Part shown: positions 1 to 47,216 of the stretch, in pieces
How the letters are laid out: each line of letters starts with the position of its first letter
Numbering within the stretch: position 1 is the stretch's first letter
Virus record (IMG/VR): IMGVR_UViG_3300025009_000028
Location: 1-47,216 of that record
Strand: one strand, 5' to 3'
DNA: 47,216 nucleotides
DNA from: a virus
The notes under the pieces: model-generated
Told to the model about the DNA's origin: nothing
The model's input: only the letters and a program-made list of their open reading frames with translations
The model's database searches: none
Made by a program: the position numbers and the translations under genes

Positions 1-353
1 CTGATGCTGTATTAACATGGTCTACAGGTTTAGGCTATCAAAATAATATGAAGTTAAAAAAGACAGTGCTAGCGGCTTCGGATGCAGGAGCATTAACCGC
101 ACTCGCGGCAATAACTACTGAGCCTGTAATGATTTGTGGTTCTAATACACATATCGGATTGATATCCGCAGACGGATTGTCAAAGTGGAATATTAATATT
201 GAAACCGCTACAGGAGATTTGCGTTTGACTAGACAAACAGGAGCGGGAAAAGTTAGTTTGCCTACAATTAAATATGCTGGATTTGATGTGGCAGCGGGTG
301 CAAATGATTCGGGTGGTGCTGGATACAGAGTATTGAGAATACCTAATGCATAA
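1..353 (+). CDS. Tail spike, C-terminal part (continues from 45810-47184)
   Basis: This is the C-terminal end of the tail-spike gene that starts at 45810. Reading begins in frame at base 3 after joining base 47184 to base 1, and ends at TAA 351-353. The joined protein is 575 residues. This part covers the end of the presumed beta-helix and a Gly/Ala/Ser/Thr-rich tail with alternating hydrophobic residues, as expected of a trimeric beta-structured spike end. An apparent start at 48 is only an internal Met. An AAGGAGG ribosome site for the next gene follows directly. The joined frame is seen directly; the spike role is inferred from the N-terminal part. Confidence 0.85.
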   Translation, partial: DAVLTWSTGLGYQNNMKLKKTVLAASDAGALTALAAITTEPVMICGSNTHIGLISADGLSKWNINIETATGDLRLTRQTGAGKVSLPTIKYAGFDVAAGANDSGGAGYRVLRIPNA

Positions 354-364
354 GGAGGTTTGTT

Positions 365-529
365 ATGATTTTTTCTCAAGATGAATTAAATAAAATGCAG
401 TCAATTGTATTATGGGCTGTCTCTGAAGGATACGGTGTTGACGAGTTGGTAAAAAGCATTGCCGACAAATTGAAAATATCAACAGATGAAAGAGAACGTG
501 TAAATAGTATAGCGGGAGTGGATTTTTAG
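365..529 (+). CDS. Small hypothetical protein (54 aa)
   Basis: The ATG at 365 lies behind AAGGAGG (353-359), only 11 bases after the spike stop. The product is acidic and probably helical, with no Cys and no membrane segment. I do not recognise the family. Its place between spike and fibre genes, in the same direction, suggests a small tail-assembly or chaperone-type protein, but that is inference from position. Confidence 0.65.
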   Translation: MIFSQDELNKMQSIVLWAVSEGYGVDELVKSIADKLKISTDERERVNSIAGVDF

Positions 530-551
530 CACGAAATGGAGTGTGAGATAA

Positions 552-686
552 ATGAAAGTTAAAGAGTTAATTGAAAAATTAAACGAGTTATCTGACGAAC
601 AAAAAGAACTGGATATTCTCTGCGAAGGTGGATGCGTTGAATTTACAAATGTTGAAGTTTACGAAGATTATATAAACTTATTTTAA
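552..686 (+). CDS. Very small hypothetical protein (44 aa)
   Basis: ATG 552 to TAA 684-686. The N-terminal half is a Lys/Glu/Leu-rich helix and a Cys-Glu-Gly-Gly-Cys motif sits near residues 25-29. The ribosome site is weak (GGAGTG about 10 bases upstream). It lies in line with the preceding small gene and the tail-fibre gene. Function unknown; the modest ribosome site keeps confidence moderate. Confidence 0.5.
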   Translation: MKVKELIEKLNELSDEQKELDILCEGGCVEFTNVEVYEDYINLF

Positions 687-729
687 AACGCATACGGATA
701 ATTATACAAATTAGAAAGGAAGTAGAAAC

Positions 730-1659
730 ATGTCAACACCAGTTTTTCAACCGTACACGCCTGGAATAAACGATGATGTAAACAGCAAGATCAGAGGACT
801 AACTAATGCTTACACTGATGTGGTGCAGCAACTTCAATGGATATTGCAACATTTGGATTCTTCCAATGTCACAAGGCTTGACACTAGCAGAACGGTGATA
901 AGAAGCAATGCAGGTGAAACACAGATAGACGGTCCGTTATTGGTGATGAAGGATAAGCAGGGAACACCTGTGATTAGATTGCTCATGGGGTACGATTCAG
1001 CTAGTTTAGACTTTGTATACCAGTTAATGAACGCTGCAGGCGACATAACAGTAGATATTGATTCAAGCGGAAATTTAACCGTTGAACGTGGGACATTTAA
1101 AGGAAGCATAACGATAGGCACAGGTAACAATGTGTTCAAGGCTGATGGCGCAACTGGCATATGGCTTGGGCATGCTGATTTTGCGAGTGCGCCGTTTAAA
1201 GTTGGAATAGATGGATCAGCAACGGCAACAAATTTGACAATTGTCGGTGGGGTTATCACTGGTAGCACAATACAAACAGCGGCAAGCGGTGAAAGAATGG
1301 TTATGAACAGTAATGGGATTATAAGCTATTCCGGTGCTGTAAAAGAAGGAGTTGTAATTGAAAAAGGGCCTTATGGATATGGGGCGCTGCAATTTTACCA
1401 GAACGGGAATTTAATGGGTGAATTAATGTACAACAATGCTGGAGTATTTGCATTGTCAGCGCCTAATGCGGATATGTATATTTGGAATACAATAGCGCAA
1501 GGTGCTTGGGCGTTTTCTGGCGCAACTGTTACTGGTTTAGAAGATTCAGGATATAAAAAAGGAGCTACAACAGGAACAGATTCACACACTCATACAGTAG
1601 TTGTAGGCGGAACAACATATACAACAAGCGAGGACACGCATAGTCATACACAAACATAA
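730..1659 (+). CDS. Tail fibre / minor structural protein with HxH tip
   Basis: A 309-residue protein behind GAAAGGAAG. The N-terminus (MSTPVFQPYTPG) is followed by a helical stretch to about residue 55. A long Gly/Ser/Thr/Asn-rich beta region with repeated short turns follows, a style common in phage tail fibres. The C-terminus carries two His-X-His motifs, H286/H288 and H304/H306. In T4 gp37 and in contractile-tail spikes, such motifs bind a metal ion along the axis of a trimer. That comparison is by motif only. A probable remnant of a second copy of its N-terminus lies at 45718-45756. The gene converges with the minus-strand cargo gene 6 bases downstream. Confidence 0.7.
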   Translation: MSTPVFQPYTPGINDDVNSKIRGLTNAYTDVVQQLQWILQHLDSSNVTRLDTSRTVIRSNAGETQIDGPLLVMKDKQGTPVIRLLMGYDSASLDFVYQLMNAAGDITVDIDSSGNLTVERGTFKGSITIGTGNNVFKADGATGIWLGHADFASAPFKVGIDGSATATNLTIVGGVITGSTIQTAASGERMVMNSNGIISYSGAVKEGVVIEKGPYGYGALQFYQNGNLMGELMYNNAGVFALSAPNADMYIWNTIAQGAWAFSGATVTGLEDSGYKKGATTGTDSHTHTVVVGGTTYTTSEDTHSHTQT

Positions 1660-1665
1660 ACAATT

Positions 1666-2064
1666 TTAATATGATTTGCTATCTTTGTGCCATGTTTTAG
1701 TTTCTTTGTCGTATATCCAACCTGTGCTATCCCAAATATAGATAGAATCTTTTAGACTAATTTTGGCAGGTGCATCAGAAAAACATGCAATATCAACACC
1801 GTTTAAATATATAAAATCCTCTGGCGTAAGGTATTTTTCATATAAATCAAAATTAGTTGCAATTTTCCTCATGCGATAATATGTTAGTGCCTCGATGTTA
1901 GATTTGATGTCATTGGTTTGTGGTAATTGCTTTAACCTATTAATTTCTTGTTGATAGTTATCTTTATAAATAAATGGATCAAATAAAGAATCATTTGCAC
2001 TTACTGGAACGGCATTCAATAATGATATTGCGAGCAAGAAGCCCAAAATAAATGACTTTTTCAT
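1666..2064 (-). CDS. Secreted protein of unknown function; phage cargo gene (moron)
   Basis: A 132-residue protein encoded against the surrounding late genes. The first 24 residues form a clear Sec signal peptide: MKK, a hydrophobic core, and a V-S-A cleavage site before NDS. The mature part of about 108 residues is hydrophilic and rich in Tyr, Asp, Lys and Trp, with one Cys and no second membrane segment. A strong ribosome site (TAGGAGGAAATT) precedes the ATG. About 40 bases further upstream is a near-perfect vegetative promoter. Own promoter, opposite strand, signal peptide and a place between tail and lysis genes fit a gene expressed from the prophage (lysogenic conversion). The family is not recognised. 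Confidence 0.8.
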   Translation of the reverse strand: MKKSFILGFLLAISLLNAVPVSANDSLFDPFIYKDNYQQEINRLKQLPQTNDIKSNIEALTYYRMRKIATNFDLYEKYLTPEDFIYLNGVDIACFSDAPAKISLKDSIYIWDSTGWIYDKETKTWHKDSKSY

Positions 2065-2102
2065 AATTTCCTCCTACAGTTTAAAACCATATTATTACTT
2101 CA

Positions 2103-2132
2103 ATTATATGCCTGTCCCAATAGTATTGTCAA
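2103..2132 (-). promoter_or_regulatory. Consensus vegetative promoter of the secreted cargo gene
   Basis: On the minus strand the sequence reads TTGACA (2132-2127), an 18-base spacer, then TATAAT (2108-2103). Both hexamers match the sigma-A consensus exactly. The transcript would have a leader of roughly 30 bases containing AGGAGG before ATG 2064. No operator-like repeat was seen around it, so expression may be constitutive. Confidence 0.75.
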
Positions 2133-2230
2133 ATTGTGGCTGGATTATGCATAAAAGTGAGGGAAGAAAGAAGGTGCAAAATGTGTGGTTAGTAGATCAA
2201 TTTGGATAACATACCTCATACAACTCTAAG

Positions 2231-2264
2231 AGGGCGCCGGAGAGAACAACTCCAACGCCCTTTT
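2231..2264 (+). terminator. Rho-independent terminator before the lysis cassette
   Basis: GGGCG (2232-2236) pairs with CGCCC (2256-2260), and an inner GGAG/CTCC stem lies around loop AGAACAA. TTTT follows at 2261. It probably ends tail-gene transcription or limits read-through into the lysis genes. The rest of 2133-2349 shows no coding frame that I can support. Confidence 0.7.
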
Positions 2265-2349
2265 AATATGCTCTTATTTCGTTTGTCCAATGCGGCAGAC
2301 AAAGGATAAGAGTTTTTTCATTTTATCACAACAATGCGGAGGTGTCAAA

Positions 2350-2598
2350 ATGCTAGAAACAATCGGAGGCATTATGGGAATCGTAATCACACTTTCAGGG
2401 GTATTATTCGCCCTGTACAAAATTATCAAGCGATTCGAAAACATCGAGGAATCAAGCAAGCATCGGAAGGAGGAAAACATTGTATTGATCAAGGCCACGC
2501 TGGCAATCTGTGACGGACTAGGGCAATTGGGAGCGAATGGTCCAGTGACAAAGTGCAAATGTGATCTACAGGAATACTTGATTGAGAGGGGGGAATAA
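2350..2598 (+). CDS. Small membrane protein of the lysis cassette, holin-like
   Basis: An 82-residue protein. ATG 2350 was chosen over an upstream start at 2290 because GCGGAGG lies 8 bases before it. One transmembrane segment (about residues 6-24) is followed by a charged cytoplasmic-type helix and a C-terminal part with a Cys-X-Cys motif. It sits directly upstream of, and close to, the endolysin gene. One-segment proteins in this position are often holins or XhlA-type accessory lysis proteins. The exact role is inferred from location and topology. Confidence 0.6.
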   Translation: MLETIGGIMGIVITLSGVLFALYKIIKRFENIEESSKHRKEENIVLIKATLAICDGLGQLGANGPVTKCKCDLQEYLIERGE

Positions 2599-2599
2599 A

Positions 2600-3865
2600 T
2601 TGATCTACGAATTTGACCCACTTAAGCAACGCCTTGCTGTGGAACTAGGCGAACCCAACAAACTTGAACGCCTTGACAAAATCCCACGCCCGAGAGCTAA
2701 CGAAACTATTGCAATGGCTATCAACTGGAACGTATTTGACTGGGTAGGCAACTCAAACGGCTACGGCGAAATTGAACAATCCGGAGTACAGATACAGGCT
2801 CCATCCGCTACATACAAGTCTATGTCGTACAAAGATGGCAAGCTAACTTTCGGTGATGTACCCGGCGCACAAGTTGGTGCAGGAATCGCTATGACACTTA
2901 TTTTGGACGGCAAAATTAACATTCAGAATCCGGCTAAAATGTCCACAGGCAAGAACAGCAGAACGGCGTGTGGACAACTTAAAAATGGCAACATTATTCT
3001 TACCACCATGGACAACATGACCACTCAGGAGCTTGCACAGTATATGCTGGGTAAAGGTTGCATTATAGCTTTTCAAGGCGATTCCGGTGGCTCAACAGGG
3101 TATTATGATGGCACATTGCACGATCAAGGCCGTGCGATTGCCGGGGCATTGGTGGTGTACCGTAAGAAATTGATTGCCATTGATGATGGGCACGGTATGG
3201 AAACGCCGGGCAAGCGTACGCCGTTCTTCCCTGGCACAACTCAATTTATGCACGAAAACGAGTTTAACCGCAAAGTTGCCGAATATCTAAAACTCTACCT
3301 TGAACGCTGTGGATTTGACACATTAATGGTTGCTCCCACAGATGCTAACACGCCGCTAAAAGACAGGGCAGATTTAGCTGATAAGGCAGGAGCAGACTTC
3401 TACATCTCTATCCACGCCAACGCCCTAAACGGCATTTGGGGACCGCAGGAAGGTGTAGCAACATATCACTATCCTGGTTCAGCAAAAAGCAACACGGCAG
3501 CTATTATCATCCACAGATATTTAGCCAAAGGGACTAAGCAAAAGGACAGAGGCGTGCTGACAGCAGACTTTTATGTTTTACGTGAAACCGATATGCCCGC
3601 TGTGCTTGTGGAATGTGCCTTTATGGATAATCTCAAAGAGGCGCAATTGCTTTTAACCGATGCTTACAGAAAAGAATGCGCGGATGAAATTTGTCAGGGT
3701 ATATGTGAGTATCATGGCGCGGCATATGTTCCGGCAGTGGTCAGCGTAACAGTACAGGAGTTTCAACGGGCATTTAGGCTTGAGGTTGACGGCATAGTAG
3801 GGCCGATAACAATAAAAAAGATGGGAGAGGTAATGAAACTAATAAATAAATATGTGAAAGGTTAA
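2600..3865 (+). CDS. Endolysin: phosphodiester-glycosidase-like domain plus N-acetylmuramoyl-L-alanine amidase
   Basis: A 421-residue protein. TTG 2600 is preferred over TTG 2582 because the purine run AGAGGGGGG lies 6 bases before it. Residues of about 35-185 resemble phosphodiester glycosidase (NAGPA-type) domains, with the motif GDSGGS near residue 160. Residues of about 190-370 are an Amidase_3 zinc amidase: AIDDGHG supplies the first His, an NEF segment the Glu, SIHAN the second His, and VECAF the catalytic Glu. The C-terminus (VQEFQRAF, DGIVGPIT) is a peptidoglycan-binding repeat. The amidase cuts the bond between muramic acid and the peptide stem. No signal peptide is seen, so it needs the neighbouring holin for release. 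Confidence 0.85.
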   Translation: MIYEFDPLKQRLAVELGEPNKLERLDKIPRPRANETIAMAINWNVFDWVGNSNGYGEIEQSGVQIQAPSATYKSMSYKDGKLTFGDVPGAQVGAGIAMTLILDGKINIQNPAKMSTGKNSRTACGQLKNGNIILTTMDNMTTQELAQYMLGKGCIIAFQGDSGGSTGYYDGTLHDQGRAIAGALVVYRKKLIAIDDGHGMETPGKRTPFFPGTTQFMHENEFNRKVAEYLKLYLERCGFDTLMVAPTDANTPLKDRADLADKAGADFYISIHANALNGIWGPQEGVATYHYPGSAKSNTAAIIIHRYLAKGTKQKDRGVLTADFYVLRETDMPAVLVECAFMDNLKEAQLLLTDAYRKECADEICQGICEYHGAAYVPAVVSVTVQEFQRAFRLEVDGIVGPITIKKMGEVMKLINKYVKG

Positions 3866-3875
3866 GGTGAAGTAA

Positions 3876-4241
3876 ATGGATATTATAACAGTATTAACTA
3901 TCATTTTGGCGGTTGCCATAGCAGTAGAGAGAGTGGCGGAGGTAATCAAGCCTCTGTATCTCCAGGTAAAAAACACTTTTGCAAAGCGGAAATATTTAGA
4001 ATGCAGCAAGGTCGAAAAGGAAGTTTTGACAATCCTGCTCGGACCCGTCATGTGCATTATCGCTCAAATCGGCATAGATATTCCACAGGTCAACGAAGCT
4101 GCCGTGATACAGTATATATTGGCTGGTCTTGTGGCATCTCTGGGGAGCAACACATTACACGCTCTGCTCAATATTGTATTAGCAGTGAAAAATAACGCTG
4201 AAGGTATTGAAGGGATAAATCCCAGAAGTATTTCTAAATAA
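3876..4241 (+). CDS. Holin-like membrane protein
   Basis: A 121-residue protein 10 bases after the endolysin, with AAGGTGA before ATG 3876. Hydrophobic segments lie at about residues 2-20, 50-66 and 78-103, separated by a basic Lys/Arg-rich loop, so two to three membrane spans are likely. Size, topology and position next to the endolysin fit a phage holin that forms the membrane lesion. The family was not identified by search. Confidence 0.65.
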   Translation: MDIITVLTIILAVAIAVERVAEVIKPLYLQVKNTFAKRKYLECSKVEKEVLTILLGPVMCIIAQIGIDIPQVNEAAVIQYILAGLVASLGSNTLHALLNIVLAVKNNAEGIEGINPRSISK

Positions 4242-4264
4242 GCTATTTCCACAGAATGATGATT

Positions 4265-4345
4265 TCGCCGGCATGACCGGCCTTCCTCCTTGCCCTCGGT
4301 GTAACGGTTGCAGTTTGACCGCTATGCCGGGGGTTTATTTTTTTA
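4265..4345 (+). terminator. Possible terminator region after the lysis genes
   Basis: CGGCAT near 4269 can pair with ATGCCG at 4324-4329, with a small CGGT/ACCG hairpin inside, and a T-rich run follows (4334-4343). The arms are far apart, so this is a weaker call than the other terminators. It lies between the late lysis operon and the oppositely directed gene at 4343. Confidence 0.4.
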
Positions 4346-4549
4346 TCCAAATTTATATATTGCTTTATGCACTTCCTCGCTATGTGTGACAACCTCAATA
4401 TCCTCTTTCCCAGGCATCATGAACCACACATGAAGTCCTTCATCACAGAACCAACCATACTGATACTGCCACGGTTTATAGCCATACTTGTGGAGTTTGG
4501 CGGAGAGTATATCCCATTGTTCGATTGTTTCAGCGGTAAATAGTTTCAT
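4343..4549 (-). CDS. Small hypothetical protein, probably leaderless
   Basis: A 68-residue protein rich in Trp, Tyr and charged residues, with one Cys and no membrane segment. ATG 4549 is preferred over an in-frame start at 4585, which would lie inside a terminator hairpin and upstream of the promoter. There is no ribosome site before 4549. A TATAAT box ends 6 bases upstream, so the transcript would begin at or next to the start codon. The gene has its own promoter downstream of a terminator that closes the FtsK operon, so it is probably regulated separately. Function unknown. Confidence 0.55.
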   Translation of the reverse strand: MKLFTAETIEQWDILSAKLHKYGYKPWQYQYGWFCDEGLHVWFMMPGKEDIEVVTHSEEVHKAIYKFG

Positions 4550-4555
4550 ACGGGT

Positions 4556-4585
4556 ATTATAGCAAAAAAATAACCCGGCGGACAA
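4556..4585 (-). promoter_or_regulatory. Promoter embedded in a terminator, driving the 4343-4549 gene
   Basis: The minus strand shows TTGTCC (4585-4580), an 18-base spacer, and TATAAT (4561-4556). The -35 box falls within the loop region of the hairpin at 4574-4590. The start codon 4549 sits 6 bases past the -10 box, where transcription should begin. Confidence 0.5.
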
Positions 4586-4590
4586 CCGGG
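4561..4590 (-). terminator. Terminator of the minus-strand FtsK operon
   Basis: On the minus strand CCCGG (4590-4586) pairs with CCGGG (4578-4574) around a 7-base loop, and TTATTTTTTT follows (4573-4564). It lies downstream of the basic-protein gene that ends at 4651, so it closes the three-gene operon 6757-4651. Confidence 0.75.
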
Positions 4591-4650
4591 CGGGAAAATA
4601 AAATGGTTAATAAATTGGATAATATAACAAAATATAACAAATGTCAACAT

Positions 4651-4893
4651 TTATCTGGGTTTATTCCACGCAAAAAACACCCACTGCCCGAACAGTACCG
4701 ACAAGCGATACCGCAACTTGCCGAATACCTTAATTTTTGCGCTGTTTTCCCCTCGTATCCTCTGCAACTTTTTGTATCTGCGTTCCCATCGTTTGTGCCT
4801 CTCTTTAGCGTTCACGCCCATTAGTTCATTGGCAATATATTTGCCTACTCTTTTGCTGCTTAACATTTTTGGCAATCGTTTTTTCTTGGGCAT
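4651..4893 (-). CDS. Small very basic protein of the FtsK module
   Basis: An 80-residue protein with a high Lys/Arg content throughout, a MPKKKR start and an aromatic C-terminus. A strong ribosome site (CGGAGGGG) lies 6 bases before ATG 4893. It is the last gene of the minus-strand operon with the FtsK-type ATPase and the replication-relaxation-family protein. The charge suggests nucleic-acid binding. No family was recognised. The plus-strand frame over the same bases (4603-4824) lacks such support. Confidence 0.65.
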   Translation of the reverse strand: MPKKKRLPKMLSSKRVGKYIANELMGVNAKERHKRWERRYKKLQRIRGENSAKIKVFGKLRYRLSVLFGQWVFFAWNKPR

Positions 4894-4931
4894 CTTATCC
4901 CCTCCGTGTGATTTATATTTGCTAATATAGC

Positions 4932-5477
4932 CTATTTAAAGAGGGTATCAAGCCCTACCATATCCAAACCTATCAACTTAAATTTAACCGCTGAAACAGG
5001 CAATTTTACGCTTCTATCGGTGCAGATTATTACCCTCGGTTGAGTACCCAACAGTGGGCGAAAATCCATCTTATACTTATCAAAGTTGAAGCTATTGGAT
5101 AGATGCACCTCCACCAATACAGGAAACACTATGCCGCTATGATTTGCATAGCACAGTGCATCCGGTCTAATATTGCCTACTGTAGCCTCATTATGCCATT
5201 CTAGGAGGTCGTATTTAGATTTGATAGAAGTATATAGCTCCGTGCGGATAAGGTCATGGTGAAGCTGTACGGGCTTGTAGCCTGTATAGTATGCGTATGA
5301 ATTATCTATTGTTGAGCGGGTACGCTTGATGTATAAATTGTCGGATAAGTAGCGTAATCGCTGACGGCTGTATTGATACGATGTAGCAGGAAAATATAGG
5401 CGGTGAAGCTGATTTGATGTTGCAATGTGGAAGGATTCAAGAAAGTTGATTATATCTTGATCGCGTGTTGTAATCAT
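4932..5477 (-). CDS. Replication-relaxation family protein (winged-helix, relaxase-associated)
   Basis: A 181-residue protein starting at ATG 5477, which overlaps the upstream FtsK stop in an ATGA arrangement. This is a sign of translational coupling, and GGCGGTG lies upstream. The N-terminus (about residues 1-75) is a winged-helix-like segment containing LHRLYFP and RLRYLS. The second half has an acidic/hydrophobic core with RPDALCY and VEVHLSN. This layout matches the replication-relaxation (MobC-like) family found beside FtsK/TraB-type ATPases in mobile elements of Gram-positive bacteria. It probably binds DNA together with the ATPase. The assignment rests on motif memory and gene context. 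Confidence 0.6.
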   Translation of the reverse strand: MITTRDQDIINFLESFHIATSNQLHRLYFPATSYQYSRQRLRYLSDNLYIKRTRSTIDNSYAYYTGYKPVQLHHDLIRTELYTSIKSKYDLLEWHNEATVGNIRPDALCYANHSGIVFPVLVEVHLSNSFNFDKYKMDFRPLLGTQPRVIICTDRSVKLPVSAVKFKLIGLDMVGLDTLFK

Positions 5478-6757
5478 ACGGCACCGCCTTTCAGATAGGG
5501 ATTGATACACTTATCTCGCAAAGCTTTCATTTCCCGTTGGCGCTCGGCGGCTAGTTCATCACGAGACTTATAAGCCTTATACTTTTTCAGCCAGGTCCGC
5601 ACTTGCTCATTTTCGAGATAGAGGCACTGGACCTCTTTCATTTCGCCCAGGTACTTCATAATGCACCTGCCTTGTTGCTTTATTTTCTCAGCTCCTGGAA
5701 TATCAATTATTACCTCACTGTCTGTGTCGGTGACAACCTTAAAGGCTATGCGGGTGTTCATGCTTCCTTTGATGCTACCCGATATTACTTTTACATCCGG
5801 TCTTTGCAATGAAATGATATATAAGATGCCTACCTTCCTGTCCATTGCAACACGGCTTCTAAATCGGTCTAACAATGATTCATATTGCTTTTCAGCAAGA
5901 CGGGCGAATTCATCAATTACAACAATTTTATAAGGCAAAGCTTGCTCTGGGTAAAACTTATTCCAAACGGACAACTTCTGTATATAGCGCTGTTTCCTGA
6001 CGCTCGCAAATAGTTTCAGACGCCTTGTATTTTCTGTCTCCATTTCATCTATGAGCTTCTCAAAATCTTCCGGTGTCTCTCCGTATGACTTTACTTTTCT
6101 GCAATCTTGAAATATGCCTAATTCTATTGCTTGAAAGTCTATCAAATGCAAGTCTATATCGTGCTTGCTGAGTATTAAGGATAATAGCATAGTCCGTAAT
6201 AAACTTGATTTGCCTGAATTGGGTTCTCCTGCAACAATGGTCTGAGTTGCCTTGTCTATGTCAAAGTAAAATTTCCCTTCATGGGTGTAGCCGATCAGCG
6301 ATTCTGTTGGACTCTCGCATTCCTCAAATTCATAGTCATATTTGTTCTTCAGATTCATTTCTATAAGTTTCATTATGAGGTTTTTATTGTACGAAAATTC
6401 TATCTTACAGTTCAATGCCTGTTCCAACTCTAACTGCTTCTGCTCAAACTGTTTCTGGCTTATCCCCTCCGGCATATGGACAACCAATGTAGTCTCGTTT
6501 CCGGTCCGTATCTTCCGTATCACCAGCGGTATCTTGCCATCCTTCTCCAATCCGCACGCCCTAAATAGCTTCTCGTATTTTCCCTCTGTAAATACCCTAT
6601 CCAACAATAGCCCACCCGTCACACACGCCGCCGCAATCGGTAGTATTGTGGCCGTATCTGCTACCCTATAGAATATCCCCAGTGCCGCATTACCACACAC
6701 CAGCGCCCCTGCTGCGGTCACCCCTGCCAGCCTCCATGTAAACACTTCCTTGCTCAT
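5474..6757 (-). CDS. FtsK/SpoIIIE-type DNA translocase ATPase
   Basis: A 427-residue protein. ATG 6757 is chosen because AAGGGGG lies just before it; the frame is open further upstream but without a ribosome site. Two membrane segments lie at about residues 9-27 and 36-52. The ATPase domain has Walker A GEPNSGKSS (about 177-185) and Walker B KIVVIDEF (about 277-284), followed by an LQRPD segment typical of FtsK motors. It lacks the C-terminal gamma domain of chromosomal FtsK. Size and layout resemble Tcp/ConQ-type coupling proteins of conjugative elements. Its likely job is pumping or positioning double-stranded DNA at the membrane. It is first in an operon with the relaxation-family and basic proteins. 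Confidence 0.8.
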   Translation of the reverse strand: MSKEVFTWRLAGVTAAGALVCGNAALGIFYRVADTATILPIAAACVTGGLLLDRVFTEGKYEKLFRACGLEKDGKIPLVIRKIRTGNETTLVVHMPEGISQKQFEQKQLELEQALNCKIEFSYNKNLIMKLIEMNLKNKYDYEFEECESPTESLIGYTHEGKFYFDIDKATQTIVAGEPNSGKSSLLRTMLLSLILSKHDIDLHLIDFQAIELGIFQDCRKVKSYGETPEDFEKLIDEMETENTRRLKLFASVRKQRYIQKLSVWNKFYPEQALPYKIVVIDEFARLAEKQYESLLDRFRSRVAMDRKVGILYIISLQRPDVKVISGSIKGSMNTRIAFKVVTDTDSEVIIDIPGAEKIKQQGRCIMKYLGEMKEVQCLYLENEQVRTWLKKYKAYKSRDELAAERQREMKALRDKCINPYLKGGAV

Positions 6758-7042
6758 GCCGTCCCCCTTCCGTCCGCCCATTCGTTCCGCTCCGATCCAC
6801 TTGCCTCCGGCGCTCCCATGTACTTGCTTATTGCAAAACATTTTTAAATAGCACCTTTGAACCCTGTTGGACAATTATGTTAGTAAGGTGACTATCAACC
6901 GGTAACGAAACTACTAACGAAACTACTTTATATATATTCTACATTTTGTGAAATGTTGCACAAATATAAGAATTAATTCTAGTAAATGAGTGGTTGCATT
7001 TACATATGGCAGGAAATGTTATAAGATTTTACAGGGGTATAT
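6758..7042. promoter_or_regulatory. Divergent regulatory region between the FtsK operon and the HTH gene
   Basis: This 285-base gap separates the minus-strand FtsK operon from the plus-strand HTH gene. It contains two perfect tandem copies of AACGAAACTACT (6904-6915 and 6916-6927), followed by an alternating TA run (6929-6936). These look like operator half-sites or short iterons. No promoter with good hexamers could be fixed. The small HTH protein at 7043 is a plausible binder. Confidence 0.45.
6904..6927. repeat. Two tandem 12-bp direct repeats
   Basis: AACGAAACTACT occurs twice back to back with no mismatch. The repeats lie in the divergent region, about 150 bases from the FtsK start and 115 bases from the HTH gene. 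They could be an operator or a replication/partition iteron pair. Confidence 0.7.
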
Positions 7043-7243
7043 ATGGGCATATCGTATATGAGATTAAGAGAATTGCTGATTGAAAGAGGTGTCCAGAGGA
7101 AAGCGTTAAAACCTATGGCTGGACTCAGCAACCAAGTTATGTCTAAAATCAACAAAGACGAGCATATGTCAACTGACTCCCTTGAAAAAATAGCCCGCGC
7201 ACTAGGCGTGGAAATAGGTGATATCATATCTCTGAAACCCTAA
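7043..7243 (+). CDS. Small Cro/C1-type HTH regulator (YozG-like)
   Basis: A 66-residue protein made almost entirely of one helix-turn-helix domain (about residues 20-58: LSNQVMSKINK as recognition region, LEKIARALG after it) and ending in IGDIISLKP. This matches the single-domain YozG/HTH_26 group. ATG 7043 has AGGGG about 8 bases upstream; an internal Met at 7058 is an alternative. It faces the FtsK operon across a region with tandem 12-bp repeats and probably controls that operon. No oligomerisation domain is present. Confidence 0.75.
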   Translation: MGISYMRLRELLIERGVQRKALKPMAGLSNQVMSKINKDEHMSTDSLEKIARALGVEIGDIISLKP

Positions 7244-7405
7244 ACGCTTACAACCGTCCGCCTTCCAAGCCATATCTTACAATAATTAAATGTTTATTAC
7301 GTCACATTTTGTCGAATGTCTACACGCCTTATTCTATCTATCCTCACAAGCAATCATAATGGGCATATGCGCATATTATGTCGAAAGTATAGCTATTATA
7401 GCACG

Positions 7406-7435
7406 TTGTAAATAGGGCCATGGTAGGATTATAAT
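7406..7435 (+). promoter_or_regulatory. Predicted rightward promoter upstream of the LexA-box gene
   Basis: TTGTAA (7406-7411), an 18-base spacer and TATAAT (7430-7435). The perfect palindrome at 7450-7463 lies just past the expected start point, where a bound repressor would block it. A second weaker -10 (TATACT, about 7549) lies closer to the gene. Confidence 0.45.
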
Positions 7436-7566
7436 TTACATAATGTATACATAATCGATTATGAGAAGGTGTTGCCTATATGTTGTATGTTAAAAATGTC
7501 AAGCACAATTAAGGAAATTTTTAGGTTGATTTTGCACCAGCAGCAGTATATACTTTATTACAATAA

Positions 7567-7580
7567 CGAACATACGTTCG
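7567..7580. promoter_or_regulatory. LexA (SOS) box
   Basis: CGAACATACGTTCG has 5-base inverted arms around ATAC. It fits the Gram-positive LexA/DinR site (CGAAC-N4-GTTYG/C) at every specified inner position. It lies 2 bases upstream of the AAGGAG ribosome site of the gene at 7601 and about 15 bases past a possible -10 box, so LexA bound here would repress that gene until DNA damage. Confidence 0.7.
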
Positions 7581-7600
7581 GCTAAGGAGTTGACAGTTTG

Positions 7601-7822
7601 ATGAAAAACGATTTGAGGTTACTTAAAAAGGATTTAGCAGAATACATATCAAAGAGATGTTCTTCAGCTCTTGCAGGTGATGCAGAATTTAAAAAATTAT
7701 CAATTAATTTCGAAAAATTAGCCAATGAAGAATGTGTGGAAATAACAATGGAACTGGTCGACAGGGCGGCTATAATTGCGTATACACAATGCCTAAAGGA
7801 TTTGCCTATGCTCTATAAATAA
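7601..7822 (+). CDS. Small hypothetical protein, probably SOS-induced
   Basis: A 73-residue helical protein with charged N-terminal and hydrophobic C-terminal helices and three Cys. ATG 7601 is the likely start; a TTG at 7598 is possible and sits closer to AAGGAG (7583-7588). The LexA box immediately upstream predicts induction by DNA damage. Between integrase and regulators, such a gene could be an antirepressor or a recombination directionality factor (RDF) for the serine integrase. Serine-integrase RDFs share little sequence, so motif reading cannot decide. Confidence 0.6.
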   Translation: MKNDLRLLKKDLAEYISKRCSSALAGDAEFKKLSINFEKLANEECVEITMELVDRAAIIAYTQCLKDLPMLYK

Positions 7823-7866
7823 GTATGCACGTTTACAATTGTTAGGTGTACGAAACAGTTTTAAAG
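7818..7866. other. Candidate phage attachment site (attP), low confidence
   Basis: Between the 3' ends of the SOS-box gene and the integrase gene lies a short imperfect inverted repeat: TGCACGT (7826-7832) against AGGTGTA (7844-7850), 5 of 7 positions matching as inverted arms, with AT-rich flanks. Serine integrases use sites of about 50 bp with such partial symmetry near their own gene. No bacterial counterpart is available to prove it. The region 7244-7600 is the main alternative. Confidence 0.25.
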
Positions 7867-9312
7867 GTGCATAGTAAATCCACCCACCAAATGAATAGCT
7901 GAAACACGCTTGTCCACTGTAATTTCAACCTCTGTTATCAAGGTTTTTATAAGATCCCTACGTTCCTGCGGAGTAAGATGTTCATAAATTTCAATAAAGG
8001 ATTTAATTTCTTCCAGCACATCAGAAACATCCAATGATTCATTTTTTAATTCTTTTTCTATCGCCAGTTTTTCACTTTGTAACTGGTTCATTTTTTGAAG
8101 CAATTCATTTACACGGTCAGCGAAGGCACCCATTTCAACCTTACCCGATTCAAATAAATCAAAATACTTATTCCGGACTTTTATTGTGTCTGAAATTTGT
8201 TTTTCTATGTTTTCAAGGGTTTCTCTATTACTATTTACTTCAGTATTTTCCGATTTTAAAATATCCCCCGAGGCAGGGTTTATAAGTGCCTTTATTCTGT
8301 CCATAACAATGTTATCTACTTTGTTTAAACTTAATGAAAATCCTTTACACTTATTGCGGTTAGGATTAGATGCTCCGCATCTGTAGATGGGCGTAAAGCC
8401 GTTATAACGGTTTTTGGCTTCAATATAGTATAATTTGTTGCCACATATAGGGCAGGACACTATGCCGGAAAATAGTTGGCTTGCATCTGTTTTCCTTGTT
8501 CTGGTTGACATCTGCGAATTCTTTATTTTTTTCTGAACAGATTCAAACAATTCATCATCAATTATAGGGTCATGTGTGCCTTTCAGTTTTTCAAAATTGG
8601 ATTTTTTAAGGTCTTTTCTGCCAGTGGTGACATAGCCAGTATAAAACTCGTTTTGAAGCATTTTAAGAACAACTTCATGCCTCCACGGCATTCCGTTTCG
8701 GTTTTTATATCCCGATAGATTTAAATATGTCACAAGAGGTCTTATGCCGGAGCCTGATGTGTACCGTGTAAATATTTCCTTGATCAGGACAGCTTTCTCA
8801 GGGTTAACAACTGCGTTTTTCCCGCTATATTCATAACCAAACGGAATAGATGCCTTACTCAACCCCTGTTTAAACCTTTCATTCATTCCCATCTTGACAT
8901 TTTCAATTATTGTATTTCGTTCAAATTCAGCGATGGACCCCAAGAGTTGAAGCAACATTTTCCCAATAGGCGTAGATGTGTCAAAATGTTCGGAATAACT
9001 TAAAAGCGCTATATTGTTTTTATTAAACTCGTCAACTATACCAAGGAGGTCAAGCAAACTTCGACTGAGTCGGCTCAACTTCCAAATTAATACAGCATCA
9101 AACTTATTGTTTTTTGCATCTTCCATTAAATTAATTAGGCCGGGGCGGTCGGTTATATTTTTGCCACTTATTCCAGCATCCTGGTACATTTCATATATCG
9201 TATAATTATAACTTTCAGAATATTTTCTCAGAATTGATGTTTGGGCTGGAAGTGAATAACCCTCTTGGGCTTGCTCTGTGGAACTTACCCTTATATATAT
9301 AGCAACTCTCAT
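7861..9312 (-). CDS. int: Large serine recombinase, phage integrase
   Basis: A 483-residue protein. The N-terminal resolvase domain (about 1-150) carries the catalytic serine in YIRVSS (Ser10) and the WKLSRLSR and GKMLLQLLGSIAEFER signatures. A recombinase domain follows (about 155-265). A zinc ribbon (CPICG plus a Cys-containing YRCG...KCKG segment, about 285-330) and a long coiled coil (about 365-430) complete the usual large-serine-integrase layout. It catalyses attP x attB integration. It is translated from an ATGA overlap with the upstream repressor gene, so both are expressed in the lysogen-forming operon. No truncation is seen. Confidence 0.93.
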   Translation of the reverse strand: MRVAIYIRVSSTEQAQEGYSLPAQTSILRKYSESYNYTIYEMYQDAGISGKNITDRPGLINLMEDAKNNKFDAVLIWKLSRLSRSLLDLLGIVDEFNKNNIALLSYSEHFDTSTPIGKMLLQLLGSIAEFERNTIIENVKMGMNERFKQGLSKASIPFGYEYSGKNAVVNPEKAVLIKEIFTRYTSGSGIRPLVTYLNLSGYKNRNGMPWRHEVVLKMLQNEFYTGYVTTGRKDLKKSNFEKLKGTHDPIIDDELFESVQKKIKNSQMSTRTRKTDASQLFSGIVSCPICGNKLYYIEAKNRYNGFTPIYRCGASNPNRNKCKGFSLSLNKVDNIVMDRIKALINPASGDILKSENTEVNSNRETLENIEKQISDTIKVRNKYFDLFESGKVEMGAFADRVNELLQKMNQLQSEKLAIEKELKNESLDVSDVLEEIKSFIEIYEHLTPQERRDLIKTLITEVEITVDKRVSAIHLVGGFTMHL

Positions 9313-9686
9313 TTCTTCAACTCTCTTGTATGTTTTTCTATGAGCATAGAGGCATATTCCTTAATTTTTTTTCTATCTTCGGCAGGGAGGTCTTTTGCCT
9401 TTGCTATTTCAGCAAGTAATTGTGGGTCGGCTTTTTTTATATCTAAAAACTTATTGGCTGTTTCTGGATTTATTTCTTCAGATACAGTTCTGCCAAGTAT
9501 ATAATCAATTGTAACACCATAGAAATCAGCAAGCTTAACGAGATACTCTTCGTTCAGCGTTTTCCTGCCCGATTCCAGACCATAATACTGTGGGTTCGAT
9601 ATATTTAACACTTCTGCCAGGTCAAGCCCGGATAATTTCCGGCTCGATCTCAATTTTTTCAAATTATTAATAAGAACAACCTCCAT
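9309..9686 (-). CDS. XRE-family repressor (CI-like)
   Basis: A 125-residue protein with an N-terminal Cro/C1 helix-turn-helix (about residues 8-65: GLDLAEVLNISNPQYYGLESGRKTL) and a helical C-terminal half for oligomerisation. There is no LexA-type autoprotease domain (no Ser-Lys dyad seen). It is the first gene of the operon with the integrase and faces the early plus-strand promoter. The start is uncertain: ATG 9686 lacks an upstream ribosome site because GGAGG lies inside its first codons. A later start, for example TTG 9662, is possible. It is likely to bind the 17-bp repeats at 9695 and 9844. Confidence 0.8.
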   Translation of the reverse strand: MEVVLINNLKKLRSSRKLSGLDLAEVLNISNPQYYGLESGRKTLNEEYLVKLADFYGVTIDYILGRTVSEEINPETANKFLDIKKADPQLLAEIAKAKDLPAEDRKKIKEYASMLIEKHTRELKK

Positions 9687-9694
9687 TTAATATG

Positions 9695-9860
9695 TTTCAA
9701 ATAGAATAATACTATACTATTCACTTATTTTCAAATTATTATTAGAAAGACAATTCTGTACGAAATATCTAGCAAATAGTAAGAAAACCAAGATAATCCA
9801 ATGTAATTCTAATAAATGGATAGAAATGAGGTTTGATAATATCTTTCAAATAGAATAATA
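9695..9860. repeat. Operator pair: two identical 17-bp repeats of the lysis-lysogeny switch
   Basis: TTTCAAATAGAATAATA occurs at 9695-9711 and again at 9844-9860. Each contains the small palindrome TTC-N5-GAA. The first overlaps the -10 box of the repressor promoter and the second overlaps the -10 box and spacer of the early promoter. A related copy (TTTCAAAT ... TTAGAAA) lies at 9729-9748. This is the expected layout of a CI/Cro-type switch. Confidence 0.7.
9706..9734 (-). promoter_or_regulatory. Promoter of the repressor-integrase operon
   Basis: The minus strand reads TTGAAA (9734-9729), a 17-base spacer, and TATTAT (9711-9706). The -10 box is part of the first 17-bp repeat, so the repressor probably controls its own synthesis. 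Confidence 0.6.
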
Positions 9861-9861
9861 T
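9833..9861 (+). promoter_or_regulatory. Early rightward promoter
   Basis: TTGATA (9833-9838), a 17-base spacer and TAATAT (9856-9861). The second 17-bp operator repeat covers the spacer and -10 box. It should drive the early genes starting at 9958 when repressor is absent. Confidence 0.6.
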
Positions 9862-9957
9862 AGCGCCATAAGATACATAAACACAAATTTTAGGGGGTGG
9901 AATTACTGAAGATAAGGATAATGTCTGGCACGGTAATAACTATTCGGAGGTGTCAAA

Positions 9958-10119
9958 ATGAGCGATCTGAGAAAGGGTTACAAATACATTTTTTGTCCGA
10001 TACATGTTAGCAAGAAACTCGGGCAAGTCAAGGAAGATGTAAAAATCAATGGGGAAGTTCTTGTTTTCTGCAATTTATGCAAGCATGTAGTGGAGGTGAA
10101 AAGCGAACCAAACAAATAA
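9958..10119 (+). CDS. Small zinc-ribbon protein, first early gene
   Basis: A 53-residue protein starting at ATG 9958 behind CGGAGG. Two motifs, C-P-I-H near residues 13-16 and C-N-L-C near residues 38-41, form a likely zinc knuckle like that of Com-type phage regulators. It is the first gene after the early promoter and is followed by a strong terminator. An early regulatory role is plausible but not shown. Confidence 0.65.
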   Translation: MSDLRKGYKYIFCPIHVSKKLGQVKEDVKINGEVLVFCNLCKHVVEVKSEPNK

Positions 10120-10155
10120 ACAGTGCTAGTACCAGTGCCTTGTGCCAGTGTCAAT

Positions 10156-10190
10156 GCCAGCTCGCCGTATTTCGGTGAAGCTGGCTTTTT
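10156..10190 (+). terminator. Strong terminator or attenuator after the first early gene
   Basis: GCCAGCT (10156-10162) pairs with AGCTGGC (10179-10185), extended by an inner CCG/CGG stem, and TTTTT follows (10186-10190). It sits between the first and second early genes, so the rest of the early region needs read-through, antitermination or another promoter. Confidence 0.8.
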
Positions 10191-10212
10191 ATTTTGGCAA
10201 AAGGAGGACAAT

Positions 10213-10422
10213 ATGCAGGATTTTAGCAATATAGTGCTTGACCGGTTAGAAGAAATAGGAATGACCAAGTACAAGTTAGCCAAATCATCCAAGATTAGCA
10301 CATCACACATCATTAATCTTTTAAAAGGTAGACGTAAATGGAATGACAATACAAAAATCAAAGTCTGTGAAATTTTAGGCATAGAAATTAAAACTAAATA
10401 TAAGTACAAGCATTGTACATAG
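10213..10422 (+). CDS. Small XRE-family regulator (Cro-like)
   Basis: A 69-residue protein. ATG 10213 has AAGGAGG 7 bases upstream. A longer frame from 10123 would run through the terminator hairpin and is rejected. One helix-turn-helix fills residues of about 15-58 (TKYKLAKSSKISTSHIINLLKG), followed by a basic Tyr/Lys tail. It is an early gene opposite the repressor and so a candidate Cro. Confidence 0.75.
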   Translation: MQDFSNIVLDRLEEIGMTKYKLAKSSKISTSHIINLLKGRRKWNDNTKIKVCEILGIEIKTKYKYKHCT

Positions 10423-10442
10423 ACTATATAGAGGTGGTCAAA

Positions 10443-10562
10443 ATGACAGATATAGAATTACGCAAGCAACTCATATCTAACCCAGCATTTCAGCCGTTTC
10501 GCGACAAATTGAACGAACTTAGGTTAAAAGTAGCCAGAAGAATTTTAGCAGAACGGAAATAA
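10443..10562 (+). CDS. Very small hypothetical protein (39 aa)
   Basis: ATG 10443 lies behind GAGGTGGTC, 20 bases after the Cro-like gene. The product is a single basic helical protein (NPAFQPFRDKLNELR) without Cys or membrane segment. Short early proteins of this kind are common in clostridial phages; function unknown. Confidence 0.5.
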   Translation: MTDIELRKQLISNPAFQPFRDKLNELRLKVARRILAERK

Positions 10563-10667
10563 TTTTTTTAACAGTTTTCGGGACAAACTTCCCCAGTATA
10601 AGTATATCCGGTGAAAGTCGGAAATATACCAAGGTTTTAAAATGTTTTAAGCAGGAGGGACAAACTA

Positions 10668-11456
10668 ATGAATAATCTATCAATTATCAATTCCAATGGT
10701 CAATTCACAGTAGACAGCAGAGAAGTAGCGGAAATGATCGACAAAGATCACGCTCACTTACTGAGGGACATAAAGGGATACGCTGAAACCCTTGATAACA
10801 GCGAAAATCCAAATTTGGGTTCTCTGAATTTCTTCATATTAAGCGCATATACAACAGAAGGCAATACAAAAACATATCCTTGTTACCTTCTCACTCGCAA
10901 AGGCTGCGATATGGTAGCCAACAAAATGACGGGTGAGAAGGGTGTACTTTTTACTGCGGCTTATGTAACCAAATTTGAGGAAATGGAAAAGCAACAGAAG
11001 CCATTGCAGATTGACAGCAAATTTCTATTCCAAATTGCAGCACAATTGGAGGAAAAGGAAAAGCAGAATAGTTTGCTCACCCTTGAAGTCTCACAACAGA
11101 AGCAAATCATAGGCGAACTAAAGCCTAAAGCCGACTATACGGACAGCATCCTCAGAAACAAAGGCCTCGTCACTATCACCCAAATAGCTAAAGATTACGG
11201 TATGAGCGGTTTTCAAATGAATGAGTTGCTTCATAATAACGGCGTTCAGTACAAACAGAGCGAACAATGGCTGTTATATACCAAGTACCAGGACAAGGGA
11301 TATACCCATTCTGAAACGATTGATATTGTTCGTAAAGATGGCAGACCTGATATCACTATGAATACTAAATGGACACAGAAAGGCAGATTGTTCATTTATG
11401 CCTTACTGAAAAAGTCCGGTATTCTTCCGGTAATTGAGCAGAAAGATTGGAACTAA
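10668..11456 (+). CDS. Rha-family antirepressor with KilAC-type C-terminal domain
   Basis: A 262-residue protein behind GCAGGAGGG. The N-terminal domain (about 1-110) matches the Rha family: VDSREVAEMIDKDHAHLLRDI, then the LTRKGCDMVANKMTGEKG segment. A coiled linker (about 120-150) leads to a C-terminal KilAC/ANT domain (about 165-260: TITQIAKDYGMSGFQMNELL, WTQKGRLFIYALL). Proteins with this layout act as phage antirepressors or early regulators that bind repressor or DNA. It is intact and sits in the early operon. Confidence 0.85.
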   Translation: MNNLSIINSNGQFTVDSREVAEMIDKDHAHLLRDIKGYAETLDNSENPNLGSLNFFILSAYTTEGNTKTYPCYLLTRKGCDMVANKMTGEKGVLFTAAYVTKFEEMEKQQKPLQIDSKFLFQIAAQLEEKEKQNSLLTLEVSQQKQIIGELKPKADYTDSILRNKGLVTITQIAKDYGMSGFQMNELLHNNGVQYKQSEQWLLYTKYQDKGYTHSETIDIVRKDGRPDITMNTKWTQKGRLFIYALLKKSGILPVIEQKDWN

Positions 11457-11536
11457 CCTAACCACGCAAACACTCACCCTCTCCGGAGGGGCTTAAAAGT
11501 TGTCTGCAAAATGGGACAAGCAGGAGGTAAAGGGTT

Positions 11537-11986
11537 TTGAGATTAGAAATGTGTCACAGCACGGCAGTTGATAAATACATAATTGAACATCATTATCTCC
11601 ATTCGGCACCAGCAGGGGCAAAACTGCGGTTATGGGTTAAGGATGATGATAACAGTGTAATAGGTGCAATGATGTGGGGCAGACCGTCAGCAAGGACTTA
11701 CGACCCTGTCAGAATACTCGAAAATACAAGGATGTATATGGTTGATAGTACTGAGCCTTATGCGGAAAGTAAAGCCTTGGGAATGGCAAGAAAATTAATC
11801 CGTGCCCAGCTTCCGCAAGTTAAAGGATTGATAGCCTATACTTCCACAGGTGAACAACACAAAGGCACTATATATCTTGCTGACGGATGGTTTGCGGTAG
11901 GTCAGACAGTAGCTAAGGCGTGGAACAAAGATGGCAGGAAGAATATTGATATAACGAAGAAAATTCGATTTGTCAGAAGTGCGTAA
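11537..11986 (+). CDS. Mom-like GNAT acyltransferase, probable DNA adenine modification protein
   Basis: A 149-residue protein starting at TTG 11537, chosen because AGGAGG lies 9 bases upstream. Segments YIIEHHYLHSAP, GAMMWGRPSAR, ESKALGMARKLIR and YLADGWFAVGQT fit the Mu Mom / XF1762 group of GNAT-fold proteins. Mom changes adenine in phage DNA so that host restriction enzymes cannot cut it. The next intact gene is a cytosine methyltransferase, which supports a DNA-protection role. Assignment is by motif; a related GNAT enzyme with another substrate remains possible. Confidence 0.6.
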   Translation: MRLEMCHSTAVDKYIIEHHYLHSAPAGAKLRLWVKDDDNSVIGAMMWGRPSARTYDPVRILENTRMYMVDSTEPYAESKALGMARKLIRAQLPQVKGLIAYTSTGEQHKGTIYLADGWFAVGQTVAKAWNKDGRKNIDITKKIRFVRSA

Positions 11987-12105
11987 TTTCTGACAAGCAA
12001 GCTGAACATTGACAATAGCATAGCCGGGCACCGATGCACGATGGAAACGTGCTGTAAACGGTGGAAGCGAAATGGAAAAGAAGTAAGACGGGAGGTAATC
12101 TTAAA

Positions 12106-12369
12106 ATGTACGATAAAGAGCAAATTTACGATGAAAAAATTTCTCCTTTAATGACTCAGATAATTCAAATTTGCAAAGAAAACGATATAAAAATGGTTGC
12201 GGACTTCTATTTAAGAGAACCAACATAAGAACTCAGCGAGTTTCATTGTACTACCGCTTTGACAGTAGATTGCAGCAGTGAAAGACTTAAGGATTTGGTT
12301 AAGGTTATTTACAACGGCTATGTTGTGCAAAAACCATACTTTGCAGCAATGACTATAACGAGTAAATAG
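12106..12369 (+). pseudogene. Small phage protein interrupted by an in-frame TAA
   Basis: ATG 12106 lies behind GGGAGG. The frame encodes 40 residues (MYDKEQIYDEKISPLMTQII start), stops at TAA 12226-12228, then continues open in the same frame for another 46 codons to TAG 12367-12369. The downstream half (CTTALTVDCSSERLK and following) has normal protein-like composition and continues the first half. Related small phage proteins, as I recall them, are about 85-90 residues. A single-base nonsense change is the simplest reading. Either a 40-residue product is made or the gene is dead. Confidence 0.6.
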
Positions 12370-12446
12370 CTTCACCATGGCACAAGCCCCGAGACACCGA
12401 CAGGGCTGCGGTGTAGGGAGATAAGGGAGGGGGGTGAAAAGGTTTA

Positions 12447-13946
12447 ATGATAACACTAGCAAGCCTGTTCGATGGCATATCCGGTTTCCCACTAGCAGGG
12501 CAGCGAAACGGCATGAAAGCTATATGGTCAAGCGAAATTGAACCGTTTCCATTAAAAGTATCAGCTATTCGATTCCCGGACATGAAGCAAGTAGGTGACA
12601 TAACAAAGATAGATTGCAGTAGCCTTGAGCCTGTGGACATTATAACCGGCGGTAGTCCATGTCAGGACTTATCAGTTGCCGGGAAACGAGCAGGATTAGC
12701 AGGGGAACGGTCAGGGTTATTCATGGAACAGATACGAATTGTGAGGGAAATGAGAAATGCAGACAAATACAATGGAAAAACAGGTAAATCTATTCGACCT
12801 AGATTTATGGTCTGGGAAAACGTCCCCGGAGCATTCAGCAGCAACAAAGGTGAAGACTTCCGCGCAGTCCTCGAAGAAACAGCCAGGATTGCAGACGAAA
12901 CCATTACAATTCCTCGACCTGCGAAGGACAAATGGAATACTAGCGGCTGCATCATGGGAAACGGTTACAGCATTGCCTGGCGCATTCTGGATGCTCAATA
13001 CTGGGGAGTCCCCCAGAGACGCCGTAGAATCTTCCTTGTCGCAGATTTTGGAGGACAATCCGCACCCGAAGTACTTTTTAAGCGCAAAGGCTTGTCAAGG
13101 CATTCTGCGGAGGGCGGAGAAGCGAGGGAAAGAATTGCCGGAAATGCTGAAAGAGGCGCTGGAAAGGCAATCGGGTTTTCAGGGAAGAACTCAGCAACTA
13201 TGAATTTATGCCCTTCTGAAGAATTAAGCCCTACTTTAAGAAGTGGTGCAGAAACGCATGTTATGGCGATCGACAGTAACTGTCAAGATAGTCGATTTAA
13301 ATTCACTGGGCAAATTGTTCCGACCCTTCCAGCAAAAGCAGGGACGGGCGGCAATAATGGCCCAATGCTTGCAGTAGCCTATGGCATATGCTCCGACGCT
13401 TCAAACAGCATGAAGTCAAACAATCCTCATAGTGGCATATACGAAGCTGAGACAAGCAGGACGCTTGACCAAAACGGAGGTAGTCCGGCATGCAATCAAG
13501 GTGGGATAGCGATAGTGCAGACATATCAAAAAGTAACCGGTCCGCTAATGGCGAATAGTCACCCGGGGAGTTATACGGGGCAGGATGCTTACACTGATAT
13601 GTTGGTAGCCGGCTGCGATTTCCGAAACGACAAAGAAAACGGTGATTTATGCGGAACGCTTCAAGCGAAGCCAACAGGAGGGCAAAGTTTAAATTGTATT
13701 CACCCGGTAAGAATTGGCTATTCCGTCAGAAGATTGACCCCCAAAGAGTGTGAGAGACTCCAGGACTACCCGGACGGATGGACAGATATAACCTGGCAGG
13801 TCACCAATAAAAAAGGCAGAGTGCAGACCATTAGAGCAAAGGATAGCCCACGATATAAAGCCGCTGGCAATTCCGTAGCGGTATGTTGCCCGGAGTATGT
13901 ACCGGAAGGGATTAAAGAAGTATTGGAGGCACCCAATGAAAACTAA
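12447..13946 (+). CDS. DNA C5-cytosine methyltransferase
   Basis: A 499-residue enzyme. ATG 12447 lies behind GGGAGGGGGG. Motif I is FDGISGFPLAG; motif IV is GGSPCQD with catalytic Cys72; motif VI is ENV (124-126); motif VIII is PQRRRRIF (about 189-196); motif IX is RRLTPKECERLQDYP; motif X is AAGNSVAV near the C-terminus. Residues of about 210-400 form a long target-recognition region rich in Gly, Ser and Asn. It transfers methyl from SAM to cytosine. No cognate endonuclease is nearby, so it is an orphan enzyme, probably for protection from restriction. A second open frame is overprinted within it (12757-13203). Confidence 0.92.
   Translation: MITLASLFDGISGFPLAGQRNGMKAIWSSEIEPFPLKVSAIRFPDMKQVGDITKIDCSSLEPVDIITGGSPCQDLSVAGKRAGLAGERSGLFMEQIRIVREMRNADKYNGKTGKSIRPRFMVWENVPGAFSSNKGEDFRAVLEETARIADETITIPRPAKDKWNTSGCIMGNGYSIAWRILDAQYWGVPQRRRRIFLVADFGGQSAPEVLFKRKGLSRHSAEGGEARERIAGNAERGAGKAIGFSGKNSATMNLCPSEELSPTLRSGAETHVMAIDSNCQDSRFKFTGQIVPTLPAKAGTGGNNGPMLAVAYGICSDASNSMKSNNPHSGIYEAETSRTLDQNGGSPACNQGGIAIVQTYQKVTGPLMANSHPGSYTGQDAYTDMLVAGCDFRNDKENGDLCGTLQAKPTGGQSLNCIHPVRIGYSVRRLTPKECERLQDYPDGWTDITWQVTNKKGRVQTIRAKDSPRYKAAGNSVAVCCPEYVPEGIKEVLEAPNEN
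12757..13203 (+). CDS. Overprinted protein inside the methyltransferase gene
   Basis: A 148-residue frame in the +1 register relative to the methyltransferase. The start reads MQTNTMEKQVNLFDLDLWSG and the C-terminal half reads FLSAKACQGILRRAEKRGKE. The composition is that of a soluble protein, unlike the Ser/Leu/Pro-rich look of accidental frames. From memory, very similar proteins (WSGKTSPEHS and LSxKACxGILRRAExRGKELP motifs) occur in the same relation to phage Dcm-type genes. That would make this a conserved dual-coding stretch. A purine run, GAGGGAAATGAGAA, precedes the ATG. Function unknown. Confidence 0.5.
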   Translation: MQTNTMEKQVNLFDLDLWSGKTSPEHSAATKVKTSAQSSKKQPGLQTKPLQFLDLRRTNGILAAASWETVTALPGAFWMLNTGESPRDAVESSLSQILEDNPHPKYFLSAKACQGILRRAEKRGKELPEMLKEALERQSGFQGRTQQL

Positions 13947-14490
13947 AATATTTGTTTACATAATCGCCCTAATCGTCACGCTCTGCACGCTATACGCCCT
14001 AATCGCCACCGAAAACGAACTATACGCCGCACAACAGCATAACGCCACGCTACAGGCTACTGTGGACAAGCTTACTGAGCAGAATAGGGCATTACGGCAG
14101 GAAAACGCAGAGTTGAACGAGTTAAGCGCGGCAGTGGATGAATTTCTTAAGATGGCGGATGAACAGGACAAGTCCGACAGAGGCGGGGAACGCAACCGCA
14201 GGATCATGGAAGTAACAGCCTATTGGGAGGGGAGCTGCGGCAAGAAGCCGAGCGACCCACTATACGGCATAACGGCAAGCGGGGAACGTGTGCAGGACGG
14301 ATTTATAGCGGCATGGCTGAAGGAATATCCGATAGGGACGAAACTGTATATACCCTACTTTGACAGAGTATTCACGGTGATGGATTGCGGCGGGGATATT
14401 ACAAGGGGAAGGCTGGATGTGTATATGGGGAGTGCGGAGGAATGTTTTGAGTTTGGGAGGGTATGGCTTGAAGTGTGGGAGGTGGAGTAG
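13936..14490 (+). CDS. Membrane-anchored 3D-domain protein
   Basis: A 184-residue protein starting at ATG 13936 behind TTGGAGG, overlapping the end of the methyltransferase gene by 11 bases. Residues of about 5-23 are a membrane anchor and about 28-68 a coiled coil. The rest is a 3D (Asp-Asp-Asp) domain: VTAYW, ITASGERV, PIGTKLYIPYFDRVFTVMDCGG, GRLDVYMG. Such domains occur in double-psi barrel, MltA-related cell-wall proteins. It probably faces the outside and acts on or binds peptidoglycan. Its place among early genes rather than lysis genes is unusual. Confidence 0.75.
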   Translation: MKTKIFVYIIALIVTLCTLYALIATENELYAAQQHNATLQATVDKLTEQNRALRQENAELNELSAAVDEFLKMADEQDKSDRGGERNRRIMEVTAYWEGSCGKKPSDPLYGITASGERVQDGFIAAWLKEYPIGTKLYIPYFDRVFTVMDCGGDITRGRLDVYMGSAEECFEFGRVWLEVWEVE

Positions 14491-14531
14491 GTACGGAGTT
14501 TATAAAGATTATGAAGTAATGGGGTCAATAA

Positions 14532-14705
14532 ATGATTAAAAAACTAAAGAGAAAGATAAAGCACATAAGATTCAACATCATAATCAATAAAAGAGTTCTC
14601 CTGTGTGGGAATGTAGAAGGAGAAAAATACCTTGATTGTGCAAATTGTAAACGTGCTCAGAACTGTAACAGAAGGTATCTTAAGAAATTTCAATGGATTA
14701 TATAA
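14532..14705 (+). CDS. Small basic Cys protein (57 aa)
   Basis: ATG 14532 to TAA 14703-14705. The N-terminus is very basic (MIKKLKRKIKHIR). Four Cys (C25, C36, C39, C45) could bind zinc, with ANCKRAQNC as the core. The ribosome site is weak (GGGGTCAAT). Family unknown; nucleic-acid binding would fit the composition. Confidence 0.5.
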   Translation: MIKKLKRKIKHIRFNIIINKRVLLCGNVEGEKYLDCANCKRAQNCNRRYLKKFQWII

Positions 14706-14738
14706 ATATTACTGCTAAGAAAGGATGTGAGGTCTGAA

Positions 14739-15146
14739 ATGGATAGACTTACAAAAAAGTGGGGGGAAAAGACGTTTTTGCCGGATATACCCTTACCTGA
14801 TCCGCGAACCGTTAAAAGCCAAATACAACTGGAGGAAATCCATCAAAATAGGCGTAGGATCGAGGAGCAAATAATCCGGTTGTCAGAATATGAGGACAGC
14901 GGCCTATTGCCGGAAGATGTCAAACGCCTTGCGGATGGCAAGGCCATATATGAAGCCTATGATGGAAGCAAATTGGATAAGGCAGATCAGTATATAGAGC
15001 GCCTCGAAGCCGAAAATAAAATCTACAAACAGCACTGGAATGACCTATGCGACCAGATAGCAGCCGAAATTGATAAAGACGGATGGTGTCGGCTTGTTAT
15101 AACCGAAAAGCAACTTGCGGAAATGAAAACGCTATTTGGTTCGTAA
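14739..15146 (+). CDS. Hypothetical early phage protein with coiled coil
   Basis: A 135-residue protein. ATG 14739 is favoured by GTGAGG 8 bases upstream; an upstream GTG at 14727 is possible. It starts MDRLTKK and contains LSEYEDSGLLPEDVKRL, a pattern frequent in small clostridial phage proteins. Residues of about 85-100 (KLDKADQYIERLE) are nearly identical to a segment of the coiled-coil protein at 24972. Mostly helical; function unknown. Confidence 0.7.
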   Translation: MDRLTKKWGEKTFLPDIPLPDPRTVKSQIQLEEIHQNRRRIEEQIIRLSEYEDSGLLPEDVKRLADGKAIYEAYDGSKLDKADQYIERLEAENKIYKQHWNDLCDQIAAEIDKDGWCRLVITEKQLAEMKTLFGS

Positions 15147-15177
15147 AAACAGGACAATCCACACAAAGGAGTCTCAC

Positions 15178-15321
15178 ATGCCACTTGAAAAATCAATCAT
15201 CCTCAACGAGCAAACCGGCATACACTGGTTCGCAGACTGGTACAGGTTGACAGGTACATATTTTACCGTCCGGAATGGGCGGATAGTGGAGATAGGGAAG
15301 GAATGGGAGGTGAGAACGTGA
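15178..15321 (+). CDS. Small hypothetical protein (47 aa)
   Basis: ATG 15178 lies behind AAAGGAG. The product (MPLEKSIILNEQTGIHWF start) is aromatic-rich and probably a small beta fold. Its stop overlaps the GTG start of the next gene (GTGA). Function unknown. Confidence 0.55.
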   Translation: MPLEKSIILNEQTGIHWFADWYRLTGTYFTVRNGRIVEIGKEWEVRT

Positions 15322-15479
15322 AAAAGGTTTTCGTTAACCTCATGGCAGAAATAAAGGGAGGCGCTTGTGCTGGGCATGTTGGCAGAGTAGTCGGATATAA
15401 CAGCGAAACCGATATTGTGGAATTGGAAATTGACGAACAAACGTACATTCATACCATTTCAGAAAATATTGAGCAATAA
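15318..15479 (+). CDS. Small hypothetical protein, beta-barrel-like (53 aa)
   Basis: GTG 15318 overlaps the previous stop, with GGGAGGTGAG just upstream. The protein (MKKVFVNLMAEIKGG start) continues with GHVGRVVGYNSETDIVELEID, a KOW/SH3-like alternation of short beta strands. Function unknown. The 167 bases after it (15480-15646) contain only tiny frames and a hairpin. Confidence 0.55.
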   Translation: MKKVFVNLMAEIKGGACAGHVGRVVGYNSETDIVELEIDEQTYIHTISENIEQ

Positions 15480-15582
15480 TTATCTGCAAATTATATCCGC
15501 AAAGGTAGGTGATGCCAATGCGCCGGACAAATAAAGCCGGCTAACGATTATGTTTCATTTGTAAAGTTTCTAAGCGGTTCTA

Positions 15583-15607
15583 AGCGGGTTAATCCATAAA
15601 GCCCGCT
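15583..15607 (+). other. Small intergenic hairpin
   Basis: AGCGGG (15583-15588) pairs with CCCGCT (15602-15607) around a 13-base loop; a second TTCTAAGCGG copy lies just upstream. No T-run follows, so it is not a terminator. It may protect or process the early mRNA. Confidence 0.35.
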
Positions 15608-15646
15608 ACCAGCCGAAAGGCTAATAAATTTATAGGAGGGGTTAAG

Positions 15647-15853
15647 ATGCAGACATCATCAAAAGTAACAAGCGCAAAGAAGGTAGGCTTACTTGCAAGT
15701 TTATTCGGCGCATTGCAAGGCACAAAGGCGTATACTCCAGTTGAATCAATGGGTGGCAGAGGACATTATTTTGACGGCAATGCGGAATTAGGCTACAACG
15801 CTCGCAGAAGTCAAAGCAAGCGCAGGAAGATGGAACGCAGGACAAGAGGTTAG
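15647..15853 (+). CDS. Small basic hypothetical protein (68 aa)
   Basis: ATG 15647 lies behind TAGGAGGGG. It has a Ser/Thr/Lys N-terminus, a short hydrophobic stretch (VGLLASLFGALQ), then a Gly-rich and strongly basic C-terminus (RRSQSKRRKMERRTRG). It could bind nucleic acid. Family not recognised. Confidence 0.6.
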   Translation: MQTSSKVTSAKKVGLLASLFGALQGTKAYTPVESMGGRGHYFDGNAELGYNARRSQSKRRKMERRTRG

Positions 15854-15864
15854 GAGGCTACATC

Positions 15865-16038
15865 ATGATTTTACACGATTTGCACCCATTTATCAAAACC
15901 CTTATTGCCACCATCCTGTGCATGATGATAGCGGGTGGAACTGGGTATATGCTTTGCGTGGTTAACACAGCGTTGGACAAGCAGGAGGCAAGCAAGCCGA
16001 TAGGGAGCAAGGAAAGGCATATTGATTTTAAATTATGA
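15865..16038 (+). CDS. Small single-span membrane protein (57 aa)
   Basis: ATG 15865 lies behind TAGGAGGC. A hydrophobic segment at about residues 12-35 (TLIATILCMMIAGG) is followed by a charged tail. Its stop overlaps a possible upstream start of the next gene. Unknown function; small early membrane proteins are often exclusion or host-takeover factors, but nothing here shows that. Confidence 0.55.
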   Translation: MILHDLHPFIKTLIATILCMMIAGGTGYMLCVVNTALDKQEASKPIGSKERHIDFKL

Positions 16039-16052
16039 AGGGAGAGGTTGAA

Positions 16053-16256
16053 ATGAGACAAAGAAAACTAAAACTAAGCGGACTACATGTAGGCGACAAA
16101 GTTATAATGCATACTTGTGCTGAATCAAGACTCGATAAGTACAAGGATAAGGAGTTTACCTGTTTATCCGATCCGTGGAATTTATGCGGCAGTGAAGTTG
16201 TTTTGCTAGATGGCGTGAGAGGTGGATTTGCAACGGAATATTTGAAGAAGGTATGA
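16053..16256 (+). CDS. Small hypothetical protein, SH3/KOW-like (67 aa)
   Basis: ATG 16053 is preferred (GGGAGAGG just upstream) to an in-frame ATG at 16035. The sequence (LKLSGLHVGDKVIMH, EVVLLDGVRGGFATEYLKKV) suggests a small beta barrel. It precedes a gene with a similar opening (MKYKVGDKVKVRSD), and both follow nearly the same ATGAAGGGAGAGG leader. Function unknown. Confidence 0.6.
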   Translation: MRQRKLKLSGLHVGDKVIMHTCAESRLDKYKDKEFTCLSDPWNLCGSEVVLLDGVRGGFATEYLKKV

Positions 16257-16268
16257 AGGGAGAGGGAA

Positions 16269-16880
16269 ATGAAGTACAAAGTTGGGGATAAGGTGAAGGT
16301 AAGAAGTGATCTGGAGGTTGGCAGAACGTACTACAACAAAACACAGGAGCACGAGCACGACAGTTTTATACACTCAATGGTAGAGTTTATAGGTAAAAAT
16401 GTTGTTATTAAAAGAATCACTGGAGCTGGCAAATACATAATAGACGGTAGTGGTATGAACTGGACGGATGAAATGTTTGAGGAATTAGCGAAGGAGGAAG
16501 GTAAATTGAAAACATGGGAAGTAGTAAAGGCGCTGACGGAGAATCCGGAAATTACATTTGTCCGTCCGTCTGACGGAGTAAGGACAATGCTAGGAGATAA
16601 AATCCGTGCTGGCAAAATCACAGGCAAATATCTTAAGCAGACAGATGGCGAAAGCGTCATGCTATCAGATGATTGGGAACTTGTACCCCAGCCTGTCAGC
16701 TTCATGGAGGCGGTGGAGGCAAAGTATAAAGGCAAGGAAATTGAATACAGGTTCAAAGATAAACAGGGAGAAACAATCACGCACACCTTTAAGGCTGGAA
16801 GGTCAATGTTGGTATCAGACAATGGATGGGTGCTTGATATTGAAGCGTTGTTTGAAGGCGAGTGGTTTATCAAGGCATAG
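16269..16880 (+). CDS. Hypothetical protein with N-terminal SH3/KOW-like region (203 aa)
   Basis: ATG 16269 lies behind GGGAGAGGG. Residues 1-75 look like a small barrel (YKVGDKVKVRSDLEVG). Residues of about 80-135 (KTWEVVKALTENPEITFVRPSDG) and the C-terminal part look like a phage domain that I have seen in several clostridial phages but cannot name. Soluble, with no catalytic motif visible. Long frames on the other strand and in frame +1 are shadows. Confidence 0.65.
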   Translation: MKYKVGDKVKVRSDLEVGRTYYNKTQEHEHDSFIHSMVEFIGKNVVIKRITGAGKYIIDGSGMNWTDEMFEELAKEEGKLKTWEVVKALTENPEITFVRPSDGVRTMLGDKIRAGKITGKYLKQTDGESVMLSDDWELVPQPVSFMEAVEAKYKGKEIEYRFKDKQGETITHTFKAGRSMLVSDNGWVLDIEALFEGEWFIKA

Positions 16881-16883
16881 AAA

Positions 16884-16907
16884 AAGCCGCTCACACAAGC
16901 GGCAAAG
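16884..16907 (-). terminator. Minus-strand terminator-like hairpin without a matching gene
   Basis: GCCGCT (16888-16893) pairs with AGCGGC (16900-16905). On the minus strand the hairpin is followed by TTTTT (16887-16883); on the plus strand there is no T-run. No credible minus-strand gene ends here. It could stop antisense transcription. Confidence 0.45.
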
Positions 16908-16992
16908 GTAAACAACTAAGCAGAGTATAGCACAGGTCAAGCAGAAACGCAAATATGCGGTAAATGTATAAATATGCAATGGAGGTGAGAAG

Positions 16993-17166
16993 GTGAGAAC
17001 CACAATAGACACAGACCATTTCCCAAGTAATGTTGATTTAAGCGACATAGGTAATATGGTAAAAAAATATGGTAAGGCGGTTGAAATATTAGAGGAACAG
17101 TTGGATGAAGCATATAACCGCATTGAGGAATTACAGGAACAAATAAATAGGGAGGTCGAGAAGTAA
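16993..17166 (+). CDS. Small acidic coiled-coil protein (57 aa)
   Basis: GTG 16993 lies behind GGAGGTGAG and the stop is directly upstream of the ATPase start (17167). The C-terminal two thirds form a charged helix (EILEEQLDEAYNRIEELQEQ). Tight spacing suggests translational coupling with the ATPase. Function unknown. Confidence 0.55.
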   Translation: MRTTIDTDHFPSNVDLSDIGNMVKKYGKAVEILEEQLDEAYNRIEELQEQINREVEK

Positions 17167-18597
17167 ATGAAAACTAGCAAAATTATCATCAAAAATCTAT
17201 TCGGCATCAAAGAGCTAACGCTGGATGGGAAAAGTGTTGAACTAACCGGAGTAAAGGGAGCAGGCAAAACAAGCGTAATCGATGCAATACGGTATGCTCT
17301 GACAAACAAATCTGATCGCGATTACATAATTAAAGACGGAGAGAACGAAGGAGAAATAATCATTGAAACTGACACAGGCTTGTCTATAACCCGGAAGAAA
17401 CGTTCGAGCCAATCTGATTACAAGAGTATCAAGGAAAACGGTCATGACGTTCCGAAGCCGGAAAGTTTTCTCCAGGAGATATTTACTCCACTCAGCCTGA
17501 ACCCGGTTGAATTTACCCAGAAGGATAGGCAGGAACAGAACAGAATCATCCTTGACCTGATTGATTTCAAGTGGGATCTGAACTGGATAAAAGAAAAGTT
17601 TGGTGAGATCCCTTCCGGTGTAAATTATGATCAGAACATCTTGAAAGTGTTGGCTGATATTCAAGCTGAAAACGGCGTATACTTTCAAACTCGGCAGGAC
17701 TTGAACCGGGACGCACGAAACAAACAAGCTTTCATCTATGACATTGCAAAGGATATCCCGAAAGATTATGACTATTCCAAATGGAACGCTTATGATCTCG
17801 GCACAAAGTATAGACAGCTTGAAACCATTAAGAACCAAAACAATGAAATCCAGCGGGCAATCGTATTCAAAGAAAGCTACAACAATAAAATTCGTGGCTA
17901 TGAAGCTGAAAAAGAAATCGCCATATCGGCAGAGGAAAAAGCCATTGCATCTGAAAGAGAAAACTTAACCAAGAGTATTGAACGAATGAGAGCTGAAATT
18001 ATTGCAGCAGAGGACAAGCTTAAAGGGTTGGCAAGTAAACTGGAGGACAAGAAGAAACTTGCCATATCTGAGTATGAAACAAAAGTTGCAAAACTAGACG
18101 GAGATATTCAGATCACCAATAAATATGCCGACAAACCACAGACTGATGTAGCTGAACTGAACGAAGAGATCAACACAGCTGAAGCCATGAAGAAACATCT
18201 TAACGAGTATCAGCGAATGGTTACTATGCAATCTGAACTTGAACAACTCAAAGCTGATTCAGAAGCGCTGACCGCAAAGATTGAGCTTGCCAGAGAGTTA
18301 CCGGGCGAAATTCTTAAAGTCGCTACAATTCCGGTTGAAGGGTTGACCGTGAAAGATGGTATTCCGCTCATTAACGGTCTGCCAGTATCTAACTTGTCCG
18401 ATGGCGAAAAGCTTGATTTGTGCGTAGATATTACAATCAGCAAACCTTCCGGATGGAGCATAATTTTGCTGGATGGAACTGAAAAGCTGGACGAAGTCAG
18501 CCGGGCAAATCTGTACAAGAAGTGCAAAGAGAAAGGGCTACAGTTTATTGCAACCAGAACTACAAATAACAATGAATTGGAGATTACACAATTATGA
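17167..18597 (+). CDS. SbcC/RecF-like AAA ATPase (recombination)
   Basis: A 476-residue ABC/SMC-type ATPase. Walker A is GVKGAGKTS (28-36), the ABC signature is LSDGEK (about 410-415) and Walker B is IILLDG (about 432-437). A coiled-coil arm lies at about 210-385. Walker B is followed by Gly where SMC proteins usually have Glu. It probably works on DNA ends with the exonuclease-like proteins encoded just downstream, as in phage single-strand-annealing or SbcCD-like systems. ATGA overlap with the next gene points to coupled translation. Confidence 0.8.
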   Translation: MKTSKIIIKNLFGIKELTLDGKSVELTGVKGAGKTSVIDAIRYALTNKSDRDYIIKDGENEGEIIIETDTGLSITRKKRSSQSDYKSIKENGHDVPKPESFLQEIFTPLSLNPVEFTQKDRQEQNRIILDLIDFKWDLNWIKEKFGEIPSGVNYDQNILKVLADIQAENGVYFQTRQDLNRDARNKQAFIYDIAKDIPKDYDYSKWNAYDLGTKYRQLETIKNQNNEIQRAIVFKESYNNKIRGYEAEKEIAISAEEKAIASERENLTKSIERMRAEIIAAEDKLKGLASKLEDKKKLAISEYETKVAKLDGDIQITNKYADKPQTDVAELNEEINTAEAMKKHLNEYQRMVTMQSELEQLKADSEALTAKIELARELPGEILKVATIPVEGLTVKDGIPLINGLPVSNLSDGEKLDLCVDITISKPSGWSIILLDGTEKLDEVSRANLYKKCKEKGLQFIATRTTNNNELEITQL

Positions 18598-19106
18598 GTC
18601 AGACGCATTGGAAGAAGCTGCATAACCCCGATTATATCGGGGCATATGCACTAGAACCTGGCAAAACATTGATCGTCACAATTAAAACGGTTAAGAATGA
18701 AAATGTAACCGGTCCGGATGGCAAAAAAGAGGAATGTATGGTAATGACTTTTTCTGAACCTCCGGGAACAAAGCCTATGATAGTCAATTCTACTAACGCC
18801 AAGACCATTGAGAAGCTTTATAACACACCATACATTGAAGAATGGGCTGGACGCAAGATTGAATTATACACTGATAGAATTAAGGCGTTTGGTGAGGTTG
18901 TGGATGCCTTAAGAATCAAAGCAAAGGTTCCAAGCGACAAAAAAATATCAACAATTTGCGGTGATTGCAAAAAAGAAATTACCGGATTTGAAACTATGAC
19001 AGCCGAACAGGTTGCACAGCGCAATTTAACAAAGTACGGCTTGCCATTATGTGTTGAATGTGCTGGGATACGAAAAGAATTGTCGAAGGGGGAAAACGTA
19101 CAATGA
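18594..19106 (+). CDS. Recombination-module protein with C-terminal zinc ribbon
   Basis: A 170-residue protein overlapping the ATPase stop by ATGA. It starts MSQTHWKKLHNPDYIGAY; a beta-rich body follows, then Cys pairs C-G-D-C (about 121-124) and C-V-E-C (about 153-156) that can hold zinc. The family occurs between ATPase and nuclease genes in clostridial phages, as I recall. It may bind single-stranded DNA or act as adaptor. Function not established from sequence. Confidence 0.6.
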   Translation: MSQTHWKKLHNPDYIGAYALEPGKTLIVTIKTVKNENVTGPDGKKEECMVMTFSEPPGTKPMIVNSTNAKTIEKLYNTPYIEEWAGRKIELYTDRIKAFGEVVDALRIKAKVPSDKKISTICGDCKKEITGFETMTAEQVAQRNLTKYGLPLCVECAGIRKELSKGENVQ

Positions 19107-19861
19107 TGCTTACTGCTGAAAACTATTTTTCTACTGAAATGAACATGAAATACATGGGGTGCAGTCAATTCAAATCATTTATGGAATGTGAAGCCGCTGC
19201 ATTGGCGGAGATAAAAGGTGAATATGCCCGTGAAAAATCGGTCAGTTTGCTAGTTGGATCTTATGTTGACGCGCACTATGAAAAAACACTTGATTTATTC
19301 AAAGCACAAAATCCAGAAATATTTACGCAAAAGGGTGAGCTTAAATCAGACTACAAACATGCTGAGTACATAATTGCCCGGCTTGAACGTGATGAACTGT
19401 TTCAGCAATATATGTCTGGCGAGAAGCAAGTTATTAAAACTGGTGAAATTATGGGCATCCCGTTCAAAATCAAAATAGACAGTTACCATCCGCGCGATAA
19501 GATTGTTGATTTGAAGATAATGAAAGATTTCGACGGTATATGGAAAGATGGATTAAAACTCTCTTTTGTTGAGGCGTGGGGCTACGACATTCAAGCTGCT
19601 ATATATCAATTCATAGAGGACAATAACCTACCATTCTTCATTGCTGGGGCCACAAAACAAAAGCCCGAACCGGATTTAGAAATAATCAGTATCCCACAAT
19701 CCAGACTTGATTATTGTCTTGATATGGTTATACAATACGCTCCAAGATTTGCAGATATCAAAAAGGGCTTGATCGTGCCTACTCGGTGCGGAAGGTGTGA
19801 CTATTGCAAGTCAACCAAGATCTTAACCAAGCCGGTTGAATATTTGGAGCTTTGCGGCTGA
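19103..19861 (+). CDS. PD-(D/E)XK exonuclease-like protein
   Basis: A 252-residue protein starting at ATG 19103 in an ATGA overlap, behind AAGGGGG; an adjacent ATG at 19106 is equally possible. MGCSQFKSFMECEAAAL near the start, then GSYVDAHYE, FKIKIDSYHPRDKIVDLKIMKD (the D...DLK core) and GYDIQAAIYQ match phage PD-(D/E)XK nucleases of the RecE/Cas4-like group. The C-terminal Cys cluster CGRCDYCKS could bind a metal or iron-sulphur centre. It likely resects double-stranded ends for recombination with the neighbouring ATPase and SSB. Confidence 0.8.
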   Translation: MMLTAENYFSTEMNMKYMGCSQFKSFMECEAAALAEIKGEYAREKSVSLLVGSYVDAHYEKTLDLFKAQNPEIFTQKGELKSDYKHAEYIIARLERDELFQQYMSGEKQVIKTGEIMGIPFKIKIDSYHPRDKIVDLKIMKDFDGIWKDGLKLSFVEAWGYDIQAAIYQFIEDNNLPFFIAGATKQKPEPDLEIISIPQSRLDYCLDMVIQYAPRFADIKKGLIVPTRCGRCDYCKSTKILTKPVEYLELCG

Positions 19862-19862
19862 T

Positions 19863-20315
19863 ATGAAAGGCACAATTATTGTCGATACCAGAGAGCAAGA
19901 TTTACATATTTTAAGAAAACTCGATGCGCTCAAAATTCCATATGTCCGGCGAAAATTAAACTATGGAGATTACAGTTTTGAGGTTGATGGCAAAAGCTAT
20001 GAAAATGAAATTGTTGTCGAGCGCAAAGGTTCACTGGATGAAATAATCGGCAATTTTACAAAAGGCCGTGAACGCTTTAAACGGGAATTTGAGCGGTCAA
20101 AAGGTTGCAAGGTCATATTAATGGTTGAGGCTTCAATGGAGCAGCTAGAAGCCCACCAGTACCGTAGCAGAATGATGCCAAACGATTTGAAAAGTTTCCT
20201 TGCAACCTGGTGCCATAAGTTTCAACTTGAATTGAAGTTTGTAGAGAAGGACAAGGCTGCGGATTTTATATTGGGACAGTTTAGGGAGTTATATAAAAAG
20301 CGGAAAGGGGATTGA
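19863..20315 (+). CDS. ERCC4-domain nuclease
   Basis: A 150-residue protein. ATG 19863 is preferred over an in-frame TTG at 19836. Motifs IIVDTREQD, LNYGDYSF and EIVVERKGSLDEIIGN are those of the ERCC4/XPF nuclease fold, with the ERK core. Small stand-alone ERCC4 nucleases are common in Gram-positive phages beside SSB and recombination genes. They cut branched or flapped DNA. Confidence 0.8.
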   Translation: MKGTIIVDTREQDLHILRKLDALKIPYVRRKLNYGDYSFEVDGKSYENEIVVERKGSLDEIIGNFTKGRERFKREFERSKGCKVILMVEASMEQLEAHQYRSRMMPNDLKSFLATWCHKFQLELKFVEKDKAADFILGQFRELYKKRKGD

Positions 20316-20319
20316 GAAC

Positions 20320-20724
20320 ATGAACAGTGTTAATATTATAGGCCGCATCACAAAGGACATTGAATTGCGGTACTTACCAGCCAACAACACGGCGGTATGT
20401 AGTTTTTCAATAGCCGTTGATGATGGGTTTGGCGACAAGAAGAAAACTTTCTTCTTTAACTGTCAGGCATGGACAAAGACAGCGGAGAACATTACTAAGT
20501 TTTTTGGCAAGGGTGATCTGATTGGAATATCTGGGAGACTTGCAACAAGAGAATGGACAGACAAAGAAGGCAAAAAACATACTATTACAGAGATTGTCGT
20601 AAGTGACTTTACTTTTTGCAATGGGAAGAAATCGGATTCCGGAAGCGCAGACAAGCCATTAAGCCAGAGTAATGACAGTGAGTATAATACAACACCATTA
20701 GAGGATGATGAATTGCCATTTTAG
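20320..20724 (+). CDS. ssb: Single-stranded DNA-binding protein
   Basis: A 134-residue SSB. The OB-fold covers residues 1-105 (MNSVNIIGRITKDIELRY start, FFFNCQAWTKTAENI and SGRLATREWTDKEGKK typical). A Ser/Asp linker leads to the acidic tip EDDELPF, the usual binding site for partner proteins. It starts at ATG 20320 directly after the nuclease gene. It coats single-stranded DNA in phage replication and recombination. Confidence 0.93.
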   Translation: MNSVNIIGRITKDIELRYLPANNTAVCSFSIAVDDGFGDKKKTFFFNCQAWTKTAENITKFFGKGDLIGISGRLATREWTDKEGKKHTITEIVVSDFTFCNGKKSDSGSADKPLSQSNDSEYNTTPLEDDELPF

Positions 20725-20739
20725 AAAGGTGGGGGAAAA

Positions 20740-21132
20740 ATGGAACAAATAACTTTAAATGAATACCGCAAAGTCATCCATGAGGAACTTGAAAAGTGCG
20801 GTATAAAAATTCCAGTAGAATTGAAGTTTGATTTATCCATCATTGAAGGTGCTGAGAATGTCGCCAAAACAAAACAATTCCTCAGGCTGTGCAACGGTGA
20901 CTATCACAATTCTGTATATGTCAAGAAATTTGGCGAGCGTGACGGCGATGATCGGTATTTTGATTTACTGTTTTGTGTTAATGAATCCGGGTTCCCGGTT
21001 TGCATACCCGTACCGATTGCCAGAAGGCTTTTTGGGTGTGATATAGCAGGAACACACTTCGGGCAAATAACAGGCGGACAGTATGAGTATATCTACAAGG
21101 CATTTTACAATAATTCAGAATTACCATTTTGA
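20740..21132 (+). CDS. Hypothetical protein with SSB-like C-terminal tip
   Basis: A 130-residue protein starting at ATG 20740 behind AAGGTGGGGG. No OB-fold signature is seen. The body (LKFDLSIIEGAENVAKT, FDLLFCVNESGFPVCIPVP) is unfamiliar. It ends in NNSELPF, the same last four residues as SSB. The DNA around both stops and following ribosome sites is also alike, so the tail may have come from a local duplication. It could use the tip to contact SSB-binding partners. Confidence 0.65.
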   Translation: MEQITLNEYRKVIHEELEKCGIKIPVELKFDLSIIEGAENVAKTKQFLRLCNGDYHNSVYVKKFGERDGDDRYFDLLFCVNESGFPVCIPVPIARRLFGCDIAGTHFGQITGGQYEYIYKAFYNNSELPF

Positions 21133-21149
21133 ACGGTGGGGGAAATAAA

Positions 21150-21176
21150 AAAGCCGCTCATTTGCGGGCGGCTTCC
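21150..21176 (-). terminator. Terminator of the RHH gene
   Basis: On the minus strand GCCGCC and GAGCGGC pair around GCAAAT, and TTTTTT follows. It overlaps the last codons of the 21158-21301 gene and insulates the surrounding plus-strand operon. Confidence 0.65.
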
Positions 21177-21301
21177 TCTAAGGCTTTCTTAATAATTGTA
21201 TTTGCGACATTGCTCAATGTGCGGTTTTCTTCTTTAGCTATCTTAACAAGTTGTTGATATTCTTCGTCGGTTAGTGAAACCATTATCCGTTTACGTTCCA
21301 T
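21158..21301 (-). CDS. Ribbon-helix-helix (CopG/Arc-like) regulator
   Basis: A 47-residue protein. ATG 21301 is chosen because TTGGAGG lies just upstream; a longer upstream frame is spurious. The sequence RIMVSLTDEEYQQLVKIAKEENRTLSN fits an RHH fold (a beta strand, then two helices). It is encoded against the replication operon with its own promoter. Such proteins dimerise on DNA and often repress their own promoter. It may control the initiator gene that starts just upstream on the other strand. Confidence 0.75.
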   Translation of the reverse strand: MERKRIMVSLTDEEYQQLVKIAKEENRTLSNVANTIIKKALEEAARK

Positions 21302-21322
21302 AAAAACACCTCCAATGAGGTT

Positions 21323-21351
21323 AGTATACAACATGATGATAAAAAAATCAA
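21323..21351 (-). promoter_or_regulatory. Promoter of the RHH gene
   Basis: The minus strand reads TTGATT (21351-21346), a 17-base spacer and TATACT (21328-21323). It ends 21 bases before the start codon. It lies just before the initiator gene start at 21373, so binding here could also affect that gene. Confidence 0.6.
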
Positions 21352-21372
21352 GTGGTAAAAGAGTGGTGATAA

Positions 21373-22188
21373 ATGTTGACAAGTGCTGACAAAAGCGATA
21401 CAATAGAACTAGAACAAATGTTCTATAAGGGGGTCGCAGGATTGGCAGGAGCATTCCAAACTTCAAGAGAAATATTTTCAAATTCCATATGGCGAAACAT
21501 AGTAGAATTCCGGCTTTTCTTTCTTATATATGGACATGCAGTATTTAAGGATGATGTCAAACTGCATGGGTTAACTTTACACCGTGGACAGTGGGTTAGG
21601 TCATACAGAAATTTACAAGAGGATTTGGAATATATAGAGAACCGTTCTATCAAACGATATTCATTATCAGTTATAAAGAGAGCGATTGATGGACTGGTGA
21701 ACGATGACCGATTGAAAATTGAAGTATGCGAACTGGGAACACTGTTTGAGGTTGTGAACTACGCTAAATACCAAGGTTTAGACAATTACAAAAAGGACAC
21801 TAAGAACGGCGTTGGAACGGAGATGGAACAGGGATGGAACGGAGATGGAACAGAGAAAGAACAGCAGCGGAACAAGAAGAAGAATGATAAGAAAGATAAG
21901 AATGAGAAGAAAGATATATATATCACAGTTCAGCATCTTTCAATGTCAAAAGAGGAATACGACAAACTTATCACTCTTTACACTCAATCAGAAGTTGACA
22001 ATAAAATTGCATACGCTGAAAATTATGCGAAGCTGAAAAACTACAAGTCTTTATATCTCACACTAAATAATTGGTTGCAAGCTGGCAAATCAAAAGCTCC
22101 GCAATCCAAGCCCGAACAAAAGAAATCAGCAAAGCAATTACTCGCAGAAGAATCTGACAGGATATTAAAGGAGGAAGGGGCGATATGA
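21373..22188 (+). CDS. Phage replication initiator / replisome organiser
   Basis: A 271-residue protein from ATG 21373; a TTG at 21441 behind AAGGGGG is an alternative start. The N-terminal winged-helix part (REIFSNSIWRNIVEFRLFF, LHRGQWVRSYRNLQEDLEY, SLSVIKRAIDGLVNDDRL) matches phage replisome organisers. A Lys/Gln/Asn-rich linker (about 145-180) contains a DNA repeat. The C-terminal part (YITVQHLSMSKEEYDKLITLYTQSEVDNKI and following) resembles DnaD-like or conserved initiator tails. It should bind the origin and recruit the helicase loader encoded next. Confidence 0.75.
   Translation: MLTSADKSDTIELEQMFYKGVAGLAGAFQTSREIFSNSIWRNIVEFRLFFLIYGHAVFKDDVKLHGLTLHRGQWVRSYRNLQEDLEYIENRSIKRYSLSVIKRAIDGLVNDDRLKIEVCELGTLFEVVNYAKYQGLDNYKKDTKNGVGTEMEQGWNGDGTEKEQQRNKKKNDKKDKNEKKDIYITVQHLSMSKEEYDKLITLYTQSEVDNKIAYAENYAKLKNYKSLYLTLNNWLQAGKSKAPQSKPEQKKSAKQLLAEESDRILKEEGAI
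21813..21853 (+). repeat. Iteron array inside the initiator gene, candidate origin
   Basis: TGGAAC occurs at 21813, 21824, 21835 and 21846, exactly 11 bases apart. It forms two copies of a 19-base unit with a 22-base period. The array lies in the linker-coding part of the initiator gene. Phage origins are often placed inside such genes, and helical phasing fits a protein-binding array. Confidence 0.55.
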
Positions 22189-22808
22189 CACAAGAAGAAG
22201 CGCAAAGCCTTGTTACCAAACTAAGCGGCAATTTCAACACCTACGGGAAACTTGATAATCTGGACGATGTAGTTGCATACAAAAGGACATTGCTGAAATA
22301 CGATTACAAGAAAATGAACGCTATTATTGAAAATCTTATTGACAATGACGACCGCAAAGATTGCGGATCCCTTCCAGCCACTCCATACCTGATTAAGAAA
22401 TACAAAGAGCAGCGGACAGCAGTTGCAGAGGTCCACAATGTAACTCACTGTGACGTATGTAATGATAAAGGCTATGTGCTAATGACTGAACATATCAAGA
22501 ACGGTAACGAATCACTACCCTATCAAGTTGTCTATTACTGCCCATACTGCCAAGTAGGACAAGCACAGGCGTATAACGGCAACAACTGTAAAGACCATAA
22601 GGTAAACACTGTATGCCATCCCATAACCTCCATTATGGACGAGCAAGCTATTAAGCAAATGCAATATACAAACAACCACCCGAAACGATTGACGGACACA
22701 GAAAAAGAAACTCTGCGGAAGAAACTGTACAAGATAGGGTTGCCACTGCCAAAAGCGTTAGACCGTGGCGATGCGTGGGAGGGTGATACTGATGGATGTC
22801 CATTCTGA
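22185..22808 (+). CDS. Helicase-loader-like protein with zinc finger
   Basis: A 207-residue protein overlapping the initiator stop by ATGA. Residues 1-60 (TQEEAQSLVTKLSGNFNTYG, then VVAYKRTLLKYDYKKMNAIIENLI) resemble the G39P-type loader/inhibitor domain. A Cys-X2-Cys pair (CDVC, about 89-92) and CPYC (about 119-122) form a probable zinc finger. No Walker motifs are seen, so it is not a DnaC-type ATPase. It likely delivers the host helicase to the origin. Confidence 0.65.
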   Translation: MTQEEAQSLVTKLSGNFNTYGKLDNLDDVVAYKRTLLKYDYKKMNAIIENLIDNDDRKDCGSLPATPYLIKKYKEQRTAVAEVHNVTHCDVCNDKGYVLMTEHIKNGNESLPYQVVYYCPYCQVGQAQAYNGNNCKDHKVNTVCHPITSIMDEQAIKQMQYTNNHPKRLTDTEKETLRKKLYKIGLPLPKALDRGDAWEGDTDGCPF

Positions 22809-23016
22809 GGTTGAACTAAAGAATCGGTTTCTTGACACTCTTACCCGGCTTAAAAAGGCAATGGATTATGCAGATAGCGACAATGCGGACAAATGGAAAT
22901 GGCAGCCGAGATTTTGCGACCTACTAGCAGAGATGAACGATCTGGGACGCCAGCTCAGGCAATGTGGCTGCATCATGTCGGATGGAGAAATACATCAGCT
23001 GATAGAAAATTTGTGA
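22792..23016 (+). CDS. Small helical hypothetical protein (74 aa)
   Basis: ATG 22792 lies behind GGGAGGG and overlaps the previous gene. It is charged and helical, with WKWQPRFCDLLAEMNDLGRQL as core and two further Cys. Function unknown. Confidence 0.55.
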   Translation: MDVHSEVELKNRFLDTLTRLKKAMDYADSDNADKWKWQPRFCDLLAEMNDLGRQLRQCGCIMSDGEIHQLIENL

Positions 23017-23025
23017 GGTGAAATC

Positions 23026-23223
23026 ATGAAATATAACTGGGAATCCATGAGCGAGCAACAGAAAACTAAAGCAACACAGCACGAAATTGACCTTGTAACA
23101 CACAATGCAACCACAAAAGACGACTTGCTTAATATCCTCCGGTGGCTATGGAATAAATTTGAGGTAGTTGAGGCTGAATCGAAGAAAAGCGAACTCGAAG
23201 ATCAGGAGGAATTTGACGGATGA
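23026..23223 (+). CDS. Small acidic hypothetical protein (65 aa)
   Basis: ATG 23026 lies behind TGAGGTG. The sequence (MKYNWESMSEQQKTKATQH start, DDLLNILRWLWNKF core) is helical and very acidic at the C-terminus. Its stop overlaps the next start by ATGA. Function unknown. Confidence 0.6.
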   Translation: MKYNWESMSEQQKTKATQHEIDLVTHNATTKDDLLNILRWLWNKFEVVEAESKKSELEDQEEFDG

Positions 23224-23456
23224 AGATATCGCACAATGATTTGCTCAGAGCCGAAGAACATCGCCGCATCATAACAATTCAATCCAGCTTCCCGGAAATC
23301 GCCTATGCCATAGAGAAAGATTCACTCTGGATAATTAATCGTCAGACGGGCGCACAGTTGGAAGTGTCAAGGGAAAATGTGTATAAGTTTGCGGATGAAA
23401 TGTTGAGTGTGGCAGAGTTGTATATGGGGAAGACGGGATTACACAAGGTGAGTTGA
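23220..23456 (+). CDS. Small hypothetical protein (78 aa)
   Basis: ATG 23220 overlaps the previous stop. It has mixed alpha/beta content (IITIQSSFPEIAYAIEKDSLWIINR). The coupled start and an upstream AGGAGG suggest real translation. Function unknown. Confidence 0.6.
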   Translation: MKISHNDLLRAEEHRRIITIQSSFPEIAYAIEKDSLWIINRQTGAQLEVSRENVYKFADEMLSVAELYMGKTGLHKVS

Positions 23457-23499
23457 TTCAAAATTTATAAAGAGTGCGAAGAAAGAAGGGGATAAATTT

Positions 23500-23850
23500 A
23501 TGAGAACAGAAATGGAAATTCAGCAGGAAAACATTAAAAAATTAATTGAATTAGCACAGGAAAATCCAGATTTAAGAATAGTTCCAATGGTTAATACAGA
23601 ATGTGTTAATAGTGATGATTATAGTTACTGGATAGCAAATTGGGGAAAGGCTGAAATTGATGAAATCTGGTGCTATGAAGGTGGGGAAAGACTTTATAGC
23701 AGGTCAAACGACTATGATACTTTAGTTGATGAAGCAATGGACGAAATCGTATGTGATGACGAGGTAAATTGGGATATAGTGGCAAAGGCAAAAGTTGATG
23801 CTTACGAATGGGAAAAGGTTATTACTGTGAACATACAGCCATATGATTGA
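23500..23850 (+). CDS. Conserved-type phage protein of unknown function (116 aa)
   Basis: ATG 23500 lies behind GAAGGGG. It is acidic and Trp/Tyr-rich, with YWIANWGKAEIDEIWCYEGGERLYSR... as the most regular part. I recall this type (EIWxxEGxERVY) from several clostridial prophages, always as a hypothetical protein. No catalytic motif is seen. Confidence 0.65.
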   Translation: MRTEMEIQQENIKKLIELAQENPDLRIVPMVNTECVNSDDYSYWIANWGKAEIDEIWCYEGGERLYSRSNDYDTLVDEAMDEIVCDDEVNWDIVAKAKVDAYEWEKVITVNIQPYD

Positions 23851-23875
23851 TTCACAATAAAAGGAGGTCTTGTAG

Positions 23876-24085
23876 GTGATTAAGCAGATAAAACTCCGTA
23901 TCAGGAAAAGCAATAACCCTGGAATATTACATGATTCCAGAGAGGATGTAAGGCAGCTGGGTGTAGCATGTAGCGAGTTAATTGATAAAGTCAATGAACT
24001 GGTTGATAAGGTGAATGAGCTGGAATGCATAAAGGCGAGCGAGAAAAAGGCTCTTAACAATTTTAGAAATTTCACGGGGATGTAA
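23876..24085 (+). CDS. Small coiled-coil hypothetical protein (69 aa)
   Basis: GTG 23876 lies behind AAAGGAGG. The second half is a heptad-type coiled coil (ELIDKVNELVDKVNELECIK). Function unknown. Confidence 0.55.
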   Translation: MIKQIKLRIRKSNNPGILHDSREDVRQLGVACSELIDKVNELVDKVNELECIKASEKKALNNFRNFTGM

Positions 24086-24116
24086 TTACGTAATAACAAG
24101 ACAACAGGAGGTAATT

Positions 24117-24242
24117 GTGTCTGGTGAAAATTGCAGTAACTGTAAGAAATATAAGTTGAATGGCGGTAATTGTATTGGAATCAGAAGCCGTCACTGTAAA
24201 AAATATAGAGCGGTATATAAAGAGTGTGAAGGAGGATTTTGA
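24117..24242 (+). CDS. Very small Cys-rich protein (41 aa)
   Basis: GTG 24117 lies behind CAGGAGG. Five Cys in NCSNCKKY, GNCIG, HCKKY and ECEG fit a small zinc-binding module with an internal repeat (CKKY twice). The stop is at 24240-24242, next to the following gene. Function unknown. Confidence 0.55.
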   Translation: MSGENCSNCKKYKLNGGNCIGIRSRHCKKYRAVYKECEGGF

Positions 24243-24244
24243 AA

Positions 24245-24427
24245 ATGGATAAAAGGATTGAAGAAGCAGTTGAATTACTCCAAAACAACAACTATGTGGT
24301 TCACAAACTTACACATAGACAAATTGAAGACATGGACGAGTGCGAATTAATGGCAGCTGATTGCGGAGAAAAAGATTGTAGCGCGTGTTCTTGCAGTTGT
24401 TGCATTCTTACAGGCGATTCACAATAA
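24245..24427 (+). CDS. Small protein with Cys-rich C-terminus (60 aa)
   Basis: ATG 24245 is preferred over TTG 24239; GAAGGAGG lies upstream. The N-terminal half is helical and the C-terminal half has seven Cys (DCGEKDCSACSCSCCILTGD), suggesting metal binding. The structured noncoding stretch follows directly. Confidence 0.55.
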   Translation: MDKRIEEAVELLQNNNYVVHKLTHRQIEDMDECELMAADCGEKDCSACSCSCCILTGDSQ

Positions 24428-24716
24428 AAAGAAATCCCGCACTAAATCAATCGTTTGAAGGCGGCGTTGATAATAAAATACTTTTCATAGTTGATTAAAT
24501 TACGGTAAAACTTATGTATCCTGGCCGATACAAAGCGGACGAAGCCTTCTAAGTCCGCACATAAGCAGCCAATCAACTAGAGTGCTGATAAAACAATGCA
24601 AATACAGTTTTAAGAGCATACGCGCCACGTGGACAAGATTAAATCAATAAAACGTGGAATTATATTAACGGATAAAATTAAGGCTAGAAATGGCAAATAG
24701 AAGGGGGAGAGTTGAA
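24428..24716 (+). ncRNA. Candidate structured noncoding RNA
   Basis: This 289-base gap in an otherwise closely packed operon can fold well. The outer stem is TAGTTGATT (24488-24496) with AATCAACTA (24571-24579), 9 perfect pairs. Inside, CTTATG (24511-24516) pairs with CATAAG (24560-24565), enclosing hairpins GTATC/GATAC (24516-24531) and GCGGAC/GTCCGC (24535-24558), a three-way junction. Further stems are ATCAA/TTGAT (24446-24471) and CCACGT/ACGTGG (24625-24657). No known riboswitch, ribozyme or tRNA signature was recognised. Strand is assumed from the operon. It could be an untranslated leader, a processing site or a new phage RNA. Confidence 0.45.
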
Positions 24717-24968
24717 ATGTTGAGAAGAGAGCAATTAGAAGATGCGGCGAAGTGTGATGCTAAATCTGCATGTGAAAACGGGCTTATTGATGGATGTGTA
24801 AAGGGTGGTTGCGTCACATATTATGCCCAAACCGCACTAGAATTGGCGGATATGTTGAAACGGTTGGACAGAGAAAACGATGTATGCCCTATATGCGGAT
24901 TGGATAAGGCATACGGGCATGAAAAGGGCTGTGAACTGGCGGTTTTGCTGGAAGGATTGGAGGGGTGA
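24717..24968 (+). CDS. Small Cys-containing protein with zinc knuckle (83 aa)
   Basis: ATG 24717 lies behind AAGGGGGAGAG; an in-frame start at 24690 lacks a site. C-P-I-C (about 58-61) with later His and Cys (HEKGC) suggests a treble-clef-like zinc site. Three earlier Cys lie in the N-terminal half. Function unknown. Confidence 0.6.
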   Translation: MLRREQLEDAAKCDAKSACENGLIDGCVKGGCVTYYAQTALELADMLKRLDRENDVCPICGLDKAYGHEKGCELAVLLEGLEG

Positions 24969-24971
24969 GGG

Positions 24972-25664
24972 ATGAAACTGACGGATGATAAGAAGTTGTT
25001 TGAACAGGTGACAGTAGAACAATTAAGGCAAAATATAGTTTTGTTGCAAGCCAAAGAAATTGAAATACCGCGAGTGTGGGTTTTGGAATTGCTTGACACT
25101 ATAGAATCACAGCAGCAGGAGAATGAACAGCTACGTAATGATCTTGCTGGAATAGGGCAGATGGTAGCAGACTATGACACAGCATTGCAGGAGAATGAGC
25201 AATTACAGAAATGCTATGCCGTGACAAACGATCACTGGAAAAGGCTTGCGGCAGAAAACGAGATATTCCGCGCCGATATAACAGATGCCAATGTGCAGAT
25301 GGTGCATAGGGATAAGATGATCAAGCAACTACAGGCAAAAACACTTCTTGATGTTGTAAATAGCGATTTAGTAAAAACATATAACGGTAGTGCGTTGGAC
25401 AAAGCAGATCAGTACATAGAGCGGCTTGAGCAGGAGAATAAATCACTCCGTGACAAGTACGCCAAGCTGAATGATTTTGAGCAATCACAATGCGCAAAGC
25501 TACTTACGCAGAATGGGATGTATAAGGCGACGTTGAAACAAGCGAGAGAAGCGCTATCTAGTGGGTTACGCAATTTAAAGTGCAGAAATACCGGAGACAA
25601 TCAAAAAATATTAGTTAATATGCGATATGCGATAGAATCAATAGATAGGGCGGTGGAGGAATGA
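24972..25664 (+). CDS. Coiled-coil hypothetical protein (230 aa)
   Basis: ATG 24972 lies directly after the previous gene. It is almost entirely helical with repeated ENEQL segments. The segment YNGSALDKADQYIERLEQEN (about 140-160) is nearly the same as one in the protein at 14739, a repeated module within this phage. Function unknown; possibly scaffold-like. Confidence 0.65.
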   Translation: MKLTDDKKLFEQVTVEQLRQNIVLLQAKEIEIPRVWVLELLDTIESQQQENEQLRNDLAGIGQMVADYDTALQENEQLQKCYAVTNDHWKRLAAENEIFRADITDANVQMVHRDKMIKQLQAKTLLDVVNSDLVKTYNGSALDKADQYIERLEQENKSLRDKYAKLNDFEQSQCAKLLTQNGMYKATLKQAREALSSGLRNLKCRNTGDNQKILVNMRYAIESIDRAVEE

Positions 25665-26125
25665 TTTTAGCGATTGACCCAGGATGCACAGAATCGGCAT
25701 ATGCACTACTACGAGAGGATTTAAGCCCTGCATCGTTTGGCAAAATATATAACGTAGATATGCTTGAAGTTATCCTTGATAAATATTATGAGCATTTAGC
25801 AATAGAAATGGTTGCAAGCTACGGAATGGCTGTAGGAAAAGAGGTATTTGATACGGTATTTTGGATAGGGCGATTTTGGGAGATAGCGAGGAATACGGAT
25901 TGTAAGTATATGCAGTTTATTTACCGCAAAGACGAAAAAATGAACCTGTGCCATAACATGAAAGCCAATGATAGCAATATACGGCAAGCGTTGATAGACC
26001 GGTTTGGTGTGGTTGGGACAAAGAAGGCCCCAGGATGGTTTTATGGTGTGAGTAAAGATGTATGGGCGGCAATAGCTGTAGGTGTGACTTACCATGATGT
26101 GTATTTACAAGAGATAGGAGCGTGA
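25661..26125 (+). CDS. RuvC-like Holliday-junction resolvase
   Basis: A 154-residue protein overlapping the previous stop by ATGA. MILAIDPGCTESAYALL gives catalytic Asp6; LAIEMVASYG gives Glu49; SKDVWAAIAVGVTYHD provides the C-terminal Asp (133 or 146). This is the RuvC-type RNase H fold of clostridial phages. It cuts branched DNA before packaging, consistent with its place before the late genes. Confidence 0.75.
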   Translation: MILAIDPGCTESAYALLREDLSPASFGKIYNVDMLEVILDKYYEHLAIEMVASYGMAVGKEVFDTVFWIGRFWEIARNTDCKYMQFIYRKDEKMNLCHNMKANDSNIRQALIDRFGVVGTKKAPGWFYGVSKDVWAAIAVGVTYHDVYLQEIGA

Positions 26126-26130
26126 GGTAG

Positions 26131-26286
26131 ATGGAAAAGGATAAATTTATCCGCATGATGGAGATACGCGAGAACATAAAGCGCAAGCGTAAAGCCTTGC
26201 AGGAGTGGCAAGCAGAGCAGGATATACAGGCAGTGGAAACACACAGGATAGCAAGGGCGAGCGGCAGATTGTATAACGCGATATGA
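26131..26286 (+). CDS. Small basic helical protein (51 aa)
   Basis: ATG 26131 lies behind GTGAGG. One long, strongly basic helix (IRENIKRKRKALQEWQAEQ). Function unknown; probably nucleic-acid or protein binding. Confidence 0.55.
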   Translation: MEKDKFIRMMEIRENIKRKRKALQEWQAEQDIQAVETHRIARASGRLYNAI

Positions 26287-26299
26287 AGGGGGAAGAAAA

Positions 26300-26740
26300 T
26301 TGGACATACAGAAGATGCTTAAATTATATCCCTACACAGGGAAAAACGTGTTTGAATGGAATAGAGATTTAAATTGTTTTATTGCTACATCAATGACAAC
26401 AAGAGACTCACAAAAAATGTTAGATGGAATGCCTCACGGAACGGACACAAGCGACCCAACAGGCGAAACGGTTTTATGTATTCAACAAAACTTAGTTGAA
26501 ATTTTAGAAGAACTTTTAAAATCATCCGAACACGTTAAAACTATGACCATAGATGCATTGCAATTTAAGCGAAAAGTAGACGCGCAATACATGGAACTAG
26601 AACCGGAAGAACGCAGAGTTATTGAATCAAGATATGTACATGGGCTTGAATGGAACCAAGTGGCTAGAAAATCATGTTATTGTAGAACTCAGTGCATCAA
26701 TATAAGTAACAAATTTATTCAGTCTTTAACATTGGACTAA
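26300..26740 (+). CDS. ArpU/RinA-like late transcription regulator
   Basis: A 146-residue protein from TTG 26300 behind AAGGGGG. The C-terminal part (LEPEERRVIESRYVHGLEWNQVARK, then CRTQCINISNKFIQ) has the sigma-region-4-like helix-turn-helix of ArpU/RinA phage late regulators. Position just before TerS is typical; it likely turns on packaging and structural genes. Confidence 0.7.
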   Translation: MDIQKMLKLYPYTGKNVFEWNRDLNCFIATSMTTRDSQKMLDGMPHGTDTSDPTGETVLCIQQNLVEILEELLKSSEHVKTMTIDALQFKRKVDAQYMELEPEERRVIESRYVHGLEWNQVARKSCYCRTQCINISNKFIQSLTLD

Positions 26741-26786
26741 ATTGTACTTTAGACGTGCTATATTTGTATTGTGGAGGGCTGCAATT

Positions 26787-27197
26787 ATGGATATAGTACG
26801 TCTTGAGCAGTTTGGAACGTGGCACATTGGTGATGGAGTGAATACACTTTGTAACATCAACACAGCAGAGGCAAACAAAATAATTAAAGTGTCAAATTTT
26901 ATATGGGATGGTTTGAATTTAAAGTGCGAAAAATGCAATGCTATACACTATGACTACGAGCTAAAATCTAACGACATATCAGCAATTAAAGAATTGACAA
27001 AAGAAACTGTTCAATTAGACTCGCACCTTGATAAACTTTATAAAAAGAAATTGCGTAAAAAACACAAATGTAACATAGATTCACTGCAATATTTAAAAGA
27101 CAAACAACTAGTTGAAACAACTGAAAATCTATTTAAATTAGCAATAGCAGACATAATGAAAGACCCTTACAGGAATGACCCGTCAGTGTACCAATAA
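26787..27197 (+). CDS. Hypothetical protein with one Cys pair (136 aa)
   Basis: ATG 26787 lies behind TGGAGGGC; an in-frame TTG at 26742 is less likely. The N-terminal part is mixed alpha/beta, CEKC (about 48-51) may be half a zinc site, and the C-terminal half is basic and helical (LDKLYKKKLRKKHKCN). Function unknown; it lies between the late regulator and TerS. Confidence 0.6.
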   Translation: MDIVRLEQFGTWHIGDGVNTLCNINTAEANKIIKVSNFIWDGLNLKCEKCNAIHYDYELKSNDISAIKELTKETVQLDSHLDKLYKKKLRKKHKCNIDSLQYLKDKQLVETTENLFKLAIADIMKDPYRNDPSVYQ

Positions 27198-27207
27198 AAT
27201 TGTGCAG

Positions 27208-27243
27208 AACTGCAAAGGCGAGAGCTGATGCAGTTTTATTTTT
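27208..27243 (+). terminator. Terminator-like hairpin before TerS
   Basis: AACTGC (27208-27213) pairs with GCAGTT (27230-27235), followed by TTATTTTT. It probably separates the early/middle operon from the late operon. Late transcription would then start between here and 27315. Confidence 0.5.
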
Positions 27244-27314
27244 GCCGTAATATTGTGAGAGTTGTCCGAGAGGATGGCTCTATTTTTATGTGAGTAGATA
27301 AGTAGGTGATTAGA

Positions 27315-27917
27315 TTGGATAAGGATATGGGGATTAAAAAGCCTACAGAGACAAATGAGGTTGATAAAGTTGGCAGACCTTGTAAGTATGAGAGCCACGT
27401 TGAGCCGAGATTAAATGAGATATATGAATGGTTGAAAGCAGGATATACAGATGATAGCATAGCGGAAAGTCTGAGTATTGGTTATAGCACATGGATGAAA
27501 TATAAGGCTGAGATAGTAGAATTAAAAGAGTTTGTTATGCGCGCGCGCCTGCATAAAAGCTGTTTGGTCATGAATGCCCAGTTTGAAAAGGCCAAAGGAA
27601 TCAAAGAAAAGGTGCCTAAAGCCTTCAAATTGAAAGAAATAATATATGATGATAAAGGCAAAAAACAGTCTGAAATAGAGCGTTTGGAGTACGGAGAGGA
27701 ATATATATACGTTCCTCCTGACGTAAATGCCGCAGACTTATTCCTTCGCAACAATGATCCTTCTTATAAGAGTGCTAAATCTGCCGAAATAGGCAATATT
27801 ACGGTGAATAATTTCCAATTACCACAAAAGCAGCAAGAGTTAGCCCAACTTGACACAGAGATACAAAACCTTGAAGCTTTACTGGGAGTAGACTATAAGG
27901 TTATAGATGAAGGCTGA
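27315..27917 (+). CDS. terS: Terminase small subunit (TerS)
   Basis: A 200-residue protein. TTG 27315 has AGGTGA at 6 bases; GTG 27306 or ATG 27327 are alternatives. The N-terminal DNA-binding domain (RLNEIYEWLKAGYTDDSIAESLSIGYSTWMKYK) is a terminase-type helix-turn-helix. The middle and C-terminal parts are helical for oligomerisation, ending near QLPQKQQELAQLDTEIQNLE. It recognises the packaging site and works with TerL. Unusually, about 2.1 kb separate it from TerL. Confidence 0.8.
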   Translation: MDKDMGIKKPTETNEVDKVGRPCKYESHVEPRLNEIYEWLKAGYTDDSIAESLSIGYSTWMKYKAEIVELKEFVMRARLHKSCLVMNAQFEKAKGIKEKVPKAFKLKEIIYDDKGKKQSEIERLEYGEEYIYVPPDVNAADLFLRNNDPSYKSAKSAEIGNITVNNFQLPQKQQELAQLDTEIQNLEALLGVDYKVIDEG

Positions 27918-28177
27918 TATAAACGAAATTAAAGTTTCGTGTAATCAAGAGTATCAATATGGCTTACACTTCTACAGGCCGTAAGCATACAAGGCATTAT
28001 ATATACTAATATGTGAGAGATTGAGTATATATTTATGTATGTGAATGATGGCATGTACTGGATGGACGGTATGGGGGCATGGCCTCGACCGGGGGGCTGT
28101 TTATATATTACTACCTCCATACAATCTACAAAATTTTCAAACTAATTTTCCCTCTGTAAACATATAGGAGGTTGTAT

Positions 28178-28261
28178 ATGCTTAACCAGCTATACCGCAA
28201 TATGCGTGAATGGATGAATCACCAACGTATGCTTGTGCGCAAGAAGATACTTTTCACATAG
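28178..28261 (+). CDS. Micropeptide (27 aa) with strong ribosome site
   Basis: ATG 28178 lies behind ATAGGAGG at ideal spacing. The peptide MLNQLYRNMREWMNHQRMLV plus a basic end is an amphipathic helix. It lies alone in the long TerS-TerL gap. The good start signal is the main evidence; it may be a leader peptide or a small effector. Confidence 0.4.
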   Translation: MLNQLYRNMREWMNHQRMLVRKKILFT

Positions 28262-28311
28262 CTGACTTTCCAAAATTTTTTATAAATTTTCCAGCCTAAC
28301 ACTCGCCCTTT

Positions 28312-28341
28312 GCCGTCTTATGTCCTCATTCATAGGACGGC
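28312..28341 (+). other. Stable 11-bp RNA hairpin
   Basis: 28312-28322 pairs with 28331-28341 with one wobble pair, loop TCCTCATT. No T-run follows, so it is not a standard terminator. It may stabilise or process the late mRNA, or be a binding site in DNA. Confidence 0.5.
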
Positions 28342-28469
28342 TATAAGGGGTTAATGCTGTTTTACTGAATTAAGTTCTTCTAATTCACTAAATTTGCAGG
28401 AATTGACCTGTAACCCTTGAAAATGGCTGAAACCTCATGCCGTTCAAGCGACAAAAACAGGGGGGTAAA

Positions 28470-28514
28470 ATGCTACTCGAGCGACATATTGAACGGAGGT
28501 ATAATGGTGGTTAA
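28470..28514 (+). CDS. Leader peptide (14 aa) overlapping the next gene
   Basis: ATG 28470 lies behind AGGGGGG and encodes MLLERHIERRYNGG, ending at TAA 28512-28514. It covers the ribosome site and start codon (28504) of the winged-helix gene in another frame. Translating it would open the hairpin that partly hides that ribosome site. Confidence 0.4.
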   Translation: MLLERHIERRYNGG

Positions 28515-29046
28515 AGAAACAAGGTACATAAACGAAAAAACTGGTGAATTCTTTGAATCAAGGTTTAAGAAGTTTGAAGTATTCAACAATGACGGTTATC
28601 TGCTATGGGCTAAAAAGGCCAGTAGAAAGCAGTTTAATGATGTTAAGCTATCAGACATATTGGGTAAGGGTGAGGACTTTAGAAGGGCGCATATCCTTGC
28701 TGAACTGATATACAAAGATACCAACACCATCATGGTAAGGGAAAATACAAGAAAGGTTCGCGTCGCTGACGTTGAGGACATTTCCCACATCATAGGCTTG
28801 AACATTAGACGGACAAAGGAATTCTTGAACAGGATGGTTGAGAAACATGTTCTTGCCAAAAGGATTGATAAAGTCGGCGAGTTGACAAGTGAGAAATATT
28901 TGTTCAATCCGTTATTCTTCATGTGTTCCAAAAGGCTATCAGCAGACTTGTATTTCTTGTTTAAAGAAAGCCTTGACTGTTACCTTCCTGCTTATGTGGT
29001 TGAGGAATTCCACAGGATAGGCAACATTGTGAAAGACGATAAATAG
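28504..29046 (+). CDS. Winged-helix protein, RepL-like plasmid initiator style
   Basis: A 180-residue protein. ATG 28504 lies behind CGGAGG; a longer frame from 28417 has no site. It opens VKETRYINEKTGEFFE; then a helix (RAHILAELIYKDTN), a helix-turn-helix (RVADVEDISHIIGLNIRRTKEFLNRMVEKHVL) and YLFNPLFFM. This order resembles Firmicute RepL-type plasmid initiators and their phage relatives. It could be an initiator or transcription regulator. The place between TerS and TerL is odd for either. The resemblance is by layout, not by a search. Confidence 0.55.
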   Translation: MVVKETRYINEKTGEFFESRFKKFEVFNNDGYLLWAKKASRKQFNDVKLSDILGKGEDFRRAHILAELIYKDTNTIMVRENTRKVRVADVEDISHIIGLNIRRTKEFLNRMVEKHVLAKRIDKVGELTSEKYLFNPLFFMCSKRLSADLYFLFKESLDCYLPAYVVEEFHRIGNIVKDDK

Positions 29047-29126
29047 CTATTCCCCCAACCGCAGCCTAAAAGTTCGGTTTAATGTGAAGTATGCTTCTGG
29101 TGGTATGGGGATTTATAGGAGGATAT

Positions 29127-29267
29127 ATGCTGTTTGAGTGTGCAAAGGAAACTTATGTAGTGCAATTTTTGGGTTATGGATTTTTGGAACGTATCTACAA
29201 TTTTGTTACGTGTAGGAATGTTTATGATGTCATTGAAACCGAAACATATGTGAGGTACGAAGTATGA
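29127..29267 (+). CDS. Very small hypothetical protein (46 aa)
   Basis: ATG 29127 lies behind TAGGAGG and the stop overlaps the next start (ATGA). MLFECAKETYVVQFLGYG... is aromatic and probably beta-rich. Function unknown. Confidence 0.55.
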   Translation: MLFECAKETYVVQFLGYGFLERIYNFVTCRNVYDVIETETYVRYEV

Positions 29268-29563
29268 AACCAGATTACGACCAATCGGTAAAATTTGACG
29301 GTGATAAGCTACGCTATGAACTTGTGCCTGTTGAAGTCGAGGAAGAACTTGCAAAAGTGCTAACGTATGGTGCCAAAAAATATTCGGCTAATAGTTGGCA
29401 GAAAGTTGAACCATTCAATGACAGGTACTACGCAGCCGTGCGAAGGCATATAGCAGACTGGCGCAAAGGTGAACTAATAGACCAAGAGAGTGGGCTACAC
29501 CACTTGTCACACGCTTTAACCTGTATAGCATTTTTACTGTCGAGAGAATTGGAACAGAAATAA
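29264..29563 (+). CDS. dATP/dGTP diphosphohydrolase-type (MazG-like) protein
   Basis: A 99-residue protein overlapping the previous stop by ATGA. SVKFDGDKLRYELVPVEVEEELAKVLTYGAKKY followed by NSWQKV, RHIADWRKGE and SGLHHLSHALTC matches the dGTP_diPhyd N-terminal/MazG-like all-alpha family. Members remove dATP/dGTP or other nucleoside triphosphates from the pool. Acidic and His residues for Mg binding are present. It may adjust precursor pools for phage DNA; the gene lies among packaging genes. Confidence 0.7.
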   Translation: MKPDYDQSVKFDGDKLRYELVPVEVEEELAKVLTYGAKKYSANSWQKVEPFNDRYYAAVRRHIADWRKGELIDQESGLHHLSHALTCIAFLLSRELEQK

Positions 29564-29572
29564 GGAGGGCGA

Positions 29573-30028
29573 ATGAAGGCAAATTATATTCGGACAATCA
29601 AGAAGAAAATTTACAACTATGTGGCATCCAATTATAAAAAGATTGATAATGATAAATTTATACTCGGCGATATGAATTATACATATAAGTGCCACTATAA
29701 TGCAGTACAGAAGATTAAAGAGGGCAAAGCTGTCAAAGTGTTTGCGTGTATCGCTATTGATAAAAACAACTCAACAGAAATAGCTATTCATTTTGTAAAT
29801 CAGCTTGAAGATGGCACATACCAAGATAATACTTGGGGATGGCTTTATGGTTCCTATGACTATTATTTTATCAAGGAAGTTGACAAATCTGAACAGGATG
29901 ATATTTGGGAATTACTCAGTAGCATTAGAAAAAGCCTTGTGGAAAGTAATTCAAACAGGTTTTTATATAAACTACTAAGAATTAACAAAGATATAATTTG
30001 GAGGGTGATGCCCAATGCAAACACTTGA
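29573..30028 (+). CDS. Hypothetical protein, papain-like or NTF2-like pattern (151 aa)
   Basis: ATG 29573 lies behind AAGGAGGG; the end overlaps TerL by 14 bases. YKCHYNAVQKI, EIAIHFVNQLEDGTYQDNTWGW suggest a Cys-His-Asn/Asp arrangement of cysteine-peptidase-like folds, but activity is not shown. Known to me only as a hypothetical phage protein. Confidence 0.6.
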   Translation: MKANYIRTIKKKIYNYVASNYKKIDNDKFILGDMNYTYKCHYNAVQKIKEGKAVKVFACIAIDKNNSTEIAIHFVNQLEDGTYQDNTWGWLYGSYDYYFIKEVDKSEQDDIWELLSSIRKSLVESNSNRFLYKLLRINKDIIWRVMPNANT

Positions 30029-31505
30029 CCCCAAAAAAGAACTTGAGATAAAAAAGAAGCTCAGGGAACTCAAGGAACGCAAGGTTAAACTTGAAACTGA
30101 AATAATGCCCGAACTTGCCAAGACAGATTATGCCACCTATGTTGAATACGTTCATCAAGGAGCCTACCAACACGCGAAGCATACAAAGTTGATATGCAAG
30201 AAGCTACAGGCAGTAGAGGAAGGCAAGATTAAACGGTTGATGATATTCCTTCCCCCAGGGCATTCCAAATCGCAAACCTGCACAGAATCATTCCCGTCAT
30301 ACTGCATCGGGCGCAATCCCGAAAGAAGGATACTAGAGGCCTCATATGGTGACGACCTCGCGTGGGATTTTGGAGCAAAGAACAAAAAGAAAATAGAGGA
30401 ATTTGGCAAGCAGCTTTTCAATATTGAAATAGCTGACGATATGCAAGCCAAAGGGTATTGGGGTATTAAAAATCACATAGGGTACATGTATTCTGGCGGT
30501 ATAAGAACTGGAATAACTGGTAAGCGTGGCGAAATAATCATCATAGACGACCCTCACAAGAACAGGGAGGAAGCAGACAGCCAAGCTATAAGAGAACAAA
30601 TATGGAAGGAATTCACGGATACAATTGAATCCCGTGATGTTCAGAACACGGCAATTATACTCATAATGACCCGATGGCACGTTGACGATCTTGCAGGAAG
30701 GATTCTTAAAAGGGACGGTACGGATAAATGGACGGTGATTAGCTTACCACTGGAAGCTGAAGCAAACGACCCATTAGGGCGGGCAATAGGCGAACCGTTG
30801 TGGCCTGAGAATTACAACAAGGAATGGATGCTTGCCAAAAAGAAAACCGCTCCTGAAAGAACATGGAACTCACTGTATCAGCAGAAGCCAACTATCGAAG
30901 GCGGCAACCTTTTCAAGAGCAATGAGTTCCGTTATTACAACGAACGTCCGGCAGACTTTGAAGAAGAGATCCATTCATGGGACTTTACTTTCAAAGATAA
31001 AGCTGATAATGACTTTGTTGTTGGCGGGGCGTGGGGAGTAAGAAACAATTGCTTGTACCTTCTTGACCGAGTAAAGGCAAGAATGGATTTCAGTGCTTCG
31101 CTTGAAGCGTTTGAGGGGCTTTGTAAGAAGTGGCCTAAAGCCGGAATTAAGCTGATTGAAGGTAAAGCAAATGGCCCCGCTATCATATCGGCATTAAAGT
31201 ACAAAATAGGCGGTATTACCGAGGTTGAGCCAAAAGGTAGCAAATACGCAAGAGCAGAAGCAGTTACACCATTATTGAAAGCCCATAGGGTTTACTTACC
31301 TAGTGTAGACATTGCCCCATGGATAACGGACTACATACAGACGCTTGAAGGTTTTCCTAGTGCTGAGCATGACGATGATGTAGATATGACTTCACAGGTT
31401 CTTCAGAGATACCTTTACTTGCTGTACGAAGAGCCCAAAGAGGAAGATTCAATAGGCGAGGAAGAAGAGGAAGAGGACGAACAAGGAGGGACTTGGTTTG
31501 ATTAA
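30015..31505 (+). CDS. terL: Terminase large subunit (TerL)
   Basis: A 496-residue protein from ATG 30015 behind GGAGGG. ATPase domain: Walker A LPPGHSKSQ (79-87), Walker B IIIIDDP (174-180), motif III IMTRWH. Nuclease domain: SWDFTF with Asp323, then later acidic residues (LLDRV and DDDVD). The end is very acidic (EEEEEEDE). It cuts concatemers and pumps DNA into the prohead through the portal. The sequence is of the PPGHSKS clade common in Firmicute phages. Confidence 0.93.
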   Translation: MQTLDPKKELEIKKKLRELKERKVKLETEIMPELAKTDYATYVEYVHQGAYQHAKHTKLICKKLQAVEEGKIKRLMIFLPPGHSKSQTCTESFPSYCIGRNPERRILEASYGDDLAWDFGAKNKKKIEEFGKQLFNIEIADDMQAKGYWGIKNHIGYMYSGGIRTGITGKRGEIIIIDDPHKNREEADSQAIREQIWKEFTDTIESRDVQNTAIILIMTRWHVDDLAGRILKRDGTDKWTVISLPLEAEANDPLGRAIGEPLWPENYNKEWMLAKKKTAPERTWNSLYQQKPTIEGGNLFKSNEFRYYNERPADFEEEIHSWDFTFKDKADNDFVVGGAWGVRNNCLYLLDRVKARMDFSASLEAFEGLCKKWPKAGIKLIEGKANGPAIISALKYKIGGITEVEPKGSKYARAEAVTPLLKAHRVYLPSVDIAPWITDYIQTLEGFPSAEHDDDVDMTSQVLQRYLYLLYEEPKEEDSIGEEEEEEDEQGGTWFD

Positions 31506-31746
31506 CTTTTTAATCCAGACATTGATAACGATAGCGATATTAGCCGCCTTCTATGGCGGTTTTTTATTGGGCAGAAAAAAGAAGGAGTCTGATAAGGAAA
31601 ACTTGGAGCGTTTTGAGGCTATCAAAGAAATCATTGACACTCAAAAGTTGCCTTATGAGGACTTGAAGGAATTTATTGAAAATCAATTTGACCAGTTTAA
31701 ACCGAAGGAAACAGAAAACAGCAAGAAGCGGAATTTTTATGAGTGA
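31498..31746 (+). CDS. Small single-span membrane protein (82 aa)
   Basis: TTG 31498 lies behind AAGGAGGG, overlapping TerL by 8 bases. One membrane span (about 2-24, FLIQTLITIAILAAFYGGFLLG) is followed by a charged helix. Seen between terminase and portal; function unknown. It could help anchor the motor or be a small virion component. Confidence 0.6.
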   Translation: MINFLIQTLITIAILAAFYGGFLLGRKKKESDKENLERFEAIKEIIDTQKLPYEDLKEFIENQFDQFKPKETENSKKRNFYE

Positions 31747-31754
31747 GGTGCAGC

Positions 31755-33683
31755 ATGGACGAAGATAAAAAAGACGAAATAAAAGAAAATCCAAACACCG
31801 ATGCGGAAAAGAAATTCGCTTTGACGATTGACGATTGGCAGACAAACGCAGAAGGCGGGAAACGCGCAGATATAGAGGATAAATGGTATGACGAGTATCT
31901 AGCTTTCAAGGGTGACCAGTGGGACACCTCCATAGCCCCTAGAAGCTCAGAGTCCAAATCGTATCGCCCTAATTCCGTAAACAATTATATCCTGCCGACT
32001 ATCAAGAATATTCATGATTCGTTGACAACCTCGATGCCGGAGGGGGTTTTTGAAGGCAGAGAAGGGCAGGATGATGAAACGGCAGACAAACTGAATGACC
32101 TTGTACCGTTCATATTGGACAAGAACAAATACCGTAAGCAGTGGAAGGACACTGTTCTACAGGGCTTGAAATACGGTCCATTTATCGGCGCGGTATTATG
32201 GGACTCTCAATGGATGGGCGGCTCGGGTCCGCATAGGTGGGTAGGCGATATAAGGATATTGAACCAAAAGAAAGACGAAATATTCTTCGATCCTGCCATA
32301 ATCGACCTTGAAGAACGGCTTCAAGAATGTTCATATATCAACAGGAAATTCAGAAAGAAATTAAGTTACATAATTGACCGTTGGGATGAAACCGGAAAGG
32401 CGGTAACTGAGGATTGCGCAATCAGCAAGAATGAAACCGTCAATGAAGGATTAGACCCCGAACAGGCTTATGTTATCGAATGTTGGCATAAGGGCGTTCC
32501 TCGTTTCGTTCCTAAGTATTGGAAGGAAAGATTTTTAGAAAAGGCTGAGAAGAATCGAGCAAAAGGACTTACATATAAAGCCGAAGAGTACGAGGACAAA
32601 GCGAAAGGCACTTTCAAGGGCGTACACGTGGCATACAAGGCAGGGAACATTCTATTAGAGTATATTCCATATGTCTATGATGATGGGCTTTACCCGTTCG
32701 TTTATAAGGTTCTATATGCTGATGAATTCAACCCTTATGGATTCGGTGAGATAAGAAACATTCTCAATCCGCAAATACTTCTGAATAGGGCAGACGAGAT
32801 ACAAATTGAAGCAATGGACTGTGAAGGACTTGGCGGATATTTCTATGACAAAGGTTCGATATCTGAAGCGCAGAAACGAGAGTATATCAAAAATGCTCAC
32901 CGTGGCGGCGTGATGCAAGAGGTCAATAATGCCGGTGGTATGAAAAAGAGGGAAGGCACTCAAACCCCTCAAAGCCTATTACTGTTTTTGGACAAAAAGA
33001 AAACAGTAATTGACACTGTATCCCAAAACACCGCCATAGCCCAGGGTGTTTCTCCCGGTGCGAATGTTCCGTATTCCTCTATAGCGGAACTTGGCGCAAG
33101 GTCAGACGTTCGCAACAAAGGCAAAATTGAGATTCTTGAAGATTTCTTGGATGAAATGTTTCAGCTTGTCATAAACCGCATTGCTCAATTTTATGACGAT
33201 GAACGGGAATACAGGATAAGAGGCAACAAATCCAGTGCAATCAAAACTCTTGTGTATGATGCAATCGAACAGATTACAAAAATGCAGGATCAGCAACAAC
33301 AGCTTGAAGCAATGGCACAGATTGTATCTACCATTCAGACTATGCAGACAGATGAAACGATGAAGTTTGGGACATTCCAGAATTCAGAGATGGTGCGGGA
33401 ACACACTCGGAAGGAAGGAAAGGAAGAATACATTCCTGAGTTTGATATTAAGGTGAAGGTAGTTGATGAACGCCCGACCTCAAGAAAATATTATGAACAA
33501 TTGGCAATGTCATTGTTCGGTAAGGGAATGGGGCCTAAAGCGTTCTGGAAGACCATAGAGGACGGCAAACTTCCACCTGTGGATGAAATACTACAAGAGT
33601 TACAGGAAATGCAGACACAACAAGCACAAACAGAACTCGGCAGTGATGCAATAAAGAATGTACAGCAAGCCCCTCCAATGTAG
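31755..33683 (+). CDS. Portal protein
   Basis: A 642-residue protein. ATG 31755 lies behind GTGAGGTG; an upstream start at 31743 is possible. Large size, YKYGPF-like segments (VLQGLKYGPFIGAVLWDSQW), GFGEIRNILNPQILLNRADEIQIEAMD and the helical C-terminal barrel-like end (EILQELQEMQTQQAQTEL) fit P22-type portals. It forms the dodecameric ring for DNA entry and exit. The stop lies inside a terminator hairpin. Confidence 0.85.
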   Translation: MDEDKKDEIKENPNTDAEKKFALTIDDWQTNAEGGKRADIEDKWYDEYLAFKGDQWDTSIAPRSSESKSYRPNSVNNYILPTIKNIHDSLTTSMPEGVFEGREGQDDETADKLNDLVPFILDKNKYRKQWKDTVLQGLKYGPFIGAVLWDSQWMGGSGPHRWVGDIRILNQKKDEIFFDPAIIDLEERLQECSYINRKFRKKLSYIIDRWDETGKAVTEDCAISKNETVNEGLDPEQAYVIECWHKGVPRFVPKYWKERFLEKAEKNRAKGLTYKAEEYEDKAKGTFKGVHVAYKAGNILLEYIPYVYDDGLYPFVYKVLYADEFNPYGFGEIRNILNPQILLNRADEIQIEAMDCEGLGGYFYDKGSISEAQKREYIKNAHRGGVMQEVNNAGGMKKREGTQTPQSLLLFLDKKKTVIDTVSQNTAIAQGVSPGANVPYSSIAELGARSDVRNKGKIEILEDFLDEMFQLVINRIAQFYDDEREYRIRGNKSSAIKTLVYDAIEQITKMQDQQQQLEAMAQIVSTIQTMQTDETMKFGTFQNSEMVREHTRKEGKEEYIPEFDIKVKVVDERPTSRKYYEQLAMSLFGKGMGPKAFWKTIEDGKLPPVDEILQELQEMQTQQAQTELGSDAIKNVQQAPPM

Positions 33684-33692
33684 GGGCTTTTT
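33668..33692 (+). terminator. Terminator at the end of the portal gene
   Basis: AGCCCCT (33668-33674) pairs with AGGGGCT (33682-33688) around CCAATGT, followed by a T-run to 33692. It overlaps the last portal codons. Only part of the transcripts are likely to stop here, as the structural genes continue. Confidence 0.75.
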
Positions 33693-33747
33693 CATGCAAT
33701 CATTCGCCCTAAAAAGCGTTTGAAATAAAAATACAAGGAGCTTAACC

Positions 33748-34521
33748 ATGTCAGAATTTGAAAACAGTGGGACACCAACACTGGACGAAATTGACGAAAT
33801 TGAACTTGACGAAACGCTGGAGGACACAAACGAAAGCGAAGTTGAGGACGAAGAACTTGACCTCGAAGTAGACTTTTTGGGGAAACCAACCAAATTAAAA
33901 AAATCAGAGGCCAAAACAGCTATTCAGAAAGGTTTGAACTATGACCATGTTTTAGAGAAATCAAAGAATATGGAAGCAGAACTAACCAAACTGAAAGCAC
34001 AGATTCAGCAGCAGGGCATTGAACAGCAGAAAAATGAGCTTAAGCAAAAGTTAACCGATGAAGGTTACGATGCTGATGCCATTACTCAAGCAATCGACAA
34101 TCACCCTGCGATCAAAGCAGCAGAGAAGCTTCTCTCAGAATATACACGGCAAATTGAAGTTGAAAAGCAGAAAGAATCAATCAAGAATGAAAGATTTTAT
34201 AAAGCCGTTGAAAAGGATGTTGACGAGCTTATGAAATCAAATTCAAACATTGATGCTAAAACCGCTTATCGCTTTATTGTCGGTGGACAGGTTGACAGGC
34301 TCCTTGAAGAAGAGAAGAAATCTACCGCAAAAGAGACCTTGGCAGAAATACAGGACAAACAGAAGCGAGGTTCACCGTTGGTAAGCGATTCTTCAATTGC
34401 TGAAACGGTTGACCCTGCAAGGATATTGGATAAGGAAGGGCTTGCACTGAGCCAAGCTTTTGGGAATGACCCCAAAAAGATAGCTCAATACGTAAAGACC
34501 CAAACGAAGAATAGGAGATGA
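33748..34521 (+). CDS. Scaffolding protein
   Basis: A 257-residue protein behind CAAGGAGC. An acidic N-terminus (residues 1-45), a long coiled coil (about 70-170, KSKNMEAELTKLKAQIQQQG...) and a charged C-terminus are the usual features of phage scaffolds. It directs prohead assembly around the portal and then leaves. Identity rests on composition and position before the capsid gene. Confidence 0.75.
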   Translation: MSEFENSGTPTLDEIDEIELDETLEDTNESEVEDEELDLEVDFLGKPTKLKKSEAKTAIQKGLNYDHVLEKSKNMEAELTKLKAQIQQQGIEQQKNELKQKLTDEGYDADAITQAIDNHPAIKAAEKLLSEYTRQIEVEKQKESIKNERFYKAVEKDVDELMKSNSNIDAKTAYRFIVGGQVDRLLEEEKKSTAKETLAEIQDKQKRGSPLVSDSSIAETVDPARILDKEGLALSQAFGNDPKKIAQYVKTQTKNRR

Positions 34522-34526
34522 TTTTA

Positions 34527-35183
34527 ATGTCGGGATTTAGATGGGCTGGCGACCTTAACGGTCAGAAAAACGCATTAGTTAGGGATTTTTACATTCCTAC
34601 AGCAACAGCAATAGAAAAAGGTGAGCCTATAAACTTTACACAGGGAACTGGCGTAATTGTACTGGCGGCGCCAACGGACTTTGACGACCCTATAGATGGC
34701 GTTGCAACAGTGGCACATGCCGCGAATAGTGGAACTTCAATTGAGGTTTCATATTCACCCACTGCAATTTATAAGTACAGGGCATCAAAAGCCTACACTT
34801 TGACAGGCGGAAGCACAACGACCGCAGTTGATTCCAGCATAGTTCCTCAGACTGACGACTTCTGGATTGGTGGAGCGATTCAGATTGTATCTTGTGCAGC
34901 TGACAGCTCTCTTAACGGCAGAATTGTCAGGATAAGCGATTCCACCGGGGCGACCGGTACGCTCACACTTGCTGAAACTTTGCCTGCAGCTTTAGCGGCA
35001 AACGATACAATTTACCTTTGCCCCGGCTACATGGCAGAAAGGTATCTTGGGTACGACCTCGACAGTGATGCAATGAACCCGGACTATGATGCAATCGGCG
35101 GAAATGTACTGAGGATTCTCTACTCCAACCCCGACACAATGGAAACTTGGTTCACATTTGAAAGACACTTGACAGTTTCTTAA
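34527..35183 (+). CDS. Head decoration-type protein
   Basis: A 218-residue protein. ATG 34527 lies behind AATAGGAGATG. Gly/Ala/Thr-rich beta protein (NALVRDFYIPTATAIEKGEPINF, GVATVAHAANSGTSIEV, YLCPGYMAERYLGYDL). The opening is typical of capsid decoration or stabilisation proteins encoded before the capsid gene. The ribosome-site leader is almost identical to that of the capsid gene. Confidence 0.65.
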   Translation: MSGFRWAGDLNGQKNALVRDFYIPTATAIEKGEPINFTQGTGVIVLAAPTDFDDPIDGVATVAHAANSGTSIEVSYSPTAIYKYRASKAYTLTGGSTTTAVDSSIVPQTDDFWIGGAIQIVSCAADSSLNGRIVRISDSTGATGTLTLAETLPAALAANDTIYLCPGYMAERYLGYDLDSDAMNPDYDAIGGNVLRILYSNPDTMETWFTFERHLTVS

Positions 35184-35222
35184 CCTTTTTAATACTTAAC
35201 TATGAATAGGAGATGATTTATA

Positions 35223-36134
35223 ATGGCATTGACAGAAGCTCAATTTATTGCTCTTGAGGGCAATATCAGAGAGGTATGGGATGCATACTTCAAAAACCCA
35301 AACAACAAAGATTTCATATCTGATCTATACAACGTAATCACTAGGAAAACTGCACAATTCACCGACTACACCCTTGGCGCACCCGGTAGAATGCACAAAT
35401 GGAATGGCTCAGTACAGTACGATTCCATTGAAACAGGTTACACAAAACAGTACAAACCGGAAAAGTTTGACACTGGTATACAGGTTGAAAGAGACTTGTA
35501 CGAGGATGGCGAATATGAAGCCATAAAGACGAGGGTAAACAACATAGTCCAGGGCGTACAAACTACCCTGCTCTATGACGGTGTTGCACCTTTCAACGGC
35601 GCATTTTCAACAGCTACCCTTGGCCCTGACAGCGCAGCTTTATGTTCCGCGACACATCACCTTGTACCTGGTGACACTGCTCAAAGCAATACATTCACGC
35701 TCTCGCTTGATTATGACAACCTGGAAACTATTCTTAACGCAATGGAAAATTGGGTTAATGATAGAGGCGATAAGATGCTGATTAACGGGAACATGATAAT
35801 TGCCGGGCAGTATTGGAGAAAAACTTGTAAACAGTTGTTTGGATCTGATAAAGAAGCGTATACCGCTGACAATCAGGATAACGCATACAAAGATTTCTCT
35901 TACATGATTCACCCTTTAATTGATGGCAAAAAGTTTTTTGTTGTCAACAAGGAAATTATGAAGGGCGGTTCCGGCTTGAATTGGTTCATGAGAAAAGACC
36001 CTCGCAATCTTGAAAGAGATGGCGACATAGCTAAAGGTGATTTCAACACAGAAATGTTGTCATGGAAAGCAGTTGGCAGATGGGTTAAGGGATGGACAAA
36101 TTGGCATTGGGTGGCGGGTAGCAACCCTGCATAG
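35223..36134 (+). CDS. Major capsid protein
   Basis: A 303-residue protein from ATG 35223 behind AATAGGAGATGA. The pattern MALTEAQFIALEGNIREVWDAYF, QYKPEKFDTGIQVERDLYEDG, MIIAGQYWRKTCKQLFGS, GLNWFMRKDPRNLERDGD fits Mu gpT-like major heads with the HK97 fold. It follows the scaffold and decoration genes and is followed by a strong terminator, as for the most expressed structural gene. Confidence 0.85.
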   Translation: MALTEAQFIALEGNIREVWDAYFKNPNNKDFISDLYNVITRKTAQFTDYTLGAPGRMHKWNGSVQYDSIETGYTKQYKPEKFDTGIQVERDLYEDGEYEAIKTRVNNIVQGVQTTLLYDGVAPFNGAFSTATLGPDSAALCSATHHLVPGDTAQSNTFTLSLDYDNLETILNAMENWVNDRGDKMLINGNMIIAGQYWRKTCKQLFGSDKEAYTADNQDNAYKDFSYMIHPLIDGKKFFVVNKEIMKGGSGLNWFMRKDPRNLERDGDIAKGDFNTEMLSWKAVGRWVKGWTNWHWVAGSNPA

Positions 36135-36142
36135 TAGCTTAT

Positions 36143-36173
36143 GGGCGGGTGACTCACTATATCCCGCCCTTTT
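36143..36173 (+). terminator. Terminator after the capsid gene
   Basis: GGGCGGG (36143-36149) pairs with CCCGCCC (36163-36169), followed by TTTTCT. It should lower expression of genes after the capsid. Confidence 0.75.
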
Positions 36174-36197
36174 CTCTTGAAAGGAGAGTGAATTTTA

Positions 36198-36743
36198 ATG
36201 AGTAAATTAGCAAGGTTTGGAAGGTTTTTTGGCTACAAGCAATCACATTTTGGGTCAGATACATACGGGCACGATGTCAAGGCGTTTGGCGACACCACAG
36301 ACAAATATTTTATGTGGGATGCATCTGCTAACGCTTTTATATTAGCTGGTGACCTTGAGGTATCAGAACAGTTCGTAAAAGGTTCAAGGTTTCAAGTAAC
36401 ATACCCACAAGTTGCGGCGGCAGATGTTGCTAAAACATTCTTCATCGCTCCGGCGGCTTGCAAAATTGTTTCAGCATATGAAAGGCATGTAACCGTGGCA
36501 GGACAGGCTGGAACGCTGACAATAGAAAAGTTAACAACCGGTGAGGCTCCCGGCGCAGGTGACGTTATTTTAGCAGCGGCGTTTGACTTGACAAGCACAG
36601 CCAACACGCCGGTATCAAAAGCAGGGGTAACAACCGCAGCAGGTTCATTAGTTGCTGGCGATGCACTTTGCCTTAAGGTTGCATCTGGAGCGGCAACGTC
36701 ATATGCACTTGGCACAATAACGGTAGAAATGGAATGGCTATAA
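36198..36743 (+). CDS. Head or head-fibre protein (181 aa)
   Basis: ATG 36198 lies behind GAAAGGAGAG. The N-terminus is basic/aromatic (MSKLARFGRFFGYKQSHFGS), then a Gly/Ala/Val/Thr beta domain (VTYPQVAAADVAKTFFIAPA, GTLTIEKLTTGEAPGAGD). Likely a surface or head-fibre structural protein. A hairpin with loop TTTT lies just after its stop. Confidence 0.6.
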   Translation: MSKLARFGRFFGYKQSHFGSDTYGHDVKAFGDTTDKYFMWDASANAFILAGDLEVSEQFVKGSRFQVTYPQVAAADVAKTFFIAPAACKIVSAYERHVTVAGQAGTLTIEKLTTGEAPGAGDVILAAAFDLTSTANTPVSKAGVTTAAGSLVAGDALCLKVASGAATSYALGTITVEMEWL

Positions 36744-36744
36744 T

Positions 36745-36760
36745 GGGGCTTTTTAGCCCC
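36745..36760 (+). terminator. Short hairpin after the head-protein gene, weak terminator
   Basis: GGGGCT (36745-36750) pairs with AGCCCC (36755-36760). The U-rich part is mainly in the loop and the tail is TTCCC, so termination would be weak. Confidence 0.4.
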
Positions 36761-36777
36761 TTCCCTATGGAGGTAAT

Positions 36778-37038
36778 ATGGATATTTTAGAATATGCAAA
36801 ACAGCACCCGCCAATTGAATTAACGGATATGCTTCTTTTGGCAATCTATGAGAAGTTAGAAGAGATAAGCAAACCAAAGGAAATTAAACTCGAAAACAGC
36901 GTTCAAGAATACAAGCCTAATTATGAAAATATGTCCAGACCAGAACTGGTAAAGCTTGCAAAAGAACTAGGGATACAAGGCAAACTGGTAACTTTTAGTA
37001 CGGAAGATTTGAAAAATAAAATAAAAGAGGGTGTATAA
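36778..37038 (+). CDS. Small protein with SAP/Rho-N-like helix-extended-loop-helix (86 aa)
   Basis: ATG 36778 lies behind TGGAGG. The C-terminal part NMSRPELVKLAKELGIQGKL...STEDLKNKI is a SAP/Rho N-terminal-like HeH motif. Such small proteins often follow capsid genes in Firmicute phages, possibly in head completion. Confidence 0.65.
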   Translation: MDILEYAKQHPPIELTDMLLLAIYEKLEEISKPKEIKLENSVQEYKPNYENMSRPELVKLAKELGIQGKLVTFSTEDLKNKIKEGV

Positions 37039-37039
37039 A

Positions 37040-37357
37040 ATGTTTGTACGGCTTGACCATTCAGAATCAGCCCCAATCGCAGCGCCTGTTACGGTCGATA
37101 CTACCGTTGGTGGAATTGTGATTGCCAAAACTAATGCCAACAGGCTCAGCATTACCTTGCAGAATGTAGGCATAGAGCCTTGCATAATCCGTTTAGGCGG
37201 AGATCCGTCTGCAACGGCATATAACCTCATACTCGGCGTGGATTCAGCTGCAAGAGCAGGAAACGGAGGAAGCGTAACCATAAGGGATTACTACGGTGCG
37301 ATTAAGGGATTAACCGAAGCCAACTCGACCGTGATCGCTGTTATGGAGGTAGTTTAA
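37040..37357 (+). CDS. Hypothetical structural protein (105 aa)
   Basis: ATG 37040 lies behind AGAGGGTG, preferred over GTG 37031. Beta-rich (NRLSITLQNVGIEPCIIRLGGDPSATAYNLIL, GNGGSVTIRDYYGAIKGLT). It resembles small virion surface proteins. Its stop overlaps the next ATG by one base. Confidence 0.55.
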   Translation: MFVRLDHSESAPIAAPVTVDTTVGGIVIAKTNANRLSITLQNVGIEPCIIRLGGDPSATAYNLILGVDSAARAGNGGSVTIRDYYGAIKGLTEANSTVIAVMEVV

Positions 37358-38070
37358 TGGAAACGGCATTGAATAGAGGAATAGGGGACATTAACGCAAC
37401 CTTGGCATCAATTACGAACCAAGTAGCGGCATTAAACACACAAACGCTTACAACCGATTTTTTGGACAATACTTATTTTATAATTTCTGCGGCAATAAAC
37501 GGTGGAGCAATGGGAACAGCAATTTCGGAAGTAAAACACCCTGGTGTGTTTCAAATTGCATCATCTGCATCAGCTAATTCAGGCGCACGTGCGATAACAC
37601 ACTCAAATAGTATACGTTTAAGCGGTGGTGAAAAAACTACAATTATTTTTAAAACTCCTGCCAATTTAACAGGTGTTACAGCCGTTATGGGATTTTGTGA
37701 CACTTTAGATGCAATAGCATGGGCAGATTGCGCTTGTATTAAAATTAACGGGACTACATTAACAGGTGAAACAGAAAGTAATAACGCTGGTTCAACAACC
37801 GGGACATCATACACTGTTGCGGTGGATACTTGGTACAGAGTGGTTATTGAAGTAAACGCGGATGCAACAAGTGTATCGTTTAAGTTATATGCTGATGATA
37901 GCGATACTTTACTTTGGAGCAACACGCTTACGACGAATATACCGACAGCAGCAGGGAGAGAGTTACATTATGTTATAACCGCAATTATGGCTTCTCCAAC
38001 AGGCACTACTGTATTGTTATTAATAGATTACCTTAACATTCAATTCACAAATTCGAGGAGGGTGGTCTAA
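37357..38070 (+). CDS. Structural protein with lectin-like beta fold (237 aa)
   Basis: ATG 37357. A short N-terminal helix (about 1-30) leads to a jelly-roll-like beta domain rich in Thr, Ser, Ala and Gly (GGEKTTIIFKTP, VDTWYRVVIEVNADATSVSFKLYADD). This is the style of lectin/glucanase folds in carbohydrate-binding virion proteins. It may be a head fibre binding the host surface. Assignment is weak. Confidence 0.5.
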   Translation: METALNRGIGDINATLASITNQVAALNTQTLTTDFLDNTYFIISAAINGGAMGTAISEVKHPGVFQIASSASANSGARAITHSNSIRLSGGEKTTIIFKTPANLTGVTAVMGFCDTLDAIAWADCACIKINGTTLTGETESNNAGSTTGTSYTVAVDTWYRVVIEVNADATSVSFKLYADDSDTLLWSNTLTTNIPTAAGRELHYVITAIMASPTGTTVLLLIDYLNIQFTNSRRVV

Positions 38071-38321
38071 TGATTTATTTTTATGATGATAACGGAAAAT
38101 ACATTGGTTGTCGTGAGTTATTGGATGGCGAATCTGTCCCATCAAAAGCAACAACCGTTGAGCTAGTCGTTTTAGATGGACAGGAAGCCTATTTTGTGAA
38201 CGGAGCATGGGAAGTCAATACAATAAATGTTGCACCTGTTGCAGTAACAATAGAACCAACCACAGAAGAAGTGCTTGACGAACTCATTACCTTACTTGTT
38301 GATAAAGGGGTGATCTATTGA
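38070..38321 (+). CDS. Small hypothetical protein, tail-fibre-accessory-like (83 aa)
   Basis: ATG 38070 overlaps the previous stop. Begins MIYFYDDNGKYIGCREL, then VELVVLDGQEAYFVNGAWEV. It resembles short proteins encoded next to fibre genes. Its stop overlaps the next ATG. Confidence 0.55.
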   Translation: MIYFYDDNGKYIGCRELLDGESVPSKATTVELVVLDGQEAYFVNGAWEVNTINVAPVAVTIEPTTEEVLDELITLLVDKGVIY

Positions 38322-38491
38322 TGTATGAGAAGTTAGAGAAGCACCTTGATAATAAGGGTCTCAAAATCAAAGCTGATGAAAATGCCAGTAAATCCGAAGC
38401 AGTAAAGGCCGAATACAAAGCTAAAGAAAAGGTAAAAGCCTTGACACAGTCTGAAAGATTAGAGCGTATTGAGAAGATTTTAGGACTGTAG
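38321..38491 (+). CDS. Very small helical protein (56 aa)
   Basis: ATG 38321 overlaps the previous stop by one base; GGGGTGA lies upstream. One long Lys/Glu-rich coiled helix (NASKSEAVKAEYKAKEKVKAL). It resembles XkdX-like or linker proteins only in size; function unknown. Confidence 0.5.
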   Translation: MYEKLEKHLDNKGLKIKADENASKSEAVKAEYKAKEKVKALTQSERLERIEKILGL

Positions 38492-38575
38492 TTACTTCGC
38501 ACTTGGATAAAATTTTGAACAGCGGAGCTTGCCAAAACCGGCTCCTTTAATTTTGCCCGAAAGGATGTGATAAAT

Positions 38576-39430
38576 TTGTCAACCACTGTATCAGCTTTTA
38601 TTACCGAGCTTGATTTGCGCTATCCAAACGCCTTTACAAACACCAATAAATTAGCATGGGTGAATGAATTAGAACTATCTCTATACACTGACATAATAGA
38701 AGAATATAGGGTGGCTTACTATTCCAGGACAGCACATATTCAAGAATTAACTTTGCCTTCCGGTGTAACATTTGACGATGTATATTCTGTTTGGGTGGAT
38801 AGTGTTCAATATCAAAAAAACAGTTTAAGGCATTACAATACTTTAAAATCGTTCTGGCACGAGAACAACAAACTCCAAATTTACCCCATTCCAACCGAAA
38901 ACGATTCTTCTTACGTATCGGGAGCAGCGGAAATTACCTTTGCAGTTTCAACCATTACGACTACAGGTGACGACTTCATAGGCTTTACCGCAGGGGACAT
39001 TATACTTGTATCAGGCTGTTCGGATGAAACTGCTAACAACAAATACGCCACCATCGTTTCAGTTGCCGCAAAGGTTCTTGCCTTCGCCACTGGAACATTT
39101 ACGGCTCAAGCGGAAAGTGCTGCTGTAACGATAACAGCGCCCAAGGTTAAACTGATCTATCGGTATACGCCGACTGAAAAGGTTGTTGGTAATATCGCAA
39201 CCGACACGCTTTTATTACCTGGAAGATTTAATTCTCTGTATTATTTTTATGCAATGGCACAGATGGCTTTATTAAATCGTGAATTTGACGAGTATTCAAA
39301 CTATCAAACACTGTATAATTCGGCATTAGCTGACTTTGTAAGGTGGTACGAAGATAGACGACCGTTCAAGGCCGACAATGTATTAGAAAGTGGGTGGGGC
39401 TATGTTTCTTCCGGCGCTGAGGACGAATAA
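38576..39430 (+). CDS. Head-to-tail adaptor, gp4-like
   Basis: A 284-residue protein. TTG 38576 is preferred over GTG 38567, as AAAGGATGTGA lies correctly before it. Opening helices (TELDLRYPNAFTNTNKLAWVNELELSLYTDII) and closing helices (LPGRFNSLYYFYAMAQMALLNREFDEYSNYQTLYNSALADFVRW) flank a beta insertion (about 110-200). This is the pattern of short-tail adaptor proteins that sit below the portal. The helical parts fit the adaptor; the insertion may be an exposed domain. Confidence 0.7.
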   Translation: MSTTVSAFITELDLRYPNAFTNTNKLAWVNELELSLYTDIIEEYRVAYYSRTAHIQELTLPSGVTFDDVYSVWVDSVQYQKNSLRHYNTLKSFWHENNKLQIYPIPTENDSSYVSGAAEITFAVSTITTTGDDFIGFTAGDIILVSGCSDETANNKYATIVSVAAKVLAFATGTFTAQAESAAVTITAPKVKLIYRYTPTEKVVGNIATDTLLLPGRFNSLYYFYAMAQMALLNREFDEYSNYQTLYNSALADFVRWYEDRRPFKADNVLESGWGYVSSGAEDE

Positions 39431-40709
39431 GAAAGTGACCAAAAGAAGCATTATCCAGTGGGCAGGGCTGAATAAAAAGGTACTCATAGAAGATAACCAA
39501 TTTTCAGCTACAACCAATCTGTCAACTAAAAACTACCCACTGATAAGCCCTAGACCTTCCCGCGCAACTTCATACACTTTAACCGCAGGATGGGCATTGT
39601 TTGCTTCAAGTAAATTAGCGTGGGTGGATGGAACTGACTTCTTCTATAATGGAGTAGACGAGGGCAATGTAACGGCTTCTGCTAAGTCAATGGTAGAGAT
39701 ATCAAACAGGATAGTTATATTCCCCGATAAAGTCTCTTATGACACTATAGGAGATACTTTTGCCTCTTTCGGTACTGGCACATATCCTACTGCAGGTTCT
39801 GTGCCGGACATAGATTATGCATGTATGCTGGACAACCGCATATTTGGCGTGAAGGGCGATAATATATATGCCTGTGCATTGGGTGACTTTGACGATTGGA
39901 CAACATTTTCAAGCCCTTCAGAAGCAACGGACGCATACCAAGTGGACACTGGAACACTGGGCAACTTCACAGGAATAGCGGCGTTTAAAGGAACTGTTTT
40001 AGCCTTTAAGGGAGATAGAGTTTTTAAATTGTTTGGAGATGTACCAGAGGATTTTCAGTTTATTGAGATTTCGCGGCTAGGCTGTCAGAATCATAAGTCT
40101 ATATGCGAAGTAAATGATATTTTGTTCTGGCTAAGCGATAAGGGAATAGTTGCATACACGGGTGGAGCGCCGGAAGCGATAAACGATGATCTGAACGAAA
40201 CTTACATTTCTGCTGTAGCCGGTGGTGATGGCAGGAAATATTACATATCGCTTTACAATGGTTCAACTTATGCCCTATATGTTTATGATACGCGAAATGG
40301 TATTTGGCTGCAAGAGGACACTTTAAATGTGAAAGACTTTGCATATTTCGAAGGTTATCTTTACGCTCTGGCAAGTGACCATAAGATCTATAAATTTAAC
40401 TCAGGGACAGAAACCGTCACAAGTATAGCAATCACAAAGGAATTTACAGACGATTTGACCGAGAAGAAGGGAAACACTGAATTGATTTTCATGGTTGACC
40501 TTGAATCCGGTTCTTCAATGAAAGTCTATACAAGAGTCAATAATGGTTCGTTTACACTGGTAAAGACTTATACAACCGCCGACCTGTCGACCTTGCGTGT
40601 TCCAATAGTGGTAAACCGGGCAAACCATTTTCAGATTAAGCTTGAAATGACAGGTGAATACAAGATATATCAAACCGAAAGAAAGATTTATGTTGGAAGC
40701 GAAAACTAA
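39402..40709 (+). CDS. Tail hub / packaged-DNA stabilisation protein, beta-propeller (gp10-like)
   Basis: A 435-residue protein from ATG 39402 (an upstream GTG is possible), overlapping the adaptor gene by 29 bases. Repeating beta blades (WALFASSKLAWVDGTDFFYNG, VEISNRIVIFPDKVSYDT, ACMLDNRIFGVKGDNIYACALG, AFKGTVLAFKGDRVFKLFGD, YFEGYLYALASDHKIYKFNSG) indicate a beta-propeller like P22 gp10 and other podovirus tail hubs. It closes the portal channel and carries the spikes. The lack of long-tail genes nearby supports this. Confidence 0.75.
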   Translation: MFLPALRTNKKVTKRSIIQWAGLNKKVLIEDNQFSATTNLSTKNYPLISPRPSRATSYTLTAGWALFASSKLAWVDGTDFFYNGVDEGNVTASAKSMVEISNRIVIFPDKVSYDTIGDTFASFGTGTYPTAGSVPDIDYACMLDNRIFGVKGDNIYACALGDFDDWTTFSSPSEATDAYQVDTGTLGNFTGIAAFKGTVLAFKGDRVFKLFGDVPEDFQFIEISRLGCQNHKSICEVNDILFWLSDKGIVAYTGGAPEAINDDLNETYISAVAGGDGRKYYISLYNGSTYALYVYDTRNGIWLQEDTLNVKDFAYFEGYLYALASDHKIYKFNSGTETVTSIAITKEFTDDLTEKKGNTELIFMVDLESGSSMKVYTRVNNGSFTLVKTYTTADLSTLRVPIVVNRANHFQIKLEMTGEYKIYQTERKIYVGSEN

Positions 40710-40724
40710 TAAGGATGTGATTAT

Positions 40725-41954
40725 ATGGCTTATACAATTCAAAGGGGCGACACATTAAACACATTGGCGAAGAAATACAATACCACTGTCAATGCCTTAA
40801 TGAGTGCCAATCCAAGTATAAAGGACCCGAATAAAATATATGCAGGGGCGAGTTTAAACCTTCCAACCGTCACACCAATAAAAGCCGTAACACCTGCTGC
40901 AACAACTACCGCAAAGGTAACGCCCATTAATACTGCGCCCGTTAATACCGCACCCGTAACCGCTATCACGCCCACAGTATCAACAAGTTCCGAGCCTGTG
41001 AATCCGTATAGTGATTATGTAATGAATTCACTTACTTCGCTACAGAATTCCGTAAAGAGTATGCCGGCATATGACGTTACTACCGACCCCCTTTATGCAC
41101 CTTTGAAGCAACAGTATGAACAGGCGGGACAGACGGCATTCAACAACACAATAGGCAGGCTATCGGCTTTAACAGGTGGCAGACCGTCAACAGCGGCAGT
41201 TGGAACGGCTACAGCAGCGAACAATCAGTACGCTCAAGAGTTTGCTTCCAAAGTCCTTCCCGAGCTGACAAGCCAATACTATGACCGATACAATCAGAAC
41301 TTGCAGAATCAGTTATCTATATTGAGTAAGACGATGGGTGTTGAAGATACTGCATATGACAGGCAAGAGAAGGTAAAGGAAGCAGAAAGGCAAGCGTTCT
41401 TTGATACCATAGGGCAGTATTATGACAACATACAGTTAAGAATAAATCAGATAACGAACGATAACGACACTTCAAACGATTGGCAGATACCTTACTTAAA
41501 GACGGAGAGACAGGAGAAGTTGAAGACTCTTGAAGCCGCCAAAGCAGAAGCCGAAAAGACCGAGTATGAAAGAGGCATCGAGCAGACTAAATTGACAAAT
41601 GACACAAATTATACCAATGCTCAGATAAGCAATCTTGCAGCAGATAACGCAAGGCTGGCAGCAGGTTCAAGCGGCTCAGACCCCGAGCCAACTTTGACAA
41701 CCACGCAATATTTCAATCAGGCCAAGGATTTGCTTAACGAAAGGGTTGCCACTGGTCAAACAGATTCGGATTCAAAGCCGATTTATAGGCCGAAGTATAC
41801 AAAGGAACAGTTTGAAACATGGCTTAATAATGCGTTACCTAAGACTCCGAAAGGCGACAAAATGTATGACGATATTATAGCGGCCCTTGATATTGATAAT
41901 GTTGAGTTTTACAAACCGGCACCACAGCGCGATATATATTGGAGAACAAAATAA
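40725..41954 (+). CDS. LysM-containing virion protein, probably ejected or tail-tip
   Basis: A 409-residue protein from ATG 40725 behind AAGGATGTGA. LysM domain at residues 2-48 (YTIQRGDTLNTLAKKYNTT) binds peptidoglycan. A Thr/Pro/Val-rich linker (about 50-90) joins a helical domain (SDYVMNSLTSLQNSVKSMPAY, then LTGGRPSTAAV). The helical part resembles proteins of Firmicute short-tailed phages found next to ejection proteins. It probably helps cross the cell wall during DNA entry. Confidence 0.65.
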   Translation: MAYTIQRGDTLNTLAKKYNTTVNALMSANPSIKDPNKIYAGASLNLPTVTPIKAVTPAATTTAKVTPINTAPVNTAPVTAITPTVSTSSEPVNPYSDYVMNSLTSLQNSVKSMPAYDVTTDPLYAPLKQQYEQAGQTAFNNTIGRLSALTGGRPSTAAVGTATAANNQYAQEFASKVLPELTSQYYDRYNQNLQNQLSILSKTMGVEDTAYDRQEKVKEAERQAFFDTIGQYYDNIQLRINQITNDNDTSNDWQIPYLKTERQEKLKTLEAAKAEAEKTEYERGIEQTKLTNDTNYTNAQISNLAADNARLAAGSSGSDPEPTLTTTQYFNQAKDLLNERVATGQTDSDSKPIYRPKYTKEQFETWLNNALPKTPKGDKMYDDIIAALDIDNVEFYKPAPQRDIYWRTK

Positions 41955-41967
41955 GTGAGGTGTTATC

Positions 41968-44900
41968 ATGGCGTATGTTTCAACAAGAAGGCAGAAGATA
42001 TCGGGGGCGGATAATCAGACTAAAAATAAATCAACAGATGCATATGTTTCTGAACGCCGCAAAAAGGTGCAAGGCATAGTTGATGAAGCTGCTGAACAAA
42101 GCGAGTCTGTCAAAACTGCTGATAGTGGACTTACAAAGATACCTTATGTATCTCCGAATAAAAAGGCTGTACAGGAAAAGAAGGATACTACAAGGCAGAA
42201 ACAGAATGTCAAAGAATCGCGACTAAATGAAGGTAGCACGCCGACAATGAGTTATGCTTTATTGGATAATTTGAAGAAGGCTTCAACGATCCCTACGCAA
42301 AAAGCTGCAGTAACGCAAAAGCCTTTTACGCAAACGCCCATTGACCAACGGTTGCAGATAGGCGGAGAAGCTACAAAGAACGATAACCGCTCATATATCG
42401 GCATGAACATTATACCTGCATATAAAGAAGATACAGGGCTGGAAAAGGTAGGCAAGGGGGTAGTCAATTATGGCGTTGGTGGTGCTTTGTCATTGGCAAG
42501 TAATCTCGCTGGCAGTGTGGGACAGGCAATGATGCAGACCGTATCAAATACGGATAAAGCTATTAAGGGCGAGAAACTTGACTTCTCCGAGAAAACACTT
42601 CGCAAAGACATTCTGCCAAAACAGTACGATGAAGCATTAACCAATCTTGCTAAAACGGGCAAAGGTGGGGCATTAGCAAGTCAAGCTATTGATATGCTGA
42701 TTAACATGGGGCTTGACCCTACAACGTATATCGGCGGTGGTATAGTTGACGATTTGTCGAGAGCTGGAATAATGGGAAAGGCAAGTAAACCGTCAACAGA
42801 GTTTGTCAAACTGGTAGGTGAGAGGCAACAGGCTATACTTGCGAAACAAGCGGCTAAAACGGCTAAGGCAGCGGTAAACAGCGTTGATGCTCCTATGGCC
42901 AATAAGGCCGCAGGAATAGCGGACGATGCCAATATTAAGCAAGCTACAAGCACAATTGACACTCCCACTGTTAATAAAGTGGCAGGGGTAGAGGATACGG
43001 TGGCCGTTAAGCCTACACAAGTCGTACAGCCAAAAATAGAAGCTGAACAGGTAAACACACCTACGGTAAATAAGATAGCTCAAAATGGCGTACAAGAGGT
43101 TGCACCTAAAACCCCATCACAGCAGAAGTATGTCGAACAGGTTACGGCAAAGCTGCCTGATGATGCGGATGGGCTGAGCAAGAAGATTGCTGAACTGGAA
43201 GCGGCAAAGAGTGTTGAAAAAGATGGACATAAACTGTTAAAGATTAACTTACAGTTGTTTGCGGCGAAAAAGAAACTTGATGGATTGAGCAAAGTTTACT
43301 CCAACACTTTAAAGAACACGGATGTCATTCCGCAAGAGGTCAAGAACTTACTTGACGAAGATGATTTCCGCTATGACCCGCTCACTGAAAAACAACAACT
43401 TGAAACTGCAAGGACGAAAATAAACGCTGATACAGATGGAGAATTGAAACGTATACAGGACTTGTCAAGGACGGAATATAATCAAGATGATGTTAATGTG
43501 GGCATGGAATTGTTACATGATTTGTCAAATAAGAAAGACCTTACAGCCGATGAAATAGCCAATATCCGCAAAACAGCAAAAGGTGTATCGCAAGCAGGAA
43601 GAACACAAGGCCGAGGCGTACAGGCATTTGCAAAGTATACACGGACAAAAGAGGGTGTTATTGCTTCGACGCAGAAAGTAGTTGATAAGGTTGAGGATGG
43701 AATCAAAAATACAAATCCAAAGCTGATGGACAAGGTTAAAAAAGAAGCAGAAGAAATTTTTAATAAGGCAAAGAGAGAAGGCAAGAAAGCAGATTACGAC
43801 AAGATATTGTCGCAGGTAAAAAGGAAGTACAACGTGCCTGATTTGACGGACGGCGACATTAAGGCTATTGCTGATTATATGGATAAATATAAAAGTGCTA
43901 TGCCAGGTTCAAGGGAAGCTAAAGAAGCATGGTACAAGGTTATGCAGATAATGAGCAATAAGATACCTCCGACACTGGTTGATAAGTTCAGAGGATTACA
44001 GAGGGTATCGTACTTGCTAAACCCTAAAACACTGTTAGTTAGAAATCCTACAGGCAACGTCGTTATGAATATTGCTGAAACCATTAAGGATCTTCCTGGC
44101 GCAATGGTAGACAAGGTTACATCTGCTGTCCGTAAAAGTGACAGGACAACAGCATTGCCAAGCGTTGGGAGGCTAAGGGCACAATTCAAAGGTGCAAAGA
44201 GCGGATTAGGTGAGGCATTAAAGGATATTAAGGCCGGAGTTGACACATCACCAACGATTGGTATGCTTGAAATGCCGAGAAGGGACGTATTCAGCAATAA
44301 TAACCTCATAGGAAAGGCTTTGAACAAGGCTGATAAGTTAGTAGGGCAGATGCTTCAATTAGGTGATAGACCGTTCTACACAGCCGCATATGATGAGCGC
44401 ATAAGTGACTTATTGAAACTGGGCAAAACTAAAGAAGTCACACAGGAAATGATGGATGCGGCGAATGACTATGCACTTGAAAGAGTATTCCAGAATGACA
44501 GTGGAATTGCACAAGTGTTTAAAGCATTGAAAACGCCACCTGCTAAAGCTCCGCAAGGGTTAAAAGATGCGTGGGGATTTATAGTTAATGGCGTTATACC
44601 GTTTTCTAAGACTCCTGCAAATATCCTCAATAAGCTGCTTGAGTATTCTCCTGCCGGGCTTGCAAAGGCTATCGGGCATGGTGCATACTCTAAGGCTGGT
44701 AAGACGGTATTCAATCAAAAATACTTCGTGGATAACATTGCAAGAGGCTTGACGGGTACAGGACTTGCGACTTTAGGTTATACAATGGCAAGTAAAGGAC
44801 TTATTAAAGGCAAGGCAGACAGTGACAAAGACGTTGCGGCACTTGAAAGATTGATGGGGATTAACTCGTATTCATTTGTAATAGATGGGAAGTCATATAC

Positions 44901-45663
44901 CTTCGATTGGGCACAGCCGGTAGGTTCAGTATTAGCAGCCGGAGCAGATGCGTACTATTCCGGAATGAATAAGGATAACTTCTCTGAACAGTTAAACGCA
45001 GCCTTGCAAGGGTATGGCAATACGTTTTTCAATCAAAGTATGATGCAGAGTTTAACGAGGTTTTTGAACACTTATAATCCGATCTCAGGCGTTGTAAGTA
45101 GCGTGACTGGTACAGCAAACATTGTTACCCCTACTTTCGGCGCACAAGTAGCAAAAACAATCGATCCATATGTAAGGGATACTTCTGCAGATACCGGAAT
45201 AGGTGAAACGGTGAATAAACAGTTGGTGAGGATTCCAGGACTAAGTATGACATTGCCTAAGAAGATTGACACATTAGGGCAAGAGCAGAAACAATCACAG
45301 GGGCGCGGTATTATGGCAAGGGCGGTTGAACAGTTTGTAAGTCCGGGATATTTTGGTGACACAGAAAAATCGAATGAAACCATGAAGAAAATATACGAGA
45401 TTTACAAGGCTACGGATGAAAAAGCTGTATTCCCAAAGCTTGCACCGGAAAGCTTCAGCAGGACCGTGAAGGGTGAGAAAGAAACAGTCAAGTTGACAGC
45501 AGAGCAGAAACGTGAGTGGCAGAAGATTTCAGGCGATTTTTACAGCAAGAACTTCACCCATAGGATAAAAGACAGGCCCGATGATGAAGCAAGGGCAAAG
45601 GCGTTGAAAAAGCTTGCGGATGATGCGTATGATTTTGCTAAAAAGAAAATGTTTCCTAAATAA
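41968..45663 (+). CDS. Large internal virion / ejection protein (1,231 aa)
   Basis: The longest gene, from ATG 41968 behind AAGTGAGGTG. The N-terminal 400 residues are low-complexity (Lys/Ala/Thr) with repeated TPTVNK(I/V)A elements. The middle is helical (LDEDDFRYDPLTEKQQLE onward). The C-terminal half has GDRPFYTAAYDERISDLLKLG, NGVIPFSKTPANILNKLLEYSPAGL and hydrophobic stretches, like LPD38-type polyvalent-protein domains. Where long-tailed phages have a tape measure, this podovirus-type layout has ejection proteins, so it probably leaves the virion with the DNA and may span the envelope. Confidence 0.65.
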   Translation: MAYVSTRRQKISGADNQTKNKSTDAYVSERRKKVQGIVDEAAEQSESVKTADSGLTKIPYVSPNKKAVQEKKDTTRQKQNVKESRLNEGSTPTMSYALLDNLKKASTIPTQKAAVTQKPFTQTPIDQRLQIGGEATKNDNRSYIGMNIIPAYKEDTGLEKVGKGVVNYGVGGALSLASNLAGSVGQAMMQTVSNTDKAIKGEKLDFSEKTLRKDILPKQYDEALTNLAKTGKGGALASQAIDMLINMGLDPTTYIGGGIVDDLSRAGIMGKASKPSTEFVKLVGERQQAILAKQAAKTAKAAVNSVDAPMANKAAGIADDANIKQATSTIDTPTVNKVAGVEDTVAVKPTQVVQPKIEAEQVNTPTVNKIAQNGVQEVAPKTPSQQKYVEQVTAKLPDDADGLSKKIAELEAAKSVEKDGHKLLKINLQLFAAKKKLDGLSKVYSNTLKNTDVIPQEVKNLLDEDDFRYDPLTEKQQLETARTKINADTDGELKRIQDLSRTEYNQDDVNVGMELLHDLSNKKDLTADEIANIRKTAKGVSQAGRTQGRGVQAFAKYTRTKEGVIASTQKVVDKVEDGIKNTNPKLMDKVKKEAEEIFNKAKREGKKADYDKILSQVKRKYNVPDLTDGDIKAIADYMDKYKSAMPGSREAKEAWYKVMQIMSNKIPPTLVDKFRGLQRVSYLLNPKTLLVRNPTGNVVMNIAETIKDLPGAMVDKVTSAVRKSDRTTALPSVGRLRAQFKGAKSGLGEALKDIKAGVDTSPTIGMLEMPRRDVFSNNNLIGKALNKADKLVGQMLQLGDRPFYTAAYDERISDLLKLGKTKEVTQEMMDAANDYALERVFQNDSGIAQVFKALKTPPAKAPQGLKDAWGFIVNGVIPFSKTPANILNKLLEYSPAGLAKAIGHGAYSKAGKTVFNQKYFVDNIARGLTGTGLATLGYTMASKGLIKGKADSDKDVAALERLMGINSYSFVIDGKSYTFDWAQPVGSVLAAGADAYYSGMNKDNFSEQLNAALQGYGNTFFNQSMMQSLTRFLNTYNPISGVVSSVTGTANIVTPTFGAQVAKTIDPYVRDTSADTGIGETVNKQLVRIPGLSMTLPKKIDTLGQEQKQSQGRGIMARAVEQFVSPGYFGDTEKSNETMKKIYEIYKATDEKAVFPKLAPESFSRTVKGEKETVKLTAEQKREWQKISGDFYSKNFTHRIKDRPDDEARAKALKKLADDAYDFAKKKMFPK

Positions 45664-45666
45664 CGC

Positions 45667-45703
45667 AAAGCCCCAAAGGATAACTCCAATGGGGCTTTAT
45701 TGA
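45667..45703 (+). terminator. Terminator after the ejection-protein gene
   Basis: AAAGCCCCA (45667-45675) pairs with TGGGGCTTT (45690-45698), followed by ATTG. A 9-base stem at the end of the structural run; the spike genes after it probably have separate or reduced expression. Confidence 0.7.
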
Positions 45704-45717
45704 TTGGAAGTGATAAC

Positions 45718-45756
45718 ATGCCAACGCCAATATTCCAGCCATACAGACAAATATAA
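45718..45756 (+). pseudogene. Remnant of a second tail-fibre N-terminus
   Basis: ATG 45718 follows GGAAGTG and reads MPTPIFQPYRQI then TAA. The fibre gene at 730 begins MSTPVFQPYTPG, with a like leader (GGAAGTAGAAAC vs GGAAGTGATAAC). The matching start site and first nine residues suggest a decayed or cut fibre-gene copy just before the spike gene. It might also be a short translated peptide. Confidence 0.55.
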
Positions 45757-45809
45757 GGTTTACCAAATTGAATGAAATTTTATATAGATTCAGATTAGAG
45801 GAGGTACAA

Positions 45810-47216
45810 ATGGTTACCAATAACTTTACATTAACATTGCAACAGATTTGGAAAGACTATCAAGACACTGAGATAAGGGTTGTAAGCAACGATACCAGTG
45901 TAAACATCCTAACCATAGAAGTATATAACGAAGGTGTAGAAATCACCTATAGCGAGTTATCTTCCGGCACGATTACATTTGTTAAAGATGATGGCAATAT
46001 CGTTCAAGGCAACCTGACGATTAACGCAGGGAACATAACTTATACGATGGGAACAAATGAAATAGCAATACCAGGTAGCGTGAGGGCTTCTATTCAGTTA
46101 TACGGAGCTTCTGGCGAAAGGTTGACACCTGCGAGGTTTAGATTCTATGTTGACGCCGATTTAAGCAGTACAGGCGCAACGCCTTCGACAACAGACTTGA
46201 TTGCTATAGCTACCCTAAACTCAGAATTTAATGCACATAAGGCAGATACGGCGCAAGTGTACATCAATGTTTTCGCTCCACCTGCTCCATTAGTTGCTGT
46301 AAAAGGTGATGGTACAGACGATTCAGTAGCAATCAACGCAATTATTCAATATGCTAAATCTGTAAACGGAGCATGTATCGTGTTTCCACCCGCTAACTAT
46401 GGTATAGCTTCTACTATCGTAATTGATGGTTCAAATATTAGCCTGACAGGTTTTGGTATGGGTGACATACATGATGCATCTGGGAATATTGCAGCTACTA
46501 GGTTTACATGGATTGGTACAGCGAATGGAACAATGATGGAGTTATGCCCACACGCAACATCACTTACACGTATAGATTCCTGCCAAGTCAGTAATATATC
46601 TTTCATAGCAAACGATTTAGCGGATTATGGACTAGTGATAAAAAGTGTGAATAATTCAAAATTTGAAATGCTATATTTTAATGAATTTGGTGTAGCTGGC
46701 TTATATGTCGGCGTGGACATTACAGGAGCAATTACAGAAGCATCGGATTCACAAAAAAATATATTTTCTATGCTTACGGGTAAGCAGCGAATTAAAGACG
46801 GTGACGTGCTATTTTTGACGGGTGGTACATCGGTTGCAGGTAAAAAAGGTAATACATCGTATAATTATTTTGAAAGTATTCAAGGTGGTATTCATAACGG
46901 GAACGGGATAACCGTAGACGATGCAGATAATAATTACTTTACCCAAACTCGTTTTCATGTCCTCGATGGTACAAGCACAGGAATAGGAATAGAGTTAAGA
47001 GGGCGTAATGATTTAATCAGCAGCGGGGCAGCAGGGAATTTCTTTATGCACGTAGGCATTTCAAATAAAACACTAGCCTATTCCATTATTGCACGTGGCA
47101 CAGAAAGCTATACTTACCCATCACGGGAAAACACTGTGCTGTATATCGACAAAGGAAACGGAACAAAAGATCCTGTTATTGAAACTGATGCTGTATTAAC
47201 ATGGTCTACAGGTTTA
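45810..47216 (+). CDS. Tail spike, N-terminal part: BppU-like domain plus pectate-lyase-type beta-helix (continues at base 1)
   Basis: ATG 45810 lies behind AGAGGAGG and the frame is open to the end of the window; it continues at base 1 for a total of 575 residues (unique part to 47184). Residues 1-120 (FTLTLQQIWKDYQDTEIRVV, TPARFRFYVDADL) resemble the BppU/DUF2479 N-terminal domain that attaches receptor-binding proteins. From about 160, VAVKGDGTDDSVAINAIIQYA begins a pectate-lyase-3 right-handed beta-helix with repeating strand-turn pattern, the usual fold of polysaccharide-cleaving spikes. It should bind and possibly degrade a host surface glycan. Catalytic residues cannot be fixed by eye. 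Confidence 0.85.
   Translation, partial: MVTNNFTLTLQQIWKDYQDTEIRVVSNDTSVNILTIEVYNEGVEITYSELSSGTITFVKDDGNIVQGNLTINAGNITYTMGTNEIAIPGSVRASIQLYGASGERLTPARFRFYVDADLSSTGATPSTTDLIAIATLNSEFNAHKADTAQVYINVFAPPAPLVAVKGDGTDDSVAINAIIQYAKSVNGACIVFPPANYGIASTIVIDGSNISLTGFGMGDIHDASGNIAATRFTWIGTANGTMMELCPHATSLTRIDSCQVSNISFIANDLADYGLVIKSVNNSKFEMLYFNEFGVAGLYVGVDITGAITEASDSQKNIFSMLTGKQRIKDGDVLFLTGGTSVAGKKGNTSYNYFESIQGGIHNGNGITVDDADNNYFTQTRFHVLDGTSTGIGIELRGRNDLISSGAAGNFFMHVGISNKTLAYSIIARGTESYTYPSRENTVLYIDKGNGTKDPVIETDAVLTWSTGL
47185..47216. repeat. 32-bp terminal direct repeat (identical to 1-32)
   Basis: The last 32 bases are identical to the first 32. The spike frame reads through the join only if one copy is removed. 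This is the mark of a circular assembly or of a circularly permuted phage genome opened at a random point, not of a biological end such as cos. Confidence 0.9.

Follow-up and report, generated by a model that had tools for sequence, protein, structure and literature searches.

A phage operon pairing an FtsK-like translocase with a Replic_Relax protein: a candidate DNA-processing module of the relaxase/coupling-protein type

Positions 4651 to 7042 of a 47,216-nucleotide stretch of viral DNA (IMG/VR record IMGVR_UViG_3300025009_000028, positions 1 to 47,216; hereafter the window, meaning the whole stretch) hold a minus-strand operon coding for an FtsK-like membrane ATPase and a Replic_Relax protein, and pose the question of what such a pair of proteins does in a phage. 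The window carries phage genes for a terminase, a portal, a major head protein, a DnaD-like helicase loader, an endolysin and a large serine integrase; as the latter is present, at 7861-9312 beside the cassette, the window phage is temperate. The original prediction found the operon out of place among packaging or lysis functions, and this is borne out: the evidence supports a separate, self-regulated module related to plasmid and conjugation genes.

Operon architecture and phage setting

The features of the operon are collected in Table 1. The coupled minus-strand operon that had been described is there in full (ftsK, replic_relax, the basic ORF and a terminator-like hairpin), as are its own HTH regulator and the perfect tandem 12-bp repeats, the latter displaced by one nucleotide from the 6904-6927 first given. 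The ftsK stop codon and the replic_relax start codon overlap by 4 nt (ATGA, 5474-5477), and the two genes are thus translationally coupled. The start of replic_relax is this ATG at 5477 rather than a GTG at 5510. For ftsK, a TTG start at 6874 is unlikely since the ATG at 6757 has a good ribosome binding site (RBS), GGAAGGGGG; the protein thus counts 427 residues and the leader remains noncoding over 285 bp. The basic ORF, with 25 K+R, 4 D+E and a strong RBS (GGAGGGG), gave no passing family match in family searches and has no detectable relatives. The promoter-like hexamers reach 9/12 matches, which is no better than expected from shuffles of this region.

Table 1. Features of the operon, its leader and the divergent regulator (positions in the window)
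Feature	Position	Strand	Remarks
Terminator-like hairpin	4573..4591	-	After the operon; strong, of intrinsic type; 7 pairs, then TATTTTTTT
Basic protein	4651..4893	-	80 aa; last operon gene; RBS and charge
Replic_Relax (PF13814) protein	4932..5477	-	181 aa; winged helix and PD-(D/E)XK-like domain; MOB_C-type relaxase candidate
FtsK/TcpA-like membrane DNA translocase	5474..6757	-	427 aa; two hydrophobic N-terminal segments and motor domain
Noncoding leader	6758..7042		285 bp, from HTH gene to ftsK; candidate site for an operator, nicking or binding
Perfect tandem repeat 2 x TAACGAAACTAC	6903..6926		In the leader
Promoter-like hexamers TTCACA-16-TAAAGT, for the ftsK operon	6925..6952	-	Adjoin the repeats
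Cro/C1-type HTH regulator	7043..7243	+	66 aa, divergent; HTH_26, E = 4.2e-14

The cassette is not a fixed part of this kind of phage. It is missing from two phages whose lysis regions are related to that of the window phage (endolysin identity 53% and 82% over the matched part), and a published pair of sister phages, 96% identical, is set apart by the cassette only, its ORFs lying on a piece of 2,525 bp (PMC9476937); absent from two related phages and from one sister phage, the cassette is thus an optional moron. Further differences surround it. Related phages (L016, L017) carry tyrosine integrases where the window has its large serine integrase, so that the integrase adjoining the moron locus has been swapped. 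In the window endolysin (2582-3865), a NAGPA (phosphodiester glycosidase) part is fused to Amidase_3 and peptidoglycan-binding domains; L016 retains the NAGPA part, and the L017 endolysin ORF begins directly at the amidase. Elsewhere in the window, a late protein of 1231 aa without a PHROG match (41968-45663) adjoins the structural genes.

The ATPase and its Replic_Relax partner

The ATPase contains an FtsK_SpoIIIE domain (Pfam, E = 2.8e-13) with Walker A (GEPNSGKS) and Walker B (IVVIDE) motifs, and matches PHROG 1358 (4.8e-64). In chromosomal FtsK/SpoIIIE translocases, a C-terminal winged helix, the gamma domain, reads the KOPS/SRS sequences. By comparison, the window ATPase lacks this C-terminal domain: it has no Pfam match to FtsK_gamma and ends soon after the motor. 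Its nearest solved protein is a "DNA translocase coupling protein" (6o1w-z), which we take to be TcpA of pCW3 and which comes ahead of FtsK both with the single sequence (6o1z, 2.5e-20 vs 6e-16) and in the profile search of the PDB (6e-48 vs 9e-38). A 61%-identical plasmid relative of this coupling protein sits in a TcpC/TcpD/TcpE conjugation locus typed MOBM. TcpA of pCW3 and the window ATPase share an architecture: both are FtsK-like, single-motor membrane ATPases that have membrane segments at the N-terminus and lack a gamma domain. The TcpA/RCR-relaxase modules of Firmicute ICEs and IMEs resemble the cassette in encoding the ATPase just upstream of a non-canonical relaxase, although their relaxases are of the MOB_M, MOB_T or Rep types, unlike the PF13814 protein of the cassette. 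In a tree of these ATPases, the window protein falls outside the chromosomal FtsK clade and is not joined to TcpA, the deep branches being unresolved; judging from these sequence comparisons, it may work like a TcpA-type pump, whichever group it belongs to.

The Replic_Relax protein matches PF13814 (E = 4.7e-6) with 27.2 bits, over the curated cut-off of 25.3 bits, and phrog_9996 with E = 7e-17. The same Pfam family is matched, at 2e-6 and 28.5 bits, by TraX, the MOB_C relaxase of the pAD1-type plasmid pTEF1, which PLSDB types as MOBC; PLSDB also assigns "relaxase MOBC" to a Cytobacillus plasmid whose sole PF13814 gene is that of the cassette. Work on streptococcal IMEs likewise treats PF13814 as a family of relaxases (PMC5357655). 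MOB_C relaxases descend from PD-(D/E)XK nucleases, and TraX binds direct repeats of oriT, a covalent intermediate not having been observed (PMC12857230). The link between the window protein and TraX runs via the Pfam family and a common motif only: a direct hhalign comparison, made with thin profiles, was not significant (probability 0.3, E = 0.18).

Across 19 aligned members, TraX included, the only invariant residues are an H, a D and an E, corresponding to H85, D117 and E134 of the window protein in GTG numbering. The residue two positions after the invariant E, the third catalytic position, varies between D, E, H and Q: it is H136 in the window protein and also H in Thermoanaerobacterium, Q in SpaA1/GBSV1, and D or E elsewhere. 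As this position is a histidine in the window protein, nuclease activity is not assured. Modeled with AlphaFold2 (pLDDT 74.5), the window protein displays a winged helix followed by a helix-strand-strand-strand-helix-strand-strand arrangement, in which D117 lies just before strand 2 and E134 within strand 3. The model of the PM1 homologue shares the predicted alpha-beta-beta-beta-alpha-beta type core, again with the D ahead of strand 2 and the E within strand 3, its winged-helix half being of low confidence, whereas the winged helix is clear in the window model. Foldseek searches with the window model returned NucS (E 1.1e-3, probability 1.0), Bax1, Can2, MspJI and FokI, along with winged-helix regulators; the PM1 homologue model returned Cdn1/Card1/Can2 (E 3e-4 to 6e-4), with the nickase N.BspD6I as a weaker match. 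A sequence search of the PDB with the replic_relax profile gave winged-helix-like noise only.

It had been stated that no relaxase is seen at this locus. This is probably wrong: the Replic_Relax protein itself belongs to the Pfam family of MOB_C relaxases, and the models of two family members predict a PD-(D/E)XK-like nuclease fold, the H, D and E residues being kept. The overlooked relaxase is probably this very protein, as far as family membership and predicted structure can tell. The suspected link to plasmids and conjugation is in turn supported.

Distribution, pairing and upstream sites

The ftsK/replic_relax pair occurs widely among phages and plasmids of the Bacillus group. In the phage collection, the FtsK of 268TH008 and the Replic_Relax of vB_BhaS-171, used as queries, each match 57 records; these are the same phage records, in which the genes are adjacent with ftsK first. 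A second subfamily occurs on about 145 plasmids, mostly of Priestia, and nearly all of those listed overlap or adjoin ftsK. GBSV1, SpaA1, 268TH007, TS-12 and the Geobacillus and Cytobacillus plasmids have in common the order HTH(-), small ORF(s), ftsK, replic_relax. This pair is also found in vB_BhaS-171, near a divergent HTH gene. In the temperate phages among them, the cassette sits between lysis genes and integrase. In terms of families, the Bacillus pair (PHROG 1358 with 2190 or 9996), found in GBSV1, SpaA1, vB_BhaS-171, 268TH007, PM1, the Andromeda group and pBM400, shows the gene order of the window, with overlapping or adjacent genes and often a divergent HTH gene. The window proteins, however, are only 18-32% identical to its members; the window replic_relax belongs to PHROG 9996 rather than 2190, and the window has an extra basic gene and a large serine integrase where the Bacillus phages have a tyrosine integrase. 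When viral and genome contigs were searched with single-protein queries, neither window protein had a close relative, and the window replic_relax matched none of the phage records even at E = 10. The cassette is a divergent member of a widespread kind already known in Bacillus-like bacteria. Of the three-gene set initially proposed, ftsK and replic_relax, with the divergent HTH gene, recur elsewhere, whereas the basic gene does not; the pair has been described before, but not with a fixed function: it goes under "replication initiation", a PHROG label given without a test, or "hypothetical".

Two plasmids offer variations on this theme. Thermoanaerobacterium plasmid NC_017998 has a second, longer Replic_Relax gene (98588-99139; locus L002) besides its cassette copy. 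On E. faecium pUAMSEF2 (locus L051, 5815-7817), an FtsK-like gene is overlapped by a gene for a 209-aa protein with a weak DNA/RNA non-specific endonuclease match, forming a pair of FtsK and a possible nuclease of a different type.

The gap upstream of ftsK is unusual in most of the other cassettes examined, at 150-410 bp. The 2 x 12 bp repeat of the window was reached by none of 300-400 dinucleotide shuffles of the leader, and 268TH007 and a B. subtilis plasmid have 3 x 11 bp repeats upstream of ftsK. In SpaA1 (locus L006, 5990-6144), ten TAYCANRGT units, mostly in 12-bp phase, form an iteron array between the divergent HTH gene and the genes for a membrane protein, FtsK and Replic_Relax; units related to these by eye occur in TS-12 (locus L056, 2309-2612). 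The idea that all cassettes share a 12-bp repeat ahead of ftsK was tested and rejected: convincing phased repeats of 11-12 bp are limited to the window, SpaA1, 268TH007 and the plasmid twin of the latter, and the 12-bp matches in 268TH008, PM1 and Silence are T-rich. The Andromeda/PM1 group has a dyad instead, TTTACTNCGTAAA followed by GAGGTGGCG, which directly precedes ftsK and shows compensated changes in six phages; it was located at L032 3446-3708, L033 3275-3686, L037 3568-3787 and similar loci. Among 2.9 million viral contigs, 8/10 matches to the exact dyad pattern lie just before ftsK, most of them in close kin. The window leader did not show this dyad, which is conserved in the Bacillus subgroup. 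By their sequence and placement, the upstream repeats and dyads may serve as operators, form RNA hairpins or mark sites of nicking.

Possible roles of the cassette

Our tentative first choice, which may well prove wrong, is that this optional moron, situated between lysis genes and integrase, serves as a compact "nick-and-pump" module for DNA processing and is of the relaxase/coupling-protein type. Repression via the leader, by the HTH protein, Replic_Relax or both, would hold the operon quiet. Once expressed, Replic_Relax would bind phage DNA by its winged helix, the 12-bp repeats being a candidate site, and its PD-(D/E)XK domain would nick or open the DNA; the translationally coupled and membrane-anchored ATPase, possibly in a complex with it, would be loaded at that site and pump the DNA. 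The likeliest use would be the movement at the membrane of excised or replicating phage DNA, including its mobilization to another cell via a resident conjugation apparatus, in the manner of CloDF13, whose mobilization module consists of the coupling protein MobB and the relaxase MobC (PMC7431656). CloDF13 MobB/MobC and the TraX system of pAD1/pTEF1 combine a coupling-type ATPase with a relaxase of PF13814/PD-(D/E)XK type bearing the H/D/E motif; on this reading the cassette has the same parts, which are also those of TcpA-type IMEs. In MOB_C systems, however, the ATPase is VirD4-like rather than FtsK-like and the relaxase is longer than the window candidate. For an oriT, the window offers candidate repeats, and no genes of a type IV secretion system (T4SS) were recognized among the window proteins examined. 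Judged from gene content, transfer between cells by the cassette is plausible. The pair is also carried by Novomoskovsk and Bolokhovo, phages described as virulent (PMC9658697), where conjugative transfer brings no obvious benefit, and one cassette-bearing Geobacillus plasmid already encodes a MOBQ relaxase and MPF genes; transfer is therefore unlikely to be the sole role. A further parallel is the "DNA translocation operon" of phage 0305phi8-36, which comprises a relaxase, a translocase and membrane anchors and was deleted without a growth defect (PMC4113786). By its published description it resembles the cassette, but 0305phi8-36 is a jumbo virulent phage with the relaxase gene first in the operon, unlike the window.

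The neighborhood of the pair in other elements bears on a different role, in which it would assist the replication, resolution or segregation of the phage as an extrachromosomal (plasmid) element, with Replic_Relax as the replication nickase. The pair adjoins parM, together with a small DNA-binding gene, in clostridial phage-plasmids (L011; CP124686). On the Thermoanaerobacterium plasmid parM is close by, on the Geobacillus plasmid repA and parM flank the pair, and a plasmid origin was proposed by the Novomoskovsk authors. Such a maintenance role is nonetheless unlikely here: most cassettes belong to phages that integrate, and lie next to the integrase gene; the window phage itself encodes a serine integrase as well as a DnaD-like helicase loader, with no parM recognized among its ORFs; and the replication label of PHROG comes without a test.

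A contribution to the lytic cycle, in which the membrane pump and nuclease would aid genome entry, concatemer handling or host DNA shut-down, is similarly doubtful. It would account for the pair in virulent Andromeda-type phages and in podophages such as Pony (PMC9658697), DNA injection has been suggested (PMC3853050), and the FtsK/SpoIIIE gene of phage Fah is of the "delayed" class (PMC4113786). Yet the cassette is missing from the two relatives that share the lysis gene type and from the 96%-identical sister phage (PMC9476937), the 0305phi8-36 operon is dispensable for growth (PMC4113786), and the HTH-controlled, opposite-strand position looks like that of a moron. These last traits, namely a regulator of its own, optional presence and a moron-locus position, would also suit an inter-phage or anti-plasmid defense moron whose translocase and nuclease destroy incoming DNA in lysogens. 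The ATPase does show weak similarity to the defense models SspH (2.7e-19) and MADS mad8 (6e-18), but this only reflects the common FtsK-family motor; no complete system is present, PADLOC gives no match for Replic_Relax, and we hold defense to be quite improbable.

The nick-and-pump reading has one far-reaching extension. Streptomyces TraB moves double-stranded DNA between cells alone. It is conceivable, if improbable, that Firmicute phages, temperate and even virulent, use a self-contained relaxase and FtsK-type translocase to pass their DNA to other cells with no virion involved, either alone or via a resident conjugation pore. If such virion-free transfer were true, many phages would be mobilizable elements missed by present typing tools. 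Seeing the pair as a nuclease/relaxase-type protein coupled to a DNA pump provides a testable hypothesis on how phages and plasmids move or exchange their DNA, and suggests that mobilization genes may be present in elements typed as "non-mobilizable".
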